Shown: one piece after another, positions 1-64,000 of the stretch | Numbering within the stretch: position 1 is the stretch's first letter | How the letters are laid out: every line of letters begins with the position of its first letter | Assembly: GCF_022201045.2 (NCBI RefSeq) | Contig: NC_068563.1 | Span: 29,733,001-29,797,000, forward strand | DNA from: Citrus sinensis | Lineage: Eukaryota; Streptophyta; Magnoliopsida; Sapindales; Rutaceae | Reading direction: 5' to 3' | Length of the DNA: 64,000 nt | Made by a program: the position numbers and the translations under genes | The notes under the pieces: model-generated | Told to the model about the DNA's origin: nothing | Databases searched by the model: none | What the model saw: only the letters and a program-made list of their open reading frames with translations

Positions 1-95
1 ATTTGACCAATTTTCTCCTTCAAAGTCATGCGAGAGAGAAGGTCTTTGATTCGATCCTCAACATGGGCATTTGGGTTCCTGTAAATGGACTCCAT
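1..95 (-). CDS. GH3 beta-glucosidase / exo-hydrolase, N-terminal coding piece (partial)
   Basis: The reverse strand reads MESIYRNPNAHVEDRIKDLL followed by SRMTLKEKIGQ. This is the conserved N-terminal block of plant glycoside hydrolase family 3 beta-glucosidases (lysosomal beta-glucosidase-like, usually about 600 aa), where Y-x-(D/N)-P is followed by R-x-x-D-L-L-x-R-M-T-x-x-E-K-I-G-Q. Family members release glucose from cell-wall beta-glucans or glycosides. Secreted and non-secreted forms exist. I take the ATG at 95-93 as the start because the conserved block begins just after it and no signal peptide lies directly upstream in frame. The frame stays open a little further upstream, so this could instead be a second exon. 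The rest lies beyond the left edge, so catalytic residues cannot be checked. Confidence 0.75.
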   Translation of the reverse strand, partial: MESIYRNPNAHVEDRIKDLLSRMTLKEKIGQ

Positions 96-735
96 CACTG
101 CCTCTACAGCTCTGCTTTGCTTCTGATTTGAGTGGCAGTTACGCAAAAGCAGTTCGATGTTACAAATTTATTTGTATCATCACAATGTCGATAATTTTTT
201 ATGTTAATATACGACAAGACGTATGCATCTAATGTTTTGAGATGAAACGTCATTTGGGAAATAACACGATTGATAATTTGATCGCGAAGATGTGGCCGTT
301 GGGTTCCCGCGTGGACACACTCGTGTGATGGATCATGGATGTGGTAATTTATTATATGAAATTGTGATGCTTCAGTATGCTTGATACACATATATAGGAT
401 TTTTTTTTTCCTCATAATTTACATCGAATATTAAATGGGGCAAATTTTGACATGTATTTGTGAACATTTTCTTGGGACCTAAAATTAAAATGGAGGTGGG
501 ATAGAAAATATACATGTAAAGCAATTTGCAGGATATTGCAAAACAATTATGTGCAAATTAAGAACAAAAATAAAAAATAAAAAATTATTTGTTGGCCGGT
601 AAAGCAACAACGTGACTAACCACACCTCTACCATTTAAAAATTTCCTAAGCCTAACAAAATGGAAGCTTCTTATTTACGTAATTGAAACGACAAAAAAAC
701 ATAAAGAGAACAAAAAAAAAAACCAACAAAACAAC

Positions 736-2565
736 TCATGCGGCCGGCTTTTCCTCTATTTCAGCTGCAACTTCTGTGCGTTTGCTGCCATCGTGGTTAT
801 CGTTTTTGAAGTAGCTCTTCCAGTACCAATGCTTCTTCCAAGCTCTGTCAACCATTTCATCAATTGGGATACCTTTTGTTTCAGGCAACATGGTGGCAGA
901 AAAAATCAATGATATCAAAAGCCATCCAGTGAAGAAAAAGAAAATTCCCCATCTCATTTTGCACAGCATTGAGAGAAATGCTTGAGCTATGACAAATGTG
1001 AAGACCATGTTTGTGCTGACTGCGAAAAAGTAACCGGCGTTTCGAGTCTCTAGCGGGTAAATTTCACTTGAAATCAACCAGCATATCGGTCCCCATGACC
1101 ACGCAAATCCAGCAACAAAAACACACACCAAAATCACCACAACTTTAGCCGGTACTGTTGGCATTGTGTTCGTGGTCAACAAAAACATCTTCAGAATCAC
1201 CCCTATTGCACACTGCAAGCAAAAAAAGAAAAATAAAATTAGTAACCATCAACTGATGAATGCTTGACAAATTTTTATTTACTTGTTAATTTCATTAGCT
1301 GACCTGGCAGATAATCATTTGTATTGCCGCTTGAACAAGCAAAATCTTTCTTCCGGCTTTATCCACTAGGACAATTGCTACAAGTGTGGATGCTACGTTA
1401 ATTGTACCCGAGATCACAGCTGACAACAGTGATGCATTACTTCCGTATCCCATCGTTTGGAAGAGCACCGGAGCATAGAACATGACCACATTGATGCCGG
1501 TGAGCTGCTGTAACATATGAATGAATGTGCCGCAAATTAACTGAGGCCTGCTGCTCTTTTTCATCAGGCTTCTATAAGGGTGTTTGATCAAATTAGATAT
1601 TTCAGTAGCGCGGCAGATTTCCGCGTACTCTTTTTCAACATCTTTCACTCCTCTAATCTTCCTTAGGGTGTACAGTCCTTGTTCTTGCTTCCCTCTCTCT
1701 ATAAGGCTTGCTGGGGTTTCGACAATAATGCAGGATCCAAGAAGGAGAAAAAGTGCCGGCACTGCTGCACCTCCCAGTGATATTCTCCAGCCGTATGGGT
1801 GAATTCTTGAAGTACCATAATTAATCAGATTTGCAGCTAGAATACCAACTGTGATAAGCAATTGAAAGCAAATGTTGAGGCCTCCTCTGTATTTTGGTGG
1901 TGCGATTTCTGATATAAACAGAGGCACTGCCTGTAGCACACATTAACATTCCATTAGAATCGAAACGCACCAATTGATAAAACTGTATGTAACAAATAAA
2001 ACGTTTGTTACCTGGTTACCAAATCCAACGCCGATGCCGAGAGACAACCTTCCAGCAATTAACATGCCTAAATTTTGCGCAAGACAGTTCAAAATAGCTC
2101 CGATAAGAAAGAAAACTGAAGCTGCTTGAATGGTTGGTTTTCGGCCAAATTTTCTGCAAACGATAGAGGCGAGAAAACAAGCAACAATGGCTGCTAGGTA
2201 AAGCGAAGAAGTGAAGAGTTGCAGATATTGGTTATCGTATTTGCAGTAATTGTCTTCTTTTGCACGGTGCTTCTTCTCATAAACAAGTGGGAAAAACTTT
2301 ATCAGGAAGTCATCCATTGTTGTTACTCCAGCTGCAAACATTAATATTAGCGAAGTTATCATTAAAGGTTCGAAATAAAAACAGGAAATGAAATTGTGAC
2401 TCATATATATATATATATATATATCTATGTACCTGAAATCCCAATGTCGTAGCCAAACATGAGGCCACCAAAGGCTGCAATAATGCTACAAACAAGAACT
2501 TGGCCCGTGAGTTTGGCCGGGAAATCCTTGCCATTGCCGGTTTCTGATAGGGCTATAGCTGGCAT
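736..2565 (-). CDS. STP/HEX6-type monosaccharide:H+ symporter
   Basis: Twelve-helix major facilitator sugar porter of the plasma membrane that imports hexoses with protons. Coding exons (minus): 2433-2565, 2012-2331, 1304-1930, 736-1212, all with GT-AG introns; they join to 518 aa, the normal STP length. Visible hallmarks are FGYDIGIS in helix 1 with the proton-coupling Asp, the lid-domain Cys in YCKYDNQ, two R/K-x-G-R-K loops (CRKFGRK, DKAGRK), QQLTGIN in helix 7 (sugar binding), and a C-terminal-half Cys in FLSMLC that can pair with the lid Cys. The stretch after WSWGP reads [13 protein letters not shown] where most STPs have GWLVPSEI(F/Y)PLE. The next helix has [11 protein letters not shown] instead of the usual AGQSI-V-VNM, so specificity may be altered. 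The downstream position next to the acidic membrane protein matches AtSTP2, but sequence resemblance to HEX6/STP5/STP8-like carriers is as good; I leave the symbol open. Confidence 0.93.
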
Positions 2566-3804
2566 TGTTGTTCTTTTGCTACTCTTAAACAAAGAGATCT
2601 ACAACAAAAAGTGATCCAAAACAGATGATTTGATTTTAACTCACTAGGCTTGCTTAGCAATCAAGGACCTAGTGATCGAGGGTACGGCCAGTGAAAGAGC
2701 GCATTCTCCTTTTTATATGTTCAGGAAAAGCAAAAAAAAAAAAAAGATTGAAATGATTGAATCACTCAACTAACTTATGAGATTTTGCAAGATATGAGAA
2801 TTTTAAATCTCAAACTATATAATTGGATTTTACCAAACTTTAAACCGTCCTTTTAACGCGATTTTTCTATGATCTTTTTGATTCCTAAAATCTCTCAATT
2901 CCATCCGCTTATCTTATCCAGTAACAGCTTCACTAAATAGCAAGCTTCCCTCCGATTGAAAATGTCAATATCTTTACACATGTTTTATTTTCATTCATCA
3001 ACTGAAATTATTCACTATCAAGTATTGTGAAAGACGCTGGTTAAGAATAAAAAAGATTAGAAGTTTGAACTCAGGCATCGGATATTTGGATAAGCTACGT
3101 AAATATAATCATGAAATATCCCGAAGTCCTCAACTAACGCGTCTTCACTGTCCCACACTACACTGAAATTTTATTTTACAAACAGAAAGGATATTAAGTA
3201 AAGGATTTTAAATTTAGACCAGACGTTGGATTAGTGGTTCTTTTTTTCTTTTTTTTTTTTGGTTCTTTTGGAATGAATCATGTAATGGTTCAAAATTTGA
3301 AATCTTGGCTGCAGAGCTAGAAAGTAAGGCTCTATTTGGCATTGGGTTATTTTGGCTTTTAAGCTCACAAATGCTGTGAAATAAAAGCTAATACGTACAA
3401 TAAAGTTGATAATGCTTGAAAAACTAACAGCAGTATCAAATAGAGCCTAAATCCTGTGGCACAGTTGGCAAGCTCAGTATCCTACAAATATGAATTTAAT
3501 TCCAAAGAAAAAAATGGGAAAATCAGAAGCACACTGGTGAATATAATGCGTTAATTTTTCGCTCATATATTTGAGCTGACATTTAGAAATTCATAGCAAA
3601 GCTTCTATGACTATGAAGAAACTAAAAAAAAGGGGAAAAAAAACTATCTCAGTATGTCTGGCAAAAAATTAGTATATTTGCAATAGAGGCTCCATCCTTG
3701 TCCTCAAAAATGGGCCAGTTTCAATATGTTAGCTTGATTTGAGAATACAAAACCCCCATCATTTGAACATCTGGCTTCAGGACTGGAAAATGACTTTATT
3801 CACC
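2566..3804. other. Intergenic region: promoter of hexose transporter and 3' flank of acidic protein gene
   Basis: AT-rich DNA between the start of the minus-strand transporter and the 3' end of the next minus-strand gene. It holds a Tourist-like MITE (3328-3447) and homopolymer runs. I see no other gene. Confidence 0.6.
3328..3447. mobile_element. Tourist-like (PIF/Harbinger) MITE, 120 bp
   Basis: The left end GGCTCTATTTGG and the right end CAAATAGAGCC are terminal inverted repeats. The element is flanked on both sides by TAA (3325-3327 and 3448-3450), the 3-bp target duplication typical of PIF/Harbinger. The interior has a further imperfect palindrome around AAGCTCACAAATGCTG. It is non-coding and non-autonomous, and lies about 0.8 kb upstream of the hexose transporter start. 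Confidence 0.75.
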
Positions 3805-6800
3805 TCATTCTGCTGTGTTGGTTTCATACTTTGGAGCTTCCTTGACTTCAGGTTTTATTGATGTTAATGGTTCTACAACCACCTTAGTATCATCTGGTTC
3901 ATGTTTATAATCTTCGATGGTCTTTAACTGGTCAGAAACGTTCTCTTGATGAATCAAGCTTTTCTCGTTGCTTGTATCATCAGCTACTGTTTCATTCACA
4001 TTGTGCACAACAGCAGCTTCTACTTCAGGTTTCTGCGAAAGAGGGTCAGATGGTTCCTATGCATCCGATGACACAGAGAATGAAAATGTAAATGTAACTT
4101 TCCTTCAGATGGAAAAATACGAAAAAACTCAATTATCGTAAATGAAACAACACTTTGAACTTATAAAGCAAGAAAGAAAGAAGATGCTATGACAGGGATG
4201 GTAATAAACTTATTGGTTGAATCCAATAACGTTCACTGTCTCCTGCTGTCTTAATTTATTTTACCTTTTCTACAGCGGTTTCAGCTGCTGCTGGTACTGA
4301 TGGTTCAATGGCTGCTTCATTCTCCACGGCATTGTTGGATTCACATTCACAGCCTACGACAGACTTCCCCTTATCTTCTTTCTCATTCTCCACTGAGTAG
4401 TTTTTGCTGCTAGTGAGGTCGGCTTCTCTGGTGGATTGCGCTGGAGAATTTGAGGTCTCCTGCTCAATTTCACATGAGGTGCGTGCATTAATTCAGTTCT
4501 TTAAATAACAAACAATGCTGGAGGACATAATGTTCGATGTTCACTAAGAAGAACTAATAAAATTGTTTTATGGTTAGTGGTTCTACCTCTTCTTTCACCA
4601 TACTTCTGGGGGCATTTGATTCAAAAGCAATCTCTTCTGTTTTAGATGGGATGCCATTGATACACTCTGTCAGTATAGGAGAAGCCTGAGGACTGATCAC
4701 TGGTTCTGATGTACATTCTACGACTTTAGCTGAAGGTTCCTGTTTAAAATTTTGTGCATCATAAATCCACGATCAAGAAGACTCAACCTTTGATTCTCTT
4801 TGATGATCTATATATATATATATATTTGTACAAACTGTTTAGTTATTTATAGTATACTGACCTCTGATATTCTGACATCGCTACTAGATGATGGAAGGTC
4901 CATGGGATCTGTTGCCAGATGCTGCGAATTTCTGGGTTGAGATTCTTGATCTATACTTACAGCAGATATGTGACTTAATGAATTATTTCTGGCTATCTCA
5001 TCATCAATGGATTGTGATTCATCGTTCTGTATAGGTATCTGTTGATCAAAGCTCGCTGAAGATGACCTTCTGTTTTTTCCTGGCAGTACTGACCTTGGAG
5101 ATGAGCATGAACTCGAAACGGTGGAAATTTGATCAACTTCCAGTATTTGGGGCAGGGTTGGTGACATAATAGCATTATCAGAACTCTGGTCTACTCCCGA
5201 AACTCCTACTTCTGTGGTGTTTTGCTCGGCCTGAACCTCAGTTTTCATTGACGAGCTTCCTGCTTCTCCATGCTCATTTAGCTTCGAAGGGTCTGCTTTA
5301 GGCTCGATCACAGTTTGTTGTTTGGCAGGTTTGTCAAGGTTCTGCACAATATCGTTGCTTGATTCTGATGTAATATTCTCAGCTGGTTGTGACAGGTCCA
5401 TTATAGCTTCTTTGTTGGTTGATATTTCAGATCCACTATCCATCTCCTCGGATAATTTCAAGTTCTCCTCAGATAATTCCAAGTTCTCTTTTTCATTGCT
5501 TGCATGCACTGCTTCATCCTTAACCTCAAGAGAGGCATTCACTTCTCCAGACTTATCGGCATGCAGAGTAGATAATACCTGTTGATTATATAAGAGTTAA
5601 GATTGTGAGTCTAAGCATCATTTTCTAATTATTCTTCTACAAAGAAAGTTGTAATTCATCATATGATAGAAAAATAAGTCTACTTAAACATGAAAATTTA
5701 TTATTTTGTTCATCTTTCCTGTTTGCTCATTTGATGGATATTTGAAGCACTAAATGCTTATGTTCACTTACTATTTACTAACCAAAAAATTTTAAATAAT
5801 AAACTAACCTCTAGCTCCTTGGAAGAAACTTCACTAGGTGGAAGAGATGGTGACTCCTTCACTGCGGATGATGCTTTTTGGGGAATTTGAGGTGGCAATC
5901 CGATTGAAGAAATAGACAGCTTTGGTACTTCTTCTAAACATTGTTTGACATTTTCGGACACTTTATTACTGTGATCGTCATCTTGCATTTCAGTTCTAGA
6001 AGATGACAATGAACTTGTGCTACTGTTATCTTGTTCGGCTATCTGTTCTGGAAGTGAAGATGATGCAATTTGATTCTGAAGATTTTGCTTCATAGCAGAA
6101 AGTCCTGCTCCTAAAATATCATCCACACTGACCTCATTAACTTCTCTTGATCTTGATTCATTTTCATCTACACCTGCTAGGTGACATGAGGCTCCCCACA
6201 TTTCTTCACTGCCAGAGGTAACATCCTTTTCAATGTCCCCGTCATATGAGGATTCTGCATCAGCAGGCGACATGGTTCCATCAAGTGGCAGTGGCGGAGA
6301 GCCAAGTTCTGAGACCTCAACTTGTAAATCAGAAGCTATGGAATAGCCAGGGCTATGACAAGGCCCTTTATATCTGTAAAACAAACGGTCATCCATTCTT
6401 GGCTTGTCAAATGCAGATGGACTAGAATCATACGAAGGCCCATTTAGAGCTATGCCTTCAGGAATTGTGAAAGTAAGGGATGATTTGACGCGATCACTGA
6501 GACTTTGACGAGGTTTATCCACTTTTGGTTCCAAATTTCCTATATTTGAAGATGTGTTTGTATGGAAACTCATTTCGCTAGCTTCATTCGAAGCCAATGA
6601 GCAGGGTTCACTACTATTGTCTCTGGTTGAATCAGTCTCCATCTGAAATTCACTTCTGTCGGCTGAATTTTCTACTGCCTCTCTCTTCATTCCTGCCATG
6701 CCAAGTTTGGGTTCCTCAGAATTTTTTGTTTCTTTGGGAGAGTGGCTTCCTGGTTCAACGAGATCAGTTGCGCTGATATTGCGCGACAGAGCTTCACCTT

Positions 6801-8168
6801 CTTGGGAGGCCAATAAGTCTTCAATTAGCTGGTCATGAGCACTCATATCTGCGAAATTGATTTTCTTTTTTTAATTAACACGTGATTCAGGCATAAATTT
6901 GAAACAAAAAAGAAGTTACCTGTCTTACCCGAAACCGTTCTATATCTGGACAATCTCGGTCCCAGTGCAGTCCTCTTGTCTACACCATACGGACCGACGT
7001 AGGATTCGTGTTGGTCTTGCTGAGATTCAACCGAGAAAGAAGGTCCCAAAAAGAAGCTCTCGTGTCTACAAAAGAGCAATTCCCTTTGGTGAATCGAGAA
7101 TTCTTCGTGGAAACTGTCGCCGGTAAGATTTGGTCTTTCCTCATATGGTTCATAGGGAATATCAAAAGGGTTTCTTGCCGGCAACAGAACAGAAGGAGCT
7201 GAACCAGGAACTTGTATGTCTTCAACAAAATCTTGGTTATTTGGAATATTGTTTAAAATGGTGTTTCTCACAATAGAAAGCGGAGGCATTTGACCTCCAC
7301 TGCCTGATTCCGTCACTCTCTTCTCAACAGCCATTTTGAATAGCTTCCTTGCTCTTCGTCTTGCAATTAGACTTTCGAGCCTTTTATTCCTTTCTAGCTC
7401 CGAATCCCCAAGATCCATGAGATTCTGCTGATCATCTGCCGTCCATTCCACAGCATTGTTCCCATCCCGCTGCATCTCTTCTTCATCCGAGCTTTCCTCT
7501 TCCTCCTCACAACCAGCTGCAACATTGCCTTTTTCAGAGTGCTCAGCCGAGACCTTTTGCACAATGGGATCATCCATTGACGGTTCGGGTTCCAGGACTG
7601 AGACGCGTTGATCAAGCGGTTGAACATTATCGGCACCAGATACGTTCCACAATGAGCTCTCTCCATGATCCACAGAAGCACTCCCTTTCTCCTCGGTGAA
7701 CACATTTTGGCTTCCAATAATGGAAGCATCAGCAGGAGTTGTACCTAGAATCACGCCTGTTTCCTTATTATTGCCTTCTGCCTCTAATTCTTTGATGACA
7801 TTTTTTCGCCTGCTAATTTGGTCATCATGCATTACAGGCTTGTTGCCATTTCTACTAACGACAACAGCAGCATCGGCTGGAAGAGACTTGGATTCAACAG
7901 ATGATTTCTCATCAACCCTTTTGTCGTTCTTGATTTCGGGTTGCTTCGGTTCGACGTAATATCTCAGAAACACATAAATGCAGACAATAACAGGGGAAGC
8001 GTAAATCAAAAAGAAGAAAACAGAAGGAAGAAACAAATAGAGGAGGAAGAACAACGACACGGTGCCGGAAACAAATGGATGCTTTTGCACAAATCTACAA
8101 CAACTATTCATCGAAAATTTAACAATTTTCCATACGAAATATTGAATATTCTTTGTGTCAATTGCCAT
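3805..8168 (-). CDS. Large acidic membrane-anchored plant protein of unknown function (At1g07330/At2g29620-like)
   Basis: Coding exons (minus): 6920-8168, 5809-6848, 4862-5578, 4587-4739, 4265-4459, 3805-4032. They join in phase to about 1,193 aa. Residues about 32-71 form a long hydrophobic double span followed by RYYVEPKQPE. The rest is hydrophilic, rich in Glu, Ser and Asp, with an acidic run EEEEESSDEEE, a basic patch ESLIARRRARKLF and a conserved-looking block ARNPFDIPYEPYEERPNL. This order (two N-terminal membrane spans, RARK motif, NPFDIP block, disordered acidic tail) is that of a plant-only family often labelled 'cardiomyopathy-associated protein-like'; no biochemical role is established. 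The last exon could start at 4056 instead of 4032, adding 8 in-frame residues. The upstream neighbour arrangement (STP, this gene, RPL4, C2) agrees with Arabidopsis. The family is recognised, the function is not. Confidence 0.85.
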
Positions 8169-8476
8169 ATTTTTGTTTAATTGAACAATAATCTACAACG
8201 AGCAACAACAACAACACACGAACGTTATAATTATTTTTCTCTTTTGATGCAAAAGAAAGTTGGATAAACAATATGCACGAGAGAAAAGTTGATGAATTAA
8301 AAAAATAAAATAAAAATCTGTTGACTAGGAAATGGGTTTTCTTTTTTAGAAACGTTAATTTGTATGGCTCATAGCTTCTGTGAGATCCTGTAATTCAGGA
8401 GATTTTGGGCCTTCTGTTTTCGGAATTGGAAAAGGCACAATAGAAAACAGTTATGTGAGAAAGTGGCGGTTGTTAT

Positions 8477-8845
8477 TAGGGTTGGCAATGGGACGGGATG
8501 GGATGAGATTTACCAATTTCAGTCTCATCCCGTATATATAAATGGAATGAAAAAACGTCTCAGTTTTGTTCTTATATTTTTTTTGGGACAAAAATATATC
8601 TCAATTCCGTCTCAAAAAAGAAGGATCTCATCCCAATTGGAAAAATTTATATTCTTAATCAGTAATGAGACGTGATGGGATGGAATTTATCAATTTCACT
8701 CCCGTCCCGCATATGTAATTGGGATAAAAAAATGTCCCACCTCCGTTCCTAAATTTTTTTATGGATAAAAATATGTCTCAATCTCGTCCCAAATGGAATG
8801 GGATCCCGCAGGATCCCACTCCATCAGAAAAAATTACCATCCCTA
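8477..8845. mobile_element. Non-autonomous hAT-like element, 369 bp
   Basis: The left end TAGGGTTGGCAAT and the right end ATTACCATCCCTA are terminal inverted repeats. Flanking 8-mers are gttgttat (8469-8476) and attgttat (8846-8853), a 7/8 match as expected for an aged hAT target duplication. The interior is two diverged halves of about 180 bp (roughly 8484-8660 and 8665-8830), each with GGGATGGGAT and TCCCGT motifs, so the element seems to have formed by internal duplication. No transposase is encoded. Confidence 0.8.
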
Positions 8846-8853
8846 ATTGTTAT

Positions 8854-8945
8854 TGCAGTAAACTAATGTGTTCGTCTCATATGACCTTAACTTATTCGTT
8901 GCAGTGAACTAATGTATTTGTCTCATATAACCTTAACTTATTCGT
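8854..8945. repeat. Tandem duplication, 2 x 46 bp
   Basis: Two near-identical 46-bp copies begin at tgcagt (8854 and 8900) and end at ttattcgt. They lie immediately beside the right target duplication of the hAT-like element. Confidence 0.85.
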
Positions 8946-9529
8946 AAATAACAATTACCAACACAGTTCTTATTTTTGTCATTTTTGCACTCCTTTGAAT
9001 ATTTCTTTTAGGGACTACTTATATAATACTGAAAAGAAAAAATAATCTAACAAAAGTTAAAATTTTACTCTTATCTTATTATATTATTGATGGATTTAAG
9101 TAGGAAATATTTAATAATTAAATAGATAATATAGATGATATAGAGATAAGGGGGCTATATGATATAAAGCTAGAGAGTAAAGCACTTAATTAAGCTAATT
9201 ATTTCAGTGAGCTGGGAATTGAAAATTGTACAACATTTAGGGAAGCAATGCTCTCTATTTGTAGATTCTCTAAGCAATGAAATGATGCGAGTATAACTTG
9301 ATAATCTGTGCAAGTAATCTAACAAAAATAGTATTACATGTTGAATATAAATAAATATGTGATCATCACATAGATGCATTAATTAAGACGATAATGAAAT
9401 GGGTTACTGAGTGGGTTAATAGATTAGGCCCACATTTATCTCCCTATATTCTTTATAAGAATAATGGAGATTCAAAACCAGCTTAAGAAGAAAATGGTCT
9501 GATTACCAATTTATCTTTTGAACAAGTAG

Positions 9530-10095
9530 TGCAAATATTCTCATTAAAGAAAATAATCTTTAAATCTTTCAAGGATGTACATAAGAAAGAACTCTCAGCA
9601 ATTCTATGCATCATAGCTGATATAGTGTAACCAAAACGATCATGCCAAAGCATAAAATTTTTGGATCATAAAATCTCTGGATCATGACTGCATAGCACTC
9701 AACTATTTTTATCTTCGAATAATATAAGACTGATGAGAAAGAATTTCTCTAATATAAGTTTCTAGCCCGAGACAGCAGAAGTAGTACAAAGATATTTTAT
9801 ATTATTCTCACATATTGTCTCCATATGAAACTAATTATGATAAATATCTTTGAAGTTCAAAAAGTTTTTTTTTCTAAACTTAGTTGAATACAAAAAACGT
9901 CATGGATATATAATTTTGTATCACTCGCTAAAATGAACATCTCAATCAAATTTGCAGGACATAAAATAGCATTTAACTTAGTTTCAAATGATATTAAACT
10001 CACGAGATATTTTTTATTTTGAAGAATAATACATGTAGCCGCACTGTCACCTAAACACATTTCTCTACCATGCAATCCTTTTTGAAGGTCCATAT
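9530..10095 (-). mobile_element. Fossil Ty1/copia retrotransposon fragment
   Basis: The reverse strand keeps stretches recognisable as the copia polyprotein between the protease region and the GAG-pre-integrase domain. The element is heavily decayed, with several breaks; I could not define LTRs, and integrase and reverse transcriptase are not seen. The degree of decay suggests an old insertion. Confidence 0.6.
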
Positions 10096-10705
10096 CCTTC
10101 CAAGAGAAAAATATGTTAAAACACGTAAATATAAAAATAAAACAGATATAAATATAAAAAGCTTATAAAATTTAATAACAATCTTAATTGGTATGGATAT
10201 CTCCATTCTCCACCACTAATTAAGTCAATTGCTCTCGTATCATGTATCTAAGATATCCAAATTATGTGCTATCACCATGAGGTCAGTGATTATTTCTTCA
10301 GGAACATAACAACAATCATAAATGTAATAAATGTAACCACAATTTTTAGCATGGCTGTGACCGTGTCATGTAAATAATTCTCACCATGATTTTGTATGAT
10401 ATCATTTTGCTTCAGAAATTGGCTTTGTGCGTGTGATGCTAGCAAACTCAATATTGTTGCAGCAGAATAATGTGTTAAAGCATGAAATTTTGAGCATATA
10501 TTCTTCATTTGGTGATTTTCTTTTCGCATATCTTCAACTGTGATGTGATTCTGTAAAGTGCAAAGTTGTAATCACGGACTAACCTGAAATCTTGCAATCA
10601 AAATTGATTTCACTTGGATGAGATATTTTGCCTTTAAGTAATATATTTGTATCAATTTAAACAATGGCTTTGGGTTAGTTGGATGAGCCTGATAGTGTTA
10701 GTGAG

Positions 10706-10993
10706 TCTTATGTCTTCCAGATGAATTATTGAGGCATATGGTTTCTTTATAAATTACTAAGGTAGAATTCAAGATAAATAATTTTCATAAAAAAAATACT
10801 TTGGGCTTTAAGTTCAGGCGTCATTGGATTTGCCATCTTCAATAAACCCCTACATGCGTAATTCATCTGGAAGACATAAGACCTCTTTAATATTCCCTTA
10901 CATGCGTAATTCATCTGGAAGACATAAGACCTCTTCAATAAACCCCTACATGCGTAATTCATCTGGAAGACATAAGACCTCTTTAATATTCGA
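10706..10993. repeat. 48-bp tandem array (3 copies) with an inverted partial copy
   Basis: Three copies with a 48-bp period share tacatgcgtaattcatctgg, starting at 10851, 10899 and 10947. An inverted partial copy of the aattcatctggaagacataa segment sits at about 10706-10731, so the array can form a hairpin. Open frames across it are products of the repeat and not genes. Confidence 0.85.
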
Positions 10994-11150
10994 GGAGTGT
11001 CTACTCCACTCACATTTGGAAATGGAGAAGACTACCTTCACTTAATAATTAAGGAAGAAAATAAAGCCCTACATGCGTCGCGGGAGCTCGAACCGCTGCA
11101 CTCACAATTATGAGTGCAGGGTCCTGGCCACTGGGCCAAGGCCCAATTGG
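10985..11150 (-). mobile_element. tRNA-derived SINE, copy 1
   Basis: On the reverse strand a tRNA-like head carries an A box TGGCCCAGTGG (11128-11138) and a B box GGTTCGAGCTCC (11083-11094) with a stem-loop of CACTCA/TGAGTG type between them. The body ends in GAGTAGACACTCCTCGAATA. The same 3' end is seen in the copy at 38552-38740. Target duplications are not clear, perhaps because the 3' end runs into the 48-bp array. Confidence 0.65.
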
Positions 11151-12074
11151 TTACCCGAGGAATGGTGTTGAGTACAAACAATGGTTGATAGCAAGCGGTA
11201 ATGAGGTGAGTACATTGCATTGGCTTTATTTATTCAACCTCTTTTGCTAGCTAGCCAACAGGATCAAGTGGTGTGCCTCCAGCCCACTCACAGCATATCG
11301 GGCTCCCACTTGCTGAAGAAATAGAGCACGTGCTCGATGTCGAAACTGCTATCAGCCCACTTCCCTTTGCACACCGTTACATAATAATTTTTTAATGCTT
11401 TTTCTAGAATGATGGGCGTCGTTTATAAGACAAAAGAGTGAGGTTGCATTCAGTCAACAATAGTTGGTTTACGACAATATTTTAATTTTAAATATCTATA
11501 ACTTAAGATATGGTATGAAATTTGTGGTATGTATAACATCTTTTCAACGTTCTTATCAAAATAATAATAATATTATTATTAAAAAGAACTAAAAAGTTAG
11601 AAACAACCGTTGAAAATCTTATGTTTAATGTTTGTTCTTTTCATCAATTTATTTATCTTCTACACGGCTAAATAAAAAAAATTATTATTAAAATAATAAT
11701 TATGGTATAAGTAATGTCATCCTTATTAACTTTGAATACGCACTTAGAATACATAATAATATGACATCTTATGTGTCGTTCATCTAATATATTATAAAAA
11801 ACATAAATTAATAATAATAATAATAAAGTTAACTAATATCACACCTATAGTTTATAAATTAAATAATTAATAACACATTAATAAATATTATAATTTAAGT
11901 ATCCAAGCTTAATAAACATAAGATTATGGTTATGTTATTATTATTTTCATTATTTTTCGAAATTTGCCTTAAAAATCTCTGGTCATCGTAAACCAAGCGT
12001 GTGGTGCGCAGTCAAAGCTCAGTATGTGGTCAGTTGCACTCAACGCTCCACATCATTTCTCTCTTTCCTAACCA

Positions 12075-12080
12075 CACGTG
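12075..12080. promoter_or_regulatory. G-box CACGTG in the FTSH promoter
   Basis: A palindromic G-box within CCACACGTGTCC lies about 300 bp upstream of the FTSH start codon. G-boxes bind bZIP/bHLH factors (HY5, PIFs) and are common in promoters of light-responsive plastid genes. The assignment is by motif only. Confidence 0.4.
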
Positions 12081-12376
12081 TCCTCAACCCAACGTCAGGA
12101 ATACAAACTCAGCGTACATCTTACCACACGGGATTCTCTCTCCCAGTATCTAACTAACCTCTATGATTGGCCTACACAATGAACGACGCCAACCGATAAC
12201 GAAGGCCCAAAACGGAAAGTCGACGGTTAAAAATCACCCCCACTTTCTAAATCCAACGGTCCAGATTCTAACTTGCTTTGCTCCTTGGCTCTCTTCCTCA
12301 ACATATAAAAACCTAAAATAACAAAAAAAAAATCAAATATTCGTTTTCCCCAATTTCTAGGTTATTATTCACAGAC

Positions 12377-15300
12377 ATGTCATCGATTGAATTTCTCCGT
12401 TCGACGATTCACAACAGATTCCTTTATGCGAATTCGAGCTATAATCTTCATGGCGGAAGCTTCTGTCACAGTAGATGTAGGGTTTATTATCACAATACGT
12501 ACCGTTTTGCCTCCCACGCAATCTTGTTTCCTTCAGTTATTATATCGAACAGCCAGCAAAAACTTAGTCTCAAGCGAGGCTTATTGTACAGTAATCAGAA
12601 TTTAAGAGAGATTAAAATCCTAGCGAGTTCGAAGGACGGAGAATCGAGTGAAACAAGCGAGAGTGATGGTCAAAGTCAAAGTCAAACACAGAGTCCGACG
12701 AGTACCGATTCACCGACGAGTCAAAGGAGAGAGAAGAGAAACAAAAGCAACGGGTTTTGGTGGTCGAAAGGGAAAAAATTTAAGTGGCAGCCGATAATTC
12801 AAGCTCAGGAAATTGGGGTTTTGCTTTTGCAATTAGGGATAGTTATGTTTGTCATGCGGTTGCTCCGACCGGGGATTCCGTTGCCAGGTTCGGAGCCAAG
12901 AACATCGACGACTTTTGTGAGCGTACCTTACAGTGATTTTTTGAGTAAAATCAATAGTAACCAGGTGGCAAAAGTGGAAGTTGATGGTGTACATATAATG
13001 TTTAAGTTAAAAAACGATGGGAGTATTCAAGAGAGTGAAGTGATTACTAATAAGTTTCAAGAATCTGAGTCTTTGTTAAAGAGTGTGACGCCAACTAAGA
13101 GGATTGTGTATACTACCACGAGGCCAAGTGATATCAAAACTCCCTATGAGAAGATGCTTGAGAATCAGGTGGAGTTCGGGTCGCCAGATAAGCGGTCTGG
13201 TGGATTCTTGAACTCAGCTTTGGTGAGTTCTGGGAGTCAAATTCATTGTTTTGTTTGAAGTTGTTTGGGAGAATATCTGTGCTACTAATGAATGGTAGTG
13301 TGAGGTTTATTAAAGATTAGTAATTCAATATTAAACTACATTTAAATGCTCTAGTGCTACTGGATTCTTTGTAAATAAAAGTAGGTGTATGTTTGGGATT
13401 GAGGTGCTGTGGAATAAGCCACAGCTGTTGGGAGCGGAATTCCTAGCTACTTCACTGAAGCGGCAGTAATAAATATACCTTAAATTGAACATATAATTTT
13501 ACTTTTCTTCTACCGGTTAATGTTCTTTATTTTAAATTTGCTCTGTTGCTTGCAGATAGCCTTGTTTTATGTGGCTGTGCTTGCAGGGCTTCTTCACCGA
13601 TTTCCTGTAAGCTTTTCTCAGGTAAGAATATTCATACTCTGTGGGTACATTGAAATTCATGCTTTCTGGCAAAGATATCTTGGTGAGATTTAGCATGTGG
13701 GCAGCAGACGGCTGGGCAGGTGGGCCACCGCAAGACACGTGGTCCGGGAGGTGCTAAGGTGTCTGAACAAGGGGATACTATCACTTTTGCTGATGTTGCA
13801 GGTGTTGATGAGGCGAAGGAGGAGCTGGAAGAAATCGTGGTATGCTAGGAATTCCTCAAATATCTCTGTAATTGTCAGGAGATTATCAAATTTTGTAGTG
13901 AAATTTTCTTACTCATTCAGGAAATGGTCTTTATATGCTCATGTTTACTGCCTAGGAATTCTTGAGGAGTCCTGACAAGTATATACGTCTTGGTGCTCGT
14001 CCTCCCCGGGGTGTTCTTTTGGTGAGTTGAATCTGAGTCTTTTCCGATGTTGAGTGATTTGCATTAGCCTGGGTAATTCTGTTTTATGACGTGGCAGAAA
14101 GTTCAACTTATTGAAATGGTTACCATCCAGAGCTAGTATGTTAGTGAACTACTCTTTTACTTGAGGATGCATTTTGTAGGCTTGCATGTTACATCTTGAC
14201 ATAATTTTTTCCATATGATTTGTAAGTATGGTTTTGTTTATGTTACAGGTGGGTCTTCCTGGGACAGGTAAGACTCTTCTAGCAAAGGCTGTAGCTGGGG
14301 AAGCTGAAGTTCCCTTTATAAGTTGTTCTGCTAGTGAATTTGTCGAGTTGTATGTTGGCATGGGTGCCTCACGTGTGAGGGACCTTTTTGCACGTGCAAA
14401 GAAGGAGGCCCCATCAATAATCTTTATAGATGAGGTTAGTCTATATGATTTGAAAATTTTTGGTTGGCGGCAGTCTATGGAAGTGTTGATGGATTCAGTC
14501 ATATTATCCCTTTTATGCAGATTGATGCTGTGGCAAAAAGTCGCGATGGCCGATTTCGCATTGTTAGCAATGATGAGCGAGAGCAAACCTTAAACCAGTT
14601 GCTGACTGTAAGCTTTCTTGGATAGTTTTCTATATGGTTATAGAATTTCAAAAATATATCAATCAAGATGATGTCTCTGGATTTGCATTGCAGGAGATGG
14701 ATGGATTTGATAGCAACTCTGCTGTGATAGTTCTTGGAGCGACAAATCGTTCTGATGTCCTGGACCCAGCACTTCGCCGACCAGGGAGATTTGATCGTGT
14801 GGTTATGGTTTGTATTTTGATTCTGCTGGATGTTGAAATTTTATTTGATGTTCATTAACAGTGGTCTAACTAATATTACTTCTCATATGATTTTTAGGTA
14901 GAGACACCTGATAAGATTGGAAGAGAAGCCATTTTAAAAGTACACGTTTCCAAGAAAGAACTTCCTCTTGCAAAGGATATTGACCTTGGGGACATTGCTT
15001 CTATGACAACTGGTTTTACTGGGTATTTCCATGCCTTCCGCTTTAGCCCCTATTAGAACTACTCCTTTCCTTTTCTCACTTTTCTGAAAATATTTTTCAT
15101 TAATACGAAGGGATACTTTTTTCATTTTCTAAATTATGCAGGGCAGATCTTGCAAATTTGGTAAATGAAGCAGCTTTGCTGGCTGGAAGACTAAACAAAG
15201 TTGTTGTGGAGAAAATTGATTTTATTCATGCAGTGGAGCGCTCGATAGCTGTATCATTATCTCTCTCTCTCTCTCTCTCTCTCCAAGCATCCATATCCCT

Positions 15301-17019
15301 CAATTTGCTTTAAGTTCTTCCATGGTTTTTTTAACTTTAACTTTAAGTAAAATTTATTATTTGGGGATTCTCAAAAAAAAAATTTATTATTTGGGGAGGG
15401 ATAATAAATTTACGGCTAACACAACTATTGATTCCATAGTTAACTTATTTTCCTCTTCTGTCCAAGTTGATTTTGGATATTTATTCTGCCTCTACTTGCT
15501 TTCTTAGTTTTGTTGAATTCTCCTAATTCTTTATGTCTTACACCTCCTTCCCACCTCCCCAAGAAAAAAAAAAAGTCCTTTTGTTTTCTGAACTGTGATA
15601 TCTTGATTTTGATTGATCCAACATCGCAGTGAAAATAATCAGAAAATATTAAATAGCTGGTGAAAAGATGGAAAAACTGAAATATATTACCGTTTATAGG
15701 GCATAGAGAAGAAAACTGCAAAGTTAAAGGGGAGTGAGAAGGCTGTGGTTGCAAGGCATGAAGCTGGTCACGCAGTAGTAGGCACTGCAGTTGCAAGTCT
15801 TCTTCCTGGACAGCCACGTGTCGAGGTAAAGGATTGGAGAGACTCAAAATCTCAGTGTATGTCATGTATGTGTCACAAGGCATTAATCATTTGATATGTC
15901 TCTCTTGAGAAGACCTGAGCTTAAAAAGACCACTTAAGTGGTTATTGAACCATATATACTTCACTTGGTGAAGTGAAGTCTCAAGTGTAGCAATTCTTAG
16001 ACTGTCCACGTTCCATGAGTTTTCTGGTTCGGAACGAGATATACAGTTCCACTCATGTCCATTTAGCACACATCAATTATATACTCATTGGTGCTCATAA
16101 GGCATGGATGATCTGACAACACTCATTTGATTTCATCTCATCAGAAACTAAGCATATTGCCAAGGACAGGAGGGGCACTGGGATTTACTTATACTCCAGC
16201 AAATGAGGATAGATATCTGCTGTTCATTGATGAGTTATGTGGTCGCCTGGTTACTCTACTTGGAGGACGTGCAGCAGAAGAAGTTGCTTATTCCGGTCGT
16301 ATTTCCACTGGTGCTCTTGATGACATACGGCGAGCAACCGACATGGCGTACAAGGCAATAGCTGAATATGGTCTTAATCGGACAATAGGCCCTGTGTCTA
16401 TAGCCACACTTTCGAGTGGTGGGATTGATGAATCTGGGGGAGGTGTTCCATGGGGAAGAGATCAGGTCCTCTGCTTTTGTTAGTTTATTTCTTTGTTCCT
16501 TCTTTTTTAGCTACGGAGACCGATCTAATACTAATTATTATGTAACAGGGGCAGCTAGTTGACCTTGTACAAAGGGAGGTGAAAGCATTATTGCAATCAG
16601 CCCTGGAAGTAGCACTCTGTGTTGTTCGTGCTAATCCTGATGTTTTGGAGGGGCTTGGTGCCTGTCTGGAAGGTAATTATGTCACTGCTAACCTTGTATC
16701 GCTGTCATTGAGTTATCTTATTATGTTAACTTCCTTTGATCTGTGGATGCTGTAGTCCACTATAGGCCCATTATTTAGTTGCATAGACAGTTAGTTGCCT
16801 TATAGATTCTTCTAATAGAAAGTTGGTGCATGTAGTTGTAATGGTGTTCTAACTAGTATTCATATTTCAGAAAAAGAGAAAGTAGAAGGGGAAGAGCTGC
16901 AAGAATGGTTGGGAATGGTGGTTGCGCCTATAGAACTCTCGAACTTTGTTGCTGGCAGACAAGAGGTTCTTCCCCCTGTACAAGGATCTCTCCTCCCACT
17001 CCAAGGAAGCTCTGGGTAA
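12377..17019 (+). CDS. FTSH9: ATP-dependent zinc metalloprotease FtsH, chloroplastic (FTSH7/FTSH9 type)
   Basis: Membrane-bound AAA+ protease of the plastid. Coding exons: 12377-13222, 13556-13621, 13705-13839, 13956-14021, 14249-14434, 14521-14607, 14694-14807, 14898-15022, 15142-15250, 15700-15825, 16145-16465, 16549-16672, 16871-17019. They join to 817 aa, close to FTSH7/9 (about 800). The N-terminus is Ser/Arg-rich, as in transit peptides. Membrane spans lie at about 145-163 and 283-298. Walker A GLPGTGKT is at 373-380, Walker B IIFIDE ends at 433, the second region of homology includes RRPGRFDR, and the zinc site HEAGH is at 598-602. The QTAGQ linker and the [17 protein letters not shown] block are those of the FTSH7/9 pair, which is separate from thylakoid FTSH1/2/5/8; I cannot tell FTSH7 from FTSH9. 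Intron 9 carries a (CT)n tract at 15260-15282. All active-site residues look intact. Confidence 0.95.
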
Positions 17020-18319
17020 CAATTACTGTTCACTCAACATTGAAGCAAAGAGAGCTATCTTACTGCTCTTCATTTCATATCACATCTACAGACACTTGCA
17101 GTATTGGCATTAACCCACCAATACAACTTATGTAAATTTCCAGGGAGGTAAATTTGATCTCATTTGACACTTCTAGCCTGTCCTTTTGTTCTAACTCACG
17201 ATGTTATAGTGAAAAACTTGAGGAAATAAGGTTGGGAAAGCATAACATTTACTGTTTATTAGTCTTCTCAAGTGTCTATCTCTTTTGACATTATGAGTGA
17301 ACACATTGGTCAATCTCAAAATCATTTGTATATTGGCTATTATTTCAGTTAATACATATATTCCCGATTATTAGCAGTTGTAACATGTCTGTCTTACATA
17401 CATAATGATTCTGTCAAATATAATTTTCTGCATTTTGTACCGTTAACTCCTTTATCCAATGGATGTTGGTGCAGTCCGAAGACTCTTGTCTTAATGAAAA
17501 GCACCCAAATTATGCAATCTCTGTTTTGAATCCAAATTGGGTGCTTCTCAATTGCACGCCAATTTTTCATTTTTCTCCGAAATGGAGAAAAAAGCAAAAT
17601 GCTTTCATTTTTCTTGTTTCTTTGTCCGGATGAATGAAGGGTTCTAGTGATTTGATGGCTGATATTTTTGAACTAAACCAAAATATCAGAGTTGCTCTCG
17701 GAATATGACTAAGCACTATGTCCCTTATTACATAAAAATCCAAGTTCACTCGGTTTCGGTGCATGTTGTGTAAGGACCATTTTATTGTCATTTCTTTCAT
17801 CAAATGTTGATTTTCAATATTTCAGGTGATCAGCGCTTCGTTATTCTCCATGCGATATTTGGCATAACAAGTGGCCAAAAAAAATTTCGCCAAAATTATT
17901 AAAATTTGTGGTGAGTTGTTTTTGGTCTAAAAAAAAATTAATAATCAAATTTTCAACAAAAATTTTTCAGCAAAAGATAAAATCTAGTAACTGAAAAAAT
18001 GACTCAGAGACTCCCAAAATTTGTTTTAACGAAAAAAGTCGACCTTTAGCATTTTTGTATGAACATAATAACCCCTGTATTTTCACCAAATGAAATGAGT
18101 AACGGAAAAAATTAAAGGAGGGATTTGTGTGTATTTCTAAAATATTAGAATTTTACGTGTCATCAGAGAAAATATTTAGGGACTCATCGTTGTTACACTG
18201 GTGATAACTATCTTTTTAACCACGGATTACTGACTAACGAGCAACGACCACGTCAAGAAGAGCTCGTGAATCGTGATCCTCACGAGATTCTTATCGCTGC
18301 CGTCAGTAACTATTTCTGG
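17020..18319. other. FTSH 3' flank and THIC upstream region
   Basis: AT-rich DNA between convergently spaced plus-strand genes. The left part is likely FTSH 3'UTR. I see no gene or clear element before the THIC promoter. Confidence 0.5.
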
Positions 18320-18328
18320 AAAATATCT
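18320..18328 (+). promoter_or_regulatory. Evening element AAAATATCT in the THIC promoter
   Basis: An exact AAAATATCT evening element, bound by CCA1/LHY-type MYB factors, lies 59 bp upstream of the TATA box. Clock control of THIC transcription is known in Arabidopsis, so a functional site is plausible. Confidence 0.55.
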
Positions 18329-18386
18329 AAAAGAAGGTTCCACGTCAGCTTCACTTTTTTGGCAGACCTTTTGGCGAAAGCTTTCC

Positions 18387-18394
18387 TATAAAAG
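18387..18394 (+). promoter_or_regulatory. THIC TATA box
   Basis: TATAAAAG is preceded by CTTTCC. It puts transcription start near 18415-18425, in front of a 5'UTR that is interrupted by an intron ending at the acceptor ttttttag (19421-19428). The donor of that intron could not be chosen by eye among several GT sites. Confidence 0.55.
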
Positions 18395-19020
18395 CACTGC
18401 TGTGAGCAACAGCTTCCAGCCAGTGTGTTCGTTCACAGTCTGAGAGTTGCAAAGAGCGAAGTGATAAGACCGGGTTCTTTTTCTCATCTTCAAAATCATC
18501 TTTTATTTTCACTTCCATTTACTTGCTTTATACGACTCCGTTTCAGTTTCTGTATGTTTATACTTCATGCGTTTCGTGCAATTTTACTTTCACGATGTCT
18601 GTTGAGCGCGTGCCTGCCTTGTTTTCGAATTTTATTACCGTAATTCGCGTATACAATCCATTTGAAAATCAAAATTTTCTCACGAATTTGTTGTATGAAT
18701 CTGTCAAATTTATCTCGATCCGATGTGTTAGAATTTTGTAGGTCTAGGGTGGAACGAATAGAGAGTGTGAAGATTCTGTTTGGATTGAAATCTCTTGAGC
18801 TTAAACAAGAGATCTCAGATTCGAACGATAGGTGGGAGAGGATTTAATTACCAGTAGACAGTAGTCTATTCATAAAACAAAAAAGAAAAAGGAAAAGAGA
18901 GGACTTAATCAACTTGGTGAGAGTAATCAAGATCAAATAAGCGAAATAATTTTCTTGTGGTTTCAGATCATAAAAACCGTTCCTTTTTCAAGTTTCTGAA
19001 AATAAACATGAAATGAACAT

Positions 19021-19059
19021 CTTTTTTTTTTTTTTTGGTTGGGGGGGGGGGGGGGGAAT
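19021..19059. repeat. Poly(T)/poly(G) tract in the THIC 5'UTR intron
   Basis: A run of T is followed by GGTTGG and a long G run. This is a likely polymorphic or sequencing-error-prone homopolymer. Confidence 0.8.
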
Positions 19060-19433
19060 AAATAAAATGATTAATGTGAAAATATTGATTGGTTATCGGA
19101 TTATTTTAATATTCAGTATTGTTTGTCTAAAGTTGTGTTTGAGGATTAGGTGATATGGCTTTTAATATGCAGCTGTTGTGGAATTAGTTAGTAAAAACAT
19201 TTGCTAACTAATGAAGGCAAGTGTTTAACAAACTATATAGTCGCTACGATTTTAAAATTAAGTAGGAGCATAATAGTTACCTGGTGAGTTATTCAAAGAT
19301 TACATTTGGGATTTAACTACTGTTATTGTCTGTATCAACATTCTTGGTTGTAAGTACTACAGTTGTAGGTTTATTGGTTGTTGATGTTGTTGATTGGATT
19401 TTAATCTGAATGCTTTGTCATTTTTTAGCTTGA

Positions 19434-22249
<2,816 letters not shown>

Positions 22250-22320
22250 GAGAAGCAGATGAAAGCTCCTGGAGCCCATATGGATGATTGGCTTGTCAAA
22301 ATCAGTTATATGCAGTCTTT

Positions 22321-22337
22321 ACTTTCAGCCTTTAGGT
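22321..22337 (+). promoter_or_regulatory. Regulated 5' splice site of the THIC 3'UTR intron
   Basis: The sequence ACTTTCAGCC (22321-22330) is followed by TTTAG and the donor GTGAGT (from 22336). ACTTTC/AGCC is the reverse complement of GGCTGAGAAAGT in the downstream aptamer (22565-22576), apart from two unpaired aptamer bases. This fits the known mechanism in which the ligand-free P4/P5 strand masks the 5' splice site and TPP releases it. Confidence 0.75.
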
Positions 22338-22430
22338 GAGTACTTATCAGTGCTTCCCCCCACCCCTTCTCTTTTCGGAGGGGTCAATAAGTTTAAAGAC
22401 TTTGTTCTTCTTCTTTCAGTGAGCCTCATG

Positions 22431-22437
22431 TAATAAA
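22431..22437 (+). terminator. Possible poly(A) signal inside the regulated THIC intron
   Basis: GTAATAAAATG lies between the 5' splice site and the aptamer. In the known mechanism, retaining the intron keeps a processing site that gives the short, stable mRNA. This AATAAA is a candidate signal for it. Confidence 0.45.
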
Positions 22438-22503
22438 ATGTTTCTCCTAGATATTCTATCGAAGACACTTTCTTTTCTTTTGCTTTTTATTAACATGAGA
22501 AAT

Positions 22504-22619
22504 GCACCAGGGGTGCCTGTATCTGCTTTAACACTAGCCAATTGGCCAGGATGTGGGCAGAGCAGGCTGAGAAAGTCCCTTTGAACCTGAACAGGTTAAT
22601 GCCTGCGTAGGGAGTGTGC
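22504..22619 (+). ncRNA. TPP riboswitch aptamer in the THIC 3'UTR
   Basis: A complete eukaryotic TPP (THI-box) aptamer. P1 strands are GCACC (22504) and GTGTGC (22614-22619). The conserved 5' core is CCAGGGGTGCC. A P3 arm contains the palindrome GCCAATTGGC. The pyrimidine-binding loop CTGAGA is at 22567-22572, and the pyrophosphate-binding segment CCCTTTGAACCTGAACAGG is followed by TTAATGCCTGCGTAGGGAG. It lies inside the 3'UTR intron, between the donor at 22336 and the likely acceptor at 22645. Known role: when TPP is high, splicing of this intron makes a longer, unstable 3'UTR and lowers THIC expression. Confidence 0.97.
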
Positions 22620-22627
22620 TTTTTCCT

Positions 22628-22645
22628 TTTTTTGTGGTTGAACAG
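22628..22645 (+). promoter_or_regulatory. 3' splice site of the riboswitch-controlled THIC intron
   Basis: A T-rich tract (22621-22633) followed by GTGGTTGAACAG and GG directly downstream of the aptamer is the best acceptor for the donor at 22336. The intron would be 22336-22645 and would remove the whole aptamer. Confidence 0.6.
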
Positions 22646-24036
22646 GGAAGGAGCTCCCATTTATGGTTTTGGGCTAGCTGATCCATGTGGGCAGATTCAG
22701 CTTCTTGTCCAGCCTCCTGGCTTATCAGTCCAATGGCTGATTCCACTGAAACTAACAAATTGCAAATCAGCCACCGATTAAACAGAACTTTGTTCAGTCT
22801 TTCTTCCTTCTGTAGAGTCATAATACACGGGACGTAAAGTATACCTAGAATAAAAATAAATAAACAGATGATTAGAAAGTAGTGTGTAATTCTTAGCCAA
22901 AATGGTTTTTTAAAGGAAATGGAACATCTTCCCATGTTTTTTAAGAAGAAAAGGAAACTCTTCTGGCACTGTGCTAGTGCCTGAATCATCAGCTGTTGCT
23001 GCGGATTAGAGTGATTGATTAATAATGAAATTTGTACACTATTGGTTGGCCATTTTCGTGCTTCACCTGTGATGCATTACTAAGTAACCTGTTTTAGATA
23101 CGGACTACGGTATAGACATTTAGAATTGAAGGATGAAATATATCGATGCTGTTTGACGGATATGTTCAAGCAAGATGGTGTAATAAGGCTAGTCGGTTCC
23201 AAAGGCTATATAACGGAGCAAATCGATGCTGTTTCTGTTAAGTATTTGATATGGATGGCAAACGAGAAAGGGACAGCTTCGTTTGGCCTCTTTTCTTCTC
23301 TACGAAAGAATTAAGTTATTTATATAACCTAGTGTCTTTACTATTTCCAAGGAGCTACAAATTTAAGTCAGTCCCATGAAAGCTACCAATCACAATCACA
23401 GCATCCATCGGACCATGGCATTAAGGCAGTGTAATCACAGCGCAGGTGCACACACCCTACAACTCCCTGCAAACAAGCCGAAACTTCAGGGTCTTTTATT
23501 CAAAGACTTCCCTTTTCCAATTCAGAGTAATCCCTGGTAAACTGACCTGATCAATATGTTTTAACATTTTCTTTGCATAAATTTTCATTAGAAAATACCT
23601 TATTGATGATGCACCATAAAAATAAATCTCAAATTCTACTGCTACAAACATTTTTTTTTCCCTACGCCCTTGTAATCATGATCAAGTCGAGATTTTACAC
23701 GATAAATGCATGACAAATAACCGGAAAAGAAAAAGGGCAGTGAAAGTACTATCTCTTGGAAACTAAACACCCAAGAGTTGCCAATACATATGACAAGGTG
23801 GATGAATACATACATCTGCATATATTTTTAACATAGAGGAGCAAGTTCAAGAATACAAAAAAGATTCACATACTAATATACCAAAAACTAGGCTTGATCG
23901 AGCTACAGCCTGCAACATTACACAATTGTTGGCTTAGGCATTTTAAAGAAAAAAAAAATCTCTATAATCAAGTGTGTCGCAATAAAATGGATCCTAGGTC
24001 AATCAAGGGGAAAACTTGCCACAAGACTCTGAATCA
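22646..24036. other. THIC 3' end region and RPL4 3' flank
   Basis: It contains the extended THIC 3'UTR (AATAAA-rich at about 22850-22862) and the 3'UTR of the minus-strand RPL4 gene. A 62-codon open frame at 23126-23314 has no recognisable similarity and I do not call it. Confidence 0.5.
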
Positions 24037-25279
24037 TTATTCTGCTGCATCACTTTCCTCCCCTGCCTCCCTCGCTGCATCCCAAATTAAAGAACAAAGA
24101 AATATTAAACAACAAAAGAAAAATCTTCAGGAGACTCTTCATGCTCCATAGATCAAATCTATGAAACACCCGCAAAACAATTGAAACACATCAATCTTGC
24201 AGGTCATGGCAACAAATACAGCTACACACTAGCAAATTTATAGTTGAGTCAGCTCCTAAATGCAAACAAATGGGAAACTGGCTGCCTATCCAAAACACTA
24301 ATACTTGTTACATGTAACGCAACATATAAACAATCAAATGCAGCAGCAGCAGCGGCGGCGGCGGCTACTGATAAATGCAGCCAATTTAGCATTCAGCAGC
24401 ACATAACTCAAGCATGTCCTAGTACTTACAAGAAACAATCAAACACTAACCTTCACTCTCTTCTTCTTCTTCATCGCCATCTCCCTCGAACTCGACCCCA
24501 TACCTGCCATTCAGGAAATCAACAGTTGACGGCGTCAACACCAGCGTCTCCGCATCCAAAATATCAAACAAATTCAATGTCCTCGGCGTCAACATCTTCA
24601 AAGTCCCAATATTCCTACTCGATTTCTCCACATTCTCGCTCACCTCCATCACCAAGAACGTCGCTTTCTGCTTCGGGTCCAAACCCCACCTCCTCATCGC
24701 CTCAATAAACTCCTTCGTCTTCGGCCTCTCAAACTTCCCATCAAATTCCTCCACCACAATCGTGTTCTCCGCCGCCGCGGCGCTCGCTATCGCCGTCGAA
24801 ATCGCCAGCCGCTTCTCCTTCTTGTTTATCTTAATCGACCAGTCCCTCGGCTTGGGTCCAAAAACGACGCCTCCTCCGGGCCGAAGTGGGGTCCTGTTCG
24901 ATCCGCGACGAGCCCTACCCGTTTTCTTTTGAGAGTAGGGTTTCCGTCCCCCACCTCTTACCTCCCCGCGCGTGAGAGTCGACGCGGTGCCGCGTCGCTT
25001 GTTCTGCATGTCGGTGATCAACGCCCGGTGGACAACCGCACGCGCTGTGTCGGGTGCGGCGGACTTTAGGTCGAGGTATGTCTCGCCGATTTTTTCGCCT
25101 GTGAAGGACAGTATCGGGAGCGGAGAGGCGAGTTGAGATGAGACAATGAGTGGCTTTGGCGGGAGATTTATTAGGGAATTTGGCTTGGCGAGTTGAATGG
25201 GCTTTGGAACTTTGTTAGAAGATGAAGTGAGGAAGATTGTGGAGGAGAAAAATGAAAGAGATGAAAACGAGGCTGCCAT
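24037..25279 (-). CDS. RPL4: 50S ribosomal protein L4, chloroplastic
   Basis: Structural protein of the plastid large subunit that binds 23S rRNA near the exit tunnel. Coding exons (minus): 24451-25279 and a 38-nt last exon 24037-24074; total 288 aa (Arabidopsis 282). A Ser-rich transit peptide of about 50 residues precedes the mature start around SPLPILSFTGEKIGE. The uL4 signatures are present: the Arg/Gly-rich tunnel loop KRRGTASTLTRGEVRGGGRK, then PYSQKKTGRARRGSNRTPL, GGGVVFGPKPRDW and the C-terminal PRTLNLFDILDAETLVLT. The tail is very acidic (EEEEESEAREAGEESDAAE). The last-exon boundary is supported by frame, GT-AG ends and continuation of the acidic tail. The intron holds a GCC/GCT-type trinucleotide tract (reverse strand) at 24342-24366. 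Confidence 0.97.
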
Positions 25280-26059
25280 TGTTAAGAGAAATTTTTGGTG
25301 AGTGAGCTTTGCTACTACCTACCAGTATCGTTATCCGGATGAGGGTTGCTCAGTCCCCTTAAACGCCGTCGTTCGCACGAAGAGTTGGAGATTAGCAAAG
25401 GATGCGTCTGCACTACATTTGAATTTGTACAACTAAGGGTATAATTGTACTTCTGTCTCGTTAGAATGGTACGCTATCAAAACTTAACGAAAATGTAGAG
25501 AGTTGTAAGTTTATACGGGTTAAGAGTAAAATTAAATTTTATTAGTTGTAAAATTCTTCAATTATTTCTTGATTATTATTTATTAACATGAATTCTCATT
25601 CTTCGCTTAATCGAATGGCGTGAATTATGGGGCGGCAACGACTTTTTAACGAACAATGTCTCAATATACTTCTTGGTTATTCAATTCTACTATTAATACC
25701 TACAGATTTAGGTTTTTTTTCCAAATTTACTTTATAAATTTATTTTCTTTTGAATAGTTGAGCTAAGAATGAGTTGGATTGCTAATGAGGATCATTATTC
25801 TTTAGGATTCACGAGATATAATAATGAGAATTTGAGGGACTAAATCACAATTGAAGTTACATATGGGTATTCAAATGTAATTTCTAAAATTAGGTAACAA
25901 ACGGTACCGTCCTGGTCAAGGAATGCCCCCATACCAAAAATTCAAAGGTCCCACGGATGCCTTTCTTCGAGTAGTTTTAAGTAACATTATCCACATCACC
26001 AATTTCTCTGTTTATCGAAAATCCTTGTAACCCCACGACGCACGAGGCGCACGTTAGCA
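25280..26059. other. Divergent promoter region of RPL4 (-) and C2 gene (+)
   Basis: The 780 bp between two divergently transcribed starts must hold both promoters. AT-rich centre; no further gene seen. Confidence 0.6.
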
Positions 26060-26986
26060 ATGACCACCGCCGCGTTAAACTCCTCTCACTCCCACATGTC
26101 GTCGCCGATCACTCACGATCTCGAAATCACAATAATCTGCGCGAAGCACCTCAAAAACGTCAACTGGCGAAACGGCGGCGATCTCAAACCCTACGTCGTT
26201 TTCTACGTCGACCCGGCCTACCGACTCGCCACCCAGTCGGACGACTCCGGCTCCACTCGCCCGGTCTGGAACGAGCGATTCACGCTCCCAATCACTCACT
26301 CGGTCCGCGAATCGGTCCTGACGCTCGAGATCTTCCACTCTAAACTCTCCGAAACTCCCAAACCCCTCGTCGGCTCAGTTAAATTCCCCCTCGCACACCT
26401 CGTCGACTCGGACTCGTCCGAGCCAACTCAGTACGTCCGCAAGCTCGAGGTTCTCCGCCCCTCGGGACGCCCTCAAGGTAAAATCCGCGTGAAACTCGTG
26501 CTGAATGGGCGGCCTTTGCCTCCGCCGAGCCAAGATTACCAAAGTGTCCCTGATTTCGGCCATTATTACTATTCTGCCCCTCCCCCGCCTTTCCCCCCTC
26601 CATCGCGTGACTACAGTTACTACCCTTCGTATTACACTCCTCAGCCTCCAGCGCCGCCTCGACCTTTGTTCAGTCGAGCCTCCAGCTACAGTTTGCCAAG
26701 TGGCAGCTTGAGTGTCCCTTCAGCTCCGGTCGATTTCTCACCCTCGCAAGATTACAAGCAACCGCCGTTGCCGCCGCAGCCTCGGGCATCCGGCTATGGA
26801 GTGCCAAGTGGCAGTGGGCCGTCCGCTCCTGTTGATTACTCGCCATACGATCAGAAATTGCAAAAGCAATTTGGAGGGTTGAGTTTAGAAGAAGAGGTTA
26901 ATAGAAAGGGGAAGGAGAAAAGGGCTGAGAGTGAATTCACACCAAGGGAGAATTACAGTCATAGCGATTATCGTTACGATTATTGA
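26060..26986 (+). CDS. C2-domain protein with Pro/Tyr-rich tail (SRC2/BAP-like)
   Basis: Intronless, 308 aa. Residues about 18-150 form one C2 domain beginning HDLEITIICAKHLKNVNW, continuing through GDLKPYVVFYVDP and PVWNERFTLP, and ending GKIRVKLVLNG. Such plant C2 proteins bind phospholipid at the plasma membrane, often with calcium, and act in stress signalling. Residues about 150-260 are a low-complexity Pro/Tyr/Ser region with repeated APVD(F/Y)SP motifs, resembling SRC2-type tails. The last 40 residues are charged (FGGLSLEEEVNRKGKEKRAE). The coding sequence is GC-rich compared with its surroundings. Position between RPL4 and the Josephin gene matches At1g07310. Calcium-binding Asp residues are only partly recognisable, so calcium dependence is uncertain. 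Confidence 0.9.
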   Translation: MTTAALNSSHSHMSSPITHDLEITIICAKHLKNVNWRNGGDLKPYVVFYVDPAYRLATQSDDSGSTRPVWNERFTLPITHSVRESVLTLEIFHSKLSETPKPLVGSVKFPLAHLVDSDSSEPTQYVRKLEVLRPSGRPQGKIRVKLVLNGRPLPPPSQDYQSVPDFGHYYYSAPPPPFPPPSRDYSYYPSYYTPQPPAPPRPLFSRASSYSLPSGSLSVPSAPVDFSPSQDYKQPPLPPQPRASGYGVPSGSGPSAPVDYSPYDQKLQKQFGGLSLEEEVNRKGKEKRAESEFTPRENYSHSDYRYDY

Positions 26987-27187
26987 AGTAATTTTTAGTG
27001 ATTATAAGGCTTTTAAGTAAATTTTAATAAATTTGTTTTCAAATGATTGAGTTTGGCTTGTGCTTTGATGAATATATTTGTATATATGTTTGTCTTTATT
27101 TGTGTCTTATTTTATTCTCTCTTAAAACAGAATAGCTCCAGTTGCATTTTCAAAAACAGCTCTATATTGGATGATTTAGTTCTTGAA

Positions 27188-27283
27188 GGCTCGTTTGATA
27201 GATAGTTCCCGATGAGTTAGGCTCGTTTGATAGATAGTTTCCGATGAGTTAGGCTTGTTTGATAGATAGTTTCCGATGAGTTA
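27188..27283. repeat. Tandem array, 3 x 32 bp
   Basis: Three copies of a 32-bp unit containing GTTTGATAGATAGTT and CCGATGAGTTA, with only one or two differences, start at 27188, 27220 and 27252. They lie about 200 bp beyond the C2 stop codon. Confidence 0.9.
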
Positions 27284-29330
27284 AATAGCATGTTTTAAGG
27301 AAAATTTGAGCTTATGTCAGCCATGCTTGAATGCTAATGATTTTGCTGGGGCATTCTAATAATGTGGTCAAATGAGCTGCTGGAGGTGGACCTGTGAATA
27401 GCAAACATATGCATTTATTTTTTGTGTTTAAATTGTTATTTTAAAATATTTGTTGTGTACTTATGTGATTTGAATTGTAAAAAGAACACTTCTTGATGAT
27501 GAATATTTTGATGATTTCCATGTTCACTTTGTTCACTAAAGTTTGCTACTTGTAATGTGGTCAGCATTTGTACATGTAGCATTCCTGCTTTTTACCTCAG
27601 TTGTTGCTGTGCTTAAAGGGGAGTGGGATATTTGTTGGTATTCCTATATAATTGTAAGATGCGCTTCTCTTGTTATAGATTGATGTTGAACTGCTACGTT
27701 GATGATGGTATTTTGAAACCTTTAATTGAGTTTATGGGATGCTCGTATATGGATTCTAAAGCTTTTTGGATGATTGTTAAAAGTTTTGTGGATTGTGTTC
27801 AATTAGTATTGCGTGGCTTGGAGAGTAGTTTATTAGTGACTTGGTCTGGTCAACCGATGAAGTGATGTAGCTTTGTGACCCAGTTTATAGAAATAAAATC
27901 AGTTGGTGCTTTTTTATGTTAATCTATGTACCCATCAGGCCGAAAGTAAAATCACAGAAATCAAACCATGTCTGTGGGGTTTTGAAATTGCTTGCTTGGA
28001 TAAAACAAGAGGAAAGGATAAATAATTCAACATGATTTAGCATATGGAATTGAAAGAAGATTCAATTATTTGAGTACGTTGGATAAATACTGATAAATAG
28101 TCACCGTAGCGACAGAAATAGTATCTCCATGGTGCCGTTTGTGTAGTCCTTTTTTATTTTTATTTTATTTAAAATAACGACATGTCTCTTTTATCAGTAT
28201 TCATGTTGGATATATGTCTCTTTTTGTTAAAGTTGATTGTCAAAATTTCACCATTCTCTTTGTATTTTCTGTAGATTTTCATCATATCATTTTATATATT
28301 CATAATGCAGTCTTCATATCATGTTCTTTTAAGGTTGTGTTTGATTTTAAGATTTTGCTTCGCGGATGCAGGGGCATCTTTCCTTTACAATTGATTGTCT
28401 GTTTATGCTAATTTCTTTGGGAAATCCAGGAAGAACTACTAATCTCTGAAATTGACCTCAAGTGAGTTCATCCGGACAAGACTAGATCTGAGTTGAAAAT
28501 AGTTGCTATCCTCCGATATATCATAATCAATGCACCCTAGATTGGTAAAATGCTTGATGGGTCATCTCATCATCTTCATCACCAGCTCATGACACCTAGA
28601 TCAGGGGACACTTTCTATTTCAGTTCTGGTTGTTTCCGTGTTTCTGGTAAAGGAAATCAATGCGTCTATTGGTTTGAATGTTATGAGAGGAAGTTTCTCT
28701 GCTAAAAAGCTGATATTAAGTAATAGGCAGATCGCAAGGGATCTAGTCATCTCTTTTTCTTGTGCATGGTTATGTTATATTCCAAATGAACTATTTTTAT
28801 ATTTTCTAGTAAATGCAAGAAATGCTGTCTTTGTAATCTTTCCCTTGCTGCGTAATGTTCAATTGTTTCTTTTCTATTAATTGATCGTCTGTTTCATTCG
28901 GGCATGATCATTATTTATTCTAATTTAGAGGAACAGAATCCTTTGAGCGTAGTACGTGGGATTGTATGCACGTTTCCTATAACAAATTAAATAGAAATGC
29001 GATGGTGATCGTATGTGTCTTGAAAATGGATCATATTATTCTCGAAAATTATATTTAGTAGCAATTTCAAATATTATTTTCATCATAACTACTTTAATAG
29101 TATTTACTCATAATGAATTAAGATACTCATGTTCTACAGAGATTTTTTTTTTTTTTCAAAGATTTAGTTCTGCGTGTTGTGCTATTATTTTTCAACTCTG
29201 CTGCCTCAATCAGCTACCCGAATTTTATTTAGGAAAGCTCATGTCAAATTGGACATGAATGTGTTGATAAAAGTATAATATAACGTTAACTTAGTGCCAT
29301 TTTTCATTAGAACTGTTTTTGTAGTAGTGC

Positions 29331-29410
29331 CGTCAAATTATAATAGTAAGTGTAAATTTAATATTTATTTCGTCAAATTATAATAGTAAGTGTAAATTTA
29401 ATATTTATTT
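29331..29410. repeat. Perfect tandem duplication, 2 x 40 bp
   Basis: Two identical 40-bp copies beginning CGTCAAATTATAATAG and ending ATATTTATTT. A diverged relative (TTAAATTATAACAGTAAAG and on) occurs at 54914-54962, so the unit probably belongs to a dispersed element. Confidence 0.9.
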
Positions 29411-29896
29411 CGATCACTATATAGTACTTTTTAAATAGCCGGATTAAAAAAAAATTAAATTGAATGTAATTAAATTATAATTTGTGCAGTGAATTTATTT
29501 CTTAGTTTTTCCTTTAAATTTATACAATAATACTTTGTATGCCACAATTAAACTTAAACTGAGGAAGCAATTCAAAAACCTAAGAGTAACGCTAAAGAGA
29601 GAATAATCGGTCAGATAAATCGATTTTAATTTCGAGTTAGCTAGTTGAAGTCAATCAAGTACTTACTAACTTGGCGCCAGCCAGGCCTGAGGCGCCCCTT
29701 GTTTCCGAGCGTCGACGGCGCTGTTTTGTTCGCCTACTCTTGCGATTATAATGATAATAATTTATTAATTAATAACGAGGCTCCTCTCCTAATTAAATTC
29801 AAGATCTAAAGGCCTAAAATCTCTCTGAACCCAATTCTCGTTAACATAATTATTTGATTCCATCTCTGCAAAAGAATTGATACCGGCCCCCCAAAT

Positions 29897-30560
29897 ATGG
29901 CGAGCGAAAATTGCAAAATTTATCACGAGAGGCAAAAATTACAGTTCTGCCTCTTGCACTCACTCAATAATCTCTTTCAGGTAATACCCATTTCTCGTTT
30001 CTCCGGTTCTATTACAATTTTACTTGTTTGTTCCGTTATTTTGATGAGAATTTGTTATGGGTTTGTGATGAATACGTTGCTATGTTATAATTCAGCAAGA
30101 AGGTGCATTTACGCGAGCAAGCTTGAATGAAATTGCTGAGAAACTCGTGCTTGATTATCCAAATAAGCAAACGTGGACTCCCTTATCTGTGGTCTTTAAG
30201 CCTCACCATAATGCATTGACTGGAAATTACGATATAAATGTGCTTATTGCTGCTCTTGAAGGAAGAGGAAAGAGTGTCGTGTGGCATGATCGTCGAAATG
30301 AGGCATCGGCAATTGATCTTGATGGCGGGGAAAATTGTTTGATGGGTATTGTGATTAATGTTCCAGTTACGCGGTATGCTGGGCTTTGGAAGAGTAGACA
30401 TTGGGTTGCATTGCGAAAGATTGACGGGGTTTGGTATAATTTGGATAGTGATTTTCATGCTCCTCAGTGTTTTAAAGATAGCAAAGAAGTTAGGGAGTTC
30501 TTAGATTATATTATTGGTCTTGGTGGGGAGGTTTTGCTTGTTAAGAATGATAAGGAGTGA
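29897..30560 (+). CDS. JOSL: Josephin-type deubiquitinase (ataxin-3/JOSD family)
   Basis: Cysteine protease that removes ubiquitin. Coding exons 29897-29980 and 30096-30560, total 182 aa, the size of a stand-alone Josephin domain. The family's catalytic elements are visible: Q13 and C18 in QKLQFCLLHSLNNLFQ, H130 in RHWVALRKI and D145 in VWYNLDSDF, the same arrangement as human JOSD1/JOSD2. No ubiquitin-interacting motif follows. The stop codon overlaps a good splice-donor sequence (AAGGA/GTGAGC), so an alternative longer transcript is possible, though joining directly to the acceptor-like site at 34454 would not keep the downstream frame. It lies downstream of THIC, as At2g29640 does in Arabidopsis. 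Confidence 0.92.
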
Positions 30561-32125
30561 GCATTTGTTTTCTCTGATTGTCTTCTGCAACCAGCTTGCT
30601 TGTGCATATTATGTGAAGAGATTCCATTGTACATGTCAGCTGTAGATGATCATGCCTTGAAAGGGGTGGTTGAATGAAGATGTACCTAACATCTTCAAGA
30701 TCTCTGAGGAAGAATCTGTTTACACTCCTGGTGGACTATTATGATCAGTCTGAAAATCTCCCAAATTGATGTAACTTATACTAGAATGTTGCTTCTTATG
30801 ATCAGTCATACACATGTTGCACAAGATTTGATCAGTTGACAGAGTGTGAACTTGCTTATTCTAGTATAATTTGGCTGGTAGTTTTCTGAGCTTCTGTGAT
30901 CGGTAGTTGATTTAATTGTTAAAAAATGTTGTAAAATTTAAACTTTCTCGGTAATTAACATTGTTTGGATTTCTTTGTTGTCCGTTTAAATTGAGCACGA
31001 GAGACAGCAGGGTATAATCTTGCAAACACTTATAATTGAGTACTTAATATGCAACTGTTTGAGATAAGATTTCCAGATGAAGTCTTTCCATCACTAGTCC
31101 ACCTTTGCATGATTACATTAACTCCAGGTTGTGATATCCTGTTTTTTACTCAAAATTGAGGGCAGAATAGTGTGCTTCATTGATTGGTGGGGGTGCTTGT
31201 CTTGCAAGTTTAATTTGTTGAAATGGAAAGATGGGAAGAGAGATTCATGCTTTTAGTCTTCACCATGGAGGGGTAAGTAATGTCATTTAGAATACCAAAT
31301 ACTTAGAAGGAACTAACGTAGTTAGATACTGTGTTTGTATTTTTTATTTTTTTTTAAATATTGCAGTGATGAAAGTGATCGAAAATTTGCGTGGTAAAAT
31401 TGAAAAGTAGGTATGCATTATTTGACTGAATAATTGGGCTATTTTTAGGCTCTCACATCTTATTGGAAAAGAAACTAATTTTTGGAAGGACCATACAAGT
31501 CTTTACTAGCCTAGCCTGTCTAAACATTATATTGTGAGCGTGCACCCGCCAACCGAGTGCACAAGGGTTGTGAGACTGAGACCCTTAATTTAGTTTTTCA
31601 AGCTAAGTGTTGAAAGTGCTGGCTTCCTATAGCTTACTTTTCTGTCAGCATGTTTCTGGTCATACATGTATGACTTGATAGGGGTTTACATCTTTGCTGT
31701 TCCACAAATATGAGGTATGCTTGATATTTAATTCTGTTGCGATTATTGTGAATGCCGCGTCTTCCAGATAGTATCAGTTCTGTTGATGACTTATTCTGAA
31801 ATGATTCACTTAGGAAGCAAGATGAAATGAATACATTGAATGATTGATACGCAATTGCGTTGTAACTTTCTTTGAGCAAAATATGAGCTTTTGAAGTTAA
31901 CTTTCTGTAAGCTAGTGTTAATGTTGTTGTTTTTCTTATGGATTTTAGATCAATCAGTGTGACCATAATGCAACTTTTGTCATATCAGATCAAACGTTTT
32001 TCATTTTTATGTAGCTATAGGAATATAGATTTAGCCTTAGGGATCCTGTCCTGAGGTTCAGGGTTGGAACCTGAAGTTGCTCTTTATGTCTTGAAGTTGC
32101 TTGTTTTTTGAACTGTTCAATATTC

Positions 32126-32304
32126 TTTATGCTCATCGTTTGACATCTATTTTGTTTTTTTTTGGGTTAAGTAACACATAGTTGATTTATAAGCTTATGT
32201 GTCAAAATTATTTTTTATGCTCATCGTTTGACATCTATTTTGTTTTTTTTTTTTGGGGTTAAGTAGCACATAGTTGATTTATAAGCTTAATGTGTCAAAA
32301 TTGT
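32126..32304. repeat. Tandem duplication, about 88 bp
   Basis: TTATGCTCATCGTTTGACAT followed by a poly(T) tract and AGTTGATTTATAAGCTTA occurs twice, offset by 88 bp. The copies differ mainly in poly(T) length. Confidence 0.85.
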
Positions 32305-33599
32305 TTAAACCTTTCCAAGATTCAAAAAGGTTTTAATTATTATATACATTTGAATGACAACCAAAACAGATTTTACCGAAAGGGTGCTTCACCTAGAACC
32401 TCCTTTTACAAGGAATGGATCAAAAAGAAAGATGTTGATTCCACCATGATCAGTTGACAATACTGTGTGAGGACCGCTACTGGAAAAATTATTATAGCTA
32501 GGGATCAAAAGCATCCGAAAAAGCAGGAATTTGATAACAGATTGATACTGTTGTCTTCTCCTGTTTCCACTTTAAATTTCTTTTAGGGCTTGGCTTTCTT
32601 TTGCTAATTTTCTTTTGAGTTCTTTCCTGCTAGATATAATGTATTTTTATTAGAGAGTACTGCACAGACTATTCTTTTGTTCACACTTAAGAAATTGATT
32701 GTCCCACCACAAAATGGAAACAATCATAGCAGGCCATTTTTCATTTGTAGTTATGCAAATGAGCATCTTGGTATTCTATTCACAAAGCAAGTATTTTTAT
32801 ATTCTTACACAGAGATGAACAATGAGAAAGTAGAAAAGATCATCAGTCAAATATTCTTTATTGCAACATTTTGGTCTGCTCACTCCTCGCTTGGGAATGT
32901 AAGAGAGTTGTTAGCGGCTTGATATCAAACTCTTTCGTCAACTTTAAATTTGTTTGGTGAGGAAGCAACTTACAGATAATTTAAGAACACTTAAAATTAC
33001 AAAGGACGGTAAAAAATGTAATAAGTTTTTATGACGTTAATCCTCCAACGCTCAAATTAATTTATGAAAATAAAAACAAAATGACGATCGATGATGAATA
33101 TAGGTGATGAAATGGATGTTGAATATTCAAAATCATAATGTAAATATTAGGATGATCGTGACGGTAGTGATGGTGATGAGGTTTTTTCCATCTTAATTCT
33201 TTGATCTGACCGTTCATGCCTCCTCCTCCTAGGTCTATTGTGTTGGCCTTCACTGATTCACTAGGCTTTGGTAGGGGTAGTTTGTCCATTGCAAGAATGG
33301 GTGGTTAAGAAAGATGAGAAGTGGTTTTTGGCAAATTCCCACACCACACCCCAACAATCCCTTTCTCTTTATCAATTAGTTCCTCTGTCTTTTCATCCCC
33401 AAACAACAGTTCACTAATTTCTAGTGTCGCGAGTGTAGTGAATCAAGACTAGAAATTTTATAAGTTTAAAGTGACTTCGAGGTATCTTTGTTGAGTCGGC
33501 TTAGGGTTGCTAAAATTAATTTCGCCATAGGCTAAAAAGTTGAGTAAGTTTTAAGTTTTATACCTCACCTCCAGACGTTTTAAACTTATAAACCTTAAT

Positions 33600-33860
33600 T
33601 ATTAATTTAAGCAATTTTAAACCAACTCTTATTAATTTAAGGTTTTTATGCCTTATCAGGAGCAAGTTTCAAGACTTTTTAATTTTTTTTTTACTTAAAC
33701 AACTCTTATTAGTTAAAGATTGTATGCCTCATTTAAAATAAGCTTTAAGGCCTTTAATTTTTTATTGACTCAAGTAACTTTAAACAACTCTTATCAGTTT
33801 AAGATTTTATTTCTTATTTAGAGTAGGTTTAAAGGCTTTTAAATTTTTATGAACTCAATT
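33600..33860. repeat. Diverged tandem array, about 3 copies of 77-85 bp
   Basis: AACTCTTAT(T/C)A-TTTAAG starts at 33624, 33701 and 33786, each followed by a T-rich segment and a variant of AGCTTTAAGGCCTTTAA. The copies are clearly aged. Confidence 0.6.
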
Positions 33861-34457
33861 TGCTTTTTCTTGTGCCTTGTAAAATATTAGTAAATTTCAT
33901 CTATGAACTTTGCTGAAATATTTTGGTCTGCTCACTCCTCGTTTGGGAATGTGAGAGAGCTGTATTTATTAATCCTGTTGATAGCAAATTAGCAATTCTT
34001 TATGTGATTGACAACTAAAGCAAACAGTAATTCTTGTGCTTTGTGTAAACCCTTCAACATTACGTTCTCTTATTGCTATTCACATCACTGTTTCCAGCTT
34101 GCACTGTATTAAATCTAGAAGTCAGTTACCACTAGTTCCCATTTTTCACTAAAAGTTAATTCTAGCTTAGATGCTAAAATCTAATTATTTCGGTTTGATT
34201 ACTAACACTTTTAAGCATTTTACTTTATGTGAAGTGTTAGATCAAAGATAGATCATGTTCTTTTTCACTGCCTCTCTTAGCCCTTTTAGCTTACTGTTTT
34301 AGCTTTCCCTCCTTCTATAAATTTGTCAAGGCCTTTGCATTCTTACATTCACTAGAACTTCGCACCCCTATTTTCCACTTACTGCCCTTCATTTTGCCCT
34401 CTTCTGGAGCTCTCTCTTCTCTATCTCTCTGTCTATCTTAATCGGTCTTTGCAGAAG

Positions 34458-34958
34458 ATGTCAGCAAAAGAGAGTAGCCAAGTGAGTAGCAAAGCAGGCA
34501 TAAGCATAGCCCAGAAGCAGAACTCTATTAACAGAGTTGTCGGGACCGTGAAAGCCACGGAGTCTTGCGAAACAAAAGGGAGAAACCAAGTGAGCTGCAT
34601 TCCCAGCACTAAAAAGGAGAACAAAATCAACAAAAGAAACTGTATTAACAAAGTTGCGGCGAAGAAGAAGAGGTCTGGTGGGGGCTGTGGAATCAGGCTA
34701 CCAAAAAGATCAGAGGTCTCACCAGTTAGATTTTTCAAGCATCTTAGCAGAAGGATGGCAAGAGGTCTGTGCTTTGCATACTTTAAGAAGAGACATTCAG
34801 CTACAGTTTCAGCCACTGTCTCTTCATCAGGAAGATCAAAGCCGTCTGTGATTCCTGTTGATTCTCATAGAAGTGAAGCCATTGAAGATTGCATCGAGTT
34901 CATCAACTCTTCTTCTTCTCTACCAAGATCAAACTCTGTTTCTACAAATGCTTCTTAA
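34458..34958 (+). CDS. Small basic Ser-rich plant protein ('josephin-like' in name only)
   Basis: Intronless frame of 166 aa from ATG 34458. The first 100 residues are very basic and polar with Lys/Arg clusters (KKENKINKRN, AAKKKRSGGG). A central block GIRLPKRSEVSPVRFFKHLS is followed by RRMARGLCFAYFKKR. The C-terminus has the conserved-looking motif SHRSEAIEDCIEFINSSSSL and ends RSNSVSTNAS. I recall this combination (LP-K-SPV-FL block plus EAIEDCIEFINSSS plus RSNSVS) from plant proteins labelled 'josephin-like', yet it has no Josephin catalytic residues. The acceptor-like TTTGCAG just upstream of AAGATG hints at a possible 5'UTR intron. Function unknown. Confidence 0.75.
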   Translation: MSAKESSQVSSKAGISIAQKQNSINRVVGTVKATESCETKGRNQVSCIPSTKKENKINKRNCINKVAAKKKRSGGGCGIRLPKRSEVSPVRFFKHLSRRMARGLCFAYFKKRHSATVSATVSSSGRSKPSVIPVDSHRSEAIEDCIEFINSSSSLPRSNSVSTNAS

Positions 34959-36006
34959 AACTTTATTGTGTCGTCATAACGTGTCTCAAAGTCCTCTTGT
35001 AAACCATAATGTTGTGTTCTGGTTTCAGTGCTAAAATAGTAAGTAAAACGGTTTGTTTCCATCTCTCTCTTATTAGTAGAAAGTGAATTCAACTCTTCAT
35101 TCATTATCATTAACTAACCATGAAAATGATGAACCTGTTGCAAGTTGCATGGTTGCTCTGGTAGTTCCCAATTCCCATGGACTTTGCGCCTGTGACAAAT
35201 CACGTGATCTTGTCTACGGTGGGTTTAGGGGGAAGGGGGAAAAAAACAAAAAGGCTTTGTTTTCGTCAATGCTTTACGTCAATATTGTCCAAAGGAAATT
35301 GCCCAACTTGTTCGCTTGAGTAATCAAGAAAGCGTTTTTGCCTATTCCTTGCGCTGGTAAATGTACAGTAATGTCAATGGCTGTTGCTATTATTTCCCCA
35401 CTAAGTTAATGGCTGTTACTGTTCATCTACAATATAACTGTCTCCATGGATTTAGTCTATTCAACTTTTAGTAAAGAAAAAGTTTGCAAGGACATGATGA
35501 ATTACAGTAATTAAGATGTGCAGTGTGATTTTTGATTGATACAGCTGCTTCTCTGCATCATTTCTGAGAATTCATCTGGCATAGTAGAATACAGAATTGA
35601 TCTAAGCATACGCATAAGCCTCAGAAGTGAGCTTCTCAGAAAGCACTGTGTTAACATTAAAAACTTGGCTGTATAAGCAGTAATAACAACATGACTAATC
35701 GCCTACTTTTACTTGGCCGCTAATATTTACTAATTACTCACTTGCTATTCCTCACAGGCCACAGCAGCAACTATGAATTTAAGTTAAAAAGTTACTTGAC
35801 AACTCGAATATACCCATATGCTCATTTAGAGATGGCAGCCGACTTAAAATAAAAATGCTCAGTTTAAAAGAGAAGGAAGTTTGATGACAACTTAATTAAG
35901 GTTCAAGAATGACCAAAAGCAATAAACGTACAGCACATTCATTTCGAAGATCATAAAAATGAAACAGACATATAAAATAGTACTTTTTTTTTTGTGGAAA
36001 AAAAAA
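34959..36006. other. Intergenic, 3' ends of two converging genes
   Basis: AT-rich DNA between a plus-strand and a minus-strand stop codon. A 78-codon frame at 35083-35319 has no recognised similarity. No other feature seen. Confidence 0.5.
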
Positions 36007-36303
36007 TCATTTCTTGGCAAAGAGATCCCCAAGTCCAAAGCCACCCTTCTTCTTCTGAGGCTGAGGCACAGAAGCGGAGTTCTTGCGGCCATTTGTTGTG
36101 CCACGTCCACTTGGAGGACTCTTGTCTTCAACTTTCTTCAAAATTGGATCAGTTTCATAAAACTGATCTTGTTTCTGCATACCCCCAAGAATCCAATCAA
36201 GCAAACTCTTCTCTTCTTTGCTACCACCAGCTTCCTTTGCTGCTGTTGCTGCATACACTCTTACTGTTGCTGGTGCAAAGCTTATTATGGGAAGTGATGC
36301 CAT
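36007..36303 (-). CDS. Small, probably plastid-targeted protein of unknown function
   Basis: Single-exon frame of 98 aa from the ATG at 36303. The N-terminus MASLPIISFAPATVRVYAAT lacks acidic residues and is rich in Ala/Ser/Thr, like a short chloroplast transit peptide with a plausible cleavage around V-Y-A-A. The mature part has an acidic-amphipathic block KSLLDWILGGMQKQDQFYET, then DPILKKVE, a Ser/Gly/Pro linker, and a basic C-terminus KKKGGFGLGDLFAKK. The LDWILGGMQKQ block and the GGFG-G-LFAKK end look like features kept under selection, which argues for a real gene. I do not recognise a function. A TATA-like AT run (36379-36388) lies about 80 bp upstream on the minus strand. Confidence 0.7.
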   Translation of the reverse strand: MASLPIISFAPATVRVYAATAAKEAGGSKEEKSLLDWILGGMQKQDQFYETDPILKKVEDKSPPSGRGTTNGRKNSASVPQPQKKKGGFGLGDLFAKK

Positions 36304-37636
36304 CACTGCTTTCTCTGCTTTTTCTTTTCAATTGGTTTAAAATGGGGAGAATGATTACGGTCCTTGTCATGTTCTTTATATATATATATTTTTTTTGAGG
36401 GGACGTGATGATGAAATGTGAGCCGTTGGATTGGGGCTTGGATTGCGAATGGAAGGAATTGGAAGTGCTTGTAGCACGAGCTCTCCACAGGTGCCTTATC
36501 TTCTCCACTCTTGGCCTTTTAAGCATATTTTTTATTTCATCGGTTTTTTTTTTTTCATTTAAACGTTTTTATTTTGAGAGGAGGAAACAAAATTGAGGGA
36601 TGAAAGATCATCTTGAGTGGATATGGATGTGGGTTTGCCACGTGGTAGGTTGGCAATCCATGCGCTTCCTTTTGCCCTTTTTTATTATTATTTTTGAACT
36701 GATGCTGAGCAAACAAAATTTTTAAAAACGACACATGATCAAAATTCCCTTGTGAGCAAATATAATCACGATAAATAATAAATAAATCTTGATTGTGTAT
36801 TAAGAAAAATGTTTAACATGTGTAAAAAAAAAAAAATCTTAAAACAGATATACTGTTATGAGAGGACTCTTAACTACGTGTGAAAATATTAATTAAACTT
36901 AATTAGTAAAATGTTGGAAACAAAAAATCTTGGAAAACTAAGGAATATAAAACGAATTTAGAATTCTACTTTAAAACACAAGATAAATTACCTCATTTTT
37001 GGCCCAACCAAAGCCTATTAATTTCAAAACAGAGTTTGAAACAAAAATATTCCTACTAATACACACACGCTATTGGAAGGTTATCTTTTTTTTTTTTTTT
37101 TACATGAATTAGTCGTAACAAAATCTTATATAAATCATGTATTTATTACGACTAACGAGCGTTGCTAAGTTATAGCTGTCGTAACTTACAGCCCCTTCAA
37201 ATTAATGTGAACGGTTATAAGAAGCGATGAGACCCACATAATTTTTGAAGTTGTAACTTAACAAAATCCACAATTGACATTAACAAGCCTTAAATTCTTG
37301 CATCTCACGTGAACTTGACAATAGAACTTATTCATCAAGGTTGGGATCGGGGTTGTTTCGGAAACTCATTCGGAGGGCATTTTGCTATGGCCTCTGTAGA
37401 ATAAGTTCCCTCCGGAAAAAAAATTTTGCCATTTTTGCGGTTAGTGGGTAAAATTGAACTGTATGAATCTGATAGAGACTGCTGTAGGCGTTGCATTTTG
37501 TGATAGACAATATGAGTAAATATCAATCCTCTCCAAAAACAGGTTCAAGCCTTCCATTGGATAGAAGAGGAAAACAGGACAAAAAGAAATGATGATGTAG
37601 AATTGTAAATTGAGATGAAGATATATATATATATAT

Positions 37637-38413
37637 GGGAACGCCTAAGTTACAATCAATGTACCTTACGTTTTTTGTCTTTTTCTTTTTGGCAAATATC
37701 ATATGAGCCCTCCTAATTCTTTTTATTTTCAATTTTTACAGCTGTGGATGTATTTGTCTTCTTCCATCCCTCCTATCGATTTTTTTATTTTCTCTAAAGT
37801 TTTATTTATTTCTTTAAACATTATTAAATGATTATCAAATTCATACAAATCTATAAATTCAGAATAAACTTCTGGTCCTAAATTTATTAATCCTAGTCTT
37901 GAATTGTAGGTTTATTGCATGTAATTTAATTATATAATTAAATTAAAGAGAAATTATATAAAAAATATAAAAAATATACATGACAGACTTCAAAATTAAC
38001 ATGCAATAGCTTTCAGAATTACCGTTAAAATCATTCCTAAGAATTAATTCTGATTAAAGGGCATTATCAACATATACTCTGATTAATTCTGATTAATAGA
38101 TACCATTTGATATTTTAATTTACCATTTTAATTCAATTAATGTAGTTTCCATAAAATTCAAGGGTGCCAATAGATATTTCACTTCTTGAATGTATGTTGC
38201 GTTACACGTAACCTAGGTTTGGCCATTTGATAATCGTATGTTATTATTTAAAAAAATAAAAAGAACATTGGAAAGAATGAAAAATAGATGTATAATTGAT
38301 AAAAGAAGGCAAATACATCCATAAACATAAAGAATACAAGGACTCGTGTGAAATTCGCCAGAAGAAAAAAGACAAAAAACGTAAGTTACGCTTAACGTAA
38401 CTTAGAGGCACCC
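37637..38413. mobile_element. Long-TIR non-autonomous element inserted in a (TA)n tract, 777 bp
   Basis: The left end GGGAACGCCTAAGTTAC and the reverse complement of the right end, GGGTGCCTCTAAGTTACG, start inverted repeats that stay alignable for about 140 bp (both arms contain CTTACGTTTTTTGTC and TGGATGTATTTG). Each end abuts a (TA)n run (37620-37636 and 38414-38429). The interior is AT-rich and non-coding. Family assignment is open: long TIRs suggest a Mutator-type MITE, and the (TA)n location resembles rice Micron elements. Confidence 0.75.
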
Positions 38414-38551
38414 ATATATATATATATATTTTTTAAGTATGTCATACACAGATGTTACTGATATTACATCAGACATTATAATCATATTATATAATTGAGA
38501 CCACCGTCATACATTGACACATTGAATCACTTGTCCATATATTTTAAACTC

Positions 38552-38740
38552 TTTCTAATATTAGAGGGTTGTCTACTCTACTCACATTTTGTAAAGATAG
38601 ACTGTCTCTACTCAATTATGTTGATAATTGAGGGAGTACTAAAATTAACTTTCATAAAACTTTTATGAAAATTCAAATCCTTACACTTAATATTGTAAGT
38701 GTAAATCCTCTCCTATTGAACCAAAGACCGATTGGTATCT
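38552..38740 (-). mobile_element. tRNA-derived SINE, copy 2 (same family as 10985-11150)
   Basis: On the reverse strand the A box TGGTTCAATAGG is at 38712-38723 and a decayed B box GGATTTGAATTTTC at 38667-38680, with an ACACTTA/TAAGTGT stem-loop between them. The 3' part, AAATGTGAGTAGAGTAGACA then CCCTCTAATATTAG, matches the end of the first copy. The more decayed B box suggests it is older or a different subfamily. Confidence 0.6.
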
Positions 38741-40934
38741 TGAGATGAAGATTGAAGAGTGCTTGATGCGCTCTCTGAAAATGCAAATACTATCTAATTG
38801 CTTGGTAGCCTGCCATCTACTGGGGACTATATTATACATACAAAAAATAAAGCCCAGACTAGACTTCGCGTGAGTCACTGTTAGAGACCCATCATTCTTC
38901 TTCGCATGCTTCTACAAATCTGCTCGTAGCCTCGTAGAGTAGGTAACTCATGCCACTCAAGCATTTGTAGATCATAGCCCAGAGTAGGCAATACTAATTC
39001 ACCCCACTGAAACTTCATTTCCCCTTCGCCATCGCCCACGTTTTGGATCCACCGTCAAACTACTTAGGGCCCGTTCGGTACCCTTTTCCAAGCAGCGTTT
39101 TCATTTTCATTTTCATTTTCATTTTCATTTTCATAATACACACATATAATAGATGTTCGGTGAATTAACTTCCATCGTATTCGTAAGCACTGTTCAGAGC
39201 TTCTGCTGCCAGCCTATCCTATTCGTAATTCGTATTCGGTTTGCCTCTTGACATCAATTAATCCATCTAATATCTAAATAACATTAATTTTGTTGGGTTT
39301 TTTTATGGGTTATTTCTGAATTCCTAAACGACTGGTGCTTCTCACACCCCTTTTTAAAATTCTTACCAAACCCAACGTCTGTAATTCATCATAATTCTAT
39401 TGCTGAAGGAAATTACACGAAAAGACGAATATAAACTTAACTTAAATTAAAAATATTTTTACACTTACAAATCATGAACTCTCCTGTGTTTAAATCATAT
39501 AAGTAACTATTTTAAAATCAAAATAATTTTGAGGCAGTAAAGTAACGAATTTTATAATCATAATATTTTTAGAATGGTGCTATTTGAACCCGTAAAAATA
39601 TTAATTATACGCGCTTTTTAATAAACTTTTATACTACTAAAATATCTCTATAATATTTTACTATTAAGTACATATCTATTGATTTATGAATAAGATAGAA
39701 TAAAATTATTTCTTATCTTTCTACGCACCAACCATAAACCTTAATTCTCCTTCTTGTAAACAATATCACCATCATCTCTTTAGATTTCTTTTTTGGTCTC
39801 TGCTTTACTTTGCTTATGGAATGACCACATAATTAATTATAACAACCCTAAATCCATTAAGGGTCAGCACGACTACTCCAAACGCATCCTAAATCTTTCA
39901 TGAGATTAAATATTGTGGTTATTGCCGTAATAATTGCCATACGATACTTTTCCTCAATGCTATGTTAGATTTTTCGTCATTTCAATGGCCTACAGCAAGC
40001 TGAAAATAGTATTATGATTTGGTACATGGAATTAACCAAAGTTTCCAAACAAATAAAAAGAACGGAGAATAGAGAGAAGAGGATAAGAATGAACGAAGGA
40101 AAAAAAAAGAAAAGGAAGAAGAAGAAAAAGAATGGCTGGTAAACCTAAAATATCATAACACATATCTAGTTAGGGTTAATTTAGGGATACTGAAGGTTTT
40201 ACATTGTAAAAGTTTTAAATAGTGCATAAATTAAGAAAGTGTATGTTGAGAGAAATTTAGTGTATTCAAACACCCTCACCCATATTTTTATTATAAAAAA
40301 ATTACCTTTAATATTTAATTAAACTCCATTGTAACCTTTTTATCTTTTTTATATAATTTTCATCCAAATAAAAGTTATACATGTGATGAGTGGGTTTTCA
40401 TAGAGCTTTAAACTTTAAACGGATGCTAGAGCTTCCCCTTCCTAAACAAAGCCCATTGATCTAGTATGATTCATCTGCTTAGGTTTCGACCCATGGGATA
40501 ATACCCATTAACTGTACACTCCATTATCAAAATTCAAAACTTAAACTTTTACTTTACAAAACTCTCATAATTCCCACACTAACTTTAATGGAATTAATTT
40601 TCTTATTTTAATATTTTCTCTCCTCAATATTTTCATTTTGTCATGAGCAGAACCCGGTGAATAAAAATAAATGCCAAGAGTTATAGAATGCATATCAATA
40701 ATGGGAATCATATTAACATGAATTCTTTAATTAAGACCAACACTGCAAGTAAATATTTATAGTAATAATCGAAACCAACAGTTATTGATATTATTGAAAA
40801 ATTAATAATTTTCATTATATATCTAAATACTAAGTGTACATTAAAATTATATAATGTAACAAAAAAAATAAAACATTAATTATATAGAACATAAAAATTA
40901 ATTCATTTTCACATTTATTATACGAGTGATGACA

Positions 40935-41100
40935 GAACTACAAATTTTTATATAAATTTATTTTGTACAAATTTATGTGACTTAAGTTCATTGGTTGAAT
41001 GAAAATACAAAATGATAAAAATAAATCATATGTGTCAGGAGTTGTTTAACCAATCCAATTAATTTATGCCGCATCAGTTTATACAAGAATTTATTGTTCT
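40935..41100. mobile_element. Possible MITE with imperfect inverted repeats, 166 bp
   Basis: The left arm (GAACTACAAATTTT, then TTGTACAAATTTATGTGACT) and the inverted right arm (GAACAATAAATTCTTGTATA, then AACTGATGCGGCATAA) can be folded together over about 60 bp, with ATTGGTTGAA/ATTGGATTGGTT near the centre. Target duplications are not obvious. Confidence 0.45.
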
Positions 41101-44100
41101 ATCTTTATTCTTATCATACATTATGGTTAGTGAATAATAGATATTTTTATTATTATCGATCTAATAACAAACCGTATAAATTGGAATATATTAATGCAAA
41201 TGTGAAAATAGCTATTTATAAAGATGACCTTCTTAACCCACTCTGGGCAGAATGAATCCAGATTGGCTTGGCTTACGAAAAAGCTGTGATGAAAGTCAAT
41301 GCCGTCTGCCTGCCTTCTTACTTAACATAAGAATAATTACTTAAATGTCATTTTGACATTTAAATGCATATACCGAATTGAATAGAGAGAAGAATAATTA
41401 CTTAAATGTCATTTTGTCATCTTCTTTGTTAATATTGCTGCATTATTACAACTTGTAATTAATAATTAATGTTGGTTGCTCTGCCATGTGTGCTATCTAT
41501 ATAAACAAATGGGCATGCAGGCTGCAGCAAACAATGATAACTGGACAATAGGGAATTGAATAACGTCGTTCGATACGTACTCTCCCGCACAAATGGCGGC
41601 GACGGCGTTCCTTATTCTTCGAGAACAAATTGCTTTTGCGGTTGCTCAAATGACATTGGCTTCGATGAAATAATGTGGTTAATAATATGTTTTAATCTGT
41701 TTATTGAACCTGTAATAAGGCGATACATGTGCTTTAATTTTATTAAGCGTTATTATCATATAGTTGCTTTTTTAGGGTTATAATATCGTCTCGGTTATTT
41801 TTTAATGTGAGGATTTAATTTTGTTGAGTTGTGTCTTGTATTTGATTAGTTAAGGGAAGTTACTCGGATTTATAAGTAGATAGAATCTCCTACTCAATAA
41901 TTTAATCTTTTGAGTTAAATACTTAAAAATCTTTTACCCAAGCCCTCAATGGATTTGAATTTTGAGTATAAAAAGTTATGTTTTATTTTCTTTCATTTTT
42001 ATTAATTTGGAGATGGTGATGTAACAAGCATAGTATTTTTTAATAAAATAGTTTTTTCCCCTTTCATATATATTTCTGTACTTATTTCTTTTTCTCACGT
42101 ACGAATTGTTAGACATAAAATATGAAATAAATTCGACCTCCTTTTCATCAATTTTGAGAGATTAATTAGAAGTGTATGTTTGCTCCTCCAAATTTTCTAT
42201 ATAGAGTAAACTGAAACTTGATTATAAAAGACAGTGTAATGCGTGGAAATTCTTGAGAATATTTAAGTTTAGATTATACACTCCAGGATTAATGGTTAAA
42301 GAAAATATTGAAAATAATGGCCAAAACTTATGAACAGTGTAGTATGTAAATTTTGAAAACGATTACAGATCTGTAACGCAATTTTGTTTAATATGAAAGC
42401 ATATATATAATATACAGGTGTATTGGATATTAACCACAGTCCACAGAAAGCGAATGAATTAAGAAACATTTATTCAAGGTTGCTGGTATTTGACGGAGCC
42501 TATTGCTTTTATATGATTGGATAATCCAAAAATCTAAAGGGGTTCAAAGGTTTGGTGCCAATTTGCTAAAGAAAAGGCAAAGGGGGGCATTTCCTTTCTC
42601 CTAAAGCTTCCTCCTCTGAAAACTACTCACTCAAATAGAGTCAATTTTGCTTCCTGTGTTGGGCCTACTTGTTTTCCTTCGCATACATATTCTATTGTTT
42701 TTATGTTTTTTTCTTTACTTTTTCTAGGATTATAAACAAACTCATTTTTTCTCATTGTCGTTTAACTGTCTCTAACTGCCACTGCTGAAACAAGAGTCAT
42801 CAACTAAGAATTAAGGAGGCTTAGATGTAAGAACATAAGTTATAATTGGAGCACGTCACAAGGGCTTGGTCATCTTCAGTAGGTAAAATCTTTTAATTAG
42901 TCTAAGATCAAGTAAGTGCTTTTGCCAGTAAGGCACTTATTCACTTTTGCTTATTGGCTGGACTTATTAAATCTCTATCAAACAGAGGATCTTAACCATA
43001 AATGAATATAAAAAGCTTAATACGGGTGCCCATATGTCACCAGTCCCTCAAGCTTACGACAGTATACAGAAGGAACAATATAAATATATTTCACTTCATT
43101 TTGTTATTGAATAGGAGAGATATATCTTCTAGAAAACTAAAATATATGTTGGATCCGCATTCATATATTTAATCTCTAGAATTAGGGATGTCCATTGGCT
43201 AGATGTTTTGTGAAAAGAAAGCGAAATTAAGGAAGGACATATAGTTGAGATATTTTATTCATTAACCATTTTAAAAGAATATATATATATATATAAGATG
43301 CAATAAATTAATCAAGATTTCCTTGCAAGTAAAATAGTGGCATATGCTAATTAAAAAATTATCGTTTATGTATCTGTATATGTATTTTTACGGTCCGTTA
43401 ATGCAGTGAAATAGATACGCTGGGGAAGTATTCAATAGTATATGGTAAAACAGTTTCTTTCCATAGCTATTCATGTTTCTATTTGTCCATTAATGAGATT
43501 CCCCACCCCCCCCCCCCCCAAAAAAAATTTTAGAAGAAGATTCAAATATTTAGCCTATTTTAAGTACAAATATTTAGATATCAATATGAATATTTAGAGG
43601 AAGATTGTCAATTTTCTCCTACTGAAATCAATGTATATCACTTGCCTCATTATGTTTTCATGATATCCAAAAACCCTCCCGGTATAAAAAATTTAAAGAG
43701 TAAAGTCGATTGCTTGATAATTTATCTTATGAATATAATATATATATTTTTATTATCAGAAAAATAATTAAAAAATAAAAAAGCACAATAAAGATATCAT
43801 ATGATTAATCTTTTATTCACATTGAAACATATATTTTTTTATTTTTAGTACTTCAAAAAAAAATTATTTTGATTTTCATTTATATGAGTTATTTAATTTA
43901 TAATAAATATGAATAAAAATATATTTAAAAATAAGGGTAATATTTTAAAATTATATGTTAGAAGCTATTGCTTGTAATGAAAATAGAGGGGGGCCAGTAG
44001 TATTTATTAATTTTAGCAGGGAAAAAAATTGAAAATCTCCTATATTTAGACTACACGATCTCAAAATTAGTATAAACTATAAACTATTAATCTTGCTAAA

Positions 44101-44566
44101 GAAAATTCACCATGTATTTATAAGTCCATACTTATTACAAATTTACTCTTAAGTGTGTGTGTGTGTGTTGATTAATTCAGTCGGCAATTGAGTAATTTAA
44201 AAATTCATCAAAATGACACGATTCATGTAAGGGCGAAAAGTATAAGCGTCTCACAACTAAATGTAGGTGGAGTTAATAACACTCAAATGAATTTTGCATG
44301 GTTTTCGTGTTTATTTTATTTTATTTTATTTATTTGTCGTCGACAGAGGTTTTCGTGTATATTTATTGTCTCACGAAGTTCCTATCAACCCAACAGCGAT
44401 CCTTCATTCTCAAATTCCACAAAATTCTCAACAACTTCTCCTAAAAACTTTCTTATAATATCCGCTATATATAACACAATTCTTTATCATCTCTCTCATG
44501 CATTAGCTCAAGAGCTGCCAAAGCTTTTAAGTAGACACAATTCTTTACCATTTTTCACCAACCAAA

Positions 44567-46108
44567 ATGGAAACCTTAGCTATTTTCTTCAGCTTAACGG
44601 CTGCCATATCGACTTATGCATTCTGGTTCTATCTTCTATCTCGGAAATTAACCGGGTTAAAGGTATATCCCTTCGTTGGTAGTCTTCCGATTCTAATAAA
44701 GAACCGGAAGAGACTGCACGATTGGATTGCGAGCAATCTTCGAGCAACCGGAGGTTCAGCTACTTACCAAACAACTACCGTTGCTCTACCTTACTTGGCC
44801 ACCAAGCAAGGGTTTTATACAGTCACTTGCCACCCTAAAAACATCGAGCATATCCTTCGAACCCGCTTCGAGAACTATCCGAAAGGGCCGACGTGGCAAA
44901 AGGCGTTTCACGATCTGTTAGGGCAAGGGATTTTCAACAGTGATGGTGAAACCTGGCTCATCCAACGCAAGACTGCTGCTCTTGAGTTCACAACAAGAAC
45001 GCTAAGGCAAGCCATGGCTCGGTGGGTGAACCGGACGATCAAGAACCGTTTGTGGCGCATTTTGGATCAAGCTGCTGAACAGAATTTCCCCGTAGACTTG
45101 CAAGACTTGCTGCTTCGTTTAACTTTTGATAACATTTGCGGGCTTACGTTTGGTAAAGATCCCGAGACTCTCTCACCGGAGCTACCTGAAAATCCTTTCT
45201 CCATCGCCTTTGATACCGCCACCGAAGCTACCCTTCAGAGGCTTCTGTACCCGGGGTTCCTGTGGAGACTAGAGAAAATATTTGGCATCGGAGCTGAGAA
45301 AAGATTGAAGAAGAGCCTTGAAGTGGTCGAGAGCTATATGGACGGAGCTATCGAGGCCCGAAAAGAAAGCCCCTCCGATGATTTGTTATCGAGATTTATG
45401 AAGAAGAGAGACGTTGACGGCAACTTATTTCCAAGCGCAGTGCTTCAACGGATTGCTTTAAACTTTGTTCTTGCTGGCCGCGACACGTCATCGGTTGCTC
45501 TCAGCTGGTTTTTCTGGCTCGTCATGAACCATCCCTGCGTAGAACAGAAGATCGTTGATGAAATCTCAACGGTTCTCAAAGAAACACGAGGCAGCAACGT
45601 CAAGAAATGGATGGAGGAGCCTTTGGAGTTTGACGAAGCTGACAAGTTGATTTATCTCAAAGCGGCATTAGCTGAAACGCTGCGTTTGTACCCTTCCGTC
45701 CCAGAGGATTTCAAGTATGTTGTATCCGACGACGTTTTGCCCGATGGAACTTTTGTTCCGGCGGGTTCAACGGTGACGTATTCGATATATTCAGTGGGGA
45801 GAATGAAGACCATATGGGGTGAAGATTGCTTGGAGTTTAAGCCGGAGAGGTGGCTTTCGGCCGAAGGTGACCGGTTCGAACCGCCAAAGGATGGATACAA
45901 GTTTGTGGCTTTTAATGCTGGACCGAGAACTTGTTTAGGCAAGGACTTGGCTTACTTACAAATGAAGTCAGCAGCTTCAGCTGTGCTGCTGCGTTACCGG
46001 CTGTCGCTGGTTCCTGGTCACCGAGTGGAGCAGAAGATGTCTCTTACATTGTTCATGAAACACGGGCTTCGAGTATTCTTGCATCCACGTAATCTTGCTG
46101 CTGCATAA
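44567..46108 (+). CDS. CYP86A: Cytochrome P450 fatty-acid omega-hydroxylase, CYP86A family
   Basis: ER-anchored P450 that hydroxylates the terminal carbon of C16/C18 fatty acids for cutin and suberin. Intronless, 513 aa, as is common in CYP86A genes. An N-terminal membrane anchor (residues about 5-25) is followed by [15 protein letters not shown], and then by the CYP86A block [20 protein letters not shown] and [20 protein letters not shown]. The I-helix AGRDTS is at 303-308 and the K-helix ETLR at 370-373. The PERW motif is present, and the haem loop is [11 protein letters not shown] with Cys456. All key residues are present. Resemblance is to the CYP86A7/A8 branch, with differences in the first substrate-recognition region ([20 protein letters not shown]). 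The subfamily number cannot be fixed by eye. Confidence 0.95.
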
Positions 46109-47090
46109 GGTCAAAATTGGAAGCACGTGCCAGGGGATAAGGACAAAATGGTCACCAAGCTGCCGATATAAGTCATTCAATTTGTTTTACTTTCATTTAT
46201 TTTTATATACAGTGTCTGTGCATGCTGGGTTGTGAAAATTGGGAGAGTGTGTACTTAATTTGTAATGTTGATATTACTTTTATTCCATGTCAGTGGATAT
46301 GGGTTTTCATATTAAATGTTTTTAACTTCATGCAATAAAACATAAGTTATATATACTCTTTAATTATGTTTACCGTTTAATTTGTTTACGCATTGCATGC
46401 CTAGAAATTATGTTCATTGAGTGGATTTGAAACCGAACTTCTTATACCATCTCAATTCTCAAGAGATGATAATACCCATTAACCTAAGTAGCACGAATAA
46501 CCAAAATAATAATAATAAAATAAAAGTGATTAATGATGGTTTGTGTGTGTGTGTGTGTGTGTATATATAGTCATATTGTACAAAATTGATGCGGTATTAT
46601 TATTATGCCGGTAATGAATAACATTTAGAGTCTGTGTTAGGGCTACTTTACAAATAGAGTAATGCTATTTAAACAAAAATAAAAAAACAACAACAACAAC
46701 AATAATAATAATAATAATAATAATAAATAGAAAGAAAACAGAATTAATTATTATAAGAGGAAAAAAAATCAATTAACACTGTGATAATCATTCTGTCTTT
46801 CTTTTGTGTCATTAACAATTTTTCTTACAAATATATTCTTCTTTATTGAGAATTTGAGATGGATTCATTGATGCAACTTTTCTGAGAATTGAACTGGATT
46901 CTTCCACAAATTTCAATATGCCGGCAGTTTCCTGGGCCTTTGGAAAATTCGGTCGATCTTCAAGATCAAGAATCCAAAATGAAATCTCTTGCAATTTCAA
47001 TGTTTTGATCTTCTGTCAAATCAATCAGTTGAAGTCTCTTCTATTCTAGCTCAGGCTTGAGCCGATGCTTGTTATTGGGTCCCCTAGGAG
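46109..47090. other. Converging 3' ends of CYP86A and PHT4;1, with microsatellites
   Basis: The 3'UTRs of both genes meet here. There are a (GT)n tract at 46543-46562 and a compound (CAA)n(TAA)n tract at about 46686-46728. No gene seen; a 62-codon minus frame at 46812-47000 most likely lies in the PHT4;1 3'UTR. Confidence 0.6.
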
Positions 47091-50000
47091 TTAATCCACA
47101 ACTTTCTCACCAGTTGAAAAGAGATTCCACACCGCAGTTCCAACCAGATAGAGCCCAACAGAAACCTTGAAAACATCGTCCCAAGAACCTGAAAAATTAA
47201 GCGTGGAAACAGGGGAAACGTTTAGGAACCAAATCAGCCAATTTAGCAGCTATCATCTCGATTTAAGCCACATGTGATGGAGATAAAAAATACGGCAGCA
47301 ATCCTGACCATGTTGCAAGATATAGCCAGTAGCTGCAGTTCCAAACACTCCTGCCAGAACTCCTGCAGTATTGGACAGACCAAGCAATACTCCCTGAAAA
47401 CATATTTTCAAAGAATTGACTGAAGCTTGTTAGTTTGTCATCTGGAGAAGCAGTATTAGCAGTTAGCACTATGTTATGGTGCTCTAACGTGGAAGCGATT
47501 AATTGAAAAACCGTTCCCCATTGGCAGGGAATTGATGTCAACTAGAAAAATAACATGTTTTGCCACCAGCATTCAAACATAATATGCAATGTGATCCTGG
47601 GGCTCTAAGAATATTAATGGAAATAATACTCACAGAATAACGGGGGGCAATATCCTGATGGTTTGAATATAGACCAGACTGTGAGAATGCATCAGTTCCC
47701 TATTCAGGAAAAAGAAAGTGAAAAAAATTGTTAAATAATATTTAAATTATTTTAGCAAGCAAGCAAATACAATATGATTAAATTTTCTGAACAGTATTCT
47801 CCTCTTGAGGATTTGATTAAAGTACACAGCTATATGAGAACCTATCAACTAGATCTGTTCCATCAGTAGAAAAGCAGCCCGTACAGAAATTAATCTACCA
47901 TGTTTTAAACTTTCACAATTCCTCTAGCTAGAAAAGCAAAAACAGTGAGTTCTGAAGAGTATATAGTGCAAACCTGACTGCATGCCATGCACAAAACAGC
48001 CATTGCAGGAGAATCAACATGGCTCAACTGAGTTAGAAAAAAAGCAGGGCCAAGAAATCCAATTGATTGCATTATCTGTGAAACATAACGTAGAGAACAT
48101 TGCATGAGCTTTAGCACATAAAGTTGAACCAAGAAAACATACAAACAACTGCTATGACCAATGCACTTGGCAGAAAGTAAGGAGGGTGATTTGAAGCAGC
48201 TTCTAGGAACTATTTGTGGAGCAATTAGGCATAAATTGATGCCAGCTACTCAAAATTTGGTAACTTAGAAAAAAAGAAAAAGAAAAAATCCTCTCTTCAG
48301 AAATATGAGCTGAGGCAATTGTTTATGAGTGTCATAAAGGAGAGAAGAGAAAGTATGATTAGTATAGTGCATTCATCCCTCGATTAGTAGGTAGCCTATC
48401 AGACAAGTACAATCCATGACAGGCTATGAACAGAAATGCCGAAAATGGATTGTGATTCCTGAAAAAAAAAAAAATGTTGCACATGATAGTGTAACCTATC
48501 AGACAATTCTGTGATACCTTGCGAACTGTTGTTACAGATAAACCCTTGCTCACAAGTGTATCTGCAATCCAGCCACCAAGATTTGCAGAAAATGCCATTG
48601 TAAGCCAGGGTAAAACGCAGAAAAGCCCAGATTCTGTAAGATTGAAATGCAGGACCTATATGGTAACAAAATAAACTGCTGCTTCAGTCAATATTATGGT
48701 GGCAAGTACCAACAGTCTTTTAAAAGATATCAAGAAACTAATGTAGTTCAATTAGGCAGAATCCAATGCTGTGTAAACTTGCAGGTTTCAACAGATTTTG
48801 TAACAGAAAGTAGTAAGCAGAAAACAGAAACTTTGATAGGAATCATGTCCAAAGACAAACAACAAGATGGCAAAATTGAATATTTAATCCATGGCCAAGG
48901 AAAATATGACATATGCTAATAGTGGTTGAGCATCTGATTCGTGGAAAATCAAAATTATCAGATTGACAATCCAGCTTTCCAATAATTCTATGCCCCTGTT
49001 AACTTTACCTGAAATTTGTAGACACGAAATTTGCAGTTCCCTAAAGCCTCATGGACTGTTCCATGAAACATCCATTAACTAATTACAGTTGTGCACACCT
49101 GCACGGTTTCAGAAAGAGTTTTACTGCCAAAAGAACTTACTTGATTATAGTATGTTGGCATCCACGTCAGGAGAATGAAAGTCCCCCAGTTGTGACAAAA
49201 GTGAGACACTATAAGGGCCCATACAGGTGGTTTTGACAAGATTAGTCCCCAAGGTATTGTTTTAACAGGTTCCTTGGATGCACAGCTTGAAACAATTAGC
49301 TTCTTCTCTGCAGGTCTCAGTAGAGGATCCTCAGCAGGTGAACTATGTGCCTACAGCACAAAGAATAGAAAAGGTGACATAGCAAATCCAAACTTGAATA
49401 AGAGTGACGATTATATCAGACAATTTACAATTATACTCCCAAAGAAGGGCCACTAAATCCTTGATAGAAAAAATTCAACACCATGACCAGTCAAATGCAT
49501 TTAACTGCCAAGAGTTTCCAACATCAGACATAACAATTCAAGAAACCTTTGAATCTCCATAAAAGAAACATGTCTATCAAAAAACCATTACTGTTCTCCA
49601 ATGGTAGTGAAATATACCTTACTTAGCCAAACAGTAAACCAAACTGTCCCCAAAGAACCAAAGGAGTAAAAGACTGATGGCCATCCAAATCGATGTATTA
49701 GAAAAGGTGAGAAAGCCAGGCCAGTAACCGATCCAAGGTACATCCCACTGTAAACCAGAGCTAATGATCTACTTCTCTCTGCTACGGGAACCCATTTGGA
49801 CAGAATATTATTCATGGCAGGCATAGCAACACCCTGAAAAAAAACCAAACTAACTGAGTGTATATCGAACAAGAAAATCACCAACCAAATCTAGCTTTCA
49901 ACACTACAAAATAAACCTTATCCTGAAATTACATAAGACGGGCATAACACGATACTAAAACCCAATGACATAATTGTTAGTTAGCATTCTTTACTGCCCA

Positions 50001-51202
50001 GTTTAAAGAGTTTATCTTCATATTAGAGAAGAAATATCATTTGGGTACAGAAGAACCAACCTCACCGATCCCCATGAAAACACGAACAACAAGTAGAAAT
50101 GGCAGGCCAAGTTTAGCAGCAACTGGTGTGAGAGCTGTAGCAATGGACCACCAAACTACACCAAATCCCAGGACGGCCTTCCCACCAACAGTGTCTGCCC
50201 ATATGCCACCAGCAATCTGTCATTGACAACTACAACTTAGAAGAAAATGCAGTACACTTCCTACAGATTATAGGTAATAATGCTGAATAAAATGGACATT
50301 AAAAATAAGCGGACAGTAATTAAAATGCCAGATCTAAGTCAATGGCTTAATAGTATACTTGCAGATACGTTCAATAAACTCAGAGCTGTATGCCAGTATA
50401 TCATAAATTCATAATCATGAAAAAGGAAGAAGAAAATACCTGAGTAAGAAGGTAACCCCAGAAAAAGGAAGATTGTATCAAACCAACGGTTGCCGGGTTC
50501 CAATTAAACTCTGCTGACATGGGAAGTATAGCGATGCTCATGTTTACCTGCCCAAAAACAATAAAAATCTGTTCAAAATTGCCAACACACAGACTAATAA
50601 TCTGCTTGTAACTGTTATGTTTTAGCTTTAACTTTAGAAGCACATCAATTACACTAAATTGTTTGGTAAACACACTTCTACTAAAACTAATTTTAGAAAA
50701 CAAAATGAGAGAAATTTCCACGTTCAAAGACATTTTAATATGTTATAACTAGACTAATCAGAAAAACGAGTTTTTTTTTAAAAAAAAAAAAAAGGAGAGG
50801 GAGGGAGCGACATCGTTTAATTAAAAAGAGCTAAAAGTTTACTCTGTCCATGTTGCAAAGCAAGAAAGCCGAAAAGCACAAAACAACAATAAGCCAACGT
50901 TTGGGGAACTCCTCCCACCAGGGAACCAAGCTCTCCGAATCCACGCCCAAATCCTCACTCCTCAACGCGACGTCTTTCAACGCCTCCTCAAACTTCACAG
51001 ATTTCTCCGACACATTGTACGACTCGGACTTCACATCCCGAACGGATACTCGGAACGAGCAAACCCTGTCTCCGGACAGAACCCCAAGTAGAAGCCGAGA
51101 CAGGCCCCGTGGCCGAAGTTCCGCTTGCGACAATTTGTTTCGGGCCGAGATGTAGGGCGGAGATTGTAGAATCGGTGAGTAAAAGAGAGCTCTCGCGCTC
51201 AT
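47091..51202 (-). CDS. PHT4;1: Plastid phosphate/anion transporter PHT4;1 (ANTR1)
   Basis: Major facilitator of the SLC17/PHT4 family, placed in the thylakoid membrane in Arabidopsis, moving Pi (Na+- or H+-linked). Coding exons (minus): 50843-51202, 50440-50547, 50061-50216, 49618-49833, 49141-49350, 48518-48655, 47974-48075, 47634-47699, 47309-47393, 47091-47188. All junctions keep frame and give 512 aa, the Arabidopsis length. An N-terminal transit peptide of about 90 residues precedes [12 protein letters not shown]. Then come [36 protein letters not shown], the family signature [12 protein letters not shown]-like [36 protein letters not shown] and [20 protein letters not shown]. Nothing is missing. 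It follows the THIC/Josephin genes as in Arabidopsis chromosome 2. Confidence 0.97.
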
Positions 51203-52012
51203 GGCGTGAATGAGTTTAACTGTTCAACGATTTTGCGAGCGAGTGAAGATTTTTAAAGCTTTTTGGAGAGAGAAAGAGAGAGATATTAATTGTGCAAATG
51301 GTAAGAGATTGGACACGTGGCGGGCGGAGGGAGTAGATTGGATTGTGAAAGAAATAACAGAAAACGAATTCCGTTGGCGGCTTTTGATTATTTTTATCTA
51401 CAGCTTACCCGTGCTTGTTTGATGAATTTGGGCTGGTATTCATGGGTACTTTACTCAAACTATGTTATGAATTTGGCCCATCTTCTGACTTTGATGGGCT
51501 AATTAGCGGATCGGCTGCATGAGGTGACGCTAACTGGGAAGGGCTTGGACTGTTCAAGATTTATTTATATCGTCTTCTGGTGTGTGTTTTTTTTTTTTTT
51601 TTTTTGGGTTCGAAAACTGAAAAGGTTAATTTTTAATATCGTTTTAACAAATATTTTATTAGGAGCTAATAGCTTTTTTGGTCCGTGAAATTGATAATTT
51701 GTATGCAACAAATTTATTTAACCATTTAATTCATGCTATATAGTATGTGTAATGTTGTAACAAGAATATTTTATTTCATGTTTTATTTCTTAGAGGATTA
51801 CTCAAAAAGCATAGCACCCAAATATAATCACTCTCCAGTCACAAATTGTTCGAGTCATTATTGAATGTCTTCTCAAACGAACGACTAAAGAATAGACACC
51901 ATCAATTCAACCAAGAAAACAATTTGAACCCGGAGAGATAGAAACTATAAAAAGCAATCTATAATCCTATATAATCTCTTCGAACATAATTTGTTTACTT
52001 TCATTTATTCTT

Positions 52013-52246
52013 AGGCTTGTTTAGTATTGAGATTGGGCAATAGCTTCAAATCTACAGCACTAGCTAATGTGGTGTGGAAGTTAAGTTAATTTAATTAACT
52101 ACTTGTCTGATGAAAAACATATATATATATATATTTTTTTGTAAAAATTATATTTAATAAAAATTGTTGACTTTTATTTTACTATTACTGTTTTTTTTCA
52201 TAACAACGGTAGCTTTGAAACTACAACACATCAATACTAAATATGA
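52013..52246. mobile_element. Possible decayed MITE
   Basis: The left arm contains TTTAGTATTGAGATTGGGC and TAGCTTCAAATCTAC. The inverted right arm contains TTTAGTATTGATGTGTTG and TAGTTTCAAAGCTAC. Spacing is similar, but ends and target duplications cannot be set. Confidence 0.4.
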
Positions 52247-54004
52247 TCCTCGAAATTTAACCATTATTCATTTATTTAACGGATGAATTTTGTTTGACTA
52301 TTATTTGACTACAAAGTGGTCAGATCAATTTTGTTTAAAGTTTGCAATCAAAGGCAAAAATATCATTGATCCTAATGAAAGGAGGTTTTCTAAAAAATAA
52401 CAATGATGGAATGAAATGAGTTCTTACAGCCCAAAACGAAAAATAGGGTTCTTGCGGAAGAGAAGGTAGATCGGTCAACTGTAAAGAAAGAAAAATATTC
52501 TCACCTTTTGCCCCGATCCAACCACAATTGAAAGAAAGACTCGACCCTCGACAGTACTTTTCAGAATCTTTTGTTTCTTTTATCCTGTCGCTTCTATCAA
52601 TAGTGGCCACTATATCATCCTTCAAAATAATACAGCCAGGGCCTCTTTTATGGTCAGCAACACAACTCACATTTCACAGCTCTTGTGTTTGGATACTTCT
52701 TTTAATTACGTGTCTCTAATTGACCAAGTACCCGATAATAATTACTGATGGATGAAGCCAATAGTTTTGCCGAGGGCTGGCCCCAGATGTATTATTTTTC
52801 AGCGGTATAATCATAAATGTGAAGACTTTTGGAGTGGGGATGTAGCTTAAAGCCTGTATCACTTCAATTATGTGTTGAAGATGATGCCCGATGCTGGTTA
52901 TGAGACTGAAAATTGATATGACTTGTAACTCAAGGAGGCATCAGCTACCGGGCCAATTGGGGCAGCAAAAGAAAAGGAAAACATTGATATACTGTCTGAG
53001 AGGGGTAAAAAGGAAGAGAAAAGAAATGTGGTAATCATACTTGCGGGAGTTTTTTATTTACGCTGTTAATTAAAACCATGCATGCGGTACTTGATGACTG
53101 GATTAGAGATATGGATAATCGTTGTTGCCACAAGTTTAATTGTTTATAAATTATATTATTACAATTCCTTCTTTTTCCCTCCTTTTTTTAAAGCATTATT
53201 TGATTATTTGATAGTTTTCTTTCATCTCATACACAAAATATATATATATGCACAACATGGATGTACGACATGATAAGATGATCGAATTGGGGAAATCTTA
53301 TCCATAGTGGGTAAAAAGAGCTGACGGAGCATACGAAAAATGACAAAAATTATTCATTATAATGTTGTAGCATGGACAAAAACTATTCATGTCTCCAGTT
53401 ATTTCATAAGTTATGAAAAAAAAAAAAATATTGAGATGAATAAATGGAAAGAGACCAGTCTCTCCCCCATATAAACATGTGAATAAACATAACGTGGGTG
53501 CATGGTTAGGCACAAGAACGGTGTCATAATCAATTATGGCAGCAGCACATGAGGATGATGAGATGCATGCCAAGTATTATATGTATTGCTGTCTATGAAA
53601 AGCAACGTAGCATAATACTAGATAATTATTGTTATTCCCCACACTACCCTCCTGAAAATGGCCACTAGCCTAAAATTTTGAGTGCCAAATCTTCAATGAA
53701 TGGTGACCAAAGTCAGTTGTGTCGGCAACCTTTGTAATCTGTCGTAGTGGCCAAAGAAGAAAAGAAAAGAAAAGAAAAAAATTAAAATGAAAAAGGAAGA
53801 GATTGCAGAGTTCGAAATGTAGAGTTAACTATGAAAGAAACCTAATAAACTCGGCTTCTTTTGCTTCCACAATTTGGTCAAAAGTCAATTACGTATCGAC
53901 TGTGATGTCCCACGTGTGAAAGTAACAAAGGGTTTAATTAGTGCTATATCTGCATGAAAATACTCGTCAAATGAACTTGTGAGTGAAGAATGTTTGGAGA
54001 CACT

Positions 54005-54219
54005 ACCAACAAAGTGTTGGCTCCACTGGTAATGGAGTCCCCTTGAGTGTCTTGACTGAATTTGCTTCCCAGTTCGAGTCGCAAGGAAGTCGCCTTTGTT
54101 GGGAGAACATGTGCCTCCCGATTTGAGCGGGAATTTTTAGTCTAGGTTGTGATACGGGCTTAAAGGTATCTCCCACAGTTGGGACCCTTCCCAAGACACC
54201 TCGTGGTTAAAGAAAAAAA
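54005..54219 (+). mobile_element. tRNA-derived SINE with target-site duplication
   Basis: A tRNA-like head carries the A box TGGCTCCACTGG (54018-54029) and B box AGTTCGAGTC (54071-54080), followed by a non-coding body and a short poly(A) end (54212-54220). The insertion is bounded by a perfect 16-bp direct repeat aatgtttggagacact at 53989-54004 and 54220-54235. The intact duplication suggests a fairly young copy. It differs from the two-copy SINE family at 11 kb and 38.6 kb. Confidence 0.88.
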
Positions 54220-54913
54220 AATGTTTGGAGACACTGTTCCCACTTGGCCCTATCCTAATCCCCTATTAATGGAGTTTTGTATCACGAGATTAAAAGATTG
54301 ATTGAGATAGTGATTCTCCTATGGGGCTGCCTTGCATATATTCTTATCTCTAAAGTGAAATATTCCAAATGTGTCGCTTTTAATGCTTTAATTAAACTAA
54401 TTTAGGTGGTGGGTATTTTTTTAAGTTCTAATTATGTACTCTTGCTACTTTCATACAACACTAATTCATATTTAATTAAATTTTGTTGATATTACTATTA
54501 ACAATAAATTCTTAAATTCCTAAGGGTTTTTAAAAATATAAAAATTAACTGAGCAATTAATTCGTAACAGTAAGGAACAAAATTTACCTTTAATTTCGTG
54601 AACATTAACAAACGAGACGGCCCCACGTTCTGCGGGAAATCAAACCACGGGCACTTAAACTTGTTTACTCTATATTTTATTAAGACAATTACAAAGAGAT
54701 TAATGAACGGGAGACACGGGGAGATCATGTCCGATTCTTTTATCAAACTAAGAGAAGGTGATGGGTGGCCCACCCAAAAAGCAATGATCTTACGCTATCA
54801 AGACTATGCTGCCCACATTAAAATTCCAATAAAATCATCCCAAATAATAATTATTATAAAATACTGACAATAAATATGGCGAAGCTATTTTATGTAAATT
54901 ACTGATTATGTCT

Positions 54914-54962
54914 GTTAAATTATAACAGTAAAGTGTAAATTTAATGTTTATTTGTACGATCG
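54914..54962. repeat. Dispersed relative of the 40-bp repeat at 29331
   Basis: GTTAAATTATAACAGTAAAG and the following TGTAAATTTAATGTTTATTT match the 29.3-kb unit with a few substitutions and one inserted base. The parent element is not identified. Confidence 0.6.
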
Positions 54963-56355
54963 TAAAGTTATCAGTAGTATACATACATCGCCCGATCAAA
55001 GATGAAGATGAAGATAGAAGCAAAAATCGAAACAGCAAAAAGTAAATGATTATTTTGTCTTACTTTAAAAGATCAAATTTGGTGTTGAGCCTTTAAGCTT
55101 GTTTTCAGCTCTTCTTTGCCTTTAGAAGATATGATCTAGCTTAGCTTTGATCTAGAAATTTCTCTATCTGTTCCCCTACGGCCGAAAAATATGATGTTGA
55201 TCGGTTGTTTCGATTTTTTGATATGGACATTCCTATTTTAGCATAATTTTGTTAATATTAGTATTATTACAAAGAGTGAGTAAAAAGTAAAATTTATTCA
55301 ACTTTTTGTATGATGAGCTGCAAAAGTTAACCATTTTGTTTTCCTTTACTAATTTTTGTAACAAATTACGAACATCTAATTCGCAATTGATTTTTTTTTA
55401 TTTCTATTATTATTCTTTATTTGGTGTAAGGACACTTCAATATTCTCTTATTCATACGAGTAAAATTCAAATTCCGAATTTCTTATTTTCAATATGAAAA
55501 ATTTTACCACCTCAACTAGATAAAACCCACAAAACAAATAAATTACTATCACCAAACAATATATTTATCTGGAAACTACACAATTTTAAAGTTTATTTAT
55601 CAAACTTTAAACAAAAGGACACAGCATAAGATAAAAACGATTCCTCCATTCACATGAACAGTGTCTATTATTTACTTTATATAGCCAAAAAAAAAAAAAA
55701 ATTAGCTAACAAAGTATCAACACCACCAAGTCCAAAACTAACGTATTGCTTTTAGTAAAAAATTGGAAGAAACGTGGGATTGCACAAATGCAGCAACAAA
55801 CGCCAAGAAAATTACTGAAATTTATTTTTAAAAAAGCTCACTTTAAAAAGTGTTTTATGACCTCCAAATGGCCGCTAGAGGCCATAATTGTGAGTGCTAA
55901 AAATCTTTTTGTTACTCGAAATTAGCTTCTTAAATATTTAGACTCCCATACAGGACATGGGAGATTTGTCTTTCTGACAAATACAAAACCACACAGGCAT
56001 ATTATTTTTACTTTCAAAAAGATTTTGAAGGTGTAGCGGAGGCGAGCAATTTGACAAAATCATGTGTTATGTATTCGTTTTGAGCTTGAGGAATCAGAGC
56101 AAAAGTTTTATCTGAAATTGGGCAGAGAAGTGAGTGAGTGAGTGCATGCAGTACAGAGCAGGCATCGGATTCCCCTTGAGAAGTGGTGATAATGCTCTGG
56201 GATCATGCACATGTGTGGAGCCACGTTCATGTCATAACTAGGAGAATTCAAATTACATCATTTGTCAAAGACAATGTTAAGTTGCATCCTCAGCTTAAAT
56301 GGGGGATTGCACATGCCAATCCCATTAAATTTGCTCCTAATTATTAAATGTCTAA

Positions 56356-56421
56356 GTTATTAGTCATATCTAGGCTTTCAAATTTCTAGTTATAAGTCAT
56401 ATCTATGCTTTCAAATTTCCA
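56356..56421. repeat. Tandem duplication, 2 x 33 bp
   Basis: AGTTATTAGTCATATCTAGG and AGTTATAAGTCATATCTATG each lead into CTTTCAAATTTC; the copies are adjacent with a 33-bp period. Confidence 0.85.
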
Positions 56422-57501
56422 TTGAGTTAAATGATGGGACCAAAATTCTCTTTTAAATGTGTTTTCCTTTGAGGGGGTAATGTAAGTATATACCTGAATT
56501 ACTGATAATAAGAATGCGAAGGTAATTAGATGCATATAGCTTAAGATTTTTGAAAATATTTAAGAAAAAATAGCCTCCATTATATGTGTAATATGAATGC
56601 ACTGCTTCCCTTAATAAGCATACCATAAGAAATTTTGAAAAATATAAGTAAAAGAAAAGAAGGTTCGAATAGAGAAAGGGGAGGGAGAGATAGCAAATGA
56701 CATACATAATTACTTTCGGTTAAAGACTACATAAACTGACATCCTAGTATTATCAATGATGGCTAAAGAAAAAGGCTAAAGAAAAACTTTCTTGGTTTCT
56801 ATCCTTGTTCTTTTATTTATTTATTTTTTTTCTGGATCAATGATATATAATTAGTTCTAATTAATATTTAAATTAGTTTGGAATCCTAGTGTTATGGGCT
56901 TATGACTTGAAAGTTACTGTTAGCAAAAGTGAAAGCTCTAATAATAAAATAAAAATTAATAATAGTAGTAAATACAACTTTTAAATTTATAATTGAAATA
57001 AGAGAGTAAGATTTATATGTATCTTTCGTCAATTTTAAGAAATAAGCTCTCATTAATGTTTTTAAAGATGTCTATTTCTTTTCTAATAAATAAAGATTTT
57101 CTTGCAATATTAAAATTCGCTTAAAATAAGGATATAAAACTTTTATTACACGACTGTAAAATAAGATTATTAACTTTTAAATTTTACAAATATTTTATCA
57201 AACACTTTGGTATCCGAAACGAATGCATTTACCTTGTCATGTGACGGTACAGTGATACCCACATCCAGATATAAGTGTATAAATAAGTAACGTTTATCAC
57301 ACTTATATGCCACCGTGGCGTGAAGTTGCGTTACACCTACTCTTTTAACTTTATTCCCCCTTTAGTGTTACTTAGTGTTATGCATATAATAAACACACAC
57401 ACATACATACATATTTATGTGCGTGTGTGCCCCCACCAAAACACGTCAGCGACCTTTACATGCTTCTTTGCTTTTTCCTTTCTTCTTCCATCAGTCACTC
57501 C

Positions 57502-57538
<37 letters not shown>

Positions 57539-57609
57539 ACTAAACAATGACTCGTTGATGCCCTGAAACGTACACCAAAGGTAGCTAGCTGCTTCAAGCT
57601 CATACATCA

Positions 57610-58776
57610 ATGGCGAAAACAACAGTAAGCATTGGGTCGTTCTTCTACAAGTTCCTCTCTCTCTTTCTCCTCCTACTTCACTTGGGTTGCTTCATTTTCC
57701 CATCCAACAACAATCCCTCACCAACAAGAAAGAAACGCAAGGCCTCTCCTCTCTCTCCATCTCCGTACTCCCCGTCTCGCCTTAAAACTAAACCCCACAA
57801 GGCTCTCTCATCCTCTTGGTCCTATCTCAAACGTATCTTCTCTAATTCAAAGGCCCTGAAACCCAGCTTGTCCCAGACTAGCTCTACCTCATCAACATCG
57901 AATATAATTTCCTCCGCGAGATCATCTCAGCATTCGCTGGTCCCGCCTGATCATCAAATTCACTTGTCAGACATACCTCCAAGTGTCCCGGAATCCGACA
58001 TCTCGGCGGCTGATCACAACCCCTTCTTCCCTCTACGTAACGATATCTTCCCATGCACGGCTTGTGGTGAGATCTTTCAGAAACCCCATCTTCTAGAGCA
58101 ACACCAATCTATCAAACATGCAGTGTCGGAGCTCATCGATGGTGATTCCGGCAAGAATATTGTGAACATAATATTCAAAACCGGCTGGTCTAATAAGGAG
58201 AGGAATCCTGAGATACATAGAATCTTGAAGATCCACAACAGCTCAAAGATTCTATCAAGATTTGAAGAGTACAGAGAGCTTGTCAAAACCAAAGCAGCGA
58301 GAAACGGCGCCGTAAGGAAGCGGGACGAGAGATGTATTGCTGACGGCAACGAGCTTCTGAGATTTTACTGCTCAACTTTTGTATGTGACCTGGGGCAAAG
58401 CGGCAATTCCAGCATTTGCAATCAGACGTATTGCAGCGTTTGTGGGATCATAAAGTCGGGATTCTCACCCAAGCTGGACGGAATTTCCACGCTGTCGAGC
58501 AGCTGGAGAGCCCACGTGGCGATCCCTGAGGAGATTGAGGAGGAGTTCAAGTTCATGAACCTGAAACGGGCAATGTTGGTCTGCCGGGTCGTGGCGGGCC
58601 GGGTCGGGTGCGATGCAGATGACGACGTGGATATGGCGAAGGAGAATGGCGGGTTTGACTCGGTCGTCGGGAGGGGTGCCGGTGGGGTCAACTCAAGAGT
58701 GGACGACGATGAGGAGCTTTTGGTCTTTAATCCCAGGGCTGTGCTTCCTTGCTTTGTGATTGTGTACACTGTGTAA
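57610..58776 (+). CDS. C2H2 zinc-finger protein with PARP-like C-terminal domain (At2g29660-like)
   Basis: Intronless, 388 aa. Residues 1-31 include a hydrophobic stretch (FLSLFLLLLHLGCFIF) that could be a signal anchor, followed by a Ser/Pro/Lys-rich linker. One C2H2 finger lies at 149-170 (C149, C152, H165, H170; CTACGEIFQKPHLLEQHQSI). After it come IVNIIFKTGW and IHRILKIHNSSKILSRFEEY, and then a domain whose landmarks (GNELLRFYCSTFVC, CSVCGIIKSGF, MLVCRVVAGRVG, FNPRAVLPCFVIVY) follow those of plant C2H2 proteins with a PARP-like fold. Where catalytically arranged relatives read HGTT, this protein reads YCST (253-256), so the NAD-binding His is absent. A nuclear role is expected from the finger but an N-terminal hydrophobic segment speaks against a simple nuclear protein. 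Position after PHT4;1 matches At2g29660. Confidence 0.88.
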   Translation: MAKTTVSIGSFFYKFLSLFLLLLHLGCFIFPSNNNPSPTRKKRKASPLSPSPYSPSRLKTKPHKALSSSWSYLKRIFSNSKALKPSLSQTSSTSSTSNIISSARSSQHSLVPPDHQIHLSDIPPSVPESDISAADHNPFFPLRNDIFPCTACGEIFQKPHLLEQHQSIKHAVSELIDGDSGKNIVNIIFKTGWSNKERNPEIHRILKIHNSSKILSRFEEYRELVKTKAARNGAVRKRDERCIADGNELLRFYCSTFVCDLGQSGNSSICNQTYCSVCGIIKSGFSPKLDGISTLSSSWRAHVAIPEEIEEEFKFMNLKRAMLVCRVVAGRVGCDADDDVDMAKENGGFDSVVGRGAGGVNSRVDDDEELLVFNPRAVLPCFVIVYTV

Positions 58777-60639
58777 TGACGGTGGTGTTGGGAGTGTGTG
58801 TTCTGTTAAATCTCCTGAGAAACTTCAATCTGCAATCTGTATGTACGTAACCTTATTTTGTGACAAAGTTTTTTACTGTAAATGTGCGGTGGCGATGGAG
58901 TTCTGGTTGCCGGTTCTTGATGTGGGTCCCAATATATGTGCCCGTGACTGCTTGCTGTAGTTTAATTTGTCCTACTTAGTCAAATGCATGATAATCTATC
59001 GAATGGTGTTGCGGCTATCACGGTCGCAGCGGCCCGTAAAATTTCTCTCTTTCTTTCTTTCGTTTTCTCCCCAAAACAACTACTAATCGTGATCAGCACA
59101 ATGATGGTGGTTGGTTGAGTACAACTGATCGGCATAATGACAATTTAGTAGTACAATGTTCTGAAAATCAGAAGAAGGCAGCTGGGAGCTCGTCCGATCA
59201 ACAACGAAGAGATCTCGGAAGAGTAATGTCACTTGTAAGGTTCAGATAAATTGAAGTGCCGTGCCGCTAATCATTTAAATCACGGTCGTTGTTCATGGTT
59301 TGAGTCTTTTGAGTATCAGTGTTTAAGTGCTGACTTAGTGAACGCCATAAGAACTTATTTTGATTTTGGTTTATTTGTTTGGTTTTTCATGTAATTAAGT
59401 GGGATAATGCTAAAATTATGCTATCTTGAGTTGACATTGGCATTGTTTAGTTTATCGGCGGGGTGACAGAGAGCGATCAGTGGAGCCGAATAAATTATAT
59501 ATATATTTGTTTCTTTGGTATTGATTATTGAACATGGAGGTCTTCCCTCTCAACGTGCAATTGTGCTTTTGTTTTTTTTTTTTGGTATGAAAATTTCTAG
59601 TCTGTAAAAGTTTAAAACTAAAAGAGTTGAATTCAACATCAGTTCTCGAACTTCATTATTTGAAAAGCAGATCACGAGAGATGGTTATAGAGGAATATGG
59701 GATACAAAATCGTATGGCAATAGCACCAAACTTGGGTGTAATTAGTTTTGGTTCATTTTAATTAAGCAGAGCAGATACAGATATTTTTCATTTTTCTCTT
59801 GGAGTCTCGGACACGGTCCCTAGCTAAAAGATAAAAGAGTGAATTATGAATATATGTGTCGGCCAGCGTAGTCTCTTGGTCTAGCATAATTAATTGCTAG
59901 CTTCAAGCGGTGGCCTGGAACACCTGTTGCCCAAAGCTTTAACTCACTTTGCTTTGTTTTAAGAAAAGATGTACCATCTTTCGTTACAAAATAATAATAA
60001 TAATAATAAAAAGGAATCGACCACTCGACCGTAATCAATCTTTAGGAAACTATACATGGGGCCATTGGCCAGGCTATTCTCTAACAACGGGACAGCATCA
60101 TCAATTATTATTCGGGCCTTTAAAGTGCTAATTGCTAAGAACAAAAAATGAAATGGGGATTTCAACAAAGCGAGGCGAATGAATTGAGGCAAAGAAAAGA
60201 TAGTTACAAGCAAAACTATTTATCTTCACACGTGGAGAATTAAGTGCAGAGCTACACCTCCAATTTGGCTAACTATAGCTTATTCAATACCATAATTACC
60301 CATCTAAAAAATTATGATAGCATTAATGATGATTGATGACGCTTGGTGGAAATTCTTGGACCACCACAATATTAATCCAGCTTGAACGATGCTGCCTGGG
60401 TGAAAAAAAAATGAATTCATTTTGTATATATACAAGATAAATCAGAGCTCAAGCCTTGAGCCACACTCGGCTTACAGAGATAACCGACTGCTACCAAAAG
60501 CAAATTCAATAACTTGCAACTGGACAAGCGTTTGCAAAAATCTAACCACTGTGCAAAGCCCTACAAAAAATAAAAGGCGAGGAGTGATGATACAACCTTC
60601 CACATTCAGCTGGATCAACCGGATTATTTACGAGAAGGG

Positions 60640-61010
60640 CAGCCCATCGAGGAGTCTAATTGTGTGCAGCCCATGAAGGAAGCCTCATCACAAGTTGAAG
60701 TAGAAGTAGCTCGTGAGGAAGGGTATACCGGCACAAGAGTGAGAAGACCCCCTGGGTGGTTTAAAGATTATGTCGTATAGTGAAATTGATAGAGCTTTAT
60801 ATTTTGCTGGTTTATGTTGCTGTCATATTTTCTGTTACAAAGTTATGCTGAGCTGTATTCTTTTAAAGGCCAAAAGACAGAGGAGTATATGTATAGCATA
60901 ACTAATTCGTGCAAAAGGAATCGAGAATGAATCATTTCTTTTTAACTTTTCTCTATTCTTCTCTCACTCTCCATCTCTCTCCCCACTCTTGCTCATCTTT
61001 GTGAATTTCT
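60640..61010 (+). mobile_element. Fossil copia-type fragment with LTR-like end
   Basis: A short stretch resembles the copia polyprotein linker region between integrase and reverse transcriptase. It is followed by sequence that looks like the downstream end of an LTR. Most of the element is missing and it is broken; its age is probably old. It is named on resemblance only. Confidence 0.35.
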
Positions 61011-61186
61011 TTCGGAGTCAGCCCTCACTCGAAGAGTGCAAATTTATCGATACAGCCTTGGTTGCAGAAGAGGTGTATCAAGTGATGGGTACAAGTCTAT
61101 AAGCATTAAGCAGTGCATTTGGGTTGGATCACAATGAATCTCTGGGCAACTCCAAAGCAAATCGTTGTTGGGCTCATAATAGACTA

Positions 61187-61563
61187 CTAATGGGCTGGAT
61201 CCACTAAAACTACCGGCTCACCTTGATTTCTGAGCCACGAAGCCACGTTTTCGGCCGCGAAGTGCTCGATGTTCAAACTGGCGCATATGCAATGCATTCC
61301 CTGTTGAAGTTTGCTGCTAAATCCAGTTTCCTTCACTTTGCAGTTCACTGCACTCAATCGAATCGAGCAATGCGATAAATACAATATAAATTACAAATGG
61401 GATCATCTGACTTTGAAGAATCCTCGAAAAATGGCCCGTCACAAATAGTATTCAACTCTTTGGACGGCCCTCTTTCTCCTTGAACCTCGCTTGCTACGTC
61501 TTGCGCAAATTCTCTTAGCATTATTAATTCGTACACATCAAATCCTGCAAGTTTTATTATCAA
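61187..61563 (-). pseudogene. Unrecognised open segment, possible gene remnant or uncharacterised gene
   Basis: Two overlapping minus-strand frames read AGFDVYELIMLREFAQDVAS and then, in another frame after a possible acceptor (GCAG/TGAAC), NCKVKETGFSSKLQQGMHCI with ENVASWLRNQGEPVVLVDPA near its end. Amino-acid composition looks protein-like, unlike most frames in the gap, and a GT-AG join is conceivable. I recognise no family. It could be the two-exon end of a real gene or a relic. Confidence 0.25.
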
Positions 61564-62015
61564 ACAATGCCTTCAGATCCACCCCTTTCGCTTCCCTTTG
61601 CGTGCCTGTCAAAAAGTTCAAAGCTCATACTCTTACGACTCACCTTTCCTCTCTGTCACAACTCACAACATGCTTACCACGTCATCCGTATGATGTATCA
61701 GCCTTTTCAGTCTGTTTCTAACGGAAAATCATAAGACTGTTTTTTTCATTAAAGTTGAAAGAACATAAATTCTTTTTTAAATTTCCCTGGTTAGCACTTT
61801 TCATCACTAGCTTCTTTTTCAGTGAGCTTTTTAAAGAAACAGAACAAGGGTAAGCAAGAACTTTTGTTCTTTGAAGCTTGATGAGTGACTGGCTAGCTCA
61901 TTTTTAAGAACCCTTCCGCTATCTACGTTAGTATATCTAGTAATAAGTATTTTTTATCTTCTTGATTGTTACTTGTTTTGAGTTTCTTTCATTTGCCAAT
62001 TTTCAGGTTGGTGAC

Positions 62016-63963
62016 ATGTCTAATTTCAAACTAGATGTAGTGATTCATGGCGATTCCGAGGAGGCGGCAGCAAGCTCTCCTAATAGGAAAGTGACGGTAA
62101 GTGAAACCAGAAATATTCAAAATCAAGGATACAGAGGATTGACTGACAGGTAAAAAATAGTTCATTTGGCCTTCGCATTAACCTTTTTCAATTGTTAATT
62201 TATTTCTAAGGTCTGCTTACTCTTTATATCAAGTAGGTTGTTTAGAGGGAGTAGAGCTGCAGTTGGTGGCAATTTCAAGCTTCCTGTTGAAGGGGATGAA
62301 AAGCGAGAGCACGGGCCAGCTGTAAAATCTGGACCACTAATATCTGGAACAGCTTACTGTATCTCTTCTTGCAGCATGACCTTGCTGAACAAAGTCGTTC
62401 TGTCAACTTATAATTTCAACGCCGGCATCTCACTGATGTTTTATCAAGTATGCTACTTATCCGGCCCAATTTCGGTTGGCAGTAGTAGCAAGAAGATGAA
62501 ATGTTCCCTAGGCTTATTCTTTTGGCTGCTTTTCATTGCAGAATTTGATTAGTACTCTAGTTGTTGCTGTGTTCGGGTTCTTCGGAGCAGTTTCAGTAGA
62601 GAAGTTAAATTGGAAGCTGATCAAGCTTTGGATACCTGTCAATTTAATCTTTATTGGAATGCTTGTTTCAGGCATGTACAGGTAAGATTTGAACTGCAGC
62701 TTATGTAAGTTCTCTTCCCACATGATGCCATACACAGCTAACGAATTAGTAAATAATCCGTTTGATATATGTTTCTTTTTCAGTTTGAAATACATCAATA
62801 TTGCAATGGTGACGATTCTCAAGAATATGACAAATATTTTAACTGCAGTTGGTGAATTATATATGTTTCGAAAACGTCAGAATCAGAAAGTTTGGACTGC
62901 TATGTTTTTAATGGTAAATGTGGTAATACCAAAAAAATAATTTTATTATTATTTTTTTTTCATTTTCACTTCTCTGCCCCTTGTATTACTTTCATGTACA
63001 AATTTTCTGTCTCTTGGTACTAAAAGTCTTTATTATGCTCTGCAGATTATCTCTGCTGTCAGTGGTAGCATTACAGATCTCTCATTTGACACAAAAGGGT
63101 ACGCATGGCAGATTGTGAATTGTATCCTAACAGCAAGCTACTCGGTATTAATTGTTCTTTGAACATCTCCCGAGATTAAAATTTTGTTTCGGAATAATCA
63201 ATTTTGAGCAAATCCTTGAGAAATTTTGCCACAAACTAGCATGTAACAGCTGCACATTGTGACAGCTTACTCTCCGGCAAGTCATGGACAAAGCAAAGCA
63301 GGCTACAAGATCAGGGTCTCTGAATGAAGTTTCAATGGTGTTACTGAACAATTTATTGTCTCTTCCTTTTGCCATGTTCTTGATTCTCATATTTGATGAA
63401 TGGAGATATGTGATGAACGCGTAAGTGAATGCCTTAAAAGACTTTTAACTCAGTGCTTTGCCTTTTAACAAATCAGGTGGTTATAATTTGCAGGGGTGTA
63501 ATTGAATTGCCAATGTTCTGGGTTGCTGCAACAGCGAGTGGATTTCTTGGACTTGCTATTAGCTTCACTTCTATGTGGTTTCTACAGCAAACTGGCCCAA
63601 CAACTTACAGGTGATATAATCAATTGCTAGTTGTAACTGTTGTGCTGTAGCTTAATTTTGAAAGCACTATATCTAAAGTGTGGCTATAAGCCTATGACGT
63701 ACTGCGTCCTCTTGTTCTTGCAGTTTGGTGGGTTCTTTGAACAAGATTCCCATATCGCTTGCTGGTTTAGTGTTATTCAACGTCCCACTCAGTGTGCCAA
63801 ATATGTTCAGCATACTTTTTGGTAACCAAAATTTCGACTTTGCTTAATATGATTTCTTATTTATTGTGTGCGTGTGTTTGATTTTTCATTTTGTGTTAAC
63901 CGATTCATACTTCTTTCAGGTCTTTTTGCTGGAATTTTCTTTGCCAGAGCCAAAATGTCATGA
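62016..63963 (+). CDS. GONST2: Golgi GDP-sugar transporter, GONST1/GONST2 type
   Basis: Golgi antiporter of the NST-KT family that imports GDP-mannose (and related GDP-sugars) in exchange for GMP. Coding exons: 62016-62149, 62237-62447, 62542-62681, 62784-62913, 63046-63144, 63266-63420, 63494-63610, 63724-63821, 63920-63963. They join to 375 aa. The ATG is in an exon whose acceptor is at 62006, so the 5'UTR is interrupted by an intron. Landmarks: a hydrophilic N-tail of about 85 residues, SGTAYCISSCSMTLLNKVVL, the KYINIAMVTILKNMTNILTA block, FLQQTGPTTYSLVGSLNKIP with the nucleotide-sugar motif GSLNK at 332-336 (GALNK in GONST1), and a C-terminus FFARAKMS. The GSLNK/GALNK motif is diagnostic of GDP-mannose transporters. 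Length and neighbours favour GONST2 (At1g07290) over GONST1. Confidence 0.93.
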
Positions 63964-64000
63964 TTCAAAGTCTCAAGAATTTGGCCTTGAATCGATCTCC

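Follow-up and report, generated by a model that had tools for sequence, protein, structure and literature searches.

A TPP riboswitch in the 3'UTR of Arabidopsis THIC was reportedly described by Wachter and by Bocobza in 2007. The plant mechanism, as described in an excerpt of PMC10226581, acts at the 5' splice site, and the published model needs an intronic as well as a downstream poly(A) signal. An excerpt of PMC4775224 places the splice site downstream of the aptamer, which conflicts with PMC10226581 and with the layout of the locus analyzed here. In plants and green algae the acceptor AG lies within the AGGG of P2 (excerpt of PMC9544697), and the Arabidopsis type III RNA has lost seven aptamer bases (excerpt of PMC5853225). 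The latter source also reports THIC-I, II, and III forms for cassava MeTHIC1/2.

The window analyzed in this study (the whole stretch of Citrus sinensis DNA, 64,000 nt) contains a THIC 3' region that resembles Arabidopsis THIC, as described in later papers, in the gene itself, the 3' position, the aptamer class and the intronic processing signal, and also in an acceptor within the aptamer, with seven bases lost. With cassava MeTHIC1/2 (excerpt of PMC5853225) it shares an intron directly before the stop codon, followed by the regulated region with the aptamer. Cassava differs in having two THIC copies, whereas one was found here, and in that its retained intron causes a two-residue truncation, while retention here gives a longer frame (to 21903). 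In Neurospora crassa NMT1 the aptamer pairs with the 5' splice site in the absence of TPP (excerpt of PMC7404189), as it would in the switch favored here, but the fungal element resides in intron 1 and acts through uORF control, in contrast to the 3'UTR position of the present one. The plant THIC TPP splicing switch is thus a known system, and its parts at this locus are ordinary. On the best explanation of the combined evidence, the locus is very probably such a switch; the first-pass annotation had proposed TPP-controlled splicing in the THIC 3' region, and homology and anatomy support this proposal well. The features are collected in Table 1.

Table 1. Features of the THIC 3' region, with positions counted from the first base of the window.
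Feature	Position	Strand	Basis and remarks
Last long THIC coding exon	21142..21830	+	homology; start is the first matched base, 5' boundary approximate
Intron adjoining the stop codon, CAAG/GTCAAT ... CTTGCAG/GACC	21831..22236	+	read from sequence, predicted
Alternative donor AAG/GTAAAA of this intron	21868	+	read from sequence
Stop codon TGA	22247..22249	+	predicted from reading frame, with donor 21831
Alternative stop codon	22285-22287	+	predicted from reading frame, with donor 21868
Donor-side arm used by the bulged duplex or the unbulged variant (-15 to -5)	22321..22331	+	
Donor-side strand of the competing P4 pairing	22332..22337	+	UUAGGU with ACCUGA 22585-22590, over AG/GU
Local 9-bp donor hairpin	22335..22357	+	predicted; 22335-22336/22356-22357 and 22338-22344/22349-22355
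Regulated 5' splice site GTGAGT	22336..22341	+	sequence; regulated role putative
Hairpin of AATAAA arm with polypyrimidine/branch-site arm	22425..22499	+	predicted, -14.5 kcal/mol
AATAAA, candidate intronic 3' processing signal	22432..22437	+	sequence
Candidate branch site TTAAC	22490..22494	+	read from sequence; 17-18 nt before the acceptor
TPP riboswitch aptamer	22499..22631	+	RF00059, 71.5 bits, E 4.4e-12
P1-P5 core of the aptamer	22504-22619	+	
Expected regulated acceptor AG inside the aptamer	22509..22510	+	sequence and published plant anatomy
GGCTGAGAAAGT	22565..22576	+	P3 3' strand, J3-2 (ligand-binding) and P2-proximal bases; Rfam structure line
Acceptor AG of the first-pass annotation	22644..22645	+	pyrimidine-rich stretch before; would remove the whole aptamer
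Three adjacent/overlapping AATAAA (22849, 22855, 22859)	22849..22864	+	candidate end of the long 3'UTR

The THIC exon is single copy in a protein search of the 299.7-Mb genome (11 contigs), and so is the THIC 3' region in a DNA search of the same genome. The open frame at the THIC end spans 21121-21903, the last part being read with the next intron retained. It contains a PF01964 domain match and, from residue 8 on, matches the chloroplast phosphomethylpyrimidine synthase structures 4n7q (E 1.4e-146) and 4s25 (E 2.2e-146). The stop-adjacent intron is placed like intron 4 of cassava (excerpt of PMC5853225). When it is retained (21831-21903), THIC reads on through 23 additional codons to a C-terminal AQK, and the two possible donors of this intron would produce different THIC C-termini. 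This intron also contains a perfect tandem repeat of two 33-nt copies (22047-22111). On the minus strand, convergent with THIC, an uninterrupted ribosomal protein L4 frame (PF00573) with an acidic tail occupies 24446-25318.

Downstream of the THIC coding region, the exact stop codon of which is predicted, the RF00059 match exceeds the curated threshold of 54.3 bits over the full length of the model (positions 1-105), and it is the sole match in the genome search, where scoring covered 49 of 6221 first-look candidates. Nearly all tested helix positions can pair (P1, 4/5; outer P2, 4/4; P3, 5/5; P4, 4/4; P5, 4/4), the innermost tested position of P2 being an unpaired U-U. P4 is formed by 22586-22589 with 22608-22611 and P5 by 22592-22595 with 22602-22605, and the CTGAGA motif is present. 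Judged by its sequence, the TPP aptamer in the THIC 3' region is real, with TPP binding as a prediction. A decayed remnant that no longer switches has a precedent of sorts in a predicted diatom THIC aptamer that gave no thiamine response (excerpt of PMC9544697), but it is extremely improbable here given the score of 71.5 bits, the presence of CTGAGA and the splice and poly(A) sequences that are all in place. The strand GGCTGAGAAAGT had been labeled P4/P5. According to the Rfam structure line, it consists of the P3 3' strand, J3-2 and the start of P2; since P2 and P3 form the pyrimidine-ring arm and P4 and P5 the pyrophosphate arm (excerpt of PMC6414600), it does not belong to P4/P5.

The expected acceptor reads CACCAG/GGGTGC, with its AG within the AGGG of P2 and its use predicted. 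As P1 starts at 22504, splicing at this AG would remove 22504-22510, i.e., seven aptamer bases, and the expected intron is 22336-22510 (175 nt). The sequence itself thus shows an aptamer lying after THIC, a donor, an acceptor AG exactly where one is expected and an AATAAA within the intron, and AATAAA occurs at both of the sites, intronic and downstream, that the published model needs. The first-pass annotation considered all parts of the switch to be placed, yet omitted this AATAAA at 22432. It also chose an acceptor at 22645, which is preceded by a pyrimidine-rich stretch but would remove the entire aptamer. This is not the published arrangement, in which the plant acceptor lies inside the aptamer, here at 22509-22510; acceptor 22645 is probably wrong and was set aside.

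In the switch that we favor, site use, ligand response, transcript forms and stability are carried over from homologous systems. At low TPP, the region of donor 22336 would pair with the aptamer and the intron would be kept, so that cleavage and polyadenylation after the intronic AATAAA at 22432 would yield a short, stable THIC mRNA. At high TPP, the aptamer would fold around its ligand and free the donor, and 22336-22510 would be spliced out. Splicing would take away the AATAAA together with the first seven aptamer bases and give a long, unstable message ending further down, perhaps near 22849-22864.

Which part of the aptamer would mask the donor is a separate matter. The first-pass annotation assigned this role to ACTTTCAGCC at 22321-22330, upstream of GTGAGT (from 22336), pairing with GGCTGAGAAAGT at 22565-22576. 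The letters are as it gave them and the pairing, with a two-base bulge, does exist in the sequence. An unbulged variant (22323-22331 with 22564-22572; 9 bp, one of them G-U; -13.8 kcal/mol) is the best duplex that the 20 nt before the donor form with the aptamer. We compared these 20 nt with random 20-nt stretches of the window (n = 1490) and with shuffles (n = 200). Against the P3/J3-2 strand alone, equal or better pairing was found in 6 of the 1490 random stretches and 16 of the 200 shuffles, but against the whole aptamer 386 and 78, respectively, do equally well. When each random stretch could choose its best 14-nt target, 27 of 695 equaled the arm of the bulged duplex, a count uncorrected for the choice of donor-side position. 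Among the 68 GTRAGT sites on both strands of the window, donor 22336 ranks first against P3/J3-2, first against P4/P5 and seventh against the whole aptamer over -15 to +6; widening the span to -25 to +10 moves these ranks to 2, 1, and 15. The pairing with P3/J3-2 is therefore modestly better than chance. A segment within the intron (22459-22478), however, pairs with 22563-22585 more strongly (-14.8 kcal/mol) than the donor side does.

The most stable duplexes of the donor region involve the other arm, joining 22312-22337 with 22585-22617 (P4, P5, L5, and P1) at -20.0 kcal/mol, or -20.6 kcal/mol when extended, and their core UUAGGU:ACCUGA covers AG/GU. In Arabidopsis, P4/P5 is the element named as partner of the donor. 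A register with 22532-22570 is near in strength (-19.2 kcal/mol), and the donor can also pair with the acceptor region (22328-22339 with 22504-22515, -12.3 kcal/mol). Random stretches show that the P4/P5 register does not stand out: for the target 22583-22618, 133 of 1490 random stretches and 49 of 200 shuffles were as good over -15 to +6, and 65 and 26, respectively, over -25 to +10. Forcing it costs 1.7-5.1 kcal/mol for the 6-bp core, 2.3-7.5 for 9 bp and 5.3-8.8 for the full 19 bp. In these models folding lends the pairing of donor and P4 no better support than the duplex with P3/J3-2. In Arabidopsis nuclear RNA, higher reactivity (less pairing) at positions -1 and -2 of the 5' splice site accompanies splicing (excerpt of PMC7784297). 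These two bases are covered by the P4 register and lie outside the bulged duplex (-15 to -6). Taken together, the donor region is complementary to the aptamer in a way that is suggestive but singles out no register. The donor would most likely be masked by P4/P5 over AG/GU, perhaps also by P3/J3-2, and the base pairing originally proposed is possible but unproven.

Folding was computed for four regions (22237-22645, 22237-22700, 22300-22650, and 22311-22631), with and without forced structures, using models without pseudoknots, tertiary contacts, proteins, or TPP. G22335, G22336, and 22338-22341 are paired in all four regions whether the aptamer is forced or free, mostly through the local hairpin, while A22334 and U22337 are mostly unpaired in both states. 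Opening 22334-22341 takes 8.1-8.5 kcal/mol with the aptamer free and 8.7-9.1 kcal/mol with P1-P5 forced. Folding with and without the aptamer constraint, the check suggested in the first-pass annotation, thus leaves the donor paired either way and, at the level of secondary structure, does not reproduce the switch. The costs of forcing are 3.0-5.6 kcal/mol for the bulged duplex, 1.4-4.1 for the unbulged variant and 4.9-5.7 for the aptamer. For bases 22321-22330, with ten pairs possible, unforced ensembles (37 C) give an expected 1.81 pairs to P3/J3-2 and 2.55 to P4/P5/L5 when region 22237-22700 is folded; the corresponding values are 0.78 and 0.61 for 22300-22650 and 0.03 and 0.02 for 22237-22631. 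Both registers are thus predicted to form in a minority of the ensemble, with an outcome that depends on the RNA ends chosen. A hairpin of C-rich and G-rich arms (ACCCCTTC/GGAGGGGT) follows the donor hairpin directly (22362-22384).

These values bear on the original version of the circuit, in which 22321-22330 masks the donor by pairing with P3/J3-2 and acceptor 22645 removes the whole aptamer. The complementarity and its donor ranks, the 1.81 of ten bases paired in the longest region and the low cost of the unbulged variant speak for it. But the duplex leaves the splice junction unpaired, and with the duplex forced the donor opening cost is 7.9 kcal/mol in all four regions, hardly below the unforced cost; together with the matches of random stretches, the better-pairing intron segment and the acceptor published inside the aptamer, this makes it very unlikely. 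Its argument that ligand binding and masking exclude each other is sound in principle, because the duplex would compete with the aptamer for P3/J3-2, but the predicted ensembles contain this duplex only in part, and both the masking of the donor and an exclusion at base resolution are conjectural.

The local hairpin invites another reading, namely that it mainly governs the donor and that the aptamer works on the branch site or the acceptor. In a transcript growing from 22237, the hairpin pair G22340-C22353 has a probability of at least 0.95 at all 23 ends from 22360 to 22690, while the two donor-aptamer pairs that were followed reach at most 0.11. P2 includes the acceptor AG, and the arm with the branch site can pair with L5/P5 (-5.5 kcal/mol). 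With 60-nt flanks, the opening cost of donor 22336 is the fifth among the 68 donor-like sites, which marks a strong hairpin but not an exceptional one, and the described plant mechanism acts at the 5' splice site (excerpt of PMC10226581). We consider this reading unlikely. As it represents the same circuit with another contact point, its odds overlap with those of the preferred explanation and the two are not meant to sum to one.

The whole intron folds more stably than its shuffles (z -2.44; 3 of 200 as stable), and so does the stem 22425-22499 (z -2.88; 3 of 200), although it was picked after looking. By opening cost, the AATAAA at 22432 is the fifth of 208 AATAAA in the window. In the growing transcript the stem is nearly gone at 3' ends 22585, 22600, and 22615 (0.01-0.03) and weak at 22675 (0.24), but has a probability of 0.8 or above at all other ends from 22510 on, so it is not robustly predicted. 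Splicing in Arabidopsis is associated with lower pairing at the branch site, and AAUAAA signals show a tendency to be single-stranded (excerpt of PMC7784297). A second layer of control could be imagined in which the hairpins 22335-22357 and 22425-22499 conceal the signals for splicing and for 3' processing at the same time, leaving the aptamer to shift the balance between them instead of just masking the donor, but on these models it is distinctly unlikely. If true, the concealment of an AATAAA and a branch site by a single stem would add an interesting further level of regulation; no description of such a stem was found among the titles and abstract openings listed by a literature search. We also observed that the branch-site region 22489-22497 is complementary to the P5/L5 strand 22592-22600 (89% of nine bases).

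Co-variation of the two strands among orthologues had been suggested as a further check of the duplex with P3/J3-2. At least 118 prokaryotic stretches contain the 23-mer CTGAGAAAGTCCCTTTGAACCTG exactly, all with bacterial titles; nine viral stretches with the 23-mer were left out, and the bacterial loci serve as a control only. All of the 118 loci read hold the 23-mer and 38 of them the full GGCTGAGAAAGT before it. Fourteen of the 118 were scanned with Rfam, and RF00059 covers the site at gathering score in eight and gives no such hit in six. Bacteria are not known to have spliceosomal introns; ligand binding alone can therefore keep this strand. With the aptamer strand fixed by ligand binding, two-sided covariation is not to be expected, which makes the suggested test a weak one, and what orthologues could reveal is mostly whether the donor-side strand is conserved. 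As a lesson of method, complementarity to an aptamer is ill-suited to two-sided covariation; the decision has to come from probing, mutation or the conservation of the free strand.

For the THIC switch of this plant, the analysis provides corrected coordinates for testing. The plant is indicated to have the standard feedback switch of vitamin B1, in which the vitamin would curb its own synthesis via splicing of the THIC tail.
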